Shown in pieces: positions 1 to 64,000 of a stretch of DNA of 64,000 nucleotides. The notes beneath the pieces were generated by a model, which did no database searches, had not been told where the DNA came from, and saw nothing but the letters and a program-made list of their open reading frames with translations. Made by a program: the position numbers and the translations under genes. Within the stretch, counting starts at the first letter, position 1, and the number at the start of each line of letters is the position of its first letter. The stretch is from Candidatus Kapaibacterium sp. (GTDB lineage: Bacteria > Bacteroidota > Ignavibacteria > Kapaibacteriales > HRBIN21). The DNA lies in contig JANXCT010000002.1 in NCBI GenBank assembly GCA_025059875.1, positions 217,180-281,179 on the forward strand, in the 5' to 3' direction.

Positions 1-1
1 C

Positions 2-580
2 CGAGCTATTGTTGACAAGACAGTCTACTCTGCTTTCTTGACTAAGCTCAAGCAGGCCGTCAGGGAGCTCTCCATTGGTGATCCTGCCGAGAACTACGAC
101 GTAGGACCTGTCATCTCTGCCCGTGCCAAAGAGAGCATCCTCTACTACATCAACGTCGGGCGTACTGAAGGAAAGCTCCTCGTTGGCGGGAACCCTATCG
201 GGGACTTGGATGGCTACTACATCGAGCCGACCGTCTTCGCCGACGTCCCACCGAGGGCACGCATTGCACAGGAAGAAATCTTCGGACCTGTACTGGCAGT
301 CATCAAGGCAAATGGCTTCGAAGATGCCCTCCGGATCGCTAACGGCACCATCTATGGTCTGACAGGCTCCGTTTACTCCCGAAATCCAGAGAAGCTGCGG
401 CAGGCACGAGAAGAGTTCTACGTTGGCAACCTCTACTTCAACCGCAAGTGTACTGGGGCCCTGGTTGGCGGCCATCCCTTCGGAGGTTTCAACATGAGCG
501 GCACTGACTCTAAAGCAGGCGGCCCCGACTACCTGCTCCTCTTCCTCCAGGGGAAGAGCGTCAGCGAAAAGATCGTTTAA
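2..580 (+). CDS. 1-pyrroline-5-carboxylate dehydrogenase, C-terminal part (5' end outside window)
   Basis: This is the C-terminal 192 residues of an aldehyde dehydrogenase that oxidises glutamate semialdehyde/1-pyrroline-5-carboxylate to glutamate in proline breakdown. The frame is open from base 2 (RAIVDKTVYSAF...), so the gene starts upstream of the window. Visible family marks are QEEIFGPVL, the NLYFNRKCTGALVG stretch typical of P5C dehydrogenases rather than other ALDHs, and the following HPFGGFNMSGT. The catalytic Cys and the NAD-binding half lie off the edge. The sensor kinase on the same strand begins 28 bases downstream and may be co-transcribed. The family assignment is secure; whether it is free-standing or the C-terminal part of a PutA fusion cannot be seen. 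Confidence 0.9.
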   Translation, partial: RAIVDKTVYSAFLTKLKQAVRELSIGDPAENYDVGPVISARAKESILYYINVGRTEGKLLVGGNPIGDLDGYYIEPTVFADVPPRARIAQEEIFGPVLAVIKANGFEDALRIANGTIYGLTGSVYSRNPEKLRQAREEFYVGNLYFNRKCTGALVGGHPFGGFNMSGTDSKAGGPDYLLLFLQGKSVSEKIV

Positions 581-608
581 AGTTCCATGGCGAGGTGCCG
601 AGAACCAT

Positions 609-2912
609 ATGTGGCAGAGAGGCTACCATCTACCCATGCAACGCCTTCAACACTGGCTGTTACCTATTGGTTTGCCTTTAGTCGCTCTACTGGCAGCCGG
701 TGAGCTTGGGATTCTCTTCTACAAGCGGAACCTTGAGGCCGAGCTGCGCCGTAATGGGGACGACATAATCGCTATCGCTGCCTACCGCGACTCTGTGCAG
801 CTGCAGCCAGGACGAGCCTTCTTCCATCAACACGCACTTCGAGAGCGCTTATCCTCGGACCGTTCCTCCCCTTACCGAGGAATTTCCTCGTTCATGGACT
901 CTCTGGGGCTTTGGGATACCCCAACCTTCTTGCACCGCTGCCGCACTGAATTGGCAATTCTAGGGGCCCACCAGTCACGGCTGGTGGACTCTATCAACCG
1001 TGCAGACACGCTACAGTTCTTGCTGTTAGGAGTGATCTTCATCGTGACCCTCTCCCTCTTCCCTCTCCTTGCAGCCTACCGCAGCAATCTTCAGCGTCAC
1101 GCTCAGCTCCTTACCAAGCTCCAAGAGAGCGAAGCCCGATACCGTGACCTCGTGGAGCATGTTCCTGATCTGATCCAGTCTGTAGCTGCTGATGGGCGCT
1201 TTGTCTACGTTAATCGCTACTGGCGCCAGGTCATGGGGTATGGCGAGGAGGAAATTCGACAGCTTCGCATCTGGGACATTCTCCGCCCCGACCAAATCCC
1301 TAAATGCCAGGACCTCTTCCGACGTGTCTTCCAGGATAGAGTGTTGTTCAACGTGGAGACAGTGTTCGTCACCAAGCAAGGAGAACCGCTCTACGTGAGT
1401 GGGAACGTTACCGTTCTCCCTGACCCCGTTACTGGCGAACTTGTCACTCGAGCTCTCTTTCGGGACATCACGGAGCAGTGCCGCCAAGTAGAACAGCTCC
1501 AACGGCAGGAGGCAATTGCTAACACTGTCTCCCGAATAGCGCAGCAACTCCTTGCCACGCTTCACCCCGAGGCAATCGCCCCTACGGTCCTTGCCCAGCT
1601 CGGCGATGTTCTCAACGTTGACACTATCTACATGGTCGCGCTTCCAGAGGGGACCCCGCATGTTGTAGCCGTATGGAGTCGAGAGAAAGAGCTAGAGCAA
1701 ACGATTCGCGCAACCTTTTCTCCACCCTGCTGGGAGAACTGTCAGCCCCTGCGGGACCGCCTCAGCGCGATCGCTGTCGTTGAGGCAACGGCAGAGGAGC
1801 TCTCTTCGGCTCCCGCTTTCCAACAGTGCCACCGGCCAGTGCAATCCCTGCTGTGGGTCCCAATTACCCGCCAGGGGCACCTCTGGGGCCTCATCGGCAC
1901 CGAAGATTGGCGCACAGTTCGATCATGGCTGCCCACAGAACGCACGGCTCTGGAAAGCACTGCGGCAAGTTTGCTCTCCGCCTTCGATCGTGCCTCTGCT
2001 TACCAGCAGCTCCAACGCTTTGCCGAAGACCTCTTGGAGGCCCGGAACGCGCTGGAAGTCTATGCCCAGGAACTCCGCCAAGCCAACGAGGAGCTCCAAG
2101 AGCGCAACGCGGAAAAGGACCGCATTATGTCCATCATTTCCCACGATCTGCGCTCACCGCTGGGAGGAATTCGAGGATTAGCAGAACTGCTCCAAGGTGA
2201 GGATGCTGAGAATCCACGGGTGGTACGGGAATTCGCTCAACTGATCGGCGACACGGTCAACCACCTTCTCAGCCTTGTCAACGACCTGCTGGAAGTTGCC
2301 CGAATCGAGTCCGGCAGACTTCGGCTATCGGCGTCTGCAACTGACCTCCGCGAGCTTGTCCACTCTGCTGTCCGAGTTCTGGACGGATTAGCACGTTCAA
2401 AGGAGATAGCACTCTACGTTGAGTGTCCGGAGTCCCCCGTTATCGCTACCGTAGACGCCCCGAAAATAGCCCAGGTCATCAACAATCTCCTTAGCAACGC
2501 GATCAAGTTCACTCCTCGCGGTGGACGCGTCATACTTACCCTCCATCAACAGGCGCAGGGTGTGAAGCTTGTCGTTGAGGATACCGGGATCGGGATTCCT
2601 CCAGAACATATGCCCCACCTCTTCGAGAAACTCGGACCCCATCAGCGCCCTGGAACTGATGGCGAGAAAGGGACTGGCTTAGGGATGCCCATCATCAAGC
2701 ACCTCGTCGAACTCCACGGCGGCAGTATCACCGTAGAGAGCACTGTCGGAGTCGGCACACGCATCACAGTCTATCTCCCCTCCTGTCCTCCGGTGGTGGC
2801 AGAGGAGGCCCCCTTCTCCCACCATTGTTCCGATCTCCCTTCAGTAAACGACTCCCTCCTCTCGAAGCAGAGTTCTCGAAGGGGCTCATGCATGGACATG
2901 TTCCGGCTCTAA
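609..2912 (+). CDS. membrane sensor histidine kinase (PAS-GAF-HisKA-HATPase)
   Basis: A 767-residue hybrid-free sensor kinase. Transmembrane segments at about residues 17-37 and 136-156 bracket a periplasmic loop of roughly 100 residues. A PAS domain follows (about 174-290, [16 protein letters not shown]), then a GAF-like domain (about 300-460), a short coiled coil (470-503), the HisKA domain with His512 in SHDLRSPL, and the ATPase domain with N box [11 protein letters not shown]1 box DTGIGIP and G2 box KGTGLGM. The last 40 residues are Ser/Pro-rich and unassigned. No response regulator is adjacent, so the output is unknown. Its 3' end overlaps the convergent nuoB by 27 bases. An in-frame ATG at 636 is an alternative start; neither start has a close Shine-Dalgarno. 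Confidence 0.93.
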
Positions 2913-3449
2913 GTACCAGCGCCGAGGCTGCTGCTCCGGTACCATCGACTGCGTCCCTGCCTCGATGAGTACTGGACGATACTCCGGACGCTTGATCTTC
3001 TCTTGGATCACCATCAGCGCTTTCAGCAGTGCCTCCGGCCGCGGAGGACAGCCAGAGACGTAGACATCCACTGGCAGAAACTGGTCAATCCCTTGGACCA
3101 CGGAGTAGCTGCGGAACATCCCCCCTGTAGAGGCGCAAACGCCCATGGAGATCACCCATTTCGGCTCTGGCATCTGATCGTAGATCTTCCGCACGACCCA
3201 AGCCATCTTGTACGTGACCGTCCCCGCAACGATCAGCAGATCTGACTGCCGCGGGGAGAAGCGAAATACCTCCGCTCCGAAACGGGCAACGTCGAAGCGC
3301 GGGCCGGCAAACGCCATCATCTCAATAGCACAGCACGAGATTCCAAGCGGCATCGGCCACAGCGCGTTCCGCTGAGCCCACTTGATGAGCGCCTCGACAG
3401 TAGTCGTCAGGAAGCCCTCCCGCTGTATGGTGTTCAGTAGAGCATTCAT
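2886..3449 (-). CDS. nuoB: NADH-quinone oxidoreductase subunit B
   Basis: This is the 187-residue complex I subunit that carries the terminal iron-sulfur cluster N2 in the peripheral arm, next to the quinone site. The cluster ligands are visible in order: adjacent cysteines in [10 protein letters not shown], then VCASTGGMF, then [12 protein letters not shown]. nuoA lies 62 bases upstream on the same strand, and no nuoC follows: the downstream neighbour is the convergent sensor kinase, which it overlaps. The rest of complex I must therefore be encoded elsewhere in the genome. Confidence 0.97.
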
Positions 3450-3511
3450 TTGGCCCGTCCAGGACTGTTGTACAGAGGCGCAAGCTGAGACGAACTCCAG
3501 CTACTTTATAT

Positions 3512-3868
3512 TTATTCACTCCACTGCAGAATGCCCTTGCGCCAGACGTACACGAGGCCCACCAACAAGACAGCAATGAAGAGCGCCATCCCCGCCAAGC
3601 CGAGAAAGCCCAACTCACGGAACTGTACTGCCCAGGGGTACATGAAGACGATTTCGATGTCAAACACGATGAAGACCATCGCCACCATGTAGAACTTGAC
3701 CGAAAAGCGCTCACGAGCCGTCCGGATGGGTTCCATTCCACTCTCGTAGGTGGTCAGCTTTCTCCACGTTGGGCGGCGCGGCCCTAAGAGCTCTGCGGCT
3801 AAAATGTTGGTCGCACCAAAGAGGGCACTCGCAACGATCATGACCATCACGGGTACGTAGGCGTCCAT
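3512..3868 (-). CDS. nuoA: NADH-quinone oxidoreductase subunit A
   Basis: A small membrane subunit of complex I (118 residues) with three predicted helices, at about residues 5-28, 60-82 and 88-111. The conserved loop between helices 1 and 2 is present (YESGMEPI, then [20 protein letters not shown]). It forms a two-gene unit with nuoB. A box resembling a Bacteroidota -7 element on the minus strand (TAATTTCG, one mismatch to TAnnTTTG) lies about 32 bases upstream. Confidence 0.96.
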
Positions 3869-3932
3869 CCTTCCTCACGGAGCTTTTTCAAACCGAGCAC
3901 GAAATTACGCCTCCCCAAGCGGAGCCGTGGTG

Positions 3933-3940
3933 TATCTTTG
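3933..3940 (+). promoter_or_regulatory. TAnnTTTG -7-like box upstream of permease pseudogene
   Basis: TATCTTTG matches the Bacteroidota -7 consensus TAnnTTTG and lies 24 bases before the ATG of the decayed permease. No clear -33 TTG is seen at the usual distance. Confidence 0.4.
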
Positions 3941-3964
3941 CAAAAGCTACCACAGCTCGTCCCT

Positions 3965-5442
3965 ATGCAACCTACCGGAAAGGCCGCCAGTCTTGTTCGC
4001 CGCTTGGGGTGGTGGAGCGCACTGGCACTAGTGATCGGAAGCGTCATTGGCTCCGGCATCTTCAAGAAGTCTTCCGTCATGGCAGCACAGCTAGGCTCAG
4101 CAGAGCTCCTCCTCCTCGCATGGTTGGCCGCAGGCCTCATCACGCTCTGTGGAGTGCTCACGAATGCAGAAATCGCAAGCATTGCTCCCCATCACCGGCG
4201 GCCAATATGTCTTCTTCAGCGCCATGTACGGAAACTTCTTTGCCTATCTCTATGGCTGGGCAATGGTCAGCGTTGTCCAGACCGGCTCGATTGCTTCCAT
4301 CGCATACGTCTTCGCCGAACATCTGCAGTACTTCATCCCCTTGCCGCGTCTCCCTGCAGCCGTTGAGCAAAGCGTTGCAGTCTAGCTCCCAGGGATTGGC
4401 ACCATCACACCACTGAGTCACCTGGGAGTGAAGCTGCTCACAATTGCCGCTATCTGGGTCTTGACAGCTGTTAACATTCGTGGTGTACACCTCGGCGGCG
4501 GTATACAGGTGCTCCTTACCGCCCTGAAGGTTGGTGCAATTCTGGTCCTTGTGGTCCTTGGGCTGTCTGCTATTGCCCGTGGCCTGCCGGAGACTGCCGT
4601 AGCTCCCTCTTCTCTCAGCCCACCCTCTGGGGCATGGGCCCTCATAGCTGCTTTCGCGGCGGCATTGGCTGGTGCCTTCTGGGCCTACGAGGGATGGAAC
4701 AACATCACATACGTAGCCGGGGAGATTCGCTCTGCAGACCGCATTGTGCCGCGCGCCCTCATCGTTGGGATGCTTGCCGTCACGGTGATCTATCTCTTCT
4801 CAACATCAGCTACATTGCGGCCTTGCCGCTGGAAGTCATGGCTCGCTCCGAGCTGGTCGGTGTTGCTGCTGCCAACGTAGCCTTAGGTTCAGGCGGAGCG
4901 GCCTTCATGCCCTGGCGGTGATACTCTCTACACTGGGCACAACCAACGGTACGATTCTGACAACTGCCCGACTCATCTATGGCATGTCAACCCACGGCCA
5001 CCTGCCAAGAGCGCTGAGCTATCTCCATCCTCAGCACCAGACACCAAGTGCTGCATTGCTCTTCCAAGCTGCCTGGGCTTCGCTCCTAGTGCTTAGCGGC
5101 ACGTTCGATACCCTGACGGACATGCTCATCGTCGTCAGTTGGGCATTCTATGCGCTGGGGGCCATCGGGATTTTCATTTTGCGCCGCAAGTTTCCAGATG
5201 CCCCACGTCCTTGGCGTGTGCCAGGATATCCTGTGGTTCCGCTCCTCTTCGCAGCCGTTGCAGCAGCCTTCGTCGCTGTGAGCCTCGCGGCTGACATCAC
5301 AGCCTATTTGCGTGGTGAGATCCCCTTCATGCGCACTGTGTCCGGGATCGCGCTCACTGCCTCAGGCATTCCCCTCTACCTCCTCCTACCCCGGAGGCAG
5401 ACTGTCGTGCCCAGCGTGCCAAGGAGCAGGGAAGGGATATGA
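3965..5442 (+). pseudogene. APC-family amino-acid permease, multiply disrupted
   Basis: The translated pieces join into one 12-TM amino acid-polyamine-organocation transporter. It starts MQPTGK at 3965, with the first helix [19 protein letters not shown]. The frame changes near 4180-4190 (after TNAEIAS, resuming [11 protein letters not shown]). There is an in-frame TAG at 4383-4385, a frame change near 4795-4801 (VIYL to LLNISYIAAL), and another near 4900-4910 (GSGGAAF to ALAVILSTLGTT). Three frameshifts plus one nonsense codon make a full-length product very unlikely. Most flanking genes are intact, so sequencing error is a poor explanation for all four lesions. Its last codon overlaps the next open frame as ATGA. 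Confidence 0.9.
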
Positions 5443-5951
5443 CTGAAAGACCGCATCGGCTGAAGCCAGACGAGCTCATGGAGCGCACAGTGAGTCTCTT
5501 CCGGGCCGAGTCCAAGCAAAAGGGCACTGTCCTCCGCTTCGACATGCTGGCGGACCCTCACCCTACCATACTTGGCGATCGCCGACTACCCCAACGGCTA
5601 CCGGCTAAGCCGGTACTGGCAAGGCCGGTGGAGAACGTCCTCCAGTACACCGCGCCGGGGCGTACTTTGCCTGCTACCAACAACCCAGAGCACCCAGTTT
5701 GGAAGCCGTGCATAGCAGGAGTGGGGATGCCACCTGGGGACACCGCAGCCGCTCTCTCTGTGACCCAACTCTCCGCAAACTTCCCTACCGCTGAGGAAGG
5801 CTCCTACAGGCTTGGGACTCCCTATCATCCGTCACGCTATGGAAGCCCACCGAGCCTAACCAAGGATCGCTCCTGCAGGGAAAGGAGCAGCATACTTCGT
5901 ACCTTCCCCCCGCGATACGGCCATAGGTCCTACTGTATGGAGTCGGTAGCC
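5439..5951 (+). pseudogene. probable remnant of a histidine-kinase ATPase domain
   Basis: This is an open frame of 171 codons with no intact domain. The order of degraded motifs follows a histidine-kinase C-terminus: LMERTVSLFRAESKQKG (the stretch after the DHp helix), ILGDRR (ATP-lid approach), VENVLQYTAPGRTL (N box, where NxxxNAxxYTPxG is expected), IAGVGMPPGD (G1, expected DTGIGxPP) and YRLGTP (G2, expected GTGLGL). The catalytic Asn and Gly residues are lost and spacings are shortened. The frame happens to stay open into the YciO-type gene that follows. This reading is motif-based inference; a rapidly diverged unknown protein is the alternative. Confidence 0.5.
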
Positions 5952-6602
5952 ATGAAAGCACTTCGGTTTCGCCTGCACACAGTTACGCCAGAGCGTCATA
6001 AGCTGGAGCGAATTGCTGAAGCCCTACAGCTTGGTGCCATCTTGCTCTATCCCACCGATACGGGCTTTGCTCTCGGCTGCCAGTTGGGCAACAAGTTTGC
6101 GATAGATCGGCTCCGGCTCATTCGCCACCTTCCCTCTGGCAAGCCATTGACGTTCCTCTGCGATTCGCTGCGGCACCTCTCCGAGTTCGCCTACGTCTCC
6201 ACCCAAGCATACCGCATCCTAAAGCGCCTAGTCCCTGGCCCCTACACATTCATCCTGCCAGCAACGAAGGCGGTACCGTATTACGCCCAAGACCTGAAGC
6301 GAAAGACTGCCGGCATCCGAGTCCCTGACTCTTCTGTCTGCCTAGCCTTACTGCGTATCATCGGATCCCCCATCATCTCCATCAGTGCGGTTGGAGAAGA
6401 GGAGAGCACTGAGGCACCAGAGCCAGAAGCGATCGTAGAGCGCTTCGCAGCACTCGTTGATATCATCGTCGAGCTGGATGACTACCACTTTCTCGGCCCC
6501 TCCACCATCATCGATCTCACGGAAGACCCGCCACGCCTCTTGCGCCGCGGAGCAGGACTTGAGCGGGCTTTAGAGGTACTGCCGCTAGAGGAAACTCCCT
6601 GA
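5952..6602 (+). CDS. YrdC/Sua5-domain protein of the YciO type (threonylcarbamoyl-AMP synthase-like)
   Basis: 216 residues of the YrdC fold. The family makes threonylcarbamoyl-AMP from threonine, bicarbonate and ATP for tRNA t6A37; the YciO branch is related but its role is less certain. Seen here are LYPTDTGFALGC, the KPLTFLCDSLRHLSEF stretch and VPGPYTFILPATK, followed by RKTAGIRVPD and GPSTIIDLT near the end, a YciO-like layout without the Sua5 C-terminal domain. I chose the ATG at 5952 because GGAG lies 9 bases upstream and homology begins there. The longer open frame from 5439 adds a degenerate segment that does not belong to the protein. Confidence 0.88.
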   Translation: MKALRFRLHTVTPERHKLERIAEALQLGAILLYPTDTGFALGCQLGNKFAIDRLRLIRHLPSGKPLTFLCDSLRHLSEFAYVSTQAYRILKRLVPGPYTFILPATKAVPYYAQDLKRKTAGIRVPDSSVCLALLRIIGSPIISISAVGEEESTEAPEPEAIVERFAALVDIIVELDDYHFLGPSTIIDLTEDPPRLLRRGAGLERALEVLPLEETP

Positions 6603-6605
6603 AGA

Positions 6606-8171
6606 TCAGCGAACGACGTGCAAGGCTCGGAGGACCGATCGCTGACCAACTCTCAGACGGTACAGGTACAGCCCTGACGGCAAACCTCCAAGGTTGACCG
6701 GAAGCCGATGATATCCTGCAGCAAGCTCGGTCTGCAAGAGAGGCCGCACAACACGACCGTGGATGTCCAACAATGCTACCTCAACGGGAGCAGCTTCCGG
6801 CAGGTTGAAAGAAATCGTCGCCGTCTGAGAAGCCGGGTTTGGATACGCTTCCAAGCCGAACTCCCACGGTTCCCCAATTCCTACGACCTCGGGTGGATGG
6901 AAGAGGGGTAGCGGAGAGAACTCTCGCAACAGAACTCGCTGGACCTGCGTCTGTGGAGCCCCAAACCATTGGAGGAGTGCGGCAGCGTAGACCTGCCGAT
7001 AGTCATACTGCATCAGAAGGTCACCCCGAGGATCTAGATTCTCCAGGTCCGGATCCTGACCGTGGATGCGGCCGCCTAAGACCCGAGTTCCGAAGATGAA
7101 CATCGGGGCTGCAGTCCCGTGATCTGTCCCAGCGGTGGCATTCTCCTCTACCCGGCGTCCAAATTCCGAGAAGGTCATCCCCGCCACACGGTCAGCAATG
7201 CCAAGGGCTTTGAGATCATCCATGAAGGCCTTCAAAGCATCGGACAGCTCCTTCAGAAGCGAGGCGTGCACACCACTGACACCGCCTTGGTAGGCATGAG
7301 TATCGAAAGCATTGCGCTCTATCCCAACAACGTATACTTTCGCACCCAGGCCACCACTGATCAGTTGAGCAACGATGCGAAGCTTCTGTGCCAGGTCTGT
7401 GTCTGGATACGTCACACGATTCGTCCCCCGCTCTGCCGCCCGGCGCACAGACACGGCGTAGCGCTGCGCTGCCCGTGCAACAGAGCGCAGGAAGAGGAGC
7501 TCCTGCCCTGCCGGTGTCTCTGGCAACGGGCCACCGAAACCTCCATCACTGCTAGCAGCAAGAAGGCGGTAGAACTCTCGCGGATTCCGGAAGCTAACCC
7601 CCATGAGCCCACGCTCACTCTGGAGCACCAGGGAGGAAGCTCCTCCAATCTGAACAGCCAGCGGCTCCGGCGGAATCTCGCCCAATGGGAGATCCTCTAC
7701 GAGCGTCTCCAAGTATCGCCCCAGCCACCCCGTTCCGAGGAATACATCAGCATCCGTTGCCGTAACCCAAATATCCGTCCCCCGGAAGTGGGAGCGATCG
7801 GGATTAGGATAGATGACTCCCTGCACGATCGCCAACTCTCCGCGGTCGTAGAGAGCCTTCAAGCCTCCTAACACCGGATGCCACCCAAGGGTATCGGTTA
7901 GTCGAAGTGTCTGTGACTTTGGGATTGCCAATGTCGGTCGGAGAGCATAGTAGCGTGGATTTTCAATCGGAACCAAGGTGTTGAGGCCATCGTTGCCCCC
8001 TTGGAGCTGGATGAGGACGAAGACACGATCGTTGTGCTCGGTCAGCCGTCGCAGGCGATCCATCGCTGGGGAGTACGCCAACGCTTGCGCAGGGAATCGC
8101 CCTAATGCTGGCAGCGCCGATAGCAGGATGCCAGCCTTCGCTGAATACGCAAGGAAGTCGCGCCGATCCAT
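6606..8171 (-). CDS. DUF1501 secreted protein with Por/T9SS C-terminal sorting domain
   Basis: 521 residues. It starts with a Tat-like signal (RRDFLAYSAKAG followed by a hydrophobic stretch, residues 2-32). The body is DUF1501, a sulfatase-like alkaline-phosphatase-superfamily fold of unknown activity (VLIQLQGGNDGLNTLVP, FSEFGRRVEENATAGTDHG). The last 80 residues are a type A sorting domain (YPNPASQTATISF ... GRVV ... LPSGLYLYRL), which directs export through the type IX machinery and surface attachment. It sits 17 bases downstream of the DUF1800 gene, the usual partner of DUF1501. The pair is known from many Bacteroidota and Planctomycetes; its substrate is unknown. Confidence 0.92.
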   Translation of the reverse strand: MDRRDFLAYSAKAGILLSALPALGRFPAQALAYSPAMDRLRRLTEHNDRVFVLIQLQGGNDGLNTLVPIENPRYYALRPTLAIPKSQTLRLTDTLGWHPVLGGLKALYDRGELAIVQGVIYPNPDRSHFRGTDIWVTATDADVFLGTGWLGRYLETLVEDLPLGEIPPEPLAVQIGGASSLVLQSERGLMGVSFRNPREFYRLLAASSDGGFGGPLPETPAGQELLFLRSVARAAQRYAVSVRRAAERGTNRVTYPDTDLAQKLRIVAQLISGGLGAKVYVVGIERNAFDTHAYQGGVSGVHASLLKELSDALKAFMDDLKALGIADRVAGMTFSEFGRRVEENATAGTDHGTAAPMFIFGTRVLGGRIHGQDPDLENLDPRGDLLMQYDYRQVYAAALLQWFGAPQTQVQRVLLREFSPLPLFHPPEVVGIGEPWEFGLEAYPNPASQTATISFNLPEAAPVEVALLDIHGRVVRPLLQTELAAGYHRLPVNLGGLPSGLYLYRLRVGQRSVLRALHVVR

Positions 8172-8188
8172 AGCTCCCTCGCTCTGTC

Positions 8189-9679
8189 CTACGTTAACTG
8201 GTACTCGGGCAAGCGAGTCAATGCTTTCAGGAACATTCGCAGCCGCGCATCGGCATTTGGAGCGTCAATGCTCCACTCGTACTCCGGAGAGCCCTGGAGC
8301 AGCTCTGAGAGCAGCCACTCCTCTTGCTCACTTGTCAGCGGGTAGGCCAGCAAGAAGCGGGCTACGTCCTTCACGAACTGCCGGGCATTCGTGTGTGATT
8401 GGAACTGCCGCGCAAAGGCCACTACGTCAACCTGGAAGGGCAGCGCAGCGCCCGTGAAGCTTTTGCCGTCGATGAGTAGCTCAGCAATTCGCTGGCGCAG
8501 TGGTAGCGTCATTGTGGTTATCCACAGCCGATGGCCCTTCCAGCCTTCCACTGTCGGCGGGTTGAGCAGCTCTAGCTCCAATGCTGCTGCGGCCCGAACA
8601 GCATAACTGTACGCCTCCGGATGTCGCACGCCGAATTGCCGCAGCATACCCACGACGAAGTCCAACGGTGACTTGATCTGGGCACCGTAGAACTGCGGGT
8701 CAAAGAAGTGAGCGCTCCCTAAGAGAGTACGCAAGACCGGAGCCAGCTCATAGTTGTGCTGGATGAGGAGTTGGGCCAGCTGCTCCACGATACGCTCATC
8801 TGGGACGGCATACACGAAGAAGGAGTACAGCTTCCTAGCCAAGAACCGAGCACAGGCCGGCTGTTCAAAGATGATGCGAATCACGTCGTCGGTGCCCCAG
8901 TGCCCAGTCTGCCCTAAGAAGGTCTTGACGCCATCGTCGAACCGCTGCGGGATGAAGACCGACTCCAGACCAACTACGCGCCAGCCTGTCAGCGCCCGTG
9001 TGGCGGCTACAACATCCCATTCGGTGTAGTTGCCCACTCCCAAGGTGAACAGTTCCAGGAGCTCACGGGCAAAGTTCTCGTTCGGCTTGCCCACCATGTT
9101 CTCGTTGTTGTCCAAATAGATGAGCATGGCGGGGTCAGAAACCATTGCCCGCGTCAGTGCTCGAATATTCCCCCACACCATCCGACGGAAAGTCTCGTGC
9201 TGGATGTAGTGGTACTGCGGAATGTAGACCTTGTCCTTGTCCGTGGTGAAGTGGTTGTGCCAGAAGAAGACCATCTTCTCGCGGGCCGAGCGATCGGTCT
9301 CGACCATGAGCCGAACCCACCACTGCTGGAGCTCCGCGAAGCGCTGAGTAATGACAGAGAAATCCACGCGGATTCGCGGGTCTTCCCTCACCCATGCTCC
9401 CGGAGGTTCTGGCAGAGGGAGCTGGCGAAGCAGCGTATCAACGACCTCCTGCGGCGAGCGAGAAAGTGCCCATTGGAGTTCTTGGCGTGTACATTGAAAG
9501 CCTGCACGCCGCAGCAAATGCGCTGCACTGCGCTCATCCCACGGAACTTCGGACGAGGAGACATATGGCTCTAGCCCTGCTTGGACACGTACTGGCGGGG
9601 CAGCACTGACCCGGTGCAGTAGCTCCATACCCCGTTGAAATGGGTTCAGTACCGTCTCCAGAAACTCTCGCCGCCGCAT
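8189..9679 (-). CDS. DUF1800 family protein
   Basis: 496 residues of the DUF1800 family, first gene of the two-gene unit with DUF1501. Recognised by LLRRAGF near residue 65, the KMVFFWHNHFTT stretch, FARELLELFTLGVGNYTE, the ALTGW motif and the PPTVEGWKGHRLW region. It begins MRRREFLETV, a short twin-arginine-like start, but no clear hydrophobic signal core follows. A strong Shine-Dalgarno (GGAGGAG) precedes the ATG by 4 bases. Unlike its partner it has no T9SS sorting domain, so if the two work together they may sit in different compartments. Its biochemical role is unknown. Confidence 0.92.
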   Translation of the reverse strand: MRRREFLETVLNPFQRGMELLHRVSAAPPVRVQAGLEPYVSSSEVPWDERSAAHLLRRAGFQCTRQELQWALSRSPQEVVDTLLRQLPLPEPPGAWVREDPRIRVDFSVITQRFAELQQWWVRLMVETDRSAREKMVFFWHNHFTTDKDKVYIPQYHYIQHETFRRMVWGNIRALTRAMVSDPAMLIYLDNNENMVGKPNENFARELLELFTLGVGNYTEWDVVAATRALTGWRVVGLESVFIPQRFDDGVKTFLGQTGHWGTDDVIRIIFEQPACARFLARKLYSFFVYAVPDERIVEQLAQLLIQHNYELAPVLRTLLGSAHFFDPQFYGAQIKSPLDFVVGMLRQFGVRHPEAYSYAVRAAAALELELLNPPTVEGWKGHRLWITTMTLPLRQRIAELLIDGKSFTGAALPFQVDVVAFARQFQSHTNARQFVKDVARFLLAYPLTSEQEEWLLSELLQGSPEYEWSIDAPNADARLRMFLKALTRLPEYQLT

Positions 9680-9759
9680 CTGTCTCCTCCCCCATGAGAC
9701 CCGGCTTTTTCCCCATCAATCTACTAGGTTCCCTTGACACACCAGCCCTCCACTGCTCT

Positions 9760-10287
9760 TCAGTCTCCGCTTCGCCGCTGGAACTGCTCCCACCATCGGC
9801 GGGCATAGATGCCAGTAGAGGAGATCATCCCTAAAACGCTTAGCGCAATCCCAACCGCCAGCCAGTCTTCCCAGCGCAAGTAGCTGGCAAAGAGTGTTCC
9901 CGCTATTGCCAACGCTGTCCACTTGCCTGCCGGCAGCGCTGGCAGCACAACCCTTCCCCACCGCCAAGCTAGCCAACCACCAAGCAGCAAGAGTGCATCC
10001 CGTCCAATGACCACCAGCGCAAACCACAGAGGGAGCTTCTGTTGCAGTACCAGAATGCTCGTTGCTACTCCAGCGAGGAGCTTGTCAGCTACTGGGTCTA
10101 GGACCTTCCCTAGCTCGGTCACCCGCCCCTGCCACCGTGCTAGCATGCCGTCTGCAATGTCGGAGAGAACAGCAATACTCCCTACAAGCAGTACTCCTAC
10201 CGTCGCCTCCTGCACAAGGAGCAACGCCAGCGGGAAGACCAGCAGTAGGCGCAGTAGGCTCAAGATGTTAGAGAGAGTCCATTCCAT
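9760..10287 (-). CDS. pgsA: CDP-diacylglycerol-glycerol-3-phosphate phosphatidyltransferase-like enzyme
   Basis: 175-residue CDP-alcohol phosphotransferase that makes phosphatidylglycerol phosphate in the membrane. The full family signature is present: DIADGMLARWQG followed by GKVLDPVADK (D-x2-DG-x2-AR-x8-G-x3-D-x3-D). Four to five hydrophobic helices are visible. Its start overlaps the 3' end of the symporter gene by 28 bases, so the two are probably translated from one message. The exact head group (glycerol phosphate) is inferred from length and from the genome needing one such enzyme; other CDP-alcohol acceptors cannot be excluded. Confidence 0.85.
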   Translation of the reverse strand: MEWTLSNILSLLRLLLVFPLALLLVQEATVGVLLVGSIAVLSDIADGMLARWQGRVTELGKVLDPVADKLLAGVATSILVLQQKLPLWFALVVIGRDALLLLGGWLAWRWGRVVLPALPAGKWTALAIAGTLFASYLRWEDWLAVGIALSVLGMISSTGIYARRWWEQFQRRSGD

Positions 10288-11693
10288 GGCCGCCGCTGTC
10301 CCCAGAAGAGACTCATGACCGCTCCGAAGAGAATTCCAAGGAACGCGGGTTCAATCCACCGCACTCCAACTGGTACAAGCTGCGCCTCGCGCAGGACCAT
10401 CCAGCCAAGGCTGGAACTGGCCGTCACACCCATCAGCCACCCGATCCGCCGGGCCGGTAACTGATAGCGAGCGTTGTACCCCAGCACGAACGGGAACAAT
10501 AAAGCTGGTACCGCAACCGAGGCCGTTCGTAGAATAAGTTCCACCGCCGAAGGAATTGCCCAGGCTAACACCCCAGCAGCAGTAACTGAGAGCACCAGCC
10601 CCACCTGAGTCAGGCGGCGGACAGAATACCGTGCAGCCAACGAAGGTATCCTCCCGAGGATGTCGCGCCCTAATGTCGCTGCGCTAACGAAGGCATAGCT
10701 TTCCAGCGTGGACATAACGGTTGCCAGGAGGGCTACGACGAACATCCCCTTCCACCCAGCAGGGAGCACAGCGTCTGCCAAGGCTGGGTAGGCGTTGAGC
10801 GGCTCCGTAGGAATGAAAGCACGCGCGTAGAGTGCCGCCGTTATGCTGAGCGTGTCGAACGCCAACCAGAAGAGTACCGAGAGAGCAATCCCCCACTGAG
10901 CAGTCCTCACTGAGCGCGCCGCTGCACAGCGTTGATAGAAGTTAGGGTCAACGAAAGTCTGCAGAGCAATGACCCACCAAACCGCGACTGTCCCCCAGCC
11001 GAGCAGCCCTGGGATGGAGCGATGGGTTGGCGGCAGCAGAGACCACATCAGCTCAGGTGTTCCGAACTGCTGCCAACTAAAGTACACCAGTGCAGCAAAC
11101 CCGCTGTACATGAGCACGAACTGCAGTGCGTTCGTCAGCACGTTGGCGTAGAAGCCGCCCATATAGAGGTAGGCTACCGAAAACAGTGCGCCCAGCACGA
11201 GACAGGCTTCCAAGGACCACCCCGTCAGTGCCCGCACGAGCGTTGCCACCATTAGCAGGTAGGCTGCCGGAACCGTGACGATCAGAACTACCCCGGCAGC
11301 AACTCGGGCAACTCCTTCGCCATAGAGATGCCCCATCTGCTCCGGGATGGATAGCGTCTGCGAAGCACGGATTCGCCCCGCCACAGTGGCGGCGAAGAGC
11401 AGTGCCACGACGTAGTATGGCACCGCGATACACAGCCAAGCGACGATACCGTAGCGGTAGACGAACTCCCCTACACCGAGGATTGCTCCATACCATGTGG
11501 CAACGAGTGTAGCCACAAAGAGAGGTAACGTCAACCGACGACCCGCTACCAGAAACTCCTCCGCCTCCGTATGGTGTTCACTGCTGGAACGTCGGGCCAC
11601 CCCAACAAAGCCTACGAGCATCAATCCTACTACGTACGCCCCTACGATGCCCCAGTCCCAGGCCGTCAGCTCCATCGTAGTGCGCGCCGCCAT
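10260..11693 (-). CDS. sodium:solute symporter family transporter
   Basis: 477-residue SSS-family carrier with about 13 hydrophobic helices. Seen are the N-terminal helix (DWGIVGAYVVGLMLVGF), the EEFLVAGRRL loop typical of the family, and the long first core helices around LVATWYGAILGVGEF. It uses a sodium gradient to import an organic solute; the substrate cannot be read from sequence. It overlaps the epimerase gene upstream by 28 bases and pgsA downstream by 28. An in-frame ATG at 11675 would shorten the upstream overlap to 10 bases. Confidence 0.9.
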   Translation of the reverse strand: MAARTTMELTAWDWGIVGAYVVGLMLVGFVGVARRSSSEHHTEAEEFLVAGRRLTLPLFVATLVATWYGAILGVGEFVYRYGIVAWLCIAVPYYVVALLFAATVAGRIRASQTLSIPEQMGHLYGEGVARVAAGVVLIVTVPAAYLLMVATLVRALTGWSLEACLVLGALFSVAYLYMGGFYANVLTNALQFVLMYSGFAALVYFSWQQFGTPELMWSLLPPTHRSIPGLLGWGTVAVWWVIALQTFVDPNFYQRCAAARSVRTAQWGIALSVLFWLAFDTLSITAALYARAFIPTEPLNAYPALADAVLPAGWKGMFVVALLATVMSTLESYAFVSAATLGRDILGRIPSLAARYSVRRLTQVGLVLSVTAAGVLAWAIPSAVELILRTASVAVPALLFPFVLGYNARYQLPARRIGWLMGVTASSSLGWMVLREAQLVPVGVRWIEPAFLGILFGAVMSLFWGQRRPWNGLSLTS

Positions 11694-12595
11694 GCCTGGA
11701 CCGTCTTGGCTAGTCCTTCTGGGAGCGCTGTCTTAGGCTGCCACCCCAGCTCGCGGCTCATGCGGGCATAGGAACAGACACTTCGCCGCACCTCGCCTGG
11801 CCGTGGTGGAGCATAGCGCGGCGCAATCCAATTCCCGATGATCTGCTGCAGAAGGTGCAAGAGTGCTTCCACAGTGGTTTCTGTGCCCGTACAGCAGTTG
11901 TAGATGCCAGATGCCTGTGGTTGAAGCGCTGCTACGTTCGCCGCTGCAACGTCAGCAACGTAGATGAAATCTCGAGTCTGCCGCCCATCCCCGTAGATGA
12001 CTGGCTGCTCGCCCCGCAACAGTGCTTCCGTGAAGATAGCCACCACCCCCGCCTCTCCATGCGAAGTCTGCCGAGGACCGTAGACGTTCGTATACCGCAG
12101 GATTACCGCCTCAAGCCCATGGAGACGGCTGTAGCACAGCAGATACTGCTCTGCCGCTGCTTTCGCCGCTCCATACGGCGACAGCGGCTGCAGCGGATGG
12201 TCTTCTGTCGCTGGAAACCAAAGCTGCTCGCCGTAGACAGTACCCCCCGACGAAGCCAAGATAATCCGCCGTACACCCGCTAATCGGGCTGCTTCGTAAA
12301 CGTTGAGGCTACCGAGCACATTCTGCCGAGCATCTTCCAACGGGTCTTCCACGGAAAGCCGGACGGAGACCTGAGCCGCATGGTGGTTGACAACCTCAAC
12401 CCGATGGTCAGCGAAAATCTCTTTCAGCACTGGGTCCGTGACATCTGCTACAACTAACTCTGCTCCATCCGGAACATTGTCCCGGCAGCCCGTGGAGAGA
12501 TTGTCGATCACCATGACCTCGTGCCCCGCCTGCAAGTACGCCTCGGCAACATGGGAGCCGATGAAGCCTGCCCCGCCAGTGACGGCAATCCTCAT
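11666..12595 (-). CDS. NAD-dependent nucleotide-sugar epimerase/dehydratase (GalE-like)
   Basis: 309-residue extended short-chain dehydrogenase. The nucleotide-binding GGAGFIGS is at residues 7-14, the catalytic Ser/Thr region is SSGGTVYGE, and the YxxxK pair is in YGAAK. The substrate-loop RYTNVYGPRQ and DFIYVADVA are typical of UDP-glucose 4-epimerase-like enzymes acting in polysaccharide or lipopolysaccharide sugar supply. The start codon overlaps the purD stop (ATGA), indicating translational coupling. The exact sugar is not resolvable. Confidence 0.88.
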   Translation of the reverse strand: MRIAVTGGAGFIGSHVAEAYLQAGHEVMVIDNLSTGCRDNVPDGAELVVADVTDPVLKEIFADHRVEVVNHHAAQVSVRLSVEDPLEDARQNVLGSLNVYEAARLAGVRRIILASSGGTVYGEQLWFPATEDHPLQPLSPYGAAKAAAEQYLLCYSRLHGLEAVILRYTNVYGPRQTSHGEAGVVAIFTEALLRGEQPVIYGDGRQTRDFIYVADVAAANVAALQPQASGIYNCCTGTETTVEALLHLLQQIIGNWIAPRYAPPRPGEVRRSVCSYARMSRELGWQPKTALPEGLAKTVQAWRRALRWS

Positions 12596-13863
12596 CCTCC
12601 CATCTCCAGGGCTATGTCGCGGCGGTACGTCTTGCCTTCAAACTGGATGCACTCAACCGCAGCGTAGCAGCGTTCGCGGGCCTCCTGTAGTGTTGGAGCC
12701 ACTGCTACAACATTCAACACCCTCCCGCCGGCCGTCCAGAGAGCCCCATTCTCCCACCGTGTCCCGGCGTGGAAGAGCAGAACCCCATGCTGTGCAGCCT
12801 CCTCTAGCCCCGTGATACGGAACCCCGTCCGATACGCCCCTGGATACCCCGCCGAAGCTATAACGACGCAGCATGCGGACTGCTTCGCTACTTTCCGCAG
12901 AGTGCTCGGAGCTAGTCGGCCAAGAGCGGCACTTCCTAACAACTGAAGCCAATCAGCCTCAGCAATCGGAAGGACGACCTGCGCCTCTGGGTCACCAAAC
13001 CTGACGTTGAATTCCAACACGAATGGCTTGCCCTCCACGACCATGAGTCCAACATAGAGGCACCCCACGAACGGCGTACCACGCTCTGAGAGCCCCGCAA
13101 GGGTTGGCTGCACAATACGCCGTTCCACTTCTCGCAAGAGCTCAGCCGTCGCCCACGGCACTGGCGCATATGCTCCCATGCCGCCGGTATTCTTTCCTTG
13201 GTCACCCTCCAGCGCCCGTTTATAATCCCGAGCTGGAGCCAGCAGGACGTACCTGCTACCGTCACAGATCGTCAACACGGAGAGCTCCTGACCAGCCAAG
13301 TACTCTTCCACAACAACGGTCTCTCCAGCCTCACCCAGTGCACCCGCGAAGAGCGACTCCAGAGCCTGGAAAGCTTCGTCGTGAGTCTGTGCCACCGTCA
13401 CTCCTTTACCGGCTGCCAATCCACTGGCCTTAATGACGACTGGCAGTGGATGGCTCTCCACGTAGCACCATGCCTCATCACGCTGTGCAGCCGTAAAGAC
13501 TCGGTACCGAGCTGTCGGAATACCGTGCTGCTGCATGAACTGCTTCGCGAACGCCTTGGAGGCTTCCAACTGGGCAGCAGCCTGTGATGGACCGAAGACT
13601 GGAATCTCTTGCTCTCGGATACGATCTGCAAGGCCCTCGCTCAGCGGCTGCTCCGGTCCGATGACGACCAAGCGAATGCGCTCTAGAGCGCAGTAACGAG
13701 CGATCTCCCGCTGCTCCGAAAGTGGGATTTCTACCGGATCAGCAAGCCCCCACATGCCGGGATTACCTGGTAGCACGAAGAGCTGAGGCCGATCCGGTGA
13801 CTGTGCCAGTGCCCACGTCAGCACGTGCTCGCGTGCACCACTACCGACGACCAGTACCCGCAT
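12592..13863 (-). CDS. purD: phosphoribosylamine-glycine ligase
   Basis: 423 residues, the usual GAR synthetase length. It joins glycine to phosphoribosylamine with ATP, step two of purine synthesis. It has an ATP-grasp layout: N-domain MRVLVVGSGAREHVL, the LEASKAFAKQFM entry to the grasp, DYKRALEGDQGKNTGGMGAY (the PurD signature) and LEFNVRFGDPEAQ with the metal ligands. No other pur gene is adjacent. It is first in a coupled run purD-epimerase-symporter-pgsA and lies just downstream of the rpsD terminator. Confidence 0.97.
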   Translation of the reverse strand: MRVLVVGSGAREHVLTWALAQSPDRPQLFVLPGNPGMWGLADPVEIPLSEQREIARYCALERIRLVVIGPEQPLSEGLADRIREQEIPVFGPSQAAAQLEASKAFAKQFMQQHGIPTARYRVFTAAQRDEAWCYVESHPLPVVIKASGLAAGKGVTVAQTHDEAFQALESLFAGALGEAGETVVVEEYLAGQELSVLTICDGSRYVLLAPARDYKRALEGDQGKNTGGMGAYAPVPWATAELLREVERRIVQPTLAGLSERGTPFVGCLYVGLMVVEGKPFVLEFNVRFGDPEAQVVLPIAEADWLQLLGSAALGRLAPSTLRKVAKQSACCVVIASAGYPGAYRTGFRITGLEEAAQHGVLLFHAGTRWENGALWTAGGRVLNVVAVAPTLQEARERCYAAVECIQFEGKTYRRDIALEMGG

Positions 13864-13898
13864 CCTTCCGCGCCTGCCCTAACCCCTCATGCGACGCT

Positions 13899-13939
13899 AA
13901 AAAGATGTGGCGGCTTGCCCAGGAGGACCAAGCCGCCAC
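13899..13939 (-). terminator. Rho-independent terminator of rpsD
   Basis: There is a perfect 11-bp stem, GTGGCGGCTTG at 13907-13917 pairing with CAAGCCGCCAC at 13929-13939, with an 11-base loop. On the minus strand it is followed by ATC and a run of five T (plus-strand A at 13899-13903). It lies 21 bases after the rpsD stop and separates rpsD from purD. Confidence 0.85.
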
Positions 13940-13960
13940 TCACCCCACAAGCCCACTCGC

Positions 13961-14566
13961 TCAGCGCGAGTAGAACTCTACCACCATCGGCACTTCGCAG
14001 ATGACCGGAATCTCCTCCCGCGGTGGAACGTACAGTAGGCGTGCTGAGAAGTCTGCTTTGGAGACTTCCAAGTACGGTGGGGCTTGCGGTGCCAGTCGAA
14101 CGGCTTCTTGGATGTCCGGAATCCTGCGGCTCTTCTCTCGGATCCGGACTGTATCGCCGACATTGACCTGGTAGGACGGAATCGTGACCCGCTGTCCGTT
14201 GACCTCTACATGCCCATGCCGGACATACTGGCGAGCAGCGTAGATGGTACGGGCAAGTCCAGCCCGCAGTACGATTGCATCTAGCCGTCGCTCCAAGAGC
14301 TGGATGAGATTATCAGCCGTATTGCCCGGCATTCGGGAGGCGAGCTGGAAGTAGCGTCGCAGTTGCCGCTCGTGGACATTGTACTGAAACCGCAACCGCT
14401 GCTTCTCCAGCAACTGCCTACCGTAGTCAGAGAGCTTCGCTCGGCGCTTCTCTGGACCATGTTGCCCTGGAGGATAGGGCTTCCGCTCCATGTACTTCTG
14501 CGCCTTCGGCGTCAGCGCAATCCCTAGCTTCCGCGACAGCTTCACCTTTGGGCCTGTGTACTTCAT
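13961..14566 (-). CDS. rpsD: 30S ribosomal protein S4
   Basis: 201 residues. It nucleates 16S rRNA folding. The N-terminal arm MKYTGPKVKLSRKLGIAL is of the zinc-free type (no Cys cluster). YPPGQHGPEKRR, the LLERRLDAIVLRAGLA segment and the S4 RNA-binding domain (VRHGHVEVNGQRV) are all present. It stands alone between ruvA and purD instead of in the rpsM-rpsK-rpsD-rpoA cluster, with its own terminator and a -7-like box upstream. Whether it is the only S4 gene of the genome or a second copy cannot be seen here. Confidence 0.96.
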   Translation of the reverse strand: MKYTGPKVKLSRKLGIALTPKAQKYMERKPYPPGQHGPEKRRAKLSDYGRQLLEKQRLRFQYNVHERQLRRYFQLASRMPGNTADNLIQLLERRLDAIVLRAGLARTIYAARQYVRHGHVEVNGQRVTIPSYQVNVGDTVRIREKSRRIPDIQEAVRLAPQAPPYLEVSKADFSARLLYVPPREEIPVICEVPMVVEFYSR

Positions 14567-14600
14567 AGCGCTCGCACATTGAATTGCAAACTACGGCTCG

Positions 14601-14608
14601 CAAAAATA
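14601..14608 (-). promoter_or_regulatory. TAnnTTTG -7-like box upstream of rpsD
   Basis: On the minus strand it reads TATTTTTG, 34 bases before the rpsD ATG, in the 81-base gap after ruvA. No convincing -33 TTG is present. Confidence 0.45.
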
Positions 14609-14647
14609 GGGAGCCCTGCAGAATCGCTATGGAGGCTGCTTCAACGC

Positions 14648-15253
14648 TCACTTCCGCAGCCTCGCTAAAGCGTCTCTGAGGAGCTCTTCCACCGCCTGCT
14701 GCCTGGCCGCGGGCTGATGCAGTACTTCCGGAACCACGCGCTCCACCTCACTTCGTGAGAATCCCAACGCTACAAGCGCGGCGGTGAGCTCTTGGCGGAT
14801 TGCCGCAGGCACTACGTCGCCTACCTCATCGGCAATCTCTACGATGCGCTCCCGCAGCTCTACTACTAGGCGCTCTGCCATCTTCCGGCCCACCCCGGGG
14901 AGCCGCCGTAGCACAGCTACGTCCCCCTGAAGGATGCTCTGCCGAAGTTCCGCAACAGAAGCCGCAGAGAGAATGTTCAGTGCCGTCTTCGCCCCAACAC
15001 CAGGGACAGCTCGCAGGGACTGGAACAACTGGCTCTCATCGCGAGTAGCGAAACCGTAGAGCTGGAACTCTCCACGGCCTCCTGGTTCTTGGTAGAACTC
15101 CAGCACCGTCCACAACCGCACGCGTTGCCCCACCTCCGGAAGCCGTTGTGCGGTGGTGCTCGGCACCGTTATCCGAAGGCCAATGCCACCACAGTTGACA
15201 ATGACCGCATTTTGCTCTCGCTGGACCACTTCGCCCTCAACGAAAGCAAGCAT
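14648..15253 (-). CDS. ruvA: Holliday junction branch migration protein RuvA
   Basis: 201 residues, standard length. It binds four-way junctions as a tetramer and loads the RuvB motor. The N-terminal OB domain (residues 1-62), the two helix-hairpin-helix motifs (AVPGVGAKTALNIL and RLPGVGRKMAERLVVELRE) and the C-terminal RuvB-contacting domain (AALVALGFSRSEVERV) are all intact. ruvB and ruvC are not nearby. Confidence 0.97.
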   Translation of the reverse strand: MLAFVEGEVVQREQNAVIVNCGGIGLRITVPSTTAQRLPEVGQRVRLWTVLEFYQEPGGRGEFQLYGFATRDESQLFQSLRAVPGVGAKTALNILSAASVAELRQSILQGDVAVLRRLPGVGRKMAERLVVELRERIVEIADEVGDVVPAAIRQELTAALVALGFSRSEVERVVPEVLHQPAARQQAVEELLRDALARLRK

Positions 15254-15322
15254 TGCAGTAGATACGCTCCGGCTCTCGCAATCCGCGCTGGCAGTAGACG
15301 AAAGCCAACGCCTCAGCGTACA

Positions 15323-16193
15323 CTACAACTGTTGCAACAGCTTGCGGGCCCGCGGGGCAAATTCACTCGCCGGAAAGCGCTGGACCAACGTCTGCAAGAG
15401 CTGCCGTGCCCTCTCGCGCTCTCCCTGCTTAAGGTAGCTCTCCGCCAGCAGGGCATGAGCTGCCGCAGCCTTCGGAGCCGAGGGGACTTGGAGAAGCTGC
15501 TGGAGCTCCGAGATCGCCATACTGTAGTTGCCCTGCCGAAAGGCGATATCCCCGCGCCAATATCGGGCATTGCTCACCATCGCAGGATCTTTTGCCTCTT
15601 TAAAGGACAGACTCCAACAGGTTCCGCACCTCCGTGTACTCGCGACGCGCAAGATGCTGGAGAGCCTTCGCGTAGCGCTGCACCACATCTCCGGAAATAG
15701 CCGTAGAGGCTGCTACCGCCGAAGCCGTGGCTGCACCTGCTGCCCGGTCCGGTAAGGAATGCTGGGCTGCTCTTCGGGAGCTCGTCCGCTGGCGACGTGC
15801 TCTCGGCCGGCGCGGGGAGTCTGGTTGGACTACTTCTGTCCTCTGCTCTCCAGCCAGCGCACGAGCCAGCTCCGTAAGCTCCGCCAGCAGGAGCCCCATA
15901 CGCTGAATATCCTGCTGGACCTCCTCCAGCGTCTCCCGTAAGGACACCTGCTCCGCCGCCAGTCGCTCCATGGACTCCCGAATGGTCGGGAGCCGCCGCA
16001 CCGATACCCCAGCAACTGCAGTATCGGGCTCATGGATGGAGGAAGAGCCCTCGCTGTTCGTACTGGGCCTGGGCTCAGGCTGCAGACGTCGCTCTAACAC
16101 CAACAGCGGTGGCACTGTGCGCTGTACCGGCTGTACCTGGCAGCCAAGAAGCCCAATGCTCACTCCGAGAATATACCACCACATTGCCCCCAT
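15323..16193 (-). pseudogene. CpoB/YbgF-like TPR lipoprotein, interrupted by a +1 frameshift
   Basis: The start at 16193 gives MGAMWWYILGVSIGLLGC, a lipoprotein signal with lipobox LLGC. A Ser/Pro/Arg-rich linker with a predicted coiled coil (SMERLAAEQVSLRETLEEVQQD) leads into a CpoB/YbgF-type TPR region. The frame stops at TAA (15602-15600) right after VRNLLESVL, while the TPRs continue in the +1 frame as KEAKDPAMVSNARYWRGD ... LLQQL. Skipping one base at CTT-TAA restores a 289-residue protein whose TPR spacing matches the YbgF pattern. Known homologues help the Tol-Pal system coordinate envelope constriction. It may be a one-base lesion, a sequencing error or a shifty stop (see finding). 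Confidence 0.75.
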
Positions 16194-16277
16194 GGCTTCT
16201 ACAATCCCTGTGCCACCTCTAAAGTTGAGTTGTGCCCCTCGCACCTTCCGAGTAGGCGAAATCCACCATAGCACATC

Positions 16278-18668
16278 TCACAGACCAAGGCTCCCCTGCA
16301 GTACCATCCCCCAACGTCTCTGAGCAAGCTCCCCAACGCCTCGGCAAATATCCAGCCGCAGCACCAGAATATCCGTAATTGGCACTGGGATGCGCCCAAT
16401 GCCCAGCCCCAGCTCCCCGTACCACCGTTGCCCTGTTGCTTGATACGGCAACCCCTCAGCCTGCCATACCCTGGCCGCAGCCGCCGTGACGATCAGCTCT
16501 ATGCCACGGCCCCGAAATGTCGGCAGCCCCAGGGCACGCCACCACAAGTCGGTAAAGTTATGCTCGGCGGCGACTGCAATAAGACGCCGTCCGCCGTAGA
16601 CTCCTAGAGGCGCCGTCACTAAATGCCCTAACCGTCCCAAGAGAGCGGTGGTGCTACGCAGCCGAAAAGCATAGGGGACTGGGAGCCCTTCGCCTACTCC
16701 CAGTTCGGTCCGCAGGCGCAATTTCATCGGGACATAGCCACCCGTCGAGATGGTAGGGAGCTCCACTTCCACGTCTGCCAGCAGTGCCCACAGGCGCTGC
16801 CAGGAAGCGGCAGTTGTATCCAGCCGAAATCCCCCAAGCACCCCCTGTAGGTTTCCTCTCAGCTCGAATCCCTTGCTCAGCGCTCCAGCCAGCGGTCCTC
16901 CCACTGTCTCGCCCCATGATAGAGCTACCCCACCCACCCGATACTGAGCCGCCTCAGCCACCGGATTATTCCGGAAGGGCTTCGCCACAAACAGAGACCT
17001 CCGTACGCGGGCTGGCAACCCCACGGTACGGAACAGCTCCCAAGAAGCCACAAGCCGACCCCAGCGACCTAGTCCTACCCCGGTCTCTACCTCCACACCC
17101 TCGCGGTAGACCCAGTCGTAGTAGTCCTGGTGGAAGAGCGCAGCGTTCAGGGAGTTGAGCACCTCCGGGTATGTCCGATCCCAGCCTATTGGAGCTGTCC
17201 AAGCGAAGGCTTGCGCAGAGAGCCACACCGGAAGCCGTGGGAGCTTCACCTTCACCTGTCCCCACCCTTCCCACCGCGAGCGCGCCAGAGCATACGTCAA
17301 CGCAGCCCCTGGCTCAACGATTCCCCACGTCCACCGATACTGCACCCCGAGCTGTACGCCGTTGACGCGGTTGAAGCGGAAGAACAGCGGGAAGTTGGCC
17401 AAAGAGAGCGCTAGTCCGCGTGGGTCTACTTCCCCACGGAGCTGCGCGAGACTGTCCATGCGCCGGTAGATCGCTAGCTCGCGTGGCGTTAGCTCCACAA
17501 GCGCGTGGCGCCGCCAGAACTCCGCTTGTGCGGAGTCAGCCAGCGGAGCAACGCGAATCCGCTGCCCCTCAGCAAACACGCTATCGGGCAGAGGGCCATT
17601 GAGCCGCACCTCCGTAGTAATACTCGTCAGCACGAACTCTCCGCCGAACTCCAACAGACCCCGCAGAGGAGCAACGGCAAAGGCACCCGAGAGCTCTGCG
17701 AAGGTCGGGAACCAGAGATCACCTGGGAAATGCTCGCAGCGCTCAACGAAACGGAGCCGCCGCAGGAAGGGAAGTGCGGTCGTTCCCGAGGGCCGAAGAT
17801 CCGCCTGGACAAGAGCAAAGGTGCTGTCTACAATCACGATCTCGCCCTCAAACGCGGGGTAAAGGCGCGAGCGGGGCTCCACCTCCAGAACATACGCCAA
17901 TCGATGCCCACCCCACGGCCGGCGCTCACGTACACGGAAACGGTACCGCTCCAGCGCCTCGGGTCCGATTGGGGAAGGGATGGAGACCGTGATGACCTCA
18001 ACTTGCTCCTGGTAGAGGCTGCCTATGCTGCCGAAGACGAGCATATTGGCCTCTGGCGGGACATTTCGAGTCTGCCGTCGCTGGAGAATAATGGCACGCC
18101 GCCCTCGCTCGGCATCGTAGTAGAGGCGGGCAAAGGTCTCCAGAATCGCAAACGCCGTGTCGCCAGCGGAACCAACAGACATCGCTTGCCCTTGCTCAGA
18201 TACGCTGATGCTAGCCTCCAAACCGCCCGTCTGTGCTGTCCCTAAGACCAGCTTCGAGTACACCAAAGCCTCCGCCGTACGAATACGGCGCCAGTTCTGT
18301 AGACGTCGCCGCTGCGCGTTCAGAACCACTTCCTCAGCCGTCAGCTCGGCCACAACGGGCACGGCAGCCATCTCTATAGGGACAGGGGGGAGGCTCAATC
18401 GCAGAGAGCCTTGCTCAGCGCGGACTGGGAAGTATCGCTCCTCATACCCTAGCGAGCGCACCCTCAGGGTGTCAGCCTCCTGCGGCAGGACGAGGCGAAA
18501 GAATCCTCGGACAGAGGTATAGGTCCCCCGCTGCGCCCGCACTGCGAAGACAGAGGCACCGGCTACTGGTCCACCTGTCTGTGCGTCCACAACGGTCCCC
18601 TCCACTACGAAGCCTGTTTGCGCTACTAGGACGGTCGCTCCACTCAGCAAGAGCGCAAGCCACTGCAT
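16278..18668 (-). CDS. DUF5686 outer-membrane protein with carboxypeptidase-regulatory-like domain
   Basis: 796 residues. A signal peptide (MQWLALLLSGATVLVAQ) is followed by a beta-sandwich carboxypeptidase-regulatory-like domain (about 20-95, VEGTVVDAQTGGPVAGASV). Then comes the DUF5686 body, starting around AEEVVLNAQRRRLQNW, with alternating beta strands to the C-terminus. This layout is common in Bacteroidota and resembles a TonB-dependent-receptor N-terminus on a predicted outer-membrane barrel. Its function is unknown. It lies directly upstream of the CpoB-like gene. Confidence 0.82.
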   Translation of the reverse strand: MQWLALLLSGATVLVAQTGFVVEGTVVDAQTGGPVAGASVFAVRAQRGTYTSVRGFFRLVLPQEADTLRVRSLGYEERYFPVRAEQGSLRLSLPPVPIEMAAVPVVAELTAEEVVLNAQRRRLQNWRRIRTAEALVYSKLVLGTAQTGGLEASISVSEQGQAMSVGSAGDTAFAILETFARLYYDAERGRRAIILQRRQTRNVPPEANMLVFGSIGSLYQEQVEVITVSIPSPIGPEALERYRFRVRERRPWGGHRLAYVLEVEPRSRLYPAFEGEIVIVDSTFALVQADLRPSGTTALPFLRRLRFVERCEHFPGDLWFPTFAELSGAFAVAPLRGLLEFGGEFVLTSITTEVRLNGPLPDSVFAEGQRIRVAPLADSAQAEFWRRHALVELTPRELAIYRRMDSLAQLRGEVDPRGLALSLANFPLFFRFNRVNGVQLGVQYRWTWGIVEPGAALTYALARSRWEGWGQVKVKLPRLPVWLSAQAFAWTAPIGWDRTYPEVLNSLNAALFHQDYYDWVYREGVEVETGVGLGRWGRLVASWELFRTVGLPARVRRSLFVAKPFRNNPVAEAAQYRVGGVALSWGETVGGPLAGALSKGFELRGNLQGVLGGFRLDTTAASWQRLWALLADVEVELPTISTGGYVPMKLRLRTELGVGEGLPVPYAFRLRSTTALLGRLGHLVTAPLGVYGGRRLIAVAAEHNFTDLWWRALGLPTFRGRGIELIVTAAAARVWQAEGLPYQATGQRWYGELGLGIGRIPVPITDILVLRLDICRGVGELAQRRWGMVLQGSLGL

Positions 18669-18792
18669 CCCTGCTCTATCGCCAGTCTACCACCCCTCGG
18701 AGCTTAGGCCACATTCCTCTGCCTCGCTGGGAAATGCTTGCAGCGCCGAATAGAACGGAGCTGCTGCGGGCAGGGATTCCAGCATTACCCCT

Positions 18793-19953
18793 TCACTGGC
18801 TCCCGTACGGCTTCTCCATGTAGCGACGGGCTTCTGCGTGCGAGTTCTGGACATCGCGCCAGGAGAGGACCTTCCGGTACTGCATGAGGGCCAAATCCCG
18901 CTTGCCCTGCAGGTCGTAGATGTTGCCGATTTTCAGGTTGACCTTGACCATGAAGCCCGAAGGGTCTTCGTCCAGGACACGGCTCATCTCGTCGCACTTG
19001 TAGAAGTAGCGCAATGCTTCCTCGTACTGACCACGCTGCATGAGGGCAAGCCCAACGTAGTAGAGCGCTTCGCGGGCCGTCAGCTCTTCGTAGCCGTTCC
19101 ACTTCTCGATGGAGCGGCGCAGAATCTCACGCCACACCTCCTCCATCTTATCCAAGTAGCCCATGCGGACGTAGCAGCGCCCCAAGTAACGGTGGAAGTA
19201 AGGGTTTCGCGGGTACTGCTGGAAGAGCTCCTCAGCAACAGTCAGCGCCTCTGGGATGTTGTGCTCGAAGTCGTAGAGAATTTGCAGGAGCACGACCTTC
19301 GCTTCTGTAGCAGCGTAGCGAGCATTGCGAGCCGAGGCACGCAATTGGGCAATCCCAAGCTCTTTGTCCCCCGGTGGCAGGAAGAGGAGGAGGGGCCGCA
19401 AAATGGGGTACATCTCCGGGAGCTTGACGGCGTAGTAGTTGTAGACCCCAGTCCCCAAGAGCACGTCGTAGTTGGTTGGCGCCAAGCGCTGGACGCGCGT
19501 GAGGATTTCGAAGCCCTCCCGCCCGTCGTTAGCAGCCCGGATCCAGCTCTCGCGCATGGCATAGAACCGCCCCCGATAGCCCAAGGCCCCACCCTTGAAG
19601 AAGAGACCAACGATGTCGTAGGGATTCCGCTCGAGGATCGGCTCGCAGACATCCAGTACCCGCTGGATCTTGGCGAGGAATTCCTCATCGTAAGCCCGGG
19701 ATCGCCGGTTGGTGAGAATCTTCCACCAGGACACCATCGCGTCCATGAAGTATCCAGCAGGATGCTCCGGGTACCGGCGGATGAGCTCGCGGAAGTAGTG
19801 CTCGGCAGTGTCGAACTGCATGTTGTAGATGTAGAAGATGCCCTGCTGGACCAGACTATCGGCATCCTCTCGCATCAATACCCATTGCGCAGAAACAACC
19901 GCCGCCCCGGTTAGCCCCGCTACAACAGTGCTCCGCCACAGGCGCTGCATCAT
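18793..19953 (-). CDS. exported tetratricopeptide-repeat protein
   Basis: 386 residues from the ATG at 19953 (a second ATG follows directly at 19950). The signal peptide is MMQRLWRSTVVAGLTGAAVVSAQ. TPR-like helical pairs cover the rest: FDTAEHYFRELIRRYPEHPAGY near the N-terminus, HNIPEALTVAEELFQQYPRNPYFH in the middle and QYEEALRYFYKCDEMS with IGNIYDLQGKRDLALMQYRKVL at the end. The longer open frame from 20043 adds 30 residues that do not look like part of a signal. Probably a periplasmic scaffold; no enzyme domain is seen. Confidence 0.8.
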   Translation of the reverse strand: MMQRLWRSTVVAGLTGAAVVSAQWVLMREDADSLVQQGIFYIYNMQFDTAEHYFRELIRRYPEHPAGYFMDAMVSWWKILTNRRSRAYDEEFLAKIQRVLDVCEPILERNPYDIVGLFFKGGALGYRGRFYAMRESWIRAANDGREGFEILTRVQRLAPTNYDVLLGTGVYNYYAVKLPEMYPILRPLLLFLPPGDKELGIAQLRASARNARYAATEAKVVLLQILYDFEHNIPEALTVAEELFQQYPRNPYFHRYLGRCYVRMGYLDKMEEVWREILRRSIEKWNGYEELTAREALYYVGLALMQRGQYEEALRYFYKCDEMSRVLDEDPSGFMVKVNLKIGNIYDLQGKRDLALMQYRKVLSWRDVQNSHAEARRYMEKPYGSQ

Positions 19954-20095
19954 CCTCACACTACCATGCCCTACTATCGCGCCGGCTCCAAAGACGAACG
20001 ACGCACGATGCTTTTGCACAGGCGTTGCCAACACGCTCGACACCCTCCAACGGCCCCAGCCGCCGAAACGCAGTCCTCATCCAACAGCTTAGACC

Positions 20096-21712
20096 CTATG
20101 GCCTCTCTGTGTGCTCTCTAGGGGGCTGTTCTCCTCTCCCCTGCTGTGCAATCCGCCATGCCACTCGGGCTACCAGCAGCGCCACACGAGAGAGCTTGTC
20201 CGGGTTGATCTTCTCAGCATGGTCGCTCGGCCGATGGTAGTCCTCGTGGAGGCCCGTGTGGAAGAAGGCCACCGGGATGCCTCGTGCAGCAAAGGAGGCG
20301 TGGTCACTGCGTCCAAACAGGTCCTCTGCTTCTCGCCCAATCAAGAACGGGGTGGGAAGACGACGGTTCTCCTGCTCTATGAGCCTCAGCAACCACTCTC
20401 CGCGTACCCCGACGGAGAGCGAATCCGGATGGTTGCGCCCAATCATGTCCATGTTGAGCATCGCAAGACAACCATCCAACGGCAGAGGTGGCTGACGTAC
20501 GAAGGCCCGTGAGCCGAGCAAGCCCTTCTCCTCACCGCTGAAGGCAACGAAGACAATCGTCCGCTCCGGGCTCCGCTGCATGCGGCTCAAGGCCCGGGCA
20601 ACGAGCATGAGTCCTGCTGTACCGGAAGCGTTGTCATCAGCACCGTTGTAGATGGAGTCTGCAGAACCTGGCGTCGCCATGACGCCGACGTGGTCGTAAT
20701 GGGCCCCAATGAGCACGTACTCCTGTGGCCGCATCCGACCACGGAGCATTCCGACAACGTTTGGGACTCGAACGCGCTCCACTTCCCGAAAGGCCACCGC
20801 AATGTCCACCGAAACCCCCGGTAACGGCTCTATTAGAGCCTGACCAAGGCTATCTGCAGCACGAACACGCTGTCGGAAGACCTCCTCAGCACCGAAGAGA
20901 GCCTCTAGGACCTCGCTGCCGACACTGTAGATGACCGGCACCTCTGAATCCTCTGTCGGCAGTTGTAGCGGAGGCCCGTAGCGAGAGAAGGCTGGATTCA
21001 GCGCTGGCCAAGGATAGCGCTGCGGACGGAGCTTCCGTTGTCCCTCTGGGTAGTTGACCACCAGCATCCCAACGACCCCATATCGATGGAGCAATCGGCC
21101 GAAGGCCATGAGAGGGGGCTGGGAGGCAGTATGCTCTCGCTCGGCTGTATCGCGGCTGCCAGACACAGCACGCACGAAGAGGACCACCGAGCCACGAAGC
21201 TTCTGGGCTGCCTGCGCCACTACTACAGAGTCAGGAACCCCAGGACCGACGAGCACGAGTGGAGCCTGGGAGTAGCACCCTGCAGCCGTCGTGGGGTGCG
21301 GCACTGCGTGCTCTGGGATTTGAGCTTCCCAAACTGCGGAACCCCGCTGAATACGCAGCTGCAGACTGTCACGGTCGACATCGCGGCGCACCAACTCGTA
21401 GTAGTGCCAGTAGCTATCCCCGATAGGCTGGAGTCCCCAACGTTGGAAGGCCGCTGCCAGATACTCTGCTGCTCGCAGTAATCCAGGGCTCGGTGTATTC
21501 CGCCCCTCGAGCTCATCGGAGGCCAGGAACTCAACGTACTGCCGGGCACTGTCAGGGATGAACTCACGGGAAGCCCACCTCGGTAGCTCGCTACCCGGAA
21601 CGCAGCCACATAGCCCAACTACCAACAGCGCCAAACTGCTGACACCGGGAGCGGTAACTCGACATCCACAAAGCCGCCCCACCCCCCTGCTTGCTCGAAA
21701 CGCCTTCTTCAT
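20096..21712 (-). CDS. M28-family zinc aminopeptidase-like lipoprotein
   Basis: 538 residues. The N-terminal signal has lipobox LCGC (Cys37), suggesting an outer-membrane-anchored enzyme. A PA-like insert (about 140-260) precedes and follows parts of the catalytic fold. Zinc ligands of the M28 di-zinc site are visible: His338 in GAHYDH, Asp in GADDNASG (357-364), the catalytic/ligand pair Glu394-Glu395 in SGEEKG, Asp422 in NMDMIG and His493 in DYHRPSD. Likely removes N-terminal residues from peptides outside the inner membrane. Confidence 0.9.
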   Translation of the reverse strand: MKKAFRASRGVGRLCGCRVTAPGVSSLALLVVGLCGCVPGSELPRWASREFIPDSARQYVEFLASDELEGRNTPSPGLLRAAEYLAAAFQRWGLQPIGDSYWHYYELVRRDVDRDSLQLRIQRGSAVWEAQIPEHAVPHPTTAAGCYSQAPLVLVGPGVPDSVVVAQAAQKLRGSVVLFVRAVSGSRDTAEREHTASQPPLMAFGRLLHRYGVVGMLVVNYPEGQRKLRPQRYPWPALNPAFSRYGPPLQLPTEDSEVPVIYSVGSEVLEALFGAEEVFRQRVRAADSLGQALIEPLPGVSVDIAVAFREVERVRVPNVVGMLRGRMRPQEYVLIGAHYDHVGVMATPGSADSIYNGADDNASGTAGLMLVARALSRMQRSPERTIVFVAFSGEEKGLLGSRAFVRQPPLPLDGCLAMLNMDMIGRNHPDSLSVGVRGEWLLRLIEQENRRLPTPFLIGREAEDLFGRSDHASFAARGIPVAFFHTGLHEDYHRPSDHAEKINPDKLSRVALLVARVAWRIAQQGRGEQPPREHTERP

Positions 21713-21733
21713 CGTGGGGCCTCAAGCGAAGCT

Positions 21734-21940
21734 CTATTGCTTGCGCGTGGAGATCCGCAGCGGGAGGTACATGGGGCAGACCCCAACGAGGCTCGTCAAC
21801 AGGAGCACCACAGCAGCAATCCCCAGCACGATCGGCCAAGGGCTGGGCAAGTTCCCGACGAAAGCAGCGATCGCCAAGACCACAGCAACGATTGAGCGGA
21901 TCAGCCGGTCGGCTGTTCCCATGTTCCTAGCGAGTGCCAT
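21734..21940 (-). CDS. DUF2892 small membrane protein
   Basis: 68 residues from the ATG at 21940, which has an excellent Shine-Dalgarno (GGAGGAGGG ending 4 bases before). MGTADRLIRSIVAVVLAIAA and LLLTSLVGVCPMYLPLRIST match the YgaP-like DUF2892 pattern: two membrane helices, a GTxDRxxR start and a CPxYxPL end. Family members accompany rhodanese domains in some bacteria; here it stands alone 21 bases before the M28 gene. The upstream extension of the open frame to 22132 overlaps dnaE and is not coding. Confidence 0.82.
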   Translation of the reverse strand: MALARNMGTADRLIRSIVAVVLAIAAFVGNLPSPWPIVLGIAAVVLLLTSLVGVCPMYLPLRISTRKQ

Positions 21941-22049
21941 GATCCCTCCTCCATCCGCACTCCTACGTGCCACAGAGCTACCGGTCAGCGCGGCACAGCG
22001 CGTGTGCCAGTCGCGGAGCAAAGATACTCTTTCCTCGGAACGCAGGGGA

Positions 22050-25000
22050 CTACTCAATCCACAGCCCAATCCTCGCCTCCGGAACTGCTTGCGCCAGAAC
22101 CCGGTAGCCTTCAGCGGAGAGCTCCACTCCAAGGTGAGGGATCACATACGCACGCACAGGCAACTGCTGGTGGCAGAGGTAGAGCAACACTGGACACCCC
22201 CCAGCTCCCTGCCGTTGGAGCTGGTGGAGGCGGTGAACGGTCTCTACAGTCTGCTCTGCGACGGGTAGCTCTATCCGGAATCCTCGGGCTATGCGGCGGA
22301 GGCCACGGTCTAGCGGCTCCGCAGTGTTGACGATCAGCCGCGGAACCGGTTGACGAGCCTCCACGCGTCCGCCAAGGAGCAGCAGTGCCCCATCACGCAG
22401 GTATGGCTCAATAGAGCTGAAGACCTCGCTCCAGAAGACGGCTTCGGCTTGGCCGCTCCAGTCCTCGATTGTTGCAAAGGCGATAGGACGCTGCTGCCGA
22501 TCGCGACGGCGCTCCACTGCTACCACCACTCCTGCAACTCGGAGCACCTCGCCATTCCCCGATGTCTGGCGAGCAAGCTGAGACAGCGGTGTAACAACCC
22601 CCTGCAACAGCGGCTCGTACTCCTGAAGTGGGTGGGCACTCAAGTAAAGCCCTAAGACCTCTCGCTCACGACGTAGCTGCTCAGCCAAACTCCAGGGAGG
22701 GACTTCCGGCAGAGTAGGCTCGGAAAGTCCTATTTCGGGTGTCCCAAAGAGGCTCTCCATCGGCCCAGAGGTAGCAGCAGCACGAGCATACTCTAGCGCT
22801 GTGTCAAGCGCTGCTGTGAGCTGGGCACGATGCCCCTGGCGGAGGCTATCCAACGCTCCAGCAGCAATAAGAGCCTCCAACGCTCGGCGATTGAGCACTC
22901 TGGAATCCGTTCGCCGAACTAGGTCGAAGAGAGACCGGAAGGGTCCCTGCCGTCGAGCGCGGAGTAGCTCCTCTACAGCCGCCATCCCAACATTTTTAAT
23001 GCCCGCCAGGCCGAAGACGATAGAATGCCCGTCCAGAGCTCGGAACGTCGCCTCAGAACGGTTCACATCCGGTGGGAGCACTGTGATGCCGAACGCCCGT
23101 GCCTCGCGGAGAAACTCTGCGAGCTTGTCGTGGTGGTTGATCTCGGCTGTCATGTTCGCAGCGAAGAACTCTGCTGGAAAGTGCGCCTTCAAGTACGCAG
23201 TCTGGTACGCCAGGTAGGCGTACGCGAGAGCGTGCGACTTGTTGAAGCCATAAGAGGCAAAGCGCTCAATGAGGGCGAAGATCTCCTCCGCCAGCTCCCG
23301 AGCTATCCCGTTCTGAACAGCTCCAGCGATGAAATCATCACGCTGCTGCTGCATCAGCTTCTGATCCTTCTTCCCCATAGCCCGGCGCATGAGATCGGCC
23401 TGCGCGAGCGAGAAGCCCGCAATCGCCTGAGCCAACTGCATGACCTGCTCTTGGTAGATGATGATGCCGTAGGTCATCCGCAGGATTGGCTCCATGCTGG
23501 GGTGGAGGTACTCTATCGGCTTGCGGCCATGCTTGCGGGCAATGAACTCTGGGATGTACTCCATGGGACCGGGACGATTGAGCGCATTGAGCGCCACCAA
23601 GTCCTCAAGCGAAGCAGGCTTCAGCTCCCGGAGTGCCTCCTGCATGGTATCGGCCTCAAACTGGAAGATGCCCAACGTGCGCCCTGAGCTGAGAAGCTCG
23701 TAGGTCTTCGTGTCGTGGAGGTCCACCGAGTCAATCCCAACGTCTATACCCCGCGTCTGACGTACCATCGCCACCGTGTTCTCGATGATGGAGAGGGTCC
23801 GCAGCCCCAGGAAGTCCATCTTCAGGAGCCCTGCATACTCCAGGTCTCGCATGGAGTACTGAGTAACCACTTCCCCGCTTGGGGCCCGGCAGAGTGGCAC
23901 ATAATCGCTCACTGGCCCCGGAGTGATCACTACTCCAGCAGCGTGGACGGAGATGTTGCGGCAAAAGCCCTCCAAGGTAAGCGCGAACTCCACCAACTGG
24001 CGTAGCTTCGGATCATCGCTCTCTCGTAGCCACCGCAGGTCCGGAAGCTGTAGCGCCTCCTCCAACGGTGTGACTTTCCCCAGCACCACTGGGATGCGCT
24101 CCGTGATGGAGTTCAACACCGATGCGGGAATTCCCAGCACCCGGCCCACATCCTTGATGACCGCACGGCTTGAGAGCGTCCCAAACGTGATGATCTGGGC
24201 AACGGAGTCCTGCCCGTACTTGTGGCGGACGTAGTCAATGACCAGGTCCCGCTTGTCGTCGCTAAAGTCCACGTCGATATCGGGCATGGAGACGCGCTCT
24301 GGATTGAGGAAGCGCTCGAAGAGGAGGCCGTACGGGAGCGGGTCTATGCTCGTAATCCCCAAGGCGTAGGCTACGAGGCTCCCGACGACAGACCCACGAC
24401 CAGGCCCAACTCGCACGCCCATGCGACGGGCAGCAGCAATGAAGTCCTGCACTATCAGGAAGTAGCTCGCAAAGCCCATCCGATTGATGGTCTCCAGCTC
24501 GTAACGAGCTCGTCCCTGAACCTCGGCAGGGATAGGGTCACCGTAGCGCTCCCGCAGGCCCTGGTAGACCAATCTCTCCAAGTACTCCTCTGGGCTCTCC
24601 GTCCCAGCATCAGGGGGAATAGGGAAGCTCGGCATAGAGAGCGTCGACTGCAGCTCTAGTGTGCACTTCTCAGCAATCTCCAGCGTTCGCTCCAAGGCAT
24701 CCAAGTGGTCGGGAAAGAGTTGCGCCATCTCGGCAGCTGTCTTTACGTACATCTCAGGCTGCCGATAACGGAGCTGGTAGATGTCTATCGGTTTCCGCTG
24801 AGTGGATGCCTCGTGGATGTGGAGTAGCACGTTGTGCGCTAGCGCATGTTCTTTGCGGATGTAGTGGCAGTCGTTCGTCACCACCAACGGAATGCCGAGT
24901 TCACGGGCAATCTTCGGGACATAGGTCAGCACAACCTCGTCCTCAGGCAGATTGTGCCGCTGGAGCTCCAGGTAGAAGTCTTCTCCAAAGAGCTCGCGGT

Positions 25001-25493
25001 ACTGTGCCGCTGCACGGTAGGCGGCCTGGTAGTTGCCGTCCAGTAGGTGGGCATTGACTACGCCAATGAGACAGCCTGAGAGAGCAATGAGCCCTTCGTG
25101 GTACCGCTCCAAGAGCTCCCAGTCTATCCGAGGGCGATGGTAGAACCCCTCCAGATGGGCCAGCGTCACCAGCTTGATGAGGTTGCGGTATCCTCGCTCA
25201 TTCTTCGCCAACAGCACCAGGTGATAGTACTTCCGCTGCTTCGGGGTCGGGCGCTCGAAGCGGCTGCCGACAGCCACATACACCTCACAGCCCAAAATCG
25301 GGCGTAGTCCGGCGGCCTTTGCCTCTCGGTAGAATTCCAAGCAGCCGAACATCACGCCGTGGTCAGTAATGGCCACGGCAGGCTGGTCATCGGCTGCGGC
25401 GGCCTGAACCAATTGCTGTGGCGTACAGGCGCCGTCCAGGATGGAGTAGTGCGTGTGGTTGTGGAGGTGGACGAAGGGGACACGGGTAGCCAT
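22050..25493 (-). CDS. dnaE: DNA polymerase III alpha subunit
   Basis: 1147-residue replicative polymerase. The N-terminal PHP domain (HLHNHTHYSILDG, ITDHGVMFG), polymerase motifs GPGRGSVVGSLVAYALGI and PDIDVDFSDDKRD with the catalytic aspartates, the YQEQVMQLAQ finger region, a tandem helix-hairpin-helix, and a C-terminal OB fold (LRVAGVVVAVERRRDRQ) are all in order. ATG 25493 follows the upstream TGA by 2 bases; an in-frame TTG at 25499 overlaps that stop and is a possible alternative. It is last in a long co-directional array. Confidence 0.97.
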   Translation of the reverse strand: MATRVPFVHLHNHTHYSILDGACTPQQLVQAAAADDQPAVAITDHGVMFGCLEFYREAKAAGLRPILGCEVYVAVGSRFERPTPKQRKYYHLVLLAKNERGYRNLIKLVTLAHLEGFYHRPRIDWELLERYHEGLIALSGCLIGVVNAHLLDGNYQAAYRAAAQYRELFGEDFYLELQRHNLPEDEVVLTYVPKIARELGIPLVVTNDCHYIRKEHALAHNVLLHIHEASTQRKPIDIYQLRYRQPEMYVKTAAEMAQLFPDHLDALERTLEIAEKCTLELQSTLSMPSFPIPPDAGTESPEEYLERLVYQGLRERYGDPIPAEVQGRARYELETINRMGFASYFLIVQDFIAAARRMGVRVGPGRGSVVGSLVAYALGITSIDPLPYGLLFERFLNPERVSMPDIDVDFSDDKRDLVIDYVRHKYGQDSVAQIITFGTLSSRAVIKDVGRVLGIPASVLNSITERIPVVLGKVTPLEEALQLPDLRWLRESDDPKLRQLVEFALTLEGFCRNISVHAAGVVITPGPVSDYVPLCRAPSGEVVTQYSMRDLEYAGLLKMDFLGLRTLSIIENTVAMVRQTRGIDVGIDSVDLHDTKTYELLSSGRTLGIFQFEADTMQEALRELKPASLEDLVALNALNRPGPMEYIPEFIARKHGRKPIEYLHPSMEPILRMTYGIIIYQEQVMQLAQAIAGFSLAQADLMRRAMGKKDQKLMQQQRDDFIAGAVQNGIARELAEEIFALIERFASYGFNKSHALAYAYLAYQTAYLKAHFPAEFFAANMTAEINHHDKLAEFLREARAFGITVLPPDVNRSEATFRALDGHSIVFGLAGIKNVGMAAVEELLRARRQGPFRSLFDLVRRTDSRVLNRRALEALIAAGALDSLRQGHRAQLTAALDTALEYARAAATSGPMESLFGTPEIGLSEPTLPEVPPWSLAEQLRREREVLGLYLSAHPLQEYEPLLQGVVTPLSQLARQTSGNGEVLRVAGVVVAVERRRDRQQRPIAFATIEDWSGQAEAVFWSEVFSSIEPYLRDGALLLLGGRVEARQPVPRLIVNTAEPLDRGLRRIARGFRIELPVAEQTVETVHRLHQLQRQGAGGCPVLLYLCHQQLPVRAYVIPHLGVELSAEGYRVLAQAVPEARIGLWIE

Positions 25494-25495
25494 AG

Positions 25496-28291
25496 TCAAC
25501 GCGACACTGGGGAGAGTATACGACGCAATTCTGCATCAGGCTCTTGCTGTGCGCAGGCAACACGCAAGCGCTCTCTCCATGGGGTTGCTCGTTGCTGCGA
25601 TATTGCAATGTAGGCTACCTGTCTAAGCTCTGCTGGCTGCTGCAGAAGGAGCTGAGCAACACGCCGGACTGGAGTGGTCGTATCCAGTCCAACCGCCAGC
25701 CACCCCAAGCTCCTACGCCACTTCGGAGGCAGAGGAAGGTTCCAGAGCTCCTTCAGGAGTGAGGTCGGCAGTGAGCCGTACTGCAGTGCCCCCAAAACGG
25801 CGCTGGACCGCACGACGTAGAAGGAATCTTGCAACACCTGGAGCCAAAGCTCACGCGGTTGTCTCGGCCACAGCCGCATGAGAGCAAAGGCGGCCCGAGC
25901 ACGCACCATTGGATGGGCATCATTAAGAGACCGGCGCAGCAGCCGCTGTACCGATGTATCGCCGATCTCCCCTAGGCGGAGTGCAGCCATTGCTCGTATG
26001 TACCATCGGCTGTCTTCGAGCAGCTCCGCAAGCGCCGGCAGGGCTGCCTTGAGGCGTAGCTTCCCCGCCACCATTCCCATCAGCGCTAGGGTACGCTCGT
26101 TCTTCGAGCGGAGGGAGTCCACGATGAGCCGGCGTAGCGCAACGCTGTCCTGCTGGTCAATCCTCGGCAGGATATCCTCCAACGCAATTCGCTCCCGCAC
26201 AGACTCCGTCGCAAACTTCGTGGCCAGATATGGCAGGGCGGCCGCACCGAGCTTGGCAATTTTCTCCCGTGCCGGCTGGATGATGTACTGAAAGCGGAGA
26301 TGGGCTGCTGAGGCCTGTGCGAAGAGGCTGTCTATACTCTCCGCTAGCGGCATGCGGAGCGAGTCTGGCACATCGATGCCCGGCCGTGGTGGTGGAGGAA
26401 GAGATGGTAGCAACTCGGCGTCCAGCAACGCACCGTACGTTGAACCAATTCGGGAGCGCCTGTTGAGGACCGTATCAGCGTACCAGTCCGTCCCTTCTGC
26501 ATCCGCGAAGACACCAATGCTACCGTACTGCCGGCGGAAGTCGCCGTAGCCCATCGTATTCTCGCGTCGAGCAACGTAGGTGTCGCGCCCGTGGAGGTCT
26601 AGTAGTAGCGCCAGCCCATTGGCATTCGCTGCACCCTGCGAGAGGCTCTCGCACGCATACGTGTCATCACCAGCAGCATCGTAGAGCGCGCCAAGGGCAA
26701 TGTCATGCCCACACCCTTGCGAGACACCGAACGAGAGATACACGTCAGAGCCAGCCGCGTCCCACAGCAGCCCAAAGGCCAGATGGACTCCTGCCCCTTG
26801 CGCGTACTGATGCGCAACATAGCGGTCGTCGCCCTGCCAATCCAGCAGAGCCCCTATCGCATACCAGTAGGCCGTCCCTTGTCCATAGATGTCGCTGACG
26901 TAGGTATCGTTGCCAGCACTATCGAGCAGGATGCCGATTCCCCCAGAAGCCAATGGCCGGTAGCCGAGCGCAGCTCCCTGAGTGAAAGTGAGGAACCGCT
27001 GCTCGTAGCGGAGCGCGTCTACGTAGGGGCTTTGAGCGATGTAGGAGTCATTGCCTGAACGGTCCACGAGTGCCCCATAACCGCGAACGAACCCGAATCC
27101 CTGCCCCTGGGCAAAACACCGGTAGAGATCGTTACCCCCGCGGTCCATGAGAAGCCCAACGCCAAAGGCAGCGGCCCCCTGTCCATGGATGCCGCATACA
27201 TAGAGATCAGCCCCGCCACCATCCCATAGGAATCCCAAGCCCGCTAGGGCCGCGCCTTGGGAGAAATGTCGGCTCCGATAGGTGTCGTTGCCCTGGAGGT
27301 CTATGAGGAACCCACACCCAAAGAACCCGGCACCGAGGGTGTAGTCCCCACCATCGTAAGAGTCATCCCCTGCCAAGTCCACCACAATCCGCACCGGGCG
27401 CTCCAACGCCGCCGACTTCGACAGCGCCGGAAACACGTATCGGTCGTTCCCGCCGACCTCCAGGATGAGGGTAAAATCCCCTACATAGGTGTCCTCGCCC
27501 GGACCCCCGACAGCAATGCGCCCATACGGAGTCTCCAGAATGGTCGTCCAGACGCTATCCCGGTAGCGGTCTAAAGGAGGGCTATTCCGTTCCACCGTGG
27601 CCCAAATTGCCCGCCAGAGCGACAGCATCGGAGCAAGCAATCGATGCCATGGGACTTCAGCCGCCACTTGGAAATATTCACGCACCCGCTGCAGCCCCCA
27701 AAGCTCTCGCTGGCGAAGCTCAAAGAGCGAGGCTCGGGGCTCATCCTCCGACAGCATCAGCAACGAATCCAAGAGCTCCGCTAGGAGCGGGAAGGAACGA
27801 AACGAGCTCCGCACCTGGCTGATCTCCCACCACGCTAGCACGAGCGGCACCAGATACTGTCGGAGCGACGTTGCCGCAATGAGGCCCAGGCGCCTTTCCA
27901 ATTCCACTCCAAGGAGGCTGTCGACTTGGTGTGCCGACAGCTGTTGCTCATAGTACCGCGGCGTATACTCCCCAAACGCCAAGAGTTCGCTCCACTGTCG
28001 CGCTGTCGCATCCAGCGTAGCCGGACGCAATGTCAAGAGCTGCTCGGCTTGGCGTGTGGCGAATTCAAAGCTGCTGAAGGGCTCCCGAAAGAGCGCGCGG
28101 ACAGCCGGGAGGCGGTGCTGATCTACTTCCCCGATATCACCCGGCAACCACCAGTCCCACCGAGATACGCCCAACAGAGCAAGGGCTGAGTCAACTGCAC
28201 GCAAGGCTTCCGGTGATAGCTTCGGTACTTGCGCTTGCAGTAGTGCAGCACTGCCCAGCACAGCTACTACGACGGCACACGCTGCTCGCAT
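25496..28291 (-). CDS. large exported protein: tandem 26-residue G-x-L-x-D-x-x-G-x-D-x-Y repeats plus HEAT repeats
   Basis: 931 residues with a signal peptide (MRAACAVVVAVLGSAALLQA). Residues 20-265 are helical with no domain I recognise. Residues 272-605 hold about eleven repeats of roughly 26 residues, e.g. GFLIDLQGNDTY, GLLMDRGGNDLY, GALLDWQGDDRY, each followed by a QG-A/G segment; one repeat is lengthened near 420-450. Residues 740-905 hold HEAT-like helical pairs (ALPALAELLEDSRWYIRAMAALRLGEIGD). The regular Asp/Gly/Tyr pattern suggests a beta-solenoid, perhaps metal-stabilised (inference). The start overlaps ribD by 25 bases and the stop abuts dnaE. Function unknown. Confidence 0.85.
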   Translation of the reverse strand: MRAACAVVVAVLGSAALLQAQVPKLSPEALRAVDSALALLGVSRWDWWLPGDIGEVDQHRLPAVRALFREPFSSFEFATRQAEQLLTLRPATLDATARQWSELLAFGEYTPRYYEQQLSAHQVDSLLGVELERRLGLIAATSLRQYLVPLVLAWWEISQVRSSFRSFPLLAELLDSLLMLSEDEPRASLFELRQRELWGLQRVREYFQVAAEVPWHRLLAPMLSLWRAIWATVERNSPPLDRYRDSVWTTILETPYGRIAVGGPGEDTYVGDFTLILEVGGNDRYVFPALSKSAALERPVRIVVDLAGDDSYDGGDYTLGAGFFGCGFLIDLQGNDTYRSRHFSQGAALAGLGFLWDGGGADLYVCGIHGQGAAAFGVGLLMDRGGNDLYRCFAQGQGFGFVRGYGALVDRSGNDSYIAQSPYVDALRYEQRFLTFTQGAALGYRPLASGGIGILLDSAGNDTYVSDIYGQGTAYWYAIGALLDWQGDDRYVAHQYAQGAGVHLAFGLLWDAAGSDVYLSFGVSQGCGHDIALGALYDAAGDDTYACESLSQGAANANGLALLLDLHGRDTYVARRENTMGYGDFRRQYGSIGVFADAEGTDWYADTVLNRRSRIGSTYGALLDAELLPSLPPPPRPGIDVPDSLRMPLAESIDSLFAQASAAHLRFQYIIQPAREKIAKLGAAALPYLATKFATESVRERIALEDILPRIDQQDSVALRRLIVDSLRSKNERTLALMGMVAGKLRLKAALPALAELLEDSRWYIRAMAALRLGEIGDTSVQRLLRRSLNDAHPMVRARAAFALMRLWPRQPRELWLQVLQDSFYVVRSSAVLGALQYGSLPTSLLKELWNLPLPPKWRRSLGWLAVGLDTTTPVRRVAQLLLQQPAELRQVAYIAISQQRATPWRERLRVACAQQEPDAELRRILSPVSR

Positions 28292-29430
28292 TGGTCCGGC
28301 TCGCCCTGTTGCTCCCCGACCCCACTACTATGCACGATTGGTTCCTTGAGGGCAATGATGTGGAGGTCATTGCCACTCCGCATGACGGCCTGAATGTGAA
28401 CAGGCCACACCTGTTCTAACGTCTCCACCGCCCACTGCTCGAACGGATGGCGACCGGCTCCAAAGACCTTCGGGGCAATGAAAACATGGAGCTCATCCAG
28501 GAGACGATGCCGGAGGCATGAAGAGAGCAGCACGGCTCCCCCTTCCACCAGCACCGAGGCGATGTTGAAATGCTCCGACAGCAGACGGAAGAGCGCTGGG
28601 AGCTGCAATCGGCCATCCTCTCCGATGGGAGCTGCCATCAGTTGGATGCCGCTTCTGCGGAACGTCTCCGCCTTACGAGTCTGTAGTGCTTGTGGAGAGC
28701 AGCAGACGATAGTGCGCTCACGGTACTCGTCGGTAAACACAAAGCTCATCAGCGGAAGTTGGAGCCCCGTATCCAGAACGACTCGCCAAGGTTGGCGTCC
28801 TGGAACATCTCTGACAGTCAGCCGCGGGTTGTCTCGGAAGACTGTGTTCTTGCCTACCATCACAGCATCCAGCTCTGCCCGAAGGGCATGGACGCGACGG
28901 CGGCTCTCCTCACCTGTAATCCAGCGCGACTCCCCTGTCGGCAGAGCAATGCATCCGTCTAGTGACTGTGCAATCTTGCCAACGACATACGGCATGCCGG
29001 TGGTGATGTGCTTGGCAAAGAAGCGATTGATCCAGCGGCACTCTGGCTCCAACACTCCCACTCGAACCTCAATGCCTGCCTGGCGCAGTTGCTCGTATCC
29101 CCTCCCCGCAACGAGCGGATTAGGGTCAAGCATCCCTATCACGACGCGGGCGATTCCGGCAGCAATGATCTGAGACACACACGGCGGAGTCTTGCCATAG
29201 TGGACGCACGGCTCAAGAGTCACCACCATCGTTGCCCCACGGACCTCCTCAGTCGCATTCTGCAGTGCCATAACCTCAGCATGCGGGGCCCCGTAAGCAG
29301 CATGCCATCCCTCTCCAATGATCCGTCCCTCCTTGAGGATGACGCAACCTACCCGCGGATTCGGACTCACTCGCCCCGTCCCACGGAGCGCAAGTTCTAT
29401 AGCTCGCCGCATCGCCCGTTCGTCGGTCAT
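28267..29430 (-). CDS. ribD: bifunctional riboflavin biosynthesis deaminase/reductase
   Basis: 387 residues. The N-terminal deaminase (1-145) has the zinc site HAEV and PCVHYGKTPPC. The C-terminal reductase (150-375) begins PYVVGKIAQSLDGCIA and has the GxxTV-type motif MVGKNTVFRDNP. The enzyme carries out steps two and three of riboflavin synthesis. The ATG at 29430 overlaps the stop of the upstream lipoprotein gene (ATGA), so I prefer it to the GTG at 29445. No other rib gene is in the window. Confidence 0.95.
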   Translation of the reverse strand: MTDERAMRRAIELALRGTGRVSPNPRVGCVILKEGRIIGEGWHAAYGAPHAEVMALQNATEEVRGATMVVTLEPCVHYGKTPPCVSQIIAAGIARVVIGMLDPNPLVAGRGYEQLRQAGIEVRVGVLEPECRWINRFFAKHITTGMPYVVGKIAQSLDGCIALPTGESRWITGEESRRRVHALRAELDAVMVGKNTVFRDNPRLTVRDVPGRQPWRVVLDTGLQLPLMSFVFTDEYRERTIVCCSPQALQTRKAETFRRSGIQLMAAPIGEDGRLQLPALFRLLSEHFNIASVLVEGGAVLLSSCLRHRLLDELHVFIAPKVFGAGRHPFEQWAVETLEQVWPVHIQAVMRSGNDLHIIALKEPIVHSSGVGEQQGEPDQCEQRVPS

Positions 29431-30218
29431 CGCTGCGGTCCCCACTCCAGCGGAACCGTCACACTGTACTCATGGGGACGCGCTGGCAAAACGAGCCGTA
29501 GGCTGTATCGCCCCGGTGGAAGGCGCTCCCCCGTAGGTAGGTGGCCATCCCAGCGGTATTCGTAGACGCTCTCAGCCCCGACTGTCTCCGGCTCAACGAC
29601 CCCGATGACCTGCAGGAAGGCCATTCCCTCAGCAGAGCTCCATATGCGCTTGATGCCGCGGTAAAGTTCCAGCCGTAAGCGTTCCGACGTAGGGAAGTAC
29701 TCCCTATCAATGGCCTCCAACCGACGCACCCGTAGCCGCACCACAAGACCAGAATCTAACGCGGTAACCTCCGGCATCAGCAGTAGCGCCCCGTCCCGAT
29801 GCAAGCGCTGAAGTCTTTGCCGTCCGCGTTCTATCCTTGCACCGCTTCGGAGCTCATACTCCAGCAGTACCTCTGAAGGGATTTCGTTAGGGCGGCTCCG
29901 TAGGGTCGACCGTCCCTCCAGTAGCAGTGACACTTGCTCACCCGCACCCGTTGTCATGCCACTGAGCATCGGCACGAGTTCGCTCCGTTCCAGTAGGCGC
30001 CCTTCTGGCCCATACAGCGACAGTTGGATGGCCTCAATTGAGCGCAGCCACTGTACCTCCTCCTGTCGCGATGCTCCAGCCCGTACAACCACAACTGCAG
30101 CAGTATCCGTCGTCTCCAACCGCCACTCTAGCGACACCTTCTTCATCCCTACGAGTCCCCCTCGGCAGGAGAGAATGCCAGCAGCCCAGATGAGTAGGAT
30201 GACCACTGGAGTCCTCAT
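29427..30218 (-). CDS. lipoprotein with C-terminal BsuPI-like domain
   Basis: 263 residues. A signal with lipobox ILSC (residues 15-18) predicts a lipoprotein. The C-terminal third (about 160-262) matches the layout of the BsuPI intracellular proteinase-inhibitor fold: LELYRGIKRIWSS, GMAFLQVIGVVEPE, then YRWDG, LPPGRYSLRLVL. The N-terminal part may be a second, weaker beta-sandwich (VSLEWRLETTDTAAVVVV ... LSLYGPEG). In this lineage such domains are found in envelope proteins and need not inhibit proteases. It is translationally coupled to ribD and follows the oxidoreductase gene by 4 bases. Confidence 0.65.
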   Translation of the reverse strand: MRTPVVILLIWAAGILSCRGGLVGMKKVSLEWRLETTDTAAVVVVRAGASRQEEVQWLRSIEAIQLSLYGPEGRLLERSELVPMLSGMTTGAGEQVSLLLEGRSTLRSRPNEIPSEVLLEYELRSGARIERGRQRLQRLHRDGALLLMPEVTALDSGLVVRLRVRRLEAIDREYFPTSERLRLELYRGIKRIWSSAEGMAFLQVIGVVEPETVGAESVYEYRWDGHLPTGERLPPGRYSLRLVLPARPHEYSVTVPLEWGPQR

Positions 30219-30222
30219 CGCG

Positions 30223-31203
30223 CTACGAGCTGCAGGCTATCATCTGTTCAATCCGTTCGGCTATCCGAACCGCCTCCACTGCCTGCTCCAACCCCTGCTG
30301 CCAATCAGCCCGACCTTGAAGTGCTTGCAGAAAGGCACGCTGCTCTTCCCACAGTGGATCGCCCGCCGCAAGCTGGAGGCGGTGCCGGATGATGCAACGC
30401 CGTACCCCATCGTGAGGCACCCATTCAGCCAACAATTCCTCAGGCTCGGAGGGCATGTACTCGCCCACGTGGAGGATCACTTGCTCTACGGATTGCTCGG
30501 CAAAATCCAGTGCCACGTAGCTGTACGGCTGGAAGAGGCGCATTTTGCGGAGGAACTTAGCTGAAATCCGGGAGGCCGTCAGATTCGCGATGCAGCCATT
30601 GGAGAAGACCAGCCGAGCATTCGCGATGTCAGCCTTCTCCGTCACTACCGCTACCCCATGAGCCTCCAGCCGCTCTACCGGGGAGTGGAGCAGAGCCAGC
30701 AGGAGGTCGATGTCATGGATCATGATGTCGAAGACCACCGAGACATCCACGGCCCTGGGGCGGAAAGGATGGAGACGGTGCCCCTCCACGAAGCGCGGTT
30801 TGGCACCTTGACTCTGGAGCCAGACGAAGGCTGGATTGTAGCGTTCGATGTGTCCAGCCATGAGCACCAACCCCTTGCGGTATGCCGCTTCTAATAGCTG
30901 CTCGGCATCGGCAGCCCGGGTCGCTAGCGGTTTCTCCACCAAGCAATGGCAACCCGCTCTGAGAGCCTCCAGTGCTAACCCTCCATGCGTCCAGCTCGGG
31001 GTAGCGATCGTCACCGCATCAGCGACAGCCAAGGCCTCCCGCCAATCTTCGAAGGCTCGGACACCAAACGCAGCCGCACTCTCATGCAGCCGCTGTGGGT
31101 CGCTATCGTAGATGCCCACTACCTCCACCTCGGGATGCTGACGCCACTTCTGGAGGTGCAGGCTCCCCATGTGCCCAACGCCGAGAATGGTCAAGCGAAT
31201 CAC
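30223..31203 (-). CDS. Gfo/Idh/MocA-family NAD(P)-dependent oxidoreductase
   Basis: 326 residues. The Rossmann start is ILGVGHMGSLHLQKW, the EKPLATRAADAEQ motif is at about 92, and the C-terminal alpha/beta domain contains the MAGHIERYNPA loop. These enzymes act on sugars or sugar nucleotides; the substrate is unknown. It starts with GTG, supported by a strong Shine-Dalgarno (GGGGAGGAG, 2 bases before) and by overlap with the xer stop (GTGA). Confidence 0.9.
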   Translation of the reverse strand: MIRLTILGVGHMGSLHLQKWRQHPEVEVVGIYDSDPQRLHESAAAFGVRAFEDWREALAVADAVTIATPSWTHGGLALEALRAGCHCLVEKPLATRAADAEQLLEAAYRKGLVLMAGHIERYNPAFVWLQSQGAKPRFVEGHRLHPFRPRAVDVSVVFDIMIHDIDLLLALLHSPVERLEAHGVAVVTEKADIANARLVFSNGCIANLTASRISAKFLRKMRLFQPYSYVALDFAEQSVEQVILHVGEYMPSEPEELLAEWVPHDGVRRCIIRHRLQLAAGDPLWEEQRAFLQALQGRADWQQGLEQAVEAVRIAERIEQMIACSS

Positions 31204-32105
31204 AGCTCCTCCCCTGCTCTGGGATGCGCCTGACGGTAGACACGCTTCAGATGCTCAACCGAGACATGCGTGTACTTCTGGGTCGTCGCCAGCGATGCAT
31301 GTCCCAACAGCTCGCCGACGGCCCTCAGATCCGCCCCTCGCTCCAAGAGATGGGTAGCGCAGGTATGGCGAAGGACGTGGGGTCCACGCTGCTGACCAGA
31401 GGGCACTCCTTCCAGCATCGAGCGCACCCACCGGTAGACTACGCTCTGGCTCAGTTGCCCTCCTCGAAGGCCAACGAAGAGCCAATCCCCACGAGGAGAA
31501 AAGGCATGCCGTGTCTCGAGGTAAGCGCGGAGAGCTTCTGCTGCCTTCCCGCTGAACGGGACCAAGCGCTCGCGCCGCCCTTTCCCTCGAACGTGTAGAA
31601 GTCCGCGATCCCAGCTCACGTCCTGCAACCGGAGAGCTGTAAGCTCGCCGACTCGCAAACCACAGCCGTAGAGCAGCTCCAGCACGGCTGCCCGAAGCCG
31701 CTCTGCTGGCGTCCGCCGCGGTAAGCGATCCAGAATCTCCTGGAGTCGCTGCTGCGGTACGACACTAACCAAAGGCTTCTCAGCCCGTGGCATCGGGAGC
31801 CACCGGGCAGGATTCCGATAAACCCAGCCCTGGCGACGAGCAAAGCCGAAGAATGCTCTCACTGCCGCGACCTTGAGCTGGATAGAGCGCCGATGGAGCC
31901 CTCGGTTGTGGAGCCACCCAAGGAACTGCCGCAAGTGGCTCAGTCCTATCTCCTCCACTGGCAGCTCCCTACCCCAGACTTCCTGCAGGTACTCCCGGAA
32001 CTGCTGTAGCGCAGTACGGTAAGCCCGCACAGTCTGCAGACTGTAGCCCTGATGCTGGAGCGATGCTATAAATCGCTCTACTTGCTCGCCAAGCCCCATC
32101 CCCAT
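31200..32105 (-). CDS. tyrosine site-specific recombinase of the XerC/XerD type
   Basis: 301 residues, the standard Xer length. The N-terminal SAM-like core-binding domain (1-100) is followed by the catalytic domain with Arg in GCGLRVGELTAL, Lys in RGKGRRERLVPF, HxxR in HVLRHTCATHL, and HASLATTQKYTH with the Tyr nucleophile. It likely resolves chromosome dimers at dif; no phage or transposon genes accompany it. It heads a long minus-strand array and has a -7-like box 18 bases upstream. XerC versus XerD is not decided. Confidence 0.92.
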   Translation of the reverse strand: MGMGLGEQVERFIASLQHQGYSLQTVRAYRTALQQFREYLQEVWGRELPVEEIGLSHLRQFLGWLHNRGLHRRSIQLKVAAVRAFFGFARRQGWVYRNPARWLPMPRAEKPLVSVVPQQRLQEILDRLPRRTPAERLRAAVLELLYGCGLRVGELTALRLQDVSWDRGLLHVRGKGRRERLVPFSGKAAEALRAYLETRHAFSPRGDWLFVGLRGGQLSQSVVYRWVRSMLEGVPSGQQRGPHVLRHTCATHLLERGADLRAVGELLGHASLATTQKYTHVSVEHLKRVYRQAHPRAGEEL

Positions 32106-32122
32106 GGCCCTGAGGACAAGGG

Positions 32123-32130
32123 CAAAAATA
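32123..32130 (-). promoter_or_regulatory. TAnnTTTG -7-like box upstream of the xer gene
   Basis: On the minus strand it reads TATTTTTG, 17 bases before the ATG, in the 42-base gap after the membrane-protein gene. It is a candidate promoter for the array running down to dnaE. Confidence 0.45.
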
Positions 32131-32147
32131 CGCCTCTCTCCCTACTG

Positions 32148-33602
32148 CTATCGGACGGCATCTGAGCTGACCCCCCTCTCAGTATAGCTGAGCCGATAGA
32201 GCGCCAAGCAGCCATAGAATCCTCGAGGCAATCGCTCTGGCGGCCACGTGTAGAGCCGAACAAACCGTATCCCAGCCCGTTCCACACTATCCGTCCCCAG
32301 AGCGAGGACCTCTGCCAAGAAGCTCCGCCGCAGAAACGGTCGCCGCCAGACAGCCTCGTTGGCAATCCAATACTGCGGACGGTACCGCCACAGAAAGGCA
32401 GCAAGGTCCCCACTATCAAGGTACGGGGCCACTTTCCCGTCTATCACACCGTCCAGGCTGAGAACGCGCAGCTCCGGTTTCAACCACCAGCGGATTTGCA
32501 CTTCATATACCAGTACAGTTGCGCCAGGCTCCGCAATGGTATTGAGCACCTCAGCGCATTCGCGCTCCGTAACCCGCTCGAACTCATAACCCCGGCGCCG
32601 GTCATCCAGCGTACGAGCAGCGAGATTCAGTACCAATAGGAGCAGGAAACCGCTCATTACCCAAGACCTTATCGGGCCGAGCCTTTCCAGCCCCCACAGC
32701 GCCATACTGCCAGCACTGAAGGCCACCGGTGCTAGGTAGCGAACGGCGTTGACCGGCGCGACCAGGGTGAAAAACAGAGCATAGGCAATGAAACTCAGGA
32801 TCATAAACTGCCATTGGGGAGCCTGCCACTGCGCCCGGCGAAACCACCCTCCTACGACCGCTCCAGCCGCAACGAACAGCAACCCGCTCCGGAGCAGCTC
32901 CATAAGTAGCCCAAGATGGAACGAAAAACCCCAGACGCGAAGCTCCGCCATTTCCCGCAGCGCAAACGACCGGCAATAACTGGAGGCAGAGAAGCTCCCA
33001 GTAGCAAGGTGCATCCACCCGTAGTATAGCAGCCCTATTATCCCCCCAACTAACAACCACGGTAATAGAGGGCACCGGCGCCGAAAGAGCATAACGAGTG
33101 CATATACCCCAACCAAAATCGCCATTTCTGGACGGACCAGTGGAGTTAGCGCTGCCATAAGGCCTACCCACGGCCTCTGCTTGGCAACGGTATCTTCCGG
33201 AGGGATCAGCCCCGCCCACGCAATACTCACCAGCGCCGCCAGCGGTGTTTCATACCCCAGAAATCCCGCAGGAGCAACGCAGTAAGCAACCACCGCAGCA
33301 GGCAACAACGCCTCCCACACGGACATTCCTATCCGGAGAGCCTGTCCGTATGCGGCGAGCACCGCTAAAAGTACCATAATGCCACCTGCGACCTTGAGTC
33401 CCATCACTCCGAACAACCCATACCATGGCAGAAGCCACAGTAGCCAGAGCGGACTCGTCGCCCCCGACGACATCTCCCCAAGGTTGAACTCCATCCAGCG
33501 TCCCCGTTCCCATAATGAGCGGACATATGGCAGGTAAATCGCCGCATCTCCATGCCATACAGGAAGATAGATTATCCCAACCCCCGTAAGCCCAATAAGC
33601 AA
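32148..33602 (-). CDS. polytopic membrane protein, GT-C glycosyltransferase-like
   Basis: 484 residues with about 9-10 hydrophobic helices and a soluble C-terminal tail. An early acidic motif (WHGDAAIYLPYVRSLWERG) and the following GEMSSGATSPLWLL resemble the first extracytoplasmic loop of GT-C glycosyltransferases (ArnT/PMT type), where the Asp is catalytic. The C-terminal part (ECAEVLNTIAEPGATVLVYE, then YWIANEAVW) fits the periplasmic region of that group. The start is uncertain: the first possible codon is TTG at 33602, and the coding look extends a few codons further up (HRAAF) without ATG. The donor and acceptor are unknown. Confidence 0.65.
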   Translation of the reverse strand: MLIGLTGVGIIYLPVWHGDAAIYLPYVRSLWERGRWMEFNLGEMSSGATSPLWLLWLLPWYGLFGVMGLKVAGGIMVLLAVLAAYGQALRIGMSVWEALLPAAVVAYCVAPAGFLGYETPLAALVSIAWAGLIPPEDTVAKQRPWVGLMAALTPLVRPEMAILVGVYALVMLFRRRCPLLPWLLVGGIIGLLYYGWMHLATGSFSASSYCRSFALREMAELRVWGFSFHLGLLMELLRSGLLFVAAGAVVGGWFRRAQWQAPQWQFMILSFIAYALFFTLVAPVNAVRYLAPVAFSAGSMALWGLERLGPIRSWVMSGFLLLLVLNLAARTLDDRRRGYEFERVTERECAEVLNTIAEPGATVLVYEVQIRWWLKPELRVLSLDGVIDGKVAPYLDSGDLAAFLWRYRPQYWIANEAVWRRPFLRRSFLAEVLALGTDSVERAGIRFVRLYTWPPERLPRGFYGCLALYRLSYTERGVSSDAVR

Positions 33603-33710
33603 AAGAAAGGCAGCGCGGTGTGCAGTGTGTGTCCGTATGATCCTCCCCAGTCCCGCTCCCTTGCATAGTTACTGACTTGCTAAATTATTGTTTTGGGACG
33701 CGGCTTTCCC

Positions 33711-33718
33711 TACCTTTG
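33711..33718 (+). promoter_or_regulatory. -33/-7 promoter candidate for glmS
   Basis: TACCTTTG fits TAnnTTTG, and TTG at 33688-33690 lies 20 bases upstream, the usual -33/-7 distance. A second exact box, TATATTTG, is at 33762-33769 but lacks a well-placed TTG. Confidence 0.5.
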
Positions 33719-33807
33719 CTGGTCGAGCACATATCGGCCTGCCTGTTGCGGCTTCGTCTCCTATATTTGTTCTACCTTGGTCTTACCGCGTGGGAAATCG
33801 CGTGTCC

Positions 33808-35640
33808 ATGTGTGGTATTGTGGGGTACATCGGCCATCGCAGAGCTCTCCCCCTCCTCCTCAATGGCCTTAAGCGGCTGGAGTACCGGGGGTATGACTCC
33901 GCTGGTATCGCTGTGCCCCACAATGGTAGCCTCTTCATCGCGAAGCGAGCTGGAACGGTCGCTCAGTTAGAAGCCTTGCTGAACGGCGTAGACCTACCAG
34001 CCACTGTCGGCATCGGGCACACGCGCTGGGCAACTCACGGTGAGCCAGTAGACCGAAATGCGCACCCTCACACCGATGCTTCAGGACGGATCGCCATCGT
34101 CCACAACGGCATCATAGAGAACCACGCTACGCTAAAGGCCAAGCTGCAAGCAGACGGCTATACCTTTCGCTCCGAGACCGACACAGAAGTATTGGCGGTC
34201 TTCATCGGAGCCCTCTACGAACAGTCCGGCGACCTGGAGTTAGCGGTTCGGGCGGCCCTCTCCGAAGTCCAAGGGACCTTTGGCCTCGTTGTGCTCTCAG
34301 CCGACCACCCAGAGATGCTCATCGCCGCGCGCCGCGGCAGTCCAATCGTCATTGGAGTCGGTGACGGGGAGTACATCGTCGCTTCCGATGCTACCGCGAT
34401 TGTCGAGTACACTCGATCCGTGCTCTACCTCACCGATGACGAGACGGCCATCCTCACCCGCTCCGGCTACCAGACGAAGACAATCGAGAACCTTCCCACC
34501 ACCCCCGAGCTCTTAGAGCTGGAGTTTGACCTGGAGCGGATCGAAAAAGGCGGCTTCCCGCACTTCATGCTGAAGGAAATCCATGAGCAGCCGGAGACTT
34601 TCCGCGATGCCTTCCGCGGCCGCCTTCTGGTCAGTGAAGGCAACGTCAAGTTGGGCGGACTGCGCAGTGTAGAAACTCAGCTCCGCCAGGCACGGCGTAT
34701 CATCTTCACCGCCTGCGGGACGTCATGGCACGCCGCTTTGGTCGGTGAATACTGGATTGAAGAACTCGCCCGCCTGCCCGTTGAGGTGGAGTATGCCTCC
34801 GAGTTTCGCTATCGCAATCCTGTCCTCTACCCCGACGACGTGGTCATTGCCATTTCCCAGAGCGGGGAGACAGCCGATACTCTAGCGGCTGTCCGTGAGG
34901 CAAAACTGCGCGGAGCGACGGTCTTAGGAATTGTGAACGTCGTTGGTAGTTCAATTGCCCGGGAAACCCACGCAGGGGTCTACATCCACGCCGGCCCAGA
35001 GATTGGGGTTGCCTCTACGAAGGCCTTTACCTCCCAGTTGGCAGTTCTCATGCTCCTGGCCCTCTACCTCGGAAGGATGCGCCATCTCTCAGCCACACGG
35101 GCCCAAGAGATTGCCCAAGAGATGCTCCACATCCCAGGCAAGATTCAGGCCATCCTCAACAATGCCTCCTCCATTCAGCAAATAGCCCAGCTCTACGCTG
35201 GTGCACAGAACTTCCTCTACTTGGGGCGCGGCGTCAACTTCCCTGTAGCGCTGGAAGGAGCTCTGAAGATGAAGGAGATCGCCTACATCCATGCCGAAGG
35301 GTATCCAGCTGCCGAGATGAAGCACGGTCCGATCGCCCTCATTGATGAGAACATGCCCGTCGTCGCTATCGCCCCGAAAGATGAGCTCTACGACAAGGTG
35401 CTCTCCAACATTGAAGAAATCCGAGCCCGCCGTGGAAAAGTCATCGCTATCACCGATGGGAGTGATCCTCGACTCGCAGAAGTGGCCAATCACCTTATAC
35501 TCATCCCCGAAACATTGCCTATCCTGACCCCCATCCTCGCCGTCATCCCGCTACAACTGCTGGCGTACTACACTGCCGTAGAGCGGGGGTGCAACGTAGA
35601 CATGCCCCGTAACTTGGCGAAGAGCGTCACTGTTGAGTAG
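33808..35640 (+). CDS. glmS: glutamine-fructose-6-phosphate aminotransferase (isomerizing)
   Basis: 610 residues. It makes glucosamine-6-phosphate, the entry to peptidoglycan and LPS amino sugars. The start at 33808 puts the nucleophile at Cys2 (MCGIVGYIGHR), as the N-terminal glutaminase requires; the open frame upstream to 33688 is non-coding. Two SIS domains follow (FTACGTSWHAALVGEYW, SQSGETADTLAAVREA, GRGVNFPVALEGALKMKE), ending PRNLAKSVTVE. The 120-base leader carries promoter candidates; I see no sign of a glmS ribozyme. The stop lies 2 bases from the stop of the convergent DUF5683 gene. Confidence 0.98.
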   Translation: MCGIVGYIGHRRALPLLLNGLKRLEYRGYDSAGIAVPHNGSLFIAKRAGTVAQLEALLNGVDLPATVGIGHTRWATHGEPVDRNAHPHTDASGRIAIVHNGIIENHATLKAKLQADGYTFRSETDTEVLAVFIGALYEQSGDLELAVRAALSEVQGTFGLVVLSADHPEMLIAARRGSPIVIGVGDGEYIVASDATAIVEYTRSVLYLTDDETAILTRSGYQTKTIENLPTTPELLELEFDLERIEKGGFPHFMLKEIHEQPETFRDAFRGRLLVSEGNVKLGGLRSVETQLRQARRIIFTACGTSWHAALVGEYWIEELARLPVEVEYASEFRYRNPVLYPDDVVIAISQSGETADTLAAVREAKLRGATVLGIVNVVGSSIARETHAGVYIHAGPEIGVASTKAFTSQLAVLMLLALYLGRMRHLSATRAQEIAQEMLHIPGKIQAILNNASSIQQIAQLYAGAQNFLYLGRGVNFPVALEGALKMKEIAYIHAEGYPAAEMKHGPIALIDENMPVVAIAPKDELYDKVLSNIEEIRARRGKVIAITDGSDPRLAEVANHLILIPETLPILTPILAVIPLQLLAYYTAVERGCNVDMPRNLAKSVTVE

Positions 35641-35642
35641 GC

Positions 35643-36191
35643 CTACCGCCACCGGAGGGAAAGCACTACAGCCACTACTCCAGGCTGCGACAGCGGAGCG
35701 ACACTTAGACGATCGCTGACATCAAAGCCCATGAGATTCGCGCCCACGTAGGCATCCACCGCCGCCAGCAAGTATGCTGCAACCCAGATAGCCAAGGCAA
35801 TGTCACGGCGATCCGCGTAGAGCGTACGATACGCCCGCAGAGCTGCTAAGTCCTCCGCTGGCCTCCTTCCAGCAAGTACATCTTCCACCTGACGCTGGTA
35901 GCGCACATACAAGCGGTGATTGCTCAGCGTCGCATAGGTGCTGAGCACGTTCACCAGGAAGAAGACAGGAGCCTTCCAGTAGGCGCCGATGTACAACTGC
36001 CCCCACCCCGGGACCACCAGAGACCGCCACAGAGCGCCCATGGGAGTCTTTACTGTCGCAGAACTCTTCGCGGGGGAAAGACTATCGGCTTGAGCAGCTA
36101 ATTCTGAGGCATGAGAGGAGTCACACGCACCCGCCGCACTACCTGTAGCTACCCCAAGGAGAGCAAACGTCAGCCACGGTACAATCCACAT
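35643..36191 (-). CDS. DUF5683 membrane protein
   Basis: 182 residues. After an N-terminal signal-like helix and an Ala/Ser linker comes the family core TPMGALWRSLVVPGWGQLYIGAYWKAPVFF (read as overlapping parts TPMGALWRS, PGWGQLY and YWKAP), then two or three membrane helices. DUF5683 is found in Bacteroidota, Chlorobi and relatives; its function is unknown. It follows tRNA-Leu by 41 bases on the same strand and may be read through from the tRNA promoter. Confidence 0.85.
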   Translation of the reverse strand: MWIVPWLTFALLGVATGSAAGACDSSHASELAAQADSLSPAKSSATVKTPMGALWRSLVVPGWGQLYIGAYWKAPVFFLVNVLSTYATLSNHRLYVRYQRQVEDVLAGRRPAEDLAALRAYRTLYADRRDIALAIWVAAYLLAAVDAYVGANLMGFDVSDRLSVAPLSQPGVVAVVLSLRWR

Positions 36192-36232
36192 ACCGCCCTG
36201 GGAACACCGGTCAGGAAACTCAGATGCCCTCG

Positions 36233-36319
36233 TGGTGCCCGGCGCAGGACTCGAACCTGCACGCCCTTGCGGGCACTACACCCTGAATGTAGCGCGTCTG
36301 CCAATTCCGCCAGCCGGGC
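36233..36319 (-). tRNA. tRNA-Leu(CAG), CCA encoded
   Basis: An 87-base cloverleaf: acceptor GCCCGGC/GCCGGGC, D arm TGGCGGAATTGGCAGACGC, anticodon loop TTCAGGG (anticodon CAG), a long variable arm (TGCCCGCAAGGGC) typical of class II tRNAs, and T loop TTCGAGT. Discriminator A is followed by a genomic CCA, unlike the three other tRNAs here. Its 5' end lies 5 bases after tRNA-Ser, so the two are one transcript. Confidence 0.95.
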
Positions 36320-36324
36320 AGTTG

Positions 36325-36413
36325 CGGAGAGGGTGGGATTCGAACCCACGGTGCCCCGTAAGGAGCACAACGGTTTTCGAGACCGCCCCGTTCAACCACT
36401 CCGGCACCTCTCC
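36325..36413 (-). tRNA. tRNA-Ser(CGA)
   Basis: An 89-base class II tRNA: acceptor GGAGAGG/CCTCTCC, D arm GCCGGAGTGGTTGAACGG, anticodon loop CTCGAAA (anticodon CGA), long variable arm (TGTGCTCCTTACGGGGCAC), T loop TTCGAAT, discriminator G. CCA is not encoded. Confidence 0.95.
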
Positions 36414-36421
36414 CCTCAGCA

Positions 36422-36429
36422 CAAAATTA
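36422..36429 (-). promoter_or_regulatory. TAnnTTTG -7 box of the tRNA-Ser/tRNA-Leu promoter
   Basis: On the minus strand it reads TAATTTTG, ending 8 bases before the tRNA-Ser 5' end, in the only gap available for a promoter. Confidence 0.55.
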
Positions 36430-36452
36430 CGGCTTCCCGTTGAGGCATAGAC

Positions 36453-36926
36453 TTAGTGTTGGTGTTCATGGGGTAGCTCGCGCTGCTTTGCGGGTCGTGG
36501 AGGACGGCCTACCCGACAGTCTACCTGTTGCCATCCTGCTTGGGCAAAGCGCAGTCGCAGCCGTAATGTGTCCCCTGGCCGCAGCGCCTGCTGTAGGTCG
36601 TACAGCATGATATGCAGCCCGCCAGGGCGCAGTACCACGGAATCTCGCGCTGGGATGACGATGCGCTCAATCTTACGCATCTGCATCCGCCCCGTGGCAT
36701 CTTGGACCGTCTCATGGAGTTCGGTTCGGCCTGCCTGTATAGTTGCAGCCTCCAACAACGTATCTGCCCTGGTACCCGTGTTGACGATCACCCCGTACGC
36801 TGCGCTGGGAATCGCTTTCCCCGCTGGACGAGCCCAGAAGTCCTTCGGTATGATCTGACCCGCTCGCAGCTGCACACTGACCAAAACAGCGCATAGAGAC
36901 AATACCCAAGGGAACCAGAACCTCAT
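36453..36926 (-). CDS. PCu(A)C periplasmic copper chaperone
   Basis: 157 residues with a signal peptide (RFWFPWVLSLCAVLVSVQLRA). The copper site H-M-x10-M-x21-H-x-M is visible in a variant form: ELHETVQDATGRMQM followed by GGLHIMLY. The C-terminus is His-rich (HEHQH). These proteins deliver Cu(I) to the CuA centre of cytochrome oxidase, in concert with Sco, which is the gene directly upstream (ATGA overlap). It is the last gene of the oxidase operon. Confidence 0.9.
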   Translation of the reverse strand: MRFWFPWVLSLCAVLVSVQLRAGQIIPKDFWARPAGKAIPSAAYGVIVNTGTRADTLLEAATIQAGRTELHETVQDATGRMQMRKIERIVIPARDSVVLRPGGLHIMLYDLQQALRPGDTLRLRLRFAQAGWQQVDCRVGRPPRPAKQRELPHEHQH

Positions 36927-37507
36927 AGCTCCTCCCGCAACTGTTGCACATCACGGACAACCTCCGCTATCGGAGCTTCTGTCCCGGAGTATTGCTTCCG
37001 AATCCGCCCAGCTCCATCCACCAGGAAGAGCACATCTGAATGGCTGAAGAAGTAAATCGGTGTGCCATCGGTGAACTCTGTAGGGGTCTTCTGCACCACT
37101 ACCCCGAAGAGCTGCACTAATGCTTCTACTACTTCAGGCCTACCACTGGCTAAAACGAACCCGGGCTGCGGGAGCTGATGGGCTTCCGCAAACTCCCGTA
37201 GTCGTTCCGGAGTATCGCGCGCTGGATCGAAGGAGATCATTACGGCCCGCACCCCCGTTGTCTCCGGCAGTGCTTCCCAGATTTGCCGCATTCTCTCAGC
37301 GATCATGGGACAGATGTCAGGGCACTGGACGTAGAAGAAAGCCACCAACAGCACCTCTCCCCGGAAGTCCCTCGGAAAGTCCACTGTTCTTCCATCCTGC
37401 GTCCACAGTGGGTGCTGACCAAGGATGGGCTCTTCACGTCGGCATCCGCTGAGCGCTATCAGCAGTAGTGCTCCAACACCCACCAACGCCCATCTGGAAT
37501 AGGTCAT
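36923..37507 (-). CDS. Sco1/SenC-family copper chaperone lipoprotein
   Basis: 194 residues from the ATG at 37507 (a TTG at 37516 would add three). Lipobox LSGC is followed by a thioredoxin fold with the copper-binding CPDIC motif (in FFYVQCPDICP) and the distal His in FFSHSD. It loads or reduces the CuA site of oxidase subunit II. It lies 26 bases downstream of subunit I and is coupled to PCu(A)C. Confidence 0.92.
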   Translation of the reverse strand: MTYSRWALVGVGALLLIALSGCRREEPILGQHPLWTQDGRTVDFPRDFRGEVLLVAFFYVQCPDICPMIAERMRQIWEALPETTGVRAVMISFDPARDTPERLREFAEAHQLPQPGFVLASGRPEVVEALVQLFGVVVQKTPTEFTDGTPIYFFSHSDVLFLVDGAGRIRKQYSGTEAPIAEVVRDVQQLREEL

Positions 37508-37533
37508 CGTTGGCAAGCATTCCCTGCTCGAGA

Positions 37534-39330
37534 TTATTGCGATGGCTCTTCAAGCTGACCCTGCTGTTGCCGGAGTTCTCGTAACTGCTTTTCTGGCACG
37601 TTGTACTCCGGAAGATACGCCGGAGCGGGCTTGAAGCTGCTACGCATGACGTCGTAGAGCACCGGGGTATACGAGAGCACGATCAGCACGACTGCTGCCG
37701 CAACCCATGGCGCCAACCGGTTCAGTGCCCACACAGGCTCATCGTGGTAAGCCTCCGCCACAGGGAACGTCAGCGTCGCTTCCTGCTCTCGCCGGGCAAA
37801 GAGCGTCACGAAGAAGGCAATGAAGTAGAGCAGGATTGCCACAAACATGATGATGCCGCCTACCATTGCAATCTCTGCATACGGCGCCCAATCAGCCCGA
37901 TACAACGGGGTTCCCTGTAGATCAGGGTTGAGTGAACCAGCTCCTAAGTACGTTCGCCGTGGCATTCCCAGGAGGCCGCCACGCATCATCCCCCAGGAAA
38001 AGATCAACACCCCCACGAGCCACAGGTAGGGGAAAGCCACGACCAAACTCTTCAGCCGCACCGCTTTCCCGCTGAGCTGCGCCACCATGTGGAGGCTCAT
38101 CCCTAGGATCGCTAGCAGCACAGGACTTCCAACGGTTAGATGGAAGTGCCCGGGGATCCAGGATGTGTTGTGGACAGCCAGGTTCAGGTTGTACGAAGCA
38201 TTGACAATGCCCGAAAGACCGCCGAAGATGAAGATGATAAGCCCCGCGATCCAGTAACTGAACAGCCAGCGCTCACGGTCAAAGTATGGCAGCCGGAACA
38301 TCCACCCGAAGAGGCCACGTCCACCGTTCTGGCGTCCCGCATATTCTAACGAAGCAGCAATCGTAAAGGCCGTGATCAAGCTGGGGAGGGCCACTGCGTA
38401 CGTCAGGAATGTATGCACCAACTTCCACTGCGTGCCAATCCCCGGATCTGAGAACTGGTGGTGCGCCCCGACCGGGATGGAGAAGAGGATGAACATGATG
38501 AAGACTAGTCGGCCCGCAGCATCACTGAAGAGTTTGCCACCAGCGACCTTTGGCAGCATCGTATAGTACATCACGTACGCTGGCAGTAGCCAAAAGTACA
38601 CCAGCGGATGGCCGAAGAACCAGAAGAGTGCTCGAGCTAACGGTACATCCACGCTCTCCGTCCAGCCCAGGGACCAGGGCAGCAAGAGGAAGAGCACCTC
38701 TACAGCCACCGAAAGGGTCGCGATGAACCAGATGATAAACGTTGCAAACATCCCCATGACGGCCAGCGGAATCTTTTCCCCAGGATGCTCCTGCCGCCAG
38801 CGCCGGTACAGCGGTATCCAGTTCGCCCCACCTATCCACGAGCCCACAATGAGGAGAGCCGCACCTAAGTAGAAGGTCGGGTGGGCCTTGAGCGGCGGAT
38901 AGAACGTGTACAGCACCGATGCCTGCCCTGTGAACATCGCGTATGCCGCCAGCCCTACCCCGATGAGCATCACGATCGCCGATAGCCAGCCAATCCGTGT
39001 GTTCAGGGGCTGCTTGAGGAAGTACGGCACTACTGCATTCCCAAAAGCCACCGCGAAGAAAGTCGTCAACACAATAGCGTTGATGACGCCATGGAGTGTC
39101 AGGCCCCAGTAGTACATGATGGAGCTCTGCCAGTCAATGTTCTTGAGGGCCTCGACCCCCAGCAGAGTTCCCACAGTGTCAATGAGCAGTCGGAGGAGGG
39201 GATCGTAGTGCAGCACTCCTGCTCGGAAGAGTACCTGCATTAGTCCCCCATACGTGCCAATAATCAGAAGCACCATCGGCACTATCAACTCCACGCGCAG
39301 CAGATTACGATATGAGCGTGTCAGCTCCAT
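37534..39330 (-). CDS. cytochrome c oxidase subunit I, ba3 (B) type
   Basis: 598 residues with 13 or so membrane helices. The haem-copper centre is visible: low-spin haem His in YYWGLTLHGVINAI, CuB His and cross-linked Tyr in FFGHPLVYFWLLPAY, the HH pair in GAHHQFSDPG, and the haem a3 region in PGHFHLTVG. There is no D-channel NxxxxxN motif of A-type enzymes, and the layout matches Thermus ba3 oxidase: high oxygen affinity and a single K-channel analogue. The ATG at 39330 is chosen over the GTG at 39342 because GGAGGG lies directly upstream of it. Confidence 0.93.
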   Translation of the reverse strand: MELTRSYRNLLRVELIVPMVLLIIGTYGGLMQVLFRAGVLHYDPLLRLLIDTVGTLLGVEALKNIDWQSSIMYYWGLTLHGVINAIVLTTFFAVAFGNAVVPYFLKQPLNTRIGWLSAIVMLIGVGLAAYAMFTGQASVLYTFYPPLKAHPTFYLGAALLIVGSWIGGANWIPLYRRWRQEHPGEKIPLAVMGMFATFIIWFIATLSVAVEVLFLLLPWSLGWTESVDVPLARALFWFFGHPLVYFWLLPAYVMYYTMLPKVAGGKLFSDAAGRLVFIMFILFSIPVGAHHQFSDPGIGTQWKLVHTFLTYAVALPSLITAFTIAASLEYAGRQNGGRGLFGWMFRLPYFDRERWLFSYWIAGLIIFIFGGLSGIVNASYNLNLAVHNTSWIPGHFHLTVGSPVLLAILGMSLHMVAQLSGKAVRLKSLVVAFPYLWLVGVLIFSWGMMRGGLLGMPRRTYLGAGSLNPDLQGTPLYRADWAPYAEIAMVGGIIMFVAILLYFIAFFVTLFARREQEATLTFPVAEAYHDEPVWALNRLAPWVAAAVVLIVLSYTPVLYDVMRSSFKPAPAYLPEYNVPEKQLRELRQQQGQLEEPSQ

Positions 39331-39344
39331 CGCTCCCTCCACAG

Positions 39345-39785
39345 TTATTGGACAATCCTGATCACACCAACCATCTGCTGATGGCCAATGCCGCAGTATT
39401 CATGGCAGATGATCGGGTAGTCCCCCGGTTCCTTGAAGCGTACCCGCGCATACGCAACTGTCCCTGGGATCGCCATCAGGTTCACGTTCGTCCGATCAAT
39501 GTGGAAACCGTGAAGCACATCGCCTGAACTCAAGTAGAGATCCACTTCAGAGCCAGCGGGCAGCTCCACTGGAGGCATCTGATAGGCCCACATACGGGCA
39601 ACCACGTGAAGCTCATAACGCCCATCGGCCCGCTGGAAGAGCGTGTCCCGCTCAAATGGCTTCATCTCTGTAATGCAGCCAGGGACGTCCACACCGAATC
39701 CCGCTGCCAACACCACCACCGCCACGAAGAAGACCGCCATCACCACCCCTCCAATCCACAGCATGACGCGTTCTGTACGTTCCAT
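39345..39785 (-). CDS. cytochrome c oxidase subunit II, ba3 type (CuA)
   Basis: 146 residues with a single N-terminal membrane helix (VMLWIGGVVMAVFFVAVVVL) and a cupredoxin domain. The CuA site is complete: His in DVLHGFHI and the CHEYCGIGHQQM cluster (two Cys, His, Met). It takes electrons from cytochrome c and passes them to subunit I, whose gene is 14 bases downstream. Confidence 0.95.
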   Translation of the reverse strand: MERTERVMLWIGGVVMAVFFVAVVVLAAGFGVDVPGCITEMKPFERDTLFQRADGRYELHVVARMWAYQMPPVELPAGSEVDLYLSSGDVLHGFHIDRTNVNLMAIPGTVAYARVRFKEPGDYPIICHEYCGIGHQQMVGVIRIVQ

Positions 39786-39787
39786 CG

Positions 39788-39904
39788 CTATCCTCGTCTC
39801 AAGACTTCAACATACACGGAAAACCATGCAATGCCGTAGAAGAGCAGCATGAGCAGGAAGAAAGCGATTGCTCCGCGAGGCTTGAAAGATTCGTGCTGCG
39901 CCAT
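39788..39904 (-). CDS. cytochrome c oxidase subunit IIa (ba3-type), 38 residues
   Basis: A short frame below the usual length cut-off: it begins MAQHESFKPRGAIAFF and ends WFSVYVEVLRRG, 2 bases before subunit II. One membrane helix (about residues 11-32) with a KPRGA entry and a short basic tail matches the CoxIIa/CbaD subunit of ba3 oxidases, which fills the place of the first helix of a normal subunit II. AGAGGG sits 8 bases before the ATG. It is the first gene of the operon, with a -7-like box about 30 bases upstream. Confidence 0.85.
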   Translation of the reverse strand: MAQHESFKPRGAIAFFLLMLLFYGIAWFSVYVEVLRRG

Positions 39905-39935
39905 TGGTGACGCCCTCTTGTGGAACCACTAACGG

Positions 39936-39943
39936 CAAAAATA
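39936..39943 (-). promoter_or_regulatory. TAnnTTTG -7-like box of the ba3 oxidase operon
   Basis: On the minus strand it reads TATTTTTG, 31 bases upstream of the subunit IIa ATG. Confidence 0.5.
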
Positions 39944-39987
39944 CAACAACGCCTCTCTACGGTTCCGCTGTCAGTCCGCATGAAAAA

Positions 39988-40005
39988 GCATGACGTGCGT
40001 CATGC
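39988..40005. promoter_or_regulatory. 18-bp palindrome between oxidase operon and thymidine phosphorylase
   Basis: GCATGACGTGCGTCATGC has perfect 8-bp arms around a 2-base centre. It lies about 45 bases upstream of the oxidase -7-like box and 106 bases before the divergent phosphorylase ATG. This size and symmetry fit a dimeric regulator site; the binding protein is unknown. Confidence 0.45.
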
Positions 40006-40111
40006 CCTCGTAACGTGCCGCCTTTCTTCCACTGCCACATACCACCGTTGGAAAGAAAGTAGTACTTGTTCGTCATCTGGAACAAACAAACTTGTAAGGT
40101 GCATCAGTAGA

Positions 40112-41551
40112 ATGCTAATCCCTGGTGAGCTCCTCCGCAAGAAACGAGATGGTGGTGAGCTGTCGGATACCGAGATCCGATGGTTCGTCGAGCAAAGTCT
40201 CCTCGGGACAATCTCGGAAGCTCAGATTGCTGCCTTCCTCATGGCGGCATGCATTCGAGGGTTGAGCCGGCAGGAGACTGCGGCGCTTACGCTAGCAATG
40301 CGGGATTCTGGCGTCCGCTTCCATTGGCGTCAGCTTGGTCTTCCGTGCGTGGACAAGCACTCCACAGGTGGCGTTGGAGACAAGCTTTCCCTCCTCTTAG
40401 TCCCGATTGTAGCCGGGTGTGGCGTGCTCGTGCCGATGATCTCCGGACGTGCCCTGGGGCATACGGGCGGCACGGTAGACAAGTGGGAATCCATCCAAGG
40501 GCTTCGGACTGCCCTTCCAGAGTCTGAGCTGGAGCACCTCCTCCGCAGCGTCGGAGGATTTATCATTGGGCAATCGGAGGATGTAGCCCCAGCAGATCGG
40601 CTCTTCTACCGCCTGCGTGACGTGACAGGGACTGTGGAGTCTATCGGGCTCATCACGGCCTCCATCCTCAGCAAGAAGCTCGTGGAGGACCTGGATGGGC
40701 TCGTCATGGACGTCAAGGTTGGCCCTGGCGGCTTCCTGCCAACTCGCGAGTCGGCAGATGAGCTGGCGGAAATGTTGCGAGCTGTTGCTAGCCATGTAGG
40801 TTTACCCCTCCGCATTGTCTTCTCGCGCATGGACACCCCATTGGGGTATGCTGTTGGGAACTGGTGGGAGGTCGCAGAGGCAGAGCAAGCCCTCCGCGAT
40901 TACAGCTCCGCTCCACCGGACGTGCGCGAGCTTACCGAACGTCTTGCAGCAGAGATGCTCCTCATCGTCGGCCACGCCACCTCTTTAGAGGATGCCCTCT
41001 CCAAGGTTCGCTCAGTCTGGCAGAGCGGAGCAGCATGGGAACGCTTCCATGCACTCGTGCGTGCGCAGGGCGGGCAGTGGGAAGAGTCTGTGAAAGCCTA
41101 TGCCTGCATCTCACCCACACTAGTCTTGGCGCAGAAGGAAGGCTACATTACGGCCATAGAAGCCCGGACTGTAGGACTCTCCGCTCTCTTGCTGGGTGCG
41201 GGACGGCGCACTCAATACGACACCGTAGACCCTGCAGCAGGCATCCTCCTCCGCAAAAAGCCAGGTGATTATGTCCTTCCGGCGAACCTCTGGCTGAACT
41301 CTACACCAGCCATCCCTCTGCCATCCCAGAAGCCCAGGAACTCCTTCAGCAGGCTTACGAGTTCGGGGATGCGCCACCAGCGCCCACTCCTCTCATTCTG
41401 GAGGTGCGGTAGCTGCTGGCTCAGCCTTTGGGTGGAGAGGACTCCAGTTGGCGCCGCAGAATGTCCACCGTTTCTCCAGATAGTGCCTGCGAAGCTATCC
41501 TCTTCTTCTCGAGCGAAGTCCCCTCGTTGTTTGAACGCTTCACGGCCTTGA
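40112..41551 (+). CDS. pyrimidine-nucleoside/thymidine phosphorylase with a 3' frameshift
   Basis: The first 390 codons are an intact nucleoside phosphorylase: LLRKKRDGGELSDTEI, the signature DKHSTGGVGDKLSL, SGRALGHTGGTVDKWESI and the TASILSKKLVEDLDGLVMDVKVG stretch (read as TASILSKK and VMDVKVG). It cleaves thymidine or uridine with phosphate. Near 41279-41284 (CCGGCG) one G appears missing. The expected C-terminus (GEPLAELYTSHPSAIPEAQELL ... TPLILEVR; shown in part) continues in another frame to a TAG at 41410-41412, giving 433 residues, the normal family length. As written, the frame runs on as nonsense to 41551 and overlaps the convergent neighbour. Confidence 0.85.
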   Translation: MLIPGELLRKKRDGGELSDTEIRWFVEQSLLGTISEAQIAAFLMAACIRGLSRQETAALTLAMRDSGVRFHWRQLGLPCVDKHSTGGVGDKLSLLLVPIVAGCGVLVPMISGRALGHTGGTVDKWESIQGLRTALPESELEHLLRSVGGFIIGQSEDVAPADRLFYRLRDVTGTVESIGLITASILSKKLVEDLDGLVMDVKVGPGGFLPTRESADELAEMLRAVASHVGLPLRIVFSRMDTPLGYAVGNWWEVAEAEQALRDYSSAPPDVRELTERLAAEMLLIVGHATSLEDALSKVRSVWQSGAAWERFHALVRAQGGQWEESVKAYACISPTLVLAQKEGYITAIEARTVGLSALLLGAGRRTQYDTVDPAAGILLRKKPGDYVLPANLWLNSTPAIPLPSQKPRNSFSRLTSSGMRHQRPLLSFWRCGSCWLSLWVERTPVGAAECPPFLQIVPAKLSSSSRAKSPRCLNASRP

Positions 41552-42455
41552 GCTCCACGATGCCTTGAGACCTACACGAAGGGCAATACCAGAGGCTCAG
41601 CTCACCGTATGCGGCTTGTGACCACACCGACTCTGAACGGAGAGCCATGTGGACTGTCACAGAGCTGAAGTCCCCTGCCTGGATCGCGTGAAGAAGCTCA
41701 GGAACCGCTTCCCGCAGATATTGGCGAGTGAGCTCCTCCATGTACGTCTCGCACATCTCGCAAAACGGCTCCTTGTGAGCAGATAGTGCAATAGATGTTG
41801 CAAACGCTGCGACTCCTCCAAGGCCCAGCCGTACAGCATCAGCCAAGGAGTCCAAAACTTCCGCCCCCACGGTTCCGTGAGTAAGCCACACGTACGTCCC
41901 AAGCATGGCCATACAGCCCAGCATTCCGGCCAGCCGCAGTCGGCTAAGGTTTCGATGCCGTAGCGCAACCGCTCCAACCCGGACTCCTATCCCTACCACC
42001 AACCCGCCGAGGAACACGAGCACGACAAAGAGGCCCATCTCGCCAACGAACGCGCGCCCGCCCCGCGGCCGTGCTGGCGGCTTGTCAGCAACGGGATTCC
42101 CCAGAAACTCCCGTATCCATTCCCAGCTCCCAAAGTAGAGCCAGTGGAGGAGCAGGCCCAACCCCATACCTAAGCCGAGCGCAATTGCCAGCACCCCCAA
42201 CTGGGCCCCAAGCGTAGCCCTCCCGCTGGGACGATAGGCCGACGGGACTTCCTGGAGGGCCTTCCACCATGCTTCAGTAGAAGCCGATGCTCCCTCTGCC
42301 TCTGCCAAGGGCCCATTCGTAGCCCGCAATTCCGTGATAGGTAGAGTTCCCTGCTCCGCGATACCCTCCGCAGAGAGCACCGCGCCACAGTGTGGACACT
42401 GCTTTGCCAGCTGTAACACGGAGCGATTACAGACAGGACAGACCCGCACTGCCAT
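41421..42455 (-). CDS. zinc-ribbon membrane protein of unknown function
   Basis: 344 residues from the ATG at 42455 (GTG at 42479 is an alternative). The N-terminal zinc ribbon has two knuckles, CPVC and CPHC, 15 residues apart. A variable linker, then four hydrophobic helices (about 88-110, 140-163, 175-195 and 210-228) follow. The cytoplasmic-looking C-terminal part carries another pair of CxxC knuckles (FCEMCETY and YCPSCRSQG) separated by about 60 residues. Possible redox or metal sensing, or a protein-interaction module; no family recognised. Confidence 0.7.
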   Translation of the reverse strand: MAVRVCPVCNRSVLQLAKQCPHCGAVLSAEGIAEQGTLPITELRATNGPLAEAEGASASTEAWWKALQEVPSAYRPSGRATLGAQLGVLAIALGLGMGLGLLLHWLYFGSWEWIREFLGNPVADKPPARPRGGRAFVGEMGLFVVLVFLGGLVVGIGVRVGAVALRHRNLSRLRLAGMLGCMAMLGTYVWLTHGTVGAEVLDSLADAVRLGLGGVAAFATSIALSAHKEPFCEMCETYMEELTRQYLREAVPELLHAIQAGDFSSVTVHMALRSESVWSQAAYGELSLWYCPSCRSQGIVELKAVKRSNNEGTSLEKKRIASQALSGETVDILRRQLESSPPKG

Positions 42456-42563
42456 CTCTCTGCTGTATATCTGTGGCACATGACCCTACATGCGCTTATA
42501 GCGCGCAGGAAAGCCTGGCTAGATTGGAAGCCGCATCCACGGGGCTCCAGACGATTGTCGTGC

Positions 42564-42585
42564 GAGCAGTTCCCCTGAACTGCTC
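42564..42585. terminator. hairpin without T-tract after the nucleotidyltransferase gene
   Basis: GAGCAGTT and AACTGCTC (42564-42571 and 42578-42585) form a perfect 8-bp stem with a 6-base loop, 41 bases past the stop of the sugar nucleotidyltransferase. There is no T run on either strand, so intrinsic termination is uncertain. The remainder of the 170-base gap shows nothing else. Confidence 0.35.
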
Positions 42586-42625
42586 ACCATAGCCCAGCAA
42601 CTACGTGAGATCCTCGCGCGCCTCT

Positions 42626-43621
42626 TCACGGTACGTCTACTCCCTGCTGAACCCTGCTGTCGTCACAGAGGCTTACACGCTGGAAGCTGCCGCGAAGGAT
42701 GGAACGCGCACCGATCACTGAGCGCTCTACCAGCACCGCTTCTAGGTAAGCTCCAGCGTTCACGATGGAATCTCGGATGATACAGTGGCGAACGACTGCC
42801 CCATCAGCGATCGCAGCATACGGGCCAATTACGGCGTATTCTATCCGTGCCGTCGGGGCAACGTAGACCGGAGGGATCACAGCACAGCGAGGTAACGCAG
42901 GATTGTTGGCTCGACGGTGCAGCAAGTGGCGGTTCGTCTCCAGCAGTGTCTCTACCTTGCCGCAATCGTACCAGGTCTGCACCCGCAGAGGGTGGAACTG
43001 AGAGCCGCTCTGCCGCATGAGCTCTAAGGCATCGGTCAACTGGTACTCCCCGCGGGTGCGAAGGTCGCGCCGTACGAGCTCTTCAAGCGCTTCGCGCAAG
43101 CGGAGCGTATCCCGGATCAGATAGAGCCCCACCAGGGCCAAATCCGAGGGCGGACTTTCGGGCTTCTCCACGAAACCAGTCACAACACCATCCTGTACCA
43201 CAATGACGCCGAAGCGGCGTGGGTCCTCCACCTCCTTGACTCCAACAGCATTCTGGGGCAATCTCAGGAACTCCTCCCAGTCCAGCTCTACGAGCGTATC
43301 ACCGAGCACAATCACCATTGGCCTTCCATCCAAGTAGTCACGAGCACACCAGACAGCATGCCCCAATCCCTGAGCCTCTGTCTGGACGACCCAATGCAGC
43401 TTCAGCGTGGGGTATGCATTGCGCACGTACTCCACCAGTTGGTCGCCCTTGTAGCCGACGATCAGCACGACCTCCTCGATCCCAGCACTCTGTAAGCTAT
43501 CCAAGATGTGCCCCACGATCGGCTTGTCAGCAACGGTCAAGAGCGATTTCGGCACGGCGTATGTCAATGGGCGCAGTCGCGTTCCTGCCCCCGCAACGGG
43601 AATAAGAGCTCGCAGCGACAT
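42626..43621 (-). CDS. sugar-1-phosphate nucleotidyltransferase (RmlA/GlmU-like)
   Basis: 331 residues. The nucleotidyltransferase domain (1-235) starts ALIPVAGAGTRLRPLTYAVPKSLL and has the metal-binding VLGDT and the FVEKPESPP loop. A short left-handed beta-helix follows (IPPVYVAPTARIEYAVIGPYAAI read in parts, VIGARSILRG). It activates a hexose-1-phosphate to an NDP-sugar for glycan synthesis. It lies 1 base after asnB; the sugar and nucleotide cannot be told. Confidence 0.88.
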   Translation of the reverse strand: MSLRALIPVAGAGTRLRPLTYAVPKSLLTVADKPIVGHILDSLQSAGIEEVVLIVGYKGDQLVEYVRNAYPTLKLHWVVQTEAQGLGHAVWCARDYLDGRPMVIVLGDTLVELDWEEFLRLPQNAVGVKEVEDPRRFGVIVVQDGVVTGFVEKPESPPSDLALVGLYLIRDTLRLREALEELVRRDLRTRGEYQLTDALELMRQSGSQFHPLRVQTWYDCGKVETLLETNRHLLHRRANNPALPRCAVIPPVYVAPTARIEYAVIGPYAAIADGAVVRHCIIRDSIVNAGAYLEAVLVERSVIGARSILRGSFQRVSLCDDSRVQQGVDVP

Positions 43622-43622
43622 T

Positions 43623-45449
43623 TCACAGACTCCACGGATTCACATCTGACCAGACCCCCAAAACCACCAACAGGAAGGCCGTGACGGGCGAACGCAGGTC
43701 AGCCTTCCGGAACATCGCCGGATGGAAGATCTGCTCGCGCCAAAAGCGTGACTCCTGTAGGCGATGCTGCCAATTGACCCGCTGAAGCCACTCCCTCAAA
43801 GGAAGACTGAAGCCCTTCTTTGGCCGATAGACCAACTCCGCTGGCAGCTCTCGAGCCAAGAGGCGTTTGGCAAGCCACTTCCCGCCGTGGAGCGGGTGCC
43901 ACAGCAAATCAACCGGCAGCCGGCATGCCCACTCCACCAGCCGGTGGTCGACCAACGGAACCCGCACTTCCAGCCCATACGCCATGGAGGCCCGATCTAC
44001 CTTCGTCAGCATCTTCTCTGGTAACCACGTCTGCAACTCCAGTAGGAGGCGCTGTCGTACGGCCGGAACCCCCTGTCGCCGGAACTGGCGCAAGAACCAG
44101 AGCTCATCGTAGTCCGACGGCAAGAGGGTTGCAACAGCGGGGGCAAATATCCGCCGTTTCTGGCCAAACTCCATCCACACGGAGCTCCTCAGGATATACT
44201 CCGCCGGGGGCAAGAGCCGCCGCAGCCACTGTTCTCCTCGATGACTCGGTAACCACCGGAGCAACCCCGTCACCCATCGTGATGGCAGTACTGGGTAATT
44301 CGTTTCCCCAACATCCGCTCGACTCCGGATGTAGCCCCCGAAGAGCTCATCTCCACCGTCGCCAGAGAGGACAGCCTTGAGCTCTGCGCGCGCTGCCCGA
44401 GAGATCGCCATCACAGCAATGCCGGAGGCATCACCGAAGGGCTCGCCGTAGACCTGCACGAACTGCTCCACTGAGGGGAAGAAATCCTCCGCCGATAGCC
44501 GAATGAGCCGATGCGCGAGCCCCCAGTGGCGGGCTACTGCTTCGGCGTACTGTCGCTCGCTCTTGGCCGCAACGTCAAAGTCTACGGTAAAGGCCCGCAG
44601 TGGCTGATGTCGGCGAGCATAGGCCAAAACGAGCGAAGAATCTACCCCACCGCTCAGGAACGCCCCCACTGGTACATCGGCAACCAAGTGCTCAGCAACG
44701 ACGGAATCCAACAAGGCATCCAGCTCTGCCATCGCCTGCTCCGCCGTGCAGGGCTCCTCAGCCACCTCTGGCAGCGTCCAATATCGTTGTCGTGAGACTA
44801 CCCCGCGCTGCACATCCACGCAGAGCCAAGTTCCCGCCTCCAGCTTTTGAACGTGCTGGTAGATAGTCTTCGGCGGCGGGATGTAGTGGTAGGTCAGGAA
44901 GTCCCAGAGGGCTGTAACGTCCAACCGGTCGGGAAAAGTCCGAAGGCATTGCAGTGCCCTCAGCTCTGAAGCGAAAGCACAGCAGGTACCGTCCCAGGCA
45001 TAGTAGAGCGGCTTAATCCCCAAGCGATCCCGCACTAACCACAACCGCTGCTCCTCTTCATCCCACAAGGCAAAAGCGAACATGCCTCGGAGGCGATGAA
45101 CGCACGAGATTCCCTGTTGCTCGTAGAGCGCCAAGATCACTTCGGTATCGCTCTCGGAGCGGAAACGCCAACCACTTCGGCAAGCCTGTTGACGGAGCTC
45201 GCGATAGTTGTAGATCTCGCCATTGAAGACGATACAACTCCGCCCCGTTGGGCTCTGCATCGGCTGTGCCCCAGCTGCTGAGAGGTCTATGATCGCCAAG
45301 CGTCGGTGTGCAAACCCGAGACGCCGTGAAGGATGGAGCCAGACACTGCCACCGTCAGGCCCGCGGTGGTGTAGAGCAGCGCAGAGGGAATGTAGCTCCG
45401 CAAGGTCCACCGGCCCCTCGCGCCGCCATAGTCCAGCTATCCCACACAT
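43623..45449 (-). CDS. asnB: asparagine synthase (glutamine-hydrolysing)
   Basis: 608 residues. The class II glutaminase domain begins MCGIAGLWRREG with Cys2 as nucleophile, and has NGEIYNYRELR and the SDTEVILALYE region. The synthetase domain has the PP-loop SGGVDSSLVLAYARRH and SGDGGDELFGGY. In this position, between anmK and a sugar nucleotidyltransferase, it could equally amidate a cell-surface sugar or peptide, as many AsnB homologues in polysaccharide clusters do. Gaps to the neighbours are 9 bases and 1 base, so it is one operon. Confidence 0.93.
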   Translation of the reverse strand: MCGIAGLWRREGPVDLAELHSLCAALHHRGPDGGSVWLHPSRRLGFAHRRLAIIDLSAAGAQPMQSPTGRSCIVFNGEIYNYRELRQQACRSGWRFRSESDTEVILALYEQQGISCVHRLRGMFAFALWDEEEQRLWLVRDRLGIKPLYYAWDGTCCAFASELRALQCLRTFPDRLDVTALWDFLTYHYIPPPKTIYQHVQKLEAGTWLCVDVQRGVVSRQRYWTLPEVAEEPCTAEQAMAELDALLDSVVAEHLVADVPVGAFLSGGVDSSLVLAYARRHQPLRAFTVDFDVAAKSERQYAEAVARHWGLAHRLIRLSAEDFFPSVEQFVQVYGEPFGDASGIAVMAISRAARAELKAVLSGDGGDELFGGYIRSRADVGETNYPVLPSRWVTGLLRWLPSHRGEQWLRRLLPPAEYILRSSVWMEFGQKRRIFAPAVATLLPSDYDELWFLRQFRRQGVPAVRQRLLLELQTWLPEKMLTKVDRASMAYGLEVRVPLVDHRLVEWACRLPVDLLWHPLHGGKWLAKRLLARELPAELVYRPKKGFSLPLREWLQRVNWQHRLQESRFWREQIFHPAMFRKADLRSPVTAFLLVVLGVWSDVNPWSL

Positions 45450-45458
45450 GTGCTGTGG

Positions 45459-46700
45459 CTATCCATCGTGATCCGTACGTTCCATACCCTCCTTAGCCGG
45501 CGCAAGTGGAGAGGTAGTGCTAGCTCTCCCTGCAAACGCCACAACGCCTAGTATCGCCGGTCGCCGTGCTCCAGTCACTGAAGGCAGGTTTGCCGGCTCG
45601 CCTCCCAACGTCCGGTACGCCAAGTAAGCAAAGCAGAGTGCTTCTTTCGCCTGGGCTGGAATACCATAGACCTCGCTGCGCTCAACCCGCACCGAAGGGA
45701 GCTCCTCCTGGAGGAGCTCCAGCAGGAAATCGTTGTGAGCACCACCGCCAGAAACGATGATGCGCGTGCTGTTGCCAGCAAATAGCCGGAGATTCTCCGC
45801 AATGCTCCATGCCGTAAACCGTGTCAACGTGTGGACGACATCCTCCGCTGGGACATGTGGTGGGACAACCTCCTGCAGAAGCTGACGCAGCCGTTGCCGT
45901 GAAAAGAGCTCCCGTCCTGTGGTCTTCGGAGGTGGCTGCCGGACGAAGGCTATCTGCTGGAGTGCCTCCCAGAGCGGGAGCACCAGTCGTCCAGCACGGG
46001 CAATCTGTCCCGCCGTATCATACCGCTTGCCGAAGAAGAGCTCAACAGCAGCATCAATCCAGAGGTTGCCCGGCCCTGTGTCCCACGCCCGTACATGCTC
46101 CGGCGGACACTTCGGCGGCAAGACCGTCACGTTAGCAATCCCACCGATGTTGAGAGCAACCACCGCGTCGTCGGGTGAACGTAAGAAAGCCCAGTCGAAG
46201 ATAGCCACCAGCGGTGCTCCTTGACCACCAAGGGCCATGTCCGCACTCCGGAAATCCCCAACGACTGTTGTCCCTAGCCACTGCGCAACAGCAGCGATAT
46301 TCCCTACCTGAAGTCCTACCCCATACCCTCCGTACCGCATCGACTCAGGATCATGGAAGACCGTCTGCCCGTGCATTCCAACGGCATCCAACTCTTCCGG
46401 AGCAATCCCAAGTCCAGCACACGCTCGCCGAACGCTCTCGGCGGTGATAGATGCCATTTCCCAGTGGAACGCTGCCACCTCCCGGATGGAGACAGACTCT
46501 TCGCAGAGGTGCTGGAGTCGCGATCGGAACACAGGCGGAAGCTCCATGTGGTGCCAGTGCAGTAGCTGGAAGCGGTCGCTGGAAGGTGTATGCTGGAACT
46601 CTGCAATAACGGCATCAATGCCGTCCCCAGAAGTACCAGACATAACGCCCGCTACGCGGCGAGGCCTCGCGTGCCACTCCAGCGTTCGCTGCAGAGCCAT
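45459..46700 (-). CDS. anmK: anhydro-N-acetylmuramic acid kinase
   Basis: 413 residues. It phosphorylates and opens 1,6-anhydro-MurNAc released during peptidoglycan turnover. Seen are GVMSGTSGDGIDAVI (phosphate loop; Leu is more usual than the Gly after GTS), GMHGQTVFHDP, the NIGGIANVTVL stretch, DTGPGNLWIDAAV and the SGGGAHNDFLLELL motif. It is first in the operon anmK-asnB-nucleotidyltransferase. Confidence 0.93.
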   Translation of the reverse strand: MALQRTLEWHARPRRVAGVMSGTSGDGIDAVIAEFQHTPSSDRFQLLHWHHMELPPVFRSRLQHLCEESVSIREVAAFHWEMASITAESVRRACAGLGIAPEELDAVGMHGQTVFHDPESMRYGGYGVGLQVGNIAAVAQWLGTTVVGDFRSADMALGGQGAPLVAIFDWAFLRSPDDAVVALNIGGIANVTVLPPKCPPEHVRAWDTGPGNLWIDAAVELFFGKRYDTAGQIARAGRLVLPLWEALQQIAFVRQPPPKTTGRELFSRQRLRQLLQEVVPPHVPAEDVVHTLTRFTAWSIAENLRLFAGNSTRIIVSGGGAHNDFLLELLQEELPSVRVERSEVYGIPAQAKEALCFAYLAYRTLGGEPANLPSVTGARRPAILGVVAFAGRASTTSPLAPAKEGMERTDHDG

Positions 46701-46788
46701 TCCTCACTCGTTGCCCTGTGCCGAAGACGCTACTATGTCTGGCTTTCGTCTATGTTCATGTGCTTGTGCTGCGTTGTGAGAGGTGCCG

Positions 46789-46796
46789 TATTTTTG
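46789..46796 (+). promoter_or_regulatory. TAnnTTTG -7 box of tRNA-Ser(GCT)
   Basis: TATTTTTG ends 14 bases before the tRNA 5' end. A TTG at 46764-46766 lies 22 bases upstream and could serve as the -33 element. Confidence 0.55.
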
Positions 46797-46810
46797 CGCC
46801 TGCAAGGCCT

Positions 46811-46903
<93 letters not shown>

Positions 46904-46927
46904 CCCACAAGTGTGCTGGTCTCTGCG

Positions 46928-47473
46928 ATGCAGCGCGTTAACAACGTAGTGGTGGAGCGGCTCAAGCAAACCGAAGACTCCTTCCGGCGTGATCTGGCCA
47001 GCGCTCGCCGCCAGCAGGTCCTGGAAGGCGAATGGGTGTTAGGTGACGGAGCTCCGCAGTTCCGTGCCTTCATCACCTACGAAGGCGGGAAGACGACCTT
47101 CGAGATGGACAACCCTACCTTCATGGGCGGCGACGGTGCCCTTCCTGGGCCAATGCACTACTGTTTCTCCGGCTTGGCTGCCTGTTACACCTCCACCTTT
47201 GCTATTGTCGCGGCTGAGAAGGGCATCCCGCTCCGACGGCTCCGAGTGCGGGTGGAGGCAACAGTGAACTTCTCCCGCGTCTTCGGGCTTGCCGATGCTC
47301 CCGTGATGGAGGAAGTCCACGTGCAGCTCGAAATCGATAGCCCTGCCACCGACGCCGAACTCCAAGAAGTGGAGGAGCTGGCGCTGCAGCGTTGCCCTGT
47401 AGTGTGGACCCTAACGCACTCGGTGCCACTCCGCAGCAGTTGGCGGCGGTATGCTGCAGCCGAAGCCGCCTAA
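46928..47473 (+). CDS. OsmC-family protein
   Basis: 181 residues from the ATG at 46928; the open frame upstream runs into the tRNA and is not coding. OsmC/Ohr fold proteins reduce organic hydroperoxides through two cysteines. Both are present, in HYCFSGLAACYTSTFA (with a second Cys five residues on) and LQRCPVVWTL. It starts 27 bases after tRNA-Ser, so it may be transcribed from the same promoter. Peroxidase activity is inferred from the retained cysteines. Confidence 0.85.
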   Translation: MQRVNNVVVERLKQTEDSFRRDLASARRQQVLEGEWVLGDGAPQFRAFITYEGGKTTFEMDNPTFMGGDGALPGPMHYCFSGLAACYTSTFAIVAAEKGIPLRRLRVRVEATVNFSRVFGLADAPVMEEVHVQLEIDSPATDAELQEVEELALQRCPVVWTLTHSVPLRSSWRRYAAAEAA

Positions 47474-47479
47474 GAGGGC

Positions 47480-49954
<2,475 letters not shown>

Positions 49955-49962
49955 GGCCAGCA

Positions 49963-51300
49963 CTACTCGGCAGCCGCCTCCACTACAGGTTCGGGCTCCA
50001 ACTCCAACTCGGGGTAGATTGGGAAACGGCGGCAGAGCTCGCTGACCTCCCGGCGAACGGCGGCAATGACGTCCTCGTTCCCGATGTTGCTGAGGACACG
50101 GTCTATGAGCTCAGCGATGAGCTCCATCTCTGCCACCCCCATACCGCGAGTGGTCACCGCCGGTGTTCCCAGCCGAATTCCTGAGGTGATCAGCGGCGGC
50201 TGCGGGTCGTCTGGCACTGCATTCTTATTGCACGTAATCCCCGCCGCATCTAGTGCCTGTTCCGCCTGCTTGCCGGTAATGCCACGATTGCGGAGGTCCA
50301 CGAGCATCAGGTGGTTGTCCGTTCCGCCACTGACAATCTCGTAGCCTCGAGCCATTAGAGCTTGAGCAAGGGCCTGAGCGTTCCGAATGACGGCTTTAGC
50401 ATACTCGCGAAACTCTTCGGTGAGTGCCTCCCCGAAGGCAACTGCCTTCGCAGCAATGACGTGCATGAGTGGCCCACCCTGGAGACCAGGCATGACAGCA
50501 CTGTCAATGACTTCGCCAATCGTCTTCCGACGCCCTGTCTTCGGAGCCACGATGCCAAAGGGGTTCTCGTAGTTCTCCCCAACGAGAATCAAGCCACCCC
50601 GAGGTCCGCGAAGAGTCTTGTGCGTTGTACTGGTCACAACGTGGCAGTACGGCAGAGGATTCGTCAGCAGCCCAGCAGCAATGAGCCCAGCCGGGTGGGC
50701 AATGTCAGCCATCAAGAACGCTCCGACAGCGTCAGCGATGGTGCGGAAGGCCGCGTAGTCTATGTCACGCGAGTATGCCGATGCTCCAACGACGAGGAGC
50801 CGGGGACGATGCTGGCGGGCTAGATGTTCTACCTGGTCGTAGTCTATCCGTCCCGTCCGCGGGTCTACCCCATACGAGACGACGCGGTAGAGTTGGCCAG
50901 AGAAGTTCACAGGGGCCCCGTGGGTCAGATGCCCACCATGGGCTAAACTCATGCCCATGAGGGTATCGCCCGGCCTCAAGAAGGTAAGGTACACCGCCAT
51001 GTTGGCATTGCTGCCGCTATGCGGCTGCACGTTTGCATATGCCGCACCAAACAGGCGCCGTGCACGGTCAATTGCCAACTCTTCAGCTACGTCCACCCAC
51101 TCACACCCGCCGTAGTAGCGGCGTCCTGGATAGCCTTCAGCATACTTGTTCGTCAGCACGGAGCCCAACGCTTCCAAGACCGCAAGGGAGGCGAAGTTCT
51201 CGCTGGCAATGAGCTCCAACTTCTGCTGCTGGCGCCGAAGCTCTCCTCGCAGTGCCCGGTAGACCTCTGGATCTTGGCGTGCGACACGCTCGTATACCAT
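49963..51300 (-). CDS. glyA: serine hydroxymethyltransferase
   Basis: 445 residues. This PLP enzyme interconverts serine and glycine with tetrahydrofolate. [30 protein letters not shown], the PLP lysine in [14 protein letters not shown] and [17 protein letters not shown] are present. The C-terminus ends in an acidic Glu/Pro/Ala tail ([15 protein letters not shown]). The ATG at 51300 is preferred to the GTG at 51312, which lies inside the upstream gene. Confidence 0.97.
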
Positions 51301-51308
51301 CAGCGCTC

Positions 51309-52187
51309 TCACGGCGCTACGACAACAACCGGTACCCGCAGCCAGCGGACCCCATCACTGAGACGGAGGTAGTAAAGCCCAGGAGGAAGCGGAAGCAGGA
51401 GGCACTTACGGCAATCCCCTGGAACCCACTCCCATTCCTGAACTCGCCGTCCCAGCAAATCTTCCAACCATCCCCAGCGAACAACCCCACACCACGGCTG
51501 TGGCAGCTCCACTTCTACCCAACCGCGTGCTGGCTGCGGGAATAGACGAACTCCTGTAGCAGCAGGCTCCCGTACGTCCACCGTTCGGATGCACTCTGTC
51601 TGCGGCTGTCCCCCTGCCTTCCAAGCTGTGCAGGTCATGTTGGTGCTGGGGTCCTGAGGAGAGCCTAAGAAGATCATTGTCCAGACGGGCAATGCCATCG
51701 GGAGCCAAGGCATCACGTTTACCGTCAGGATCACTGCATCTGGCAAGCTGTCTGGATAACGCTGCCGAAAGTCGGCATATGTCTGGTTTCCACTGAGCAC
51801 CAGTACCAGTGAGTCGCTGTCCATCCACGACACAGGTAGCGGCTGCTGGACCGGCAGCGGGATCGGTGGTAGGGGAAAAACTTGAAACCCTGCGACGGGA
51901 ACCCTAATGACGGCATACCACACTGTCGTGTCCCTCTGTGCTGAGCGTATGCCGTACGTCCAGAGGTTTGCTCTACCGGTCTGTAGGTCAAAACGTGGGA
52001 CCACAGGGGCACTCACTGGTAGATCTCCGGCATAGACTGCTGCAGCAAGACTAGCATCGGTGAAGCCATCCCGGCGTGCCCGGTCCAAGGCCGCCGTTGC
52101 ACCTTGTCGTGCCGTGAAGGGCTCAAGCTGCTGCGCTTGACTATAGGAAACAGCAAGCAAGAGAACCGCGACGATCCACCTGTACAT
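51309..52187 (-). CDS. exported protein with T9SS-like C-terminal domain
   Basis: 292 residues. The signal peptide [19 protein letters not shown] fixes the start at 52187, with GGGAGC nearby. The middle region has no recognised domain and is rich in Pro and Val. The last 75 residues look like a shortened type A sorting domain: [15 protein letters not shown], then LLGRRVQEW, then [13 protein letters not shown]. Export through the type IX system is therefore likely but less certain than for the DUF1501 protein. Confidence 0.68.
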
Positions 52188-52216
52188 CACCGCTGCTCCC
52201 TTCTGTGGTACTGCCA

Positions 52217-52224
52217 CAAAATTA
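52217..52224 (-). promoter_or_regulatory. TAnnTTTG -7-like box upstream of the exported protein and glyA
   Basis: On the minus strand it reads TAATTTTG, 29 bases before the ATG at 52187, inside the 41-base gap after glgA. Confidence 0.45.
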
Positions 52225-52228
52225 GTAC

Positions 52229-53716
52229 CTACGCTCGCTCAGCCCGTACACGCTCAAGTGCCCACTCGAAGAGTTGGAGGTACTGCTCAGCAGAACGCCG
52301 CGTTGAGAAGTCGCACGCCATGGCATTCCGCCGCATCCGTTCCCAGTGAGGCTCAACCCTGTAGAAGCCTAGGGCATACTCCACCGCACCCCAGAGAGCT
52401 TCGGGCGTGTAGTCTCCGAAGAGGAAACCCCAGCCTTCGCCAGTCGCCGGATCGTATTGGCGGACCGTATCACGCAGACCACCGACTGCTCGCACGATTG
52501 GGATCGTCCCATACCGCAGTGCGTACATCTGCGTCAGGCCACAGGGCTCATAGCGCGAGGGCATCAGGAGATAGTCCGCTGCCGCGATGATCTTATGGGC
52601 CAGAGCTTCGTTGTAGCCAAACTGCACGAAGACCTGCCGGCTGTATCGGCTGGCCAGATACCGGAAGAAGTCCTCGTACCGGTTGGCACCACTCCCGAGG
52701 AGCGCAAACCGGACCCCGAAATGCGCCAAGATCCCCTCCAGAGAGTGGCAGAGCAAGTCGATACCCTTCTGGTCTGTCAGCCGAGATACCATCCCGAGTA
52801 GCGGGACTTCCCGGTGCAGCTCTGGTTCACTCATCCCAGCCCACTCATTCAGTAGGCGCCGCTTGTTGAGCTGCTTCCCAGCTAAGAACTCCGCCGAGTA
52901 CGGCACGTAGATGTGGCGGTCATGCCCAGGGTCCCACTCCGCGTAGTCTACCCCATTGAGAATGCCCACAAGGTCGGCACCACGGAAGTTCAATACTCCC
53001 TGCAATCCCTCACCCAAAGGTGTCGTGCGAATCTCCCAGGCATAGCTTGGGCTGACGGTAGAAATCTTGTCGGCGTAGAGGATGCCGACCTTGAGCATGT
53101 TCACGCTCCCGAAGTACTCCCACGGCGAGCCAGGATAGAATTCCTCCCACGGTATGCCGAGCAGCGGCAACACCCGAGATGGCTCGCTGAGTCCTTGGAA
53201 TGCAATGTTGTGGATGGTCAGTACCCCGGCTGTCTTGTAGAACCGCGGCTGCCAGCGGTAGACAAGCTTCAGCAGCGGCATCGCCAGGGCTGTATGGTAG
53301 TCGTGCGCATGGATGACGTCGGGAGAGAAACCCAGCGCAGAGGCTACCTCAAAGAGTGCGCGGCTCAGGAAGATGAAGCGGCGGTCGTTATCGGCGTAGC
53401 CTTCAGGGTTTCCGTAGATGCCTTCGCGGTCGTAGTAATCAGCGTTCTCCAAGAAGCAGACCCGCGCTGTACTCTGTGGCAGCACCCCCAGCCAGAGCCG
53501 AGCGTATTCCGTCCACCATCCAAGTGGGACCCCCACAATGTGCTCCGTCGGTCGCAAACCATGTGCGGCAACATCAATAGCCCGGTACTTTGGAAGCACC
53601 ACCAGCACTCGATGTCCCAGCAAACTCCACTGCCGCGCTAACGCTGCTACTGCATCCGCCAATCCCCCCACCTTCGCGAACGGAGCAAGCTCCGCTGTCC
53701 CAACGAGGATGTTCAT
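52229..53716 (-). CDS. glgA: glycogen synthase (ADP-glucose type, GT5)
   Basis: 495 residues from the ATG at 53716 (MNILVGTAELAPFAKVGGLADAV). The KVGGL motif binds ADP-glucose. IHAHDYHTALAMPLLK, the GMVSRLTDQKG hinge and the C-terminal PSRYEPCGLTQMYALRYGTIPIV are all intact. It extends the alpha-1,4-glucan chain. Its ATG overlaps the ispE stop (ATGA). The open frame upstream to 54019 lies in ispE and is not coding. No other glg gene is adjacent. Confidence 0.96.
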   Translation of the reverse strand: MNILVGTAELAPFAKVGGLADAVAALARQWSLLGHRVLVVLPKYRAIDVAAHGLRPTEHIVGVPLGWWTEYARLWLGVLPQSTARVCFLENADYYDREGIYGNPEGYADNDRRFIFLSRALFEVASALGFSPDVIHAHDYHTALAMPLLKLVYRWQPRFYKTAGVLTIHNIAFQGLSEPSRVLPLLGIPWEEFYPGSPWEYFGSVNMLKVGILYADKISTVSPSYAWEIRTTPLGEGLQGVLNFRGADLVGILNGVDYAEWDPGHDRHIYVPYSAEFLAGKQLNKRRLLNEWAGMSEPELHREVPLLGMVSRLTDQKGIDLLCHSLEGILAHFGVRFALLGSGANRYEDFFRYLASRYSRQVFVQFGYNEALAHKIIAAADYLLMPSRYEPCGLTQMYALRYGTIPIVRAVGGLRDTVRQYDPATGEGWGFLFGDYTPEALWGAVEYALGFYRVEPHWERMRRNAMACDFSTRRSAEQYLQLFEWALERVRAERA

Positions 53717-54573
53717 GGCACGCACGAGTACATCCGACACACGTAGGCCCTTACGACAGCACTGTCCTCGTACTGCCTCGCCGCTGCCTGTGCAGTAGTC
53801 TCGGTCTCGAAGATACCAAAGACCGCCGAGCCACTTCCAGTGACGCCTGCGTAGAAAGCCCCCGACTGCAAGAGATAGTAGCGCAGTTCTCGGAGCTTCG
53901 GGTAGTGGGCGAAGAGGAGTGGCTCGAAGTCGTTGGCAAAATACCGCTGGAACAGACCCGGTTCTCGAGACAATGCCGAAAGGACATAGTCCCACGGAAC
54001 CTCTGGCTCCGACTGCCACCGTTCAGACCTCTGCAGTTGAGCATAGGCCCATGCTGTAGAGATGCTGAAACCGGGATACAGTACCACGAATGTGTACGGT
54101 AGCGATAGCAACACCGGTTGCACTCGCTCCCCCCGACCTCGTACAAGCGCTGGCTGCTGGTACAAGAAGAAAGGAACGTCACTCCCTAGCCGCTGCGCAA
54201 GGTGAAGGAGCTGTTCTCGCGATAGCCCTATCTTCCACAAGCGGGTCAGTAGACGGAGCGCAGCTGCTGCATCGGAGCTTCCGCCTCCTAGCCCAGCACC
54301 AACGGGAATCCGCTTGCGGACGAGTATTTTTGCGCCGCTCGGAAGCCCCCACTCTTTCCGTAATAGCTCCGCAGCCATTCGCACCAAATCGGGTGCGAAC
54401 TCTTGTGGTGGCTCATACTCTACGCAGATCTCGGGGGCTTCCTCAGCTACCAGATGGTCGCCAAAATCGAGAGGCAGCATGAGGCTCAGCAGCTCGTGAT
54501 ACCCATCGGGGCGCCGTCCAAGGACCCATAGTCCCAAGTTCAACTTCGCCGGAGCAAACTCCGTCAGTGTCAT
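53713..54573 (-). CDS. ispE: 4-diphosphocytidyl-2-C-methyl-D-erythritol kinase
   Basis: 286 residues of the GHMP kinase family. It performs the fourth step of the MEP isoprenoid pathway. It starts MTLTEFAPAKLNLGLWVLG with the usual AKINL-like motif. The ATP-binding VGAGLGGGSSDAAAALRLL and SDVPFFL are present, and VTGSGSAVFGIF near the end is motif 3. The start codon is only 18 bases from that of the divergent polyprenol-kinase-like gene, so its promoter must lie within that gene. Confidence 0.93.
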   Translation of the reverse strand: MTLTEFAPAKLNLGLWVLGRRPDGYHELLSLMLPLDFGDHLVAEEAPEICVEYEPPQEFAPDLVRMAAELLRKEWGLPSGAKILVRKRIPVGAGLGGGSSDAAAALRLLTRLWKIGLSREQLLHLAQRLGSDVPFFLYQQPALVRGRGERVQPVLLSLPYTFVVLYPGFSISTAWAYAQLQRSERWQSEPEVPWDYVLSALSREPGLFQRYFANDFEPLLFAHYPKLRELRYYLLQSGAFYAGVTGSGSAVFGIFETETTAQAAARQYEDSAVVRAYVCRMYSCVP

Positions 54574-54591
54574 GTGGCAGAGGGGAACACG

Positions 54592-55260
54592 ATGCACCAC
54601 GCAGACGACATCCCATTCCAGAGCGAGCTGGTACGGAAGGCAATCCACCTCCTCTCGCTCTCTATCCCGGTTGGGTACATCTTCGTCTCGCAGCGGACCG
54701 CATTGACGATTCTGCTACCCCTTATGGTGGCGTTCGTCGTGGTAGACATCCTTATGCACACTATCCCGGCAATTCGACAGCTCTTCCTTCAGCTCTTTGG
54801 CTTCCTGCTCCGACCGCATGAGCTAGAGACCCAGCGCCTTCTCTTGAATGGGGCCTCGTACGTGATGATCTCCGCCTGCATCTGTATTGCTCTCTTCCCC
54901 AAAGTGATCGCCGTTACGGCTTTCGCCATCCTCATCCTCTCAGACATTGCCTCGGCACTAGTAGGGAAGGCATGGGGACGTCGTCGGTTCTTGGACAAGA
55001 CGGCCGAGGGTTCTGCAGCCTTCCTCGTGATGGGATGGGTGGTCGTCACCGTTCTTGGCATCACCTTCGGGGCTCCGTGGACCTACTATGTAGCCGGCTT
55101 CCTCGGAGCTGCGGTCGGAACCCTCGCAGAGGCAGCCTCCATCCGACTCCGAATGGATGACAACCTTGCAATCCCCTTGAGCATTGGCGCCACTATGTGG
55201 CTCCTGGGCTGGCTAGCAGGGCTGTGGGGCTGGAACTCGTTCCTACAGCTCCTACTGTGA
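54592..55260 (+). CDS. dolichol/phytol kinase-like membrane protein
   Basis: 222 residues with six to seven membrane helices. RKAIHLLSLSIPVGYIF at the start, then the conserved ILSDIASALVGKAWGRRRF followed by KTAEGSAAFLVMGW, matches CTP-dependent polyprenol/phytol kinases (SEC59/VTE5 group). It probably phosphorylates an isoprenoid alcohol or diacylglycerol, which fits its pairing with ispE. The ATG at 54592 has GAGGGG 7 bases upstream; a GTG at 54574 is less likely. Its last 9 bases overlap the 3' end of ftsY. Confidence 0.78.
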   Translation: MHHADDIPFQSELVRKAIHLLSLSIPVGYIFVSQRTALTILLPLMVAFVVVDILMHTIPAIRQLFLQLFGFLLRPHELETQRLLLNGASYVMISACICIALFPKVIAVTAFAILILSDIASALVGKAWGRRRFLDKTAEGSAAFLVMGWVVVTVLGITFGAPWTYYVAGFLGAAVGTLAEAASIRLRMDDNLAIPLSIGATMWLLGWLAGLWGWNSFLQLLL

Positions 55261-56172
55261 AACCGTCAAGGCTTCTTCTGGCAGCAATCCCTCTACAAAC
55301 GCAGCCGGGACGAACGGAACCAAGTCCTGCAAGCCTTCACCGACCCCCAAGTACCGAATAGGTAAGTTGCAGGTGGATGAAACTGCCAACGCCATCCCAC
55401 CACGGGCGCTTCCATCCACCTTCGTCAGCACGACACCCGTCAAGGGCAAGTGGCGAAGGAACTCTTGGGCTTGGAGGACAGCGTTGTGTCCGATGGAAGC
55501 ATCCAGCACCAAGAAGGTTTCGTGAGGTGCCGTAGGGTCGACCTTGCGCAGCACTCGGACTAGCTTCTCAAGCTCTGCCATCAGTGGCTCTTTGGTGTGG
55601 AGCCGCCCGGCGGTGTCAACGATGACGACATCGGCGCCTCGAGCTCGAGCTGCCTGGAGGGCATCATATGCTACGGCCGCTGGATCAGCTCCGTAGCGAT
55701 GGCGGATACATGCAACCCCTATGCGCTCAGCCCATTGCTGGAGTTGCTCAATTGCAGCACTACGGTACGTGTCCGCTGCTGCAAGCACAATGCTGTGACC
55801 CTGCTGCTGCCAGCGGTAGGCCAACTTCGCGACCGTTGTTGTCTTCCCGAAGCCATTGACACCAACCACAAGCACGACCGTTGGTGACCCGGGGAAACGC
55901 TCGGGAAGCGGCTCCACAAGCAGGGCATGCATCTCTTCCCGGAGGATCTGGCGGATGTGTTCTACCGCCCCCTGCTGTCGCAAGCGCTCTCGAACACGGC
56001 GGACTATTCGCTCTGTTACCTCCACGCCAACATCTGCCTGCAGGAGCGCCTCCTCTATCGCTGCCAGAACAGCCGACTCCTCGCGGCCTTGAAACCACGC
56101 TCTGTGAAGCGCATCAGCGATCCGTTGGCGTGTTCGCGCCAAGGCCTCCGAAATGGCAGTCAAAAAGCTCAT
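55252..56172 (-). CDS. ftsY: signal recognition particle receptor FtsY
   Basis: 306 residues, i.e. the N and G domains only, without the long acidic A domain of enterobacteria. The GTPase motifs are G1 GVNGFGKTTTVAKLA (Phe where Val is usual), DTYRSAAIEQL, DTAGRLHTK, TKVDGSARGG and the closing GVGEGLQDLVPF. It docks ribosome-SRP complexes at the membrane. It follows accB by 3 bases. Confidence 0.97.
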   Translation of the reverse strand: MSFLTAISEALARTRQRIADALHRAWFQGREESAVLAAIEEALLQADVGVEVTERIVRRVRERLRQQGAVEHIRQILREEMHALLVEPLPERFPGSPTVVLVVGVNGFGKTTTVAKLAYRWQQQGHSIVLAAADTYRSAAIEQLQQWAERIGVACIRHRYGADPAAVAYDALQAARARGADVVIVDTAGRLHTKEPLMAELEKLVRVLRKVDPTAPHETFLVLDASIGHNAVLQAQEFLRHLPLTGVVLTKVDGSARGGMALAVSSTCNLPIRYLGVGEGLQDLVPFVPAAFVEGLLPEEALTVSQ

Positions 56173-56175
56173 GCG

Positions 56176-56712
<537 letters not shown>

Positions 56713-56732
56713 GCCCTCCCCGTAGCTGTGGC

Positions 56733-57302
56733 TCAGGCTTCCTTGACCCGCTCGATGTATTCGCCTGTGCGGGTGTCTACCCGCACAATATCCCCTTCGT
56801 CAACGAAGAGCGGGACTTGTATTGTAGCTCCCGTTTCCAAAACCGCTGGCTTCAGGGCTGTCGTCACCGTATTCCCTCGCACAGCTGGCTCCGTCTTCGC
56901 TACACGGAGGTTGACATGGGACGGGAGCTCCACCGTGACAACCCGATCTTCGTGGAAGACTAGGTTCACCGTCTGACCCTCTGCCAGGAAGCGAGCGCTG
57001 TCGCCAACGACGTGCTCATCAACGGGGATTTGCTCGTAGGTCTCCATGTCCATGAACATGAAGACCGAGCCATCTCGGTAGAGATACTGGTGAGGACGGT
57101 AGTCCAGACGGGCAAACTCAATCGGCGTTCCGGAGAGGAACTTGTTCTCCAACAAGCGACCCGTCTGGAGATTGCGCATCTTGACTTGGTAGAAGCCGGG
57201 CTTGTTACCCGGCGTTCGGTGCTCCACTTCCAGCACAACGTAGAGCTCGCCTTCATATCGGACGATAGCTCCAACGCGCAGATCGGATGTCGTCCCAACC
57301 AT
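56733..57302 (-). CDS. efp: elongation factor P
   Basis: 189 residues. It relieves ribosome stalling at polyproline. There are three domains: a KOW-like N-domain (1-65), OB domain II (66-127, [13 protein letters not shown]) and OB domain III with the signature [20 protein letters not shown] (in parts) and the ending [15 protein letters not shown]. In the loop [13 protein letters not shown], Asn33 aligns with the modified Lys34 of E. coli and a Lys follows it. I recall HRTPGN from Chlorobi. It lies 31 bases after tRNA-Cys. Confidence 0.96.
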
Positions 57303-57333
57303 GTGCCCGTGCTTGGAATATCCTTTCCCCCTG

Positions 57334-57404
57334 AGGTCCCGGGCGGATTCGAACCGCCGTACGAGGTTTTGCAGACCTCTGCCTGACCACTAGGCTACGG
57401 GACC
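57334..57404 (-). tRNA. tRNA-Cys(GCA)
   Basis: 71 bases: acceptor GGTCCCG/CGGGACC, D arm AGCCTAGTGGTCAGGCA, anticodon loop CTGCAAA (anticodon GCA), T loop TTCGAAT, discriminator T. CCA is not encoded. It is upstream of efp, accB and ftsY on the same strand. Confidence 0.95.
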
Positions 57405-57418
57405 TTCTCACAGCTGGG

Positions 57419-57426
57419 CAAAATTA
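57419..57426 (-). promoter_or_regulatory. TAnnTTTG -7 box of the tRNA-Cys/efp operon
   Basis: On the minus strand it reads TAATTTTG, ending 14 bases before the tRNA-Cys 5' end. Its first three bases are the TAA stop codon of the upstream gene. Confidence 0.55.
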
Positions 57427-58143
57427 CGGGGAGGCCTGCGGATACTGGACAGCCTCCGAGGACTTCGATTGTCCAGACTCGCTTGGACGAAAGAGCCAGA
57501 AGAGTGTAGACCAGAGCGAAACATGCTCCTGCCGCCACTCGGCGGCCGCTTTCCAATCCTGTGGAGCGAGTCCCATCCACAGCGTCCAGAAGCGCCGCTC
57601 TGCAGCCTCAAAGCGATGCCGATCCCCGGCGTCATACGCTGCTAGGACGGCCTCAGCGGCCTGTCCCAATTCCCGGAGTGCAGGGCTCGACTGAGTCTGA
57701 GCCCACCGGATGAAGCGATTCGCCAGCCGCCGCTGTTGTGCGTCTATGCTTGGAAGTTCCCGAGGCATAGCACTCTCCGAGGAGCACGTACAGTAGCAGC
57801 TTAGGAAACCACCTACAGCGTACGGAGCCTGCCTGTCATCGCACTCTGCCGCACACCATCCACCAAGGAAGCTCTGTGCGCGCCCGACCGACCCTTCAGT
57901 GCGCCAGTATACCTGGTTATCTCGCTGACTCCATCCCTCTACCACAAGCGGCAAGGCCTCCGACGACGCTACCGCGAAGAGTGCAGCGCCGAGCCCAACC
58001 GCAGATGCTACCGCCGCGAGCACTATTGCCCCTATGACTACTACCCCCACCACCGCCAAGACCAGCAGCACAACCGGTAGCGCCAGGAGCAATACCGCGG
58101 CCCCAACTATTACGCCCACTGCGTCTGCGAGGAATTCTACCAT
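57424..58143 (-). CDS. unrecognised membrane protein with a cysteine cluster
   Basis: 239 residues from the ATG at 58143 (GAGGGGTG upstream). The first 65 residues are almost entirely Val/Ala/Leu/Gly, forming one long or two hairpin membrane helices. A cysteine cluster follows (GGWCAAECDD, then FLSCYCTCSS), then a helical soluble tail with several Trp (RRFWTLWMG, LWSTLFWLFRPSE). The cysteines could bind a metal or form disulfides; I recognise no family. Its stop codon is part of the tRNA-Cys -7-like box. Confidence 0.6.
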   Translation of the reverse strand: MVEFLADAVGVIVGAAVLLLALPVVLLVLAVVGVVVIGAIVLAAVASAVGLGAALFAVASSEALPLVVEGWSQRDNQVYWRTEGSVGRAQSFLGGWCAAECDDRQAPYAVGGFLSCYCTCSSESAMPRELPSIDAQQRRLANRFIRWAQTQSSPALRELGQAAEAVLAAYDAGDRHRFEAAERRFWTLWMGLAPQDWKAAAEWRQEHVSLWSTLFWLFRPSESGQSKSSEAVQYPQASP

Positions 58144-58218
58144 CGTCAACACCCCTCTGTTTGTGGCACAGTGTGCCGCAAACTTGGCGAACTCAGTACA
58201 CCCTCCGGCTACCGCAAC

Positions 58219-59979
58219 CTACCGCCGCTCGATGAATGGCGGAGAGACCAAGGGTGGCTTGGGAACGCTGCCTTCACGCGGGCGTATCTCAACCTCTTCC
58301 AGAACGATGTCAGGCGTGATGATACTCACCGGCAGATACGGTACCTCGCTGCCGGCAGCCGCAGCCGGGGCAAGGTAGTTGTAAGGCGTCTGCTCTCGCG
58401 ATACTGCCAGAATATCCCGCAGCGACCGCACAGTGAGCCCTACGGCGTCACAGGGCTGCAAGAGCTCCTCTCGCCCATCGGGGTAGACCCGGAACGCTGC
58501 TACTATCGGTAGGCTCCCCTCTCGCGCAAAGCTTGGATACTTCCCCAAACTCGCCCGGGCCAGCACCGTCTGCGCGATGTTGAGGTTCATCACAGAGCGG
58601 ACTAGGATGCCGTATGGGAGTTCCCTCTGGCGCAGTAGCTGAAGGAAGTACTGCCGTAGCTGCTGACGCTCCAGAACCGAGCCACCCCCCTCGCCTGGTA
58701 CAAGCTCCAGCACACCTACCATAGGAGCCCCGGCACGGTTATGCCCGTTGGAGCGAGCCAACCACCGCGTTGGCACTCGGGTACTGAGAAGCTGTCGCAG
58801 TACGCCCTTCTCTACGACCTGTACCGTATCCGCCCTCACCCCCTCATCGTCCACGCAGTAGGACCCTACGAGGGGAGTCTGCCGAAACCATCGCTGGCAG
58901 GGGGCTGCTCGCAGCGAGAGGAACTCCGGAAGGATGCGACTACCGATACGACGGGCCAACCCTTGAGCCCTCGTCGTAAAGACTGGTGCGTCCGACAGGG
59001 GCTCCCGATGGAGGAGGAGTTGCGGAACGAGTACCTGAGCAACGAGCTCGCCTGCAGCCCGCCCCTCGAAGAGTACGGGACCAACGTACGTCTCTTCCAA
59101 TGCTGATGCCGCTCGCTGAGCCCGAAGGCGCTGTGCCACCTCAGTTACAGCCCGCCGTAGGGAGTCCAACGAAGGCAGCTCCGCTGGTGTTCGAGCATAG
59201 GCGGAGTAGTACTGCGCTAGGAGTGTCCCATCGTTCGCTTGGGCGTAGGCAACGACTTCCAGGCCTGTGAAGAGCTCGGTCTTCACTGCCCTCCGCCCCT
59301 CGGTGTTGGCGTACCAGGTCTGGGTAGGCAGGTACTCGAAACTGACAGCCGACGCTGTAAACTCCGGGTACTGCCGGAAGATTGCCGAGAGCTCACGACA
59401 GAGGCGCTCCGCCAGCGCTCTGGAGAAGGTGGGGACAGCGAGTGTATCGAACAACTCCTCCCCGGGTAGCAAGCGGAAATCGGGGGTAGTATCCCGCCGC
59501 AGTTGACTGCGCAAGATGTTCAGCTTCCGCCCATACTGCTCGACGGCATCCTTGTAGGCTGCATCCGTAGCCAGCCATAGTTCGCGCCGCAGCAGAGTAT
59601 CGCTCAGCTCTATCGGGACGGCCCGCTGCCGATAGGTCTCGCGAGGCGAAGCGCCACCGAAGAGCAGGAAGCTTGGGGCTGCCAGATTCGTGTTGTCAAG
59701 CTCCGGAGTTCCTACCCGCACGGCAACCGTCAATGTCGCTCGCTGACTCTCGTTCGACTCCACAAGCTCACCCAGCACCGCTCGTGCTACCAAAGCCGCC
59801 CGGTATTGGAGCCGATACTCAATGTAGTACGGGGCGGGAGCACCCTCAGAGCGCAAGTTCTGCTGTGCTCGCCGGAGTTCTTGTTCCATCGCCCGAAAGA
59901 CCACCTCCGTCCGCGGCGGCTGCCACACTTGCGCCGCGCAGACCGAGAGCACACCACACAGCAAGAGCAAGTATCTCAT
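58219..59979 (-). CDS. exported TldD/PmbA-family protein lacking the zinc motif (TldE-like partner)
   Basis: 586 residues from the ATG at 59979, with the signal peptide MRYLLLLCGVLSVCAAQ. It shares its plan with the upstream TldD-type protein: an N-domain with VGTPELDNTNL, then GSYCVDDEGVRADTVQVVEKG and RSNGHNRAGAPMVGVLELVPG. At the place of the HExxxH zinc site it reads GELVAQVLVPQLLLHREP, so the metal ligands are missing, as in TldE/PmbA. It is probably the non-catalytic half of a heterodimer. It begins 7 bases after its partner ends. Confidence 0.85.
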   Translation of the reverse strand: MRYLLLLCGVLSVCAAQVWQPPRTEVVFRAMEQELRRAQQNLRSEGAPAPYYIEYRLQYRAALVARAVLGELVESNESQRATLTVAVRVGTPELDNTNLAAPSFLLFGGASPRETYRQRAVPIELSDTLLRRELWLATDAAYKDAVEQYGRKLNILRSQLRRDTTPDFRLLPGEELFDTLAVPTFSRALAERLCRELSAIFRQYPEFTASAVSFEYLPTQTWYANTEGRRAVKTELFTGLEVVAYAQANDGTLLAQYYSAYARTPAELPSLDSLRRAVTEVAQRLRAQRAASALEETYVGPVLFEGRAAGELVAQVLVPQLLLHREPLSDAPVFTTRAQGLARRIGSRILPEFLSLRAAPCQRWFRQTPLVGSYCVDDEGVRADTVQVVEKGVLRQLLSTRVPTRWLARSNGHNRAGAPMVGVLELVPGEGGGSVLERQQLRQYFLQLLRQRELPYGILVRSVMNLNIAQTVLARASLGKYPSFAREGSLPIVAAFRVYPDGREELLQPCDAVGLTVRSLRDILAVSREQTPYNYLAPAAAAGSEVPYLPVSIITPDIVLEEVEIRPREGSVPKPPLVSPPFIERR

Positions 59980-59986
59980 AGCGCCA

Positions 59987-61666
59987 CTACGGAGACTGAA
60001 CCGACGGTGGAGGCAGAATGGGCAGGCGTTCGTCGGACTTCGCCTTCTTCTGGACCTCGATGCGGCTGACCAGTAAGCTAGGCGAGCTCGCCGAGACGGG
60101 GATGTTCCCTGACTCCGCCCCGCAGAGCCCATTGAAGACTCCAATGTCCGAGCCAGCTGCAATAATGTTGGCGAAGGTTGTCAGCGGGGTCCCGATGAGG
60201 TCAACTCCACGCACTAGCTCATCCGGTCGCCCATCGACGTAGACTCGGTAGACTACCAGCGGCATGACGTTGAATGCATTTGGGATGGTGCGCGTCGTGA
60301 ACGTGAAACCGCCTTCCACGACCTTGAAGAGAAGGCCAAACTCCTTGCCTTGGCGTCGGCATTCCTCGCGCAAACGCTCGCGCAACTCCTGCGGCGAAAG
60401 GCTCTGATGGGCTACCACCAGCAAATTGGACTGTCGCGCCACGACCTGAGTTCCGGGCTGCCGCCGCCCATGCCCATTCGAACGCCGAAACTCTGCAATC
60501 GGGGTCCGATTCATCAGGAAGTTACGCAGTATCCCACGCTCTACGACTACGACCCGTTGCGCCGGTACCCCCTCGTCGTCGAACTCGTAACTGCCAGCTA
60601 GCGGTATTCCATCGCGATACCGACGGGTCGGGTCGAAGACGACGTCCAGAAACGGCGGTAAGATCTGCTTGCCCAACAGATCGCGGAGCATCTGAGCCGA
60701 CTGCGGGTCTTTCTGCCGATGTCCCTCCACCCGATGCCCGAGAATCTCGTGGAAGAAGACTCCAGCAGCTTCCCCACTGAGGATTGCTGGTCCAGAGTAG
60801 GTTTCGAGCACCGGAGCCTTGCGGAGGCGATGCAGGAGCTCGATCATGCTCTCTATGTCAGCACGGATGCTGTCAGGACTTGGTAGCTCCTCAGGCCGAA
60901 ATGCAAAGTAGGTGCGATACAGAGGCAACTCCATGCCATCGTCTGCCCGAGTCTGGGCAGCAATCGTCAAGAAGATGCTGTTCTCCCCCCAGGCCAATTC
61001 CGTGCCCTCCGAGTTCACCAAGAACTTCTGCACCGAAGTTGCCTGAAGAGTGAGCCGATGGGAGTAGATCCAGGGATGGGGGACAAAGGCTGCCGAGAGC
61101 TCACGTAGACGCTGGGCCCAGAGTGATGTATCCAGCCGCAGCGGCGGAACGAGTCGCTGACGCCGCTGAGGTGGTTCTCGAGAGAAATCAGGGATGCTGT
61201 CTCCTTCTTGAACCCGAACGCTGCGGCTTGCAATGACTTTTGCATACCGCTCGGCCGCCCGCTCGTATGCGTCAGCCGTGGCTTGCCAGAGGAGGTGCCG
61301 CAGGGCTTGGGCGTCATCTCCCAAAGGAAGCTGGACTGCTCCGGACCGGTCTACGAAGCTCCAGGCCTCCTGCAGCGGACGGGTATTATCCAGCTCGTAG
61401 CTCCCGACCCGCACGTCTACATCCAGCCAGCGAGAGTGCTGCTGCGCGGAGCGCCGCAACTTTCCTGCCTGCGCCTCAAGGACCGTCGTCTGGAGCTGCG
61501 CCACCTGGTAGCCGATGTAGTACGCTGGCTGTGGCTGCTGGCGTAGGACTGCAAAGTTCCGCTCCAACTCCTGCCGAAGGAGGCTCAGTAAGGCCGTCTG
61601 CGCCGTCGTTCCTTGGGCAGCGACTGCACAGCCTATCCCCACCCACACGCACCAACGGCTCCTCAT
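59987..61666 (-). CDS. exported TldD-family metalloprotease with intact HExxxH
   Basis: 559 residues from the ATG at 61666; a signal peptide is predicted (RSRWCVWVGIGCAVAAQG). The zinc motif HEILGH is in AGVFFHEILGHRVEGH, and the other family blocks are VGSYELDNTRP, GSYEFDDEGVPAQRVVVVERG (in parts) and RSNGHGRRQPGTQVVARQSNL (in parts). TldD with TldE degrades unfolded peptides and matures some RiPPs in the cytoplasm of E. coli; here both halves carry export signals. Its ATG overlaps the gpmA stop. Confidence 0.88.
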   Translation of the reverse strand: MRSRWCVWVGIGCAVAAQGTTAQTALLSLLRQELERNFAVLRQQPQPAYYIGYQVAQLQTTVLEAQAGKLRRSAQQHSRWLDVDVRVGSYELDNTRPLQEAWSFVDRSGAVQLPLGDDAQALRHLLWQATADAYERAAERYAKVIASRSVRVQEGDSIPDFSREPPQRRQRLVPPLRLDTSLWAQRLRELSAAFVPHPWIYSHRLTLQATSVQKFLVNSEGTELAWGENSIFLTIAAQTRADDGMELPLYRTYFAFRPEELPSPDSIRADIESMIELLHRLRKAPVLETYSGPAILSGEAAGVFFHEILGHRVEGHRQKDPQSAQMLRDLLGKQILPPFLDVVFDPTRRYRDGIPLAGSYEFDDEGVPAQRVVVVERGILRNFLMNRTPIAEFRRSNGHGRRQPGTQVVARQSNLLVVAHQSLSPQELRERLREECRRQGKEFGLLFKVVEGGFTFTTRTIPNAFNVMPLVVYRVYVDGRPDELVRGVDLIGTPLTTFANIIAAGSDIGVFNGLCGAESGNIPVSASSPSLLVSRIEVQKKAKSDERLPILPPPSVQSP

Positions 61667-62295
61667 TCTACCCCTGTTAGCTGTGGCTGCAGCACTGTTC
61701 GGCACCGCACTGCCAATGTTTCCTCTTCCAGCTCGTACACATACGGCACACCCGTAGGAACCTCCACCGCTGGAATCTGCTCCGGGGGGATGCCCTCCAG
61801 CTCCATCAAGAGGGCCCGCAACGAGTTCCCGTGGGCAACGATGAGCACGTTCTTTCCCTCACGGAGGGCCGGAAGGATGCGCTCGTAGTAGTACGGTAGT
61901 ACTCGGCGCTGCGTATCAGCGAGCGACTCCCCTCCAGGCGGAGCCACATCATAGCTGCGCCGCCAGAGTCGGAACTGTTCCTCGCCGTAGCGCTGCCGGA
62001 CCTCGTCCTTGTTCATCCCCTGGAGCTGACCGTAGTGGCGCTCGTTGAGCGCTTCCGAGCGCTCTATAGGGAGCTCTGGACGCCCGAGGACACTCCGCAC
62101 AATCTCTGCCGTCCGCCACGCTCGGCGCAGCGCTGAAGTGAAGATGAGGTCAATCGGGTAGGGCCGCAGAAGCTCACCCGCCTGACGTGCTTCGGCCTCC
62201 CCGCGAGGTGAGAGATCCACATCAATCCAGCCTGTGAAGCGATTCTGCCGGTTCCACTCCGACTCTCCGTGACGTAGCAGAATCAGCAACGGCAT
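61663..62295 (-). CDS. gpmA: phosphoglycerate mutase, 2,3-bisphosphoglycerate-dependent type
   Basis: 210 residues of the histidine phosphatase fold. LLRHGESEWN holds the phospho-His; NRFTGWIDVDLSPRG, LNERHYGQLQGMNKDE, VAHGNSLRALL (second His) and PTGVPYVYEL are typical of the glycolytic enzyme. It is shorter than the 250-residue E. coli form because the PPP-containing insert is reduced to PPGGES, as in other compact members. It is 36 bases after the GlmU-like gene and coupled to tldD. Confidence 0.92.
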   Translation of the reverse strand: MPLLILLRHGESEWNRQNRFTGWIDVDLSPRGEAEARQAGELLRPYPIDLIFTSALRRAWRTAEIVRSVLGRPELPIERSEALNERHYGQLQGMNKDEVRQRYGEEQFRLWRRSYDVAPPGGESLADTQRRVLPYYYERILPALREGKNVLIVAHGNSLRALLMELEGIPPEQIPAVEVPTGVPYVYELEEETLAVRCRTVLQPQLTGVE

Positions 62296-62331
62296 CCGAC
62301 GGACCGTTCGCGGTGGGACACCAACTCAACA

Positions 62332-63096
62332 TCAAGCAGCTGGCTGCTCCTGGTAGTGACTTTCCAGCAGCTCTTCCGCATACGCCAGCTCCGCAAGAGT
62401 ATTGACGCCTTGGAATTCCTGCCACCGCGGAGCACACCATGCCCCAACAGGCTGCTTCTCGTCACGACACAGAGCCACGATGTCCGTGAGGTAGTACTCC
62501 TGCTGGGCATTCTGCCGGCTCAGCCGAGGCAGCAGCCTGAAAAGCACAGGAGCCCGTGCGGCAATGATGCCAGTGTTGACTTCACAAATCTCCCGCTCCT
62601 GCGGCGTTGCATCACGCTCCTCCACAATTCGCACAATCTTCCCCGTGACATCCCGAAGGATACGGCCGTAGCCTGTAGGCTGCGGGACCTGGGTTGTCAG
62701 AACCGTCACAGCATTCCCCGCGCGCAGGTGGAAGTCCACAAACACGCGGAGTGTCTCGTACTGCACCAGCGGCACGTCACCGGGGAGGATCAAGACGGTG
62801 CCAGTAAACCCCCCCAGAACGCTTCTCGTCTGGAGAACGGCATGGCCTGTCCCGAGCTGCTCAGACTGCCAGACAACCTCAGCTTGCGGACAGTGCTGCT
62901 GGAGAAACGCTGCTACCTCTTCCCCTCGAAAACCGACAACGACGATGAGCCGCCGCGGCCGCAAGGGAAGCACTGCTGCGAGCACGTACGATAGCAGCGG
63001 CCGTCCTTTCAGCGGCAAGAGTACTTTCGGCAGACCCGCATCCCCAATCCGCTTCCCCTTTCCAGCTGCTAGAACCACTGCAGCGATTCCGCTCAT
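62332..63096 (-). CDS. GlmU N-domain-like nucleotidyltransferase
   Basis: 254 residues that correspond to the uridylyltransferase half of GlmU. AVVLAAGKGKRIGDAGLPKVLLPL holds the signature loop, QLGTGHAV and LPGDVPLV the UTP and metal sites, and QPTGYGRI and EVNTGII the sugar pocket. The beta-helix acetyltransferase half is absent. It may make UDP-GlcNAc or activate another sugar; the acetyltransferase activity, if needed, must come from elsewhere. The start overlaps the panD stop (ATGA). Confidence 0.85.
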   Translation of the reverse strand: MSGIAAVVLAAGKGKRIGDAGLPKVLLPLKGRPLLSYVLAAVLPLRPRRLIVVVGFRGEEVAAFLQQHCPQAEVVWQSEQLGTGHAVLQTRSVLGGFTGTVLILPGDVPLVQYETLRVFVDFHLRAGNAVTVLTTQVPQPTGYGRILRDVTGKIVRIVEERDATPQEREICEVNTGIIAARAPVLFRLLPRLSRQNAQQEYYLTDIVALCRDEKQPVGAWCAPRWQEFQGVNTLAELAYAEELLESHYQEQPAA

Positions 63097-63485
63097 CCCC
63101 GTGGGTCCGCTGCATGAGCAACTTCTAGGAGCGAGCGGCGGAGCATACGGTTATGTTCGTCCACAGTCACCACTACAGGGGCGTGTCCTGGCAGCTCAGC
63201 TTCCGTCAGCAAGGCATACGAGAGCACCACGAGTTCATCCCCCACGACCCCCTTCCGCGCTGCCGGCCCGTTGAGGCACACCATCCCACTCCCTCGCGGC
63301 TCCGGGATCACGTACGTCTCCAGCCGTTCGCCGTTGTTGACGTTGAGCACGGTCACCTGCTCGTACGGTACCAGAAGGGCTGCCTCCATGAGGTCGGCAT
63401 CTAACCCGAGGCTACCTTCGTAGAGCAGATTTGCCGCCGTCACCTTCAGCCGTTGGAGCTTCGACTTCAAGATGACCCGCACCAT
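63093..63485 (-). CDS. panD: aspartate 1-decarboxylase
   Basis: 130 residues from the ATG at 63485, which has GAGAG just upstream and matches the family start (MVRVILKSKLQRLKVT). It makes beta-alanine for pantothenate. The self-cleavage site that forms the pyruvoyl group is present (YEGSLGLDADLM, cut between Gly and Ser), and so are NVNNGERLETYVI and LNGPAARKG. It is coupled to the GlmU-like gene. Confidence 0.96.
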   Translation of the reverse strand: MVRVILKSKLQRLKVTAANLLYEGSLGLDADLMEAALLVPYEQVTVLNVNNGERLETYVIPEPRGSGMVCLNGPAARKGVVGDELVVLSYALLTEAELPGHAPVVVTVDEHNRMLRRSLLEVAHAADPRG

Positions 63486-63562
63486 ATCTCTCACCACCAA
63501 GGGCCGCACTGTGTGCGTTGTGACGAAGGACAGAGGGCTTTTGTCTCTGCTGCGCTGTTAGC

Positions 63563-64000
63563 CTACAGCTCGCTATTCCCATCCAGCTCAGCCTTTAGGG
63601 CTGCTTCTAGCGTCGGGAAGCGGAAAGTAAACCCCTCCGCTAGGGCTCTCTCGGGTACTACACGCTGGCTGAAGTTGAGAGCATCGGCCAACTCTCCATA
63701 CTGCAGTCGAAGTGCCCAAGTTGGGACTCTAAGCCAGCAGGGGCGCCGGAGCAAACGCCCCAAAGTCTGGCAGAACTCTTGGAAGCGCACCGGAGAAGGT
63801 GCCACGGCATTGTACACCCCTTGAACGGTTGGAGTCTGAAGTGCCCACAGTACGAACGATACGACGTCGCTCCAATGGATCCAGGACACCCACTGCTGCC
63901 CACTACCTATAGTGCCTCCCAGGAACGCCCGGAATGTCGGCAAGAGCCTAGGCAAGAACCCAGCCTGCCGGTCCAAGACGATTCCTAGTCGTGGGATGAT
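63563..64000 (-). CDS. TIGR01777-family epimerase, C-terminal part (5' end outside window)
   Basis: The frame is open through base 64000, so only the last 145 residues are present (IIPRLGIVLDRQAGFLPRLL at the edge). SGQQWVSWIHWSDVVSFVLWAL, GVYNAVAPSPVRFQEF and PEALAEGF-like RALAEGFTFRFPTLEAAL fit the SulA/YfcH sugar-nucleotide-epimerase-like group. Their substrate is generally unknown. The Rossmann half is off the edge. Confidence 0.88.
   Translation of the reverse strand: MIPRLGIVLDRQAGFLPRLLPTFRAFLGGTIGSGQQWVSWIHWSDVVSFVLWALQTPTVQGVYNAVAPSPVRFQEFCQTLGRLLRRPCWLRVPTWALRLQYGELADALNFSQRVVPERALAEGFTFRFPTLEAALKAELDGNSEL

Follow-up and report, generated by a model that had tools for sequence, protein, structure and literature searches.

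What kind of protein carries a long run of Asp/Gly/Tyr repeats followed by HEAT repeats, and what might it do outside the cytoplasm? This question is raised by a gene in the window, the whole 64,000-nucleotide stretch of Candidatus Kapaibacterium sp. DNA that was analysed. The initial annotation, made from the sequence, had read the gene product as an exported protein whose residues 272-605 form about eleven repeats of 26 residues, with a signal peptide ahead of them and HEAT-like repeats behind. As it had claimed, the minus-strand segment 27478-26476 encodes these residues.

Layout of the window protein

The protein starts with MRAACAVVVAVLGSAALLQAQ, and reading of this sequence confirmed that the N-terminus is signal-peptide-like (Table 1). 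When a strict home-made leader test was applied to the relatives, 58 of 77 passed, and a hydrophobic leader was seen by eye in several others. The protein is probably exported, and the periplasm is its likely location. Downstream of the repeats, the HEAT assignment was borne out by Pfam, in which HEAT_2 (47.2 bits against a cut-off of 27.7; 2.8e-12) and HEAT (35.6 bits against a cut-off of 23.5) were matched. A D..R....F..P-like motif of the N-terminal domain was seen again, by eye, in paralogs.

Table 1. Parts of the window gene, in positions of the window
Feature	Position	Strand	Basis
Whole gene, 931 aa: leader, helical N-domain, 12-coil beta-solenoid, HEAT domain	25496..28291	-	ORF
Signal-peptide-like leader, residues 1-20	28232..28291	-	Sequence reading
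All-helical N-terminal domain, residues 27-245	27557..28213	-	AF2 model
Beta-solenoid domain, residues 250-625	26417..27544	-	AF2 model; 3p4g match
Twelve D-x-x-G-[N/D]-D-x-Y coils, residues 278-604	26480..27460	-	Motif count, unit logo, conservation
Long coil 6, residues 410-456, with D425, R428, Y429, Q438, R445 and P446 inside	26924..27064	-	Spacing and conservation
Candidate conserved site, R445 / Y475-W476 / H503 / H529-D530, consecutive coils 6-9	26702..26959	-	Conservation
HEAT alpha-solenoid, residues 650-931	25499..26344	-	Pfam HEAT_2 and HEAT; AF2

Coil number and spacing

Thirteen G-x-D-x-[YWF] motifs were found at residues 265-604, and 12 of them have the full [D/E]-x-x-G-x-D-x-Y form; when the protein was shuffled (n=10,000), the mean was 0.51 motifs and the maximum 5. 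The motifs are spaced by 16, 27, 26, 26, 26, 27, 47, 27, 27, 27, 27 and 32 residues, so that the unit period is 26-27 residues apart from the first spacing of 16, the 47-residue coil 6 and the 32-residue coil 11. Tandem repeats are thus present as first described, but their number is 12 coils plus one degenerate unit, the first, rather than about eleven. Since Tandem Repeats Finder detected no tandem repeat at the DNA level, the units appear to be old and diverged.

The unit logo reads D-x-x-G-[N/D]-D-x-Y-x-[G/A/S]-...-[S/A]-[Q/L]-G-x-G-...-G-x-G-x-L-x. It places two Asp ladders (D1 and D6) and a Tyr ladder along the whole solenoid, with an RTX-like turn on one edge. D1, D6 and Y8 were nearly invariant across all 12 coils in 119 profile-sampled sequences, comprising 88 of the main family and 31 that are mostly paralogs, HEAT-less ones included. 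The Asp ladder of the initial annotation therefore stands, but it is double and not one per turn.

The repeat count was then extended to relatives. Of 134 thinned sequences, the majority carry 12 coils, and the series 26, 26, 26, 27, 47, 27, 27, 27, 27, 32/33 is common to the most frequent spacing patterns, which occur in several phyla. The 47-residue coil, which corresponds to the extended repeat noticed earlier near residues 420-450, is kept across phyla. Because coil number and spacing are near-fixed across phyla, the solenoid is, as judged from the sequences, a single-copy architectural domain with a near-fixed and non-expandable coil plan rather than a variable-number array.

Predicted structure and comparison with known systems

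AlphaFold2 run on the single sequence gave a useless model (pLDDT 37), and the model used was built on 78 aligned sequences (mean pLDDT 89.8, pTM 0.82). This model predicts helices in the N-terminal domain, a regular beta-solenoid mostly above pLDDT 90, and HEAT helices up to the C-terminus. An Asp-ladder solenoid with regular turns, joined to an alpha-solenoid as had been proposed, is accordingly present in the prediction.

When the solenoid was compared with solved structures by VIA-align, the first rank was taken by 3p4g (Z 18.3, rmsd 2.9 A, 20% identity); the match spans residues 256-627 of a predicted model, with 262 of 313 residues aligned. That entry represents region IV of the Marinomonas primoryensis adhesin (MpIBP/MpAFP RIV), a one-sided, Ca2+-bound right-handed beta-helix built of 19-21-residue RTX-like repeats with the consensus xGTGNDxuxuGGxuxGxux (PMC3492233). 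On the model, the window domain has this overall fold, which is consistent with the Asp-ladder solenoid that had been suggested. However, since HEAT and other alpha-solenoid or repeat proteins took up the VIA-align list and both Foldseek lists (PDB and viral), other beta-solenoids were barely compared and may match equally well.

Like MpIBP RIV, the window protein carries one G-N-D-x-u turn row per coil, which binds Ca2+ in MpIBP, and the sequence of the 3p4g PDB entry agrees with this likeness. The two domains differ in that the window coil has 26-27 residues, the rest of the coil being longer, and in that its unit adds a further Asp (D1) and carries the conserved R, W, H and D on a QG half-coil. 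The unit logo of the window protein shows no Thr/Asx ice array; moreover, the protein has a HEAT partner and an N-terminal leader, and no sequence-profile match to MpIBP RIV was obtained. The RTX beta-roll (PF00353, GGxGxDxUx) also shares the G-x-D-x-U turn and the stacked Asp, but it has two turns per 18 residues, whereas the window solenoid has one turn per coil. D1 stands where the RTX nonapeptide has Gly, and the protein has an N-terminal leader and a HEAT C-terminus instead of a type I secretion C-terminus.

Right-handed parallel beta-helices of the pectate lyase/pectin methylesterase type are likewise exported, and adjacent coils bear conserved residues of polar and aromatic type. The window protein gave no sequence match to these enzymes and no match to a Pfam enzyme family. 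Its C-terminal domain is a HEAT solenoid as in the HEAT/alphaRep alpha-solenoids (PF13646), but here it is fused to, or genetically paired with, a probably exported beta-solenoid.

Family searches and distribution

In the window protein, Pfam recognised only the HEAT part and left the repeats uncovered; NCBIfam gave weak matches far under the cut-off, all within the HEAT region, and PHROGs gave nothing. When the repeat domains of 21 orthologues were searched against Pfam, only stray sub-threshold matches appeared, and PF00353 was not among them. No RTX chain came up when profiles of the domain or a two-coil unit were run against the PDB, although repeats this short give such searches weak power. 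No relative was found in the phage and plasmid collections, and no description of the family in the literature searches. The well-described family that would have accounted for the repeats was therefore absent from Pfam, NCBIfam and PHROGs.

A whole-genome search found one copy in the window genome. Among close relatives, matches occurred in 41 of 61 genomes (40 of the 58 of good quality) and were mostly full-length orthologues; across Bacteroidota, the 23 positive genomes of 296 all fell within the same order or class. The gene is near-universal in the sampled Zixibacteria (111 of 118 genomes of the phylum of L098, titled Zixiibacteriota), and it was found in 55 of 80 genomes of the WOR-3 phylum (that of L099) and in two of nine of the Calditrichaeota phylum (that of L097); it is common in Kapabacteria as well as in WOR-3. 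A pattern-based genome scan gave 80 loci titled Kapabacteria, Ignavibacteria, Eisenbacteria, Zixibacteria, WOR-3, TA06, Calditrichaeota, Cloacimonadota and others, these names being taken from record titles, which may be wrong for metagenome bins. The family is undescribed and widespread in little-studied bacterial phyla.

The paralogs L111-L118 have a helical N-terminal part and the solenoid, and no HEAT. One of them, L116 (2224-4593, plus strand), shows an alternative architecture, in which a PDZ match below the cut-off (PF13180, 22.3 bits against 27) precedes the solenoid. The WOR-3 clade L176-L183 consists of HEAT-fused proteins and grouped with the HEAT-less paralogs on the tree; eight sequences lacking C527, D425 and R428 are probably these, which suggests a putative third subfamily.

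Fused and split HEAT partners

In most of the loci whose core protein stops behind the solenoid (L081, L082, L086, L091, L092, L094-L096 and L098-L104), a homologue of the window C-terminal region is the next gene downstream. In Zixibacteria, HEAT followed the core at all 20 core loci inspected, one of them with an extra ORF in between. No HEAT homologue was seen in the flank examined beside the core genes of L080, L084, L085 and L093. Since HEAT is the next gene downstream in many phyla, the window protein can be regarded as a natural fusion. By parsimony on a quick tree, the fused or split state needs at least four changes, and two to three are required even when only the well-supported branches count; on this tree, the two forms have interchanged more than once.

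Gene neighbourhood

The window gene overlaps the end of ribD by 25 bases. The initial annotation had found no functional clue in the ribD and dnaE setting, and indeed no pathway emerged from the neighbours; its description can be refined, since ribD lies upstream in 18 scan loci, a linkage wider than the genus, whereas dnaE is the adjacent gene in just four loci, those nearest the window, a genus-only linkage. Genes for TPR, NFACT/RqcH-like, RibD, xanthine-dehydrogenase-like, RNase_H_2 and HDOD proteins recur as neighbours within phyla but not between them. A pathway assignment from the neighbourhood was rejected, because neighbours other than HEAT are unconserved between phyla.

Several local arrangements were also recorded. 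In a Kapabacteria-group locus (L077, 3051-7022; the same gene in L026), a RibD-like N-terminus lies in frame with the protein in a single open frame of 1324 aa, which may be a fusion to RibD or may come from the assembly. Two genes downstream of the window gene (20096-21712, minus strand) there is an M28-type aminopeptidase-like gene; L035, L057, L076 and L107 also have related genes close to the core gene, with weak linkage, and Pfam showed M28 for the L035 gene alone. Window positions 29427-30218 (minus strand) encode a small protein that looks exported and has marginal FlgD_ig/BsuPI similarity; it is conserved near ribD in 14 scan loci. In several Zixibacteria (L081, L095, L104, L184, L185 and L187), the core gene is immediately preceded by a gene read from its sequence as TatC-like, and a LolB/DUF4292-like gene follows in L184 and L185.

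A conserved strip on coils 6-10

Since the genome scan had been selected on the GVSQGCGH and QYAQG patterns, conservation was re-measured on the 119 profile-sampled sequences. R445, W476, H503 and D530 were each kept in 117, Q438 in 118 and Y475 in 116. In the main set, H529 never varies and C527 is mostly retained, and both vary in paralogs. Because 11 of 88 main-family sequences, and the paralogs as well, have another residue in place of C527, a general Cys-based site was discarded. Compared with coils 1-5, whose non-scaffold positions carry mean values of 1.5-2.5 bits, those of coils 6-11 carry 2.6-2.8 bits.

W476, H503 and D530 share one register, each being 8 residues ahead of the next D1 on three successive coils, and therefore should stack on coils 7-9. 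A spatial cluster of R, W, H and D is predicted from the register alone, and those that share a register might in part form structural ladders. The conserved R/YW/H/D strip may be a binding or catalytic site.

Proposed mechanism and alternatives

The analysis shows the repeats, the predicted fold, the fixed coil plan, the conserved residues and the linkage to HEAT; from these we infer calcium in the Asp turns, the location of the protein, and binding or catalysis. On balance, we favour an exported solenoid that is stabilised by Ca2+, bears a conserved binding or catalytic site and works with a HEAT partner, a reading that we regard as reasonably probable. The leader would export the protein, and Ca2+ taken up outside the cytoplasm after export would fold the solenoid. 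The D-x-x-G-N/D-D-x-Y turns would align on one edge, where Ca2+ would bridge two Asp rows stacked at about 5 A. The R445 / Y475-W476 / H503 / H529-D530 strip, opposite on the QG-containing half of coils 6-10, would bind or act on a ligand, while the HEAT alpha-solenoid would dock the solenoid or its client and hold the complex. The bolder idea that this is a new exported enzyme class (or a dedicated receptor), with R445, W476, H503 and D530 forming an active site along successive coils of a beta-solenoid that holds calcium, a HEAT partner, and a near-core gene of Zixibacteria and related phyla, is tentative and rather unlikely.

HEAT repeats usually bind proteins. The protein might, then, be an exported assembly factor, in which the solenoid and the HEAT scaffold hold envelope proteins and the strip is a protein-binding surface; the TatC-like and LolB-like genes adjacent in some Zixibacteria and the paralog with the sub-threshold PDZ match speak for it. 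However, the neighbours vary between phyla and the linkage is weak, and we consider this reading possible but less probable than a ligand-binding or catalytic solenoid. It is doubtful that the protein is a purely structural or adhesive surface solenoid, of the RTX adhesin segment or ice-binding array type and with no specific active site: although the top fold match is an adhesin ice-binding domain, the near-fixed coil plan, the conservation of specific R, W, H and D in place of a Thr/Asx array, and an N-terminal leader with no RTX-type C-terminus all argue against it. A metal-free beta-solenoid, whose Asp would cap the turns by hydrogen bonds to backbone amides, would fit the replacement of the RTX Gly by D1 and the lack of a motif-level match to RTX models, but it is improbable, because two neighbouring carboxylate rows over 12 coils would repel without cations and the closest solved fold binds Ca2+. 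In RTX rolls, ions bridge the stacked Asp, and carboxylate repulsion otherwise destabilises the folded domain (PMC6891781); by this logic, the near-invariant double Asp ladder would imply bound cations.

The analysis defines an unannotated and strongly conserved family of probably exported proteins, and it supplies a testable candidate site and a partner. With it, RTX-like solenoids, known as segments of toxins and adhesins, would come to include a fixed twelve-coil domain, seemingly with a specific function.
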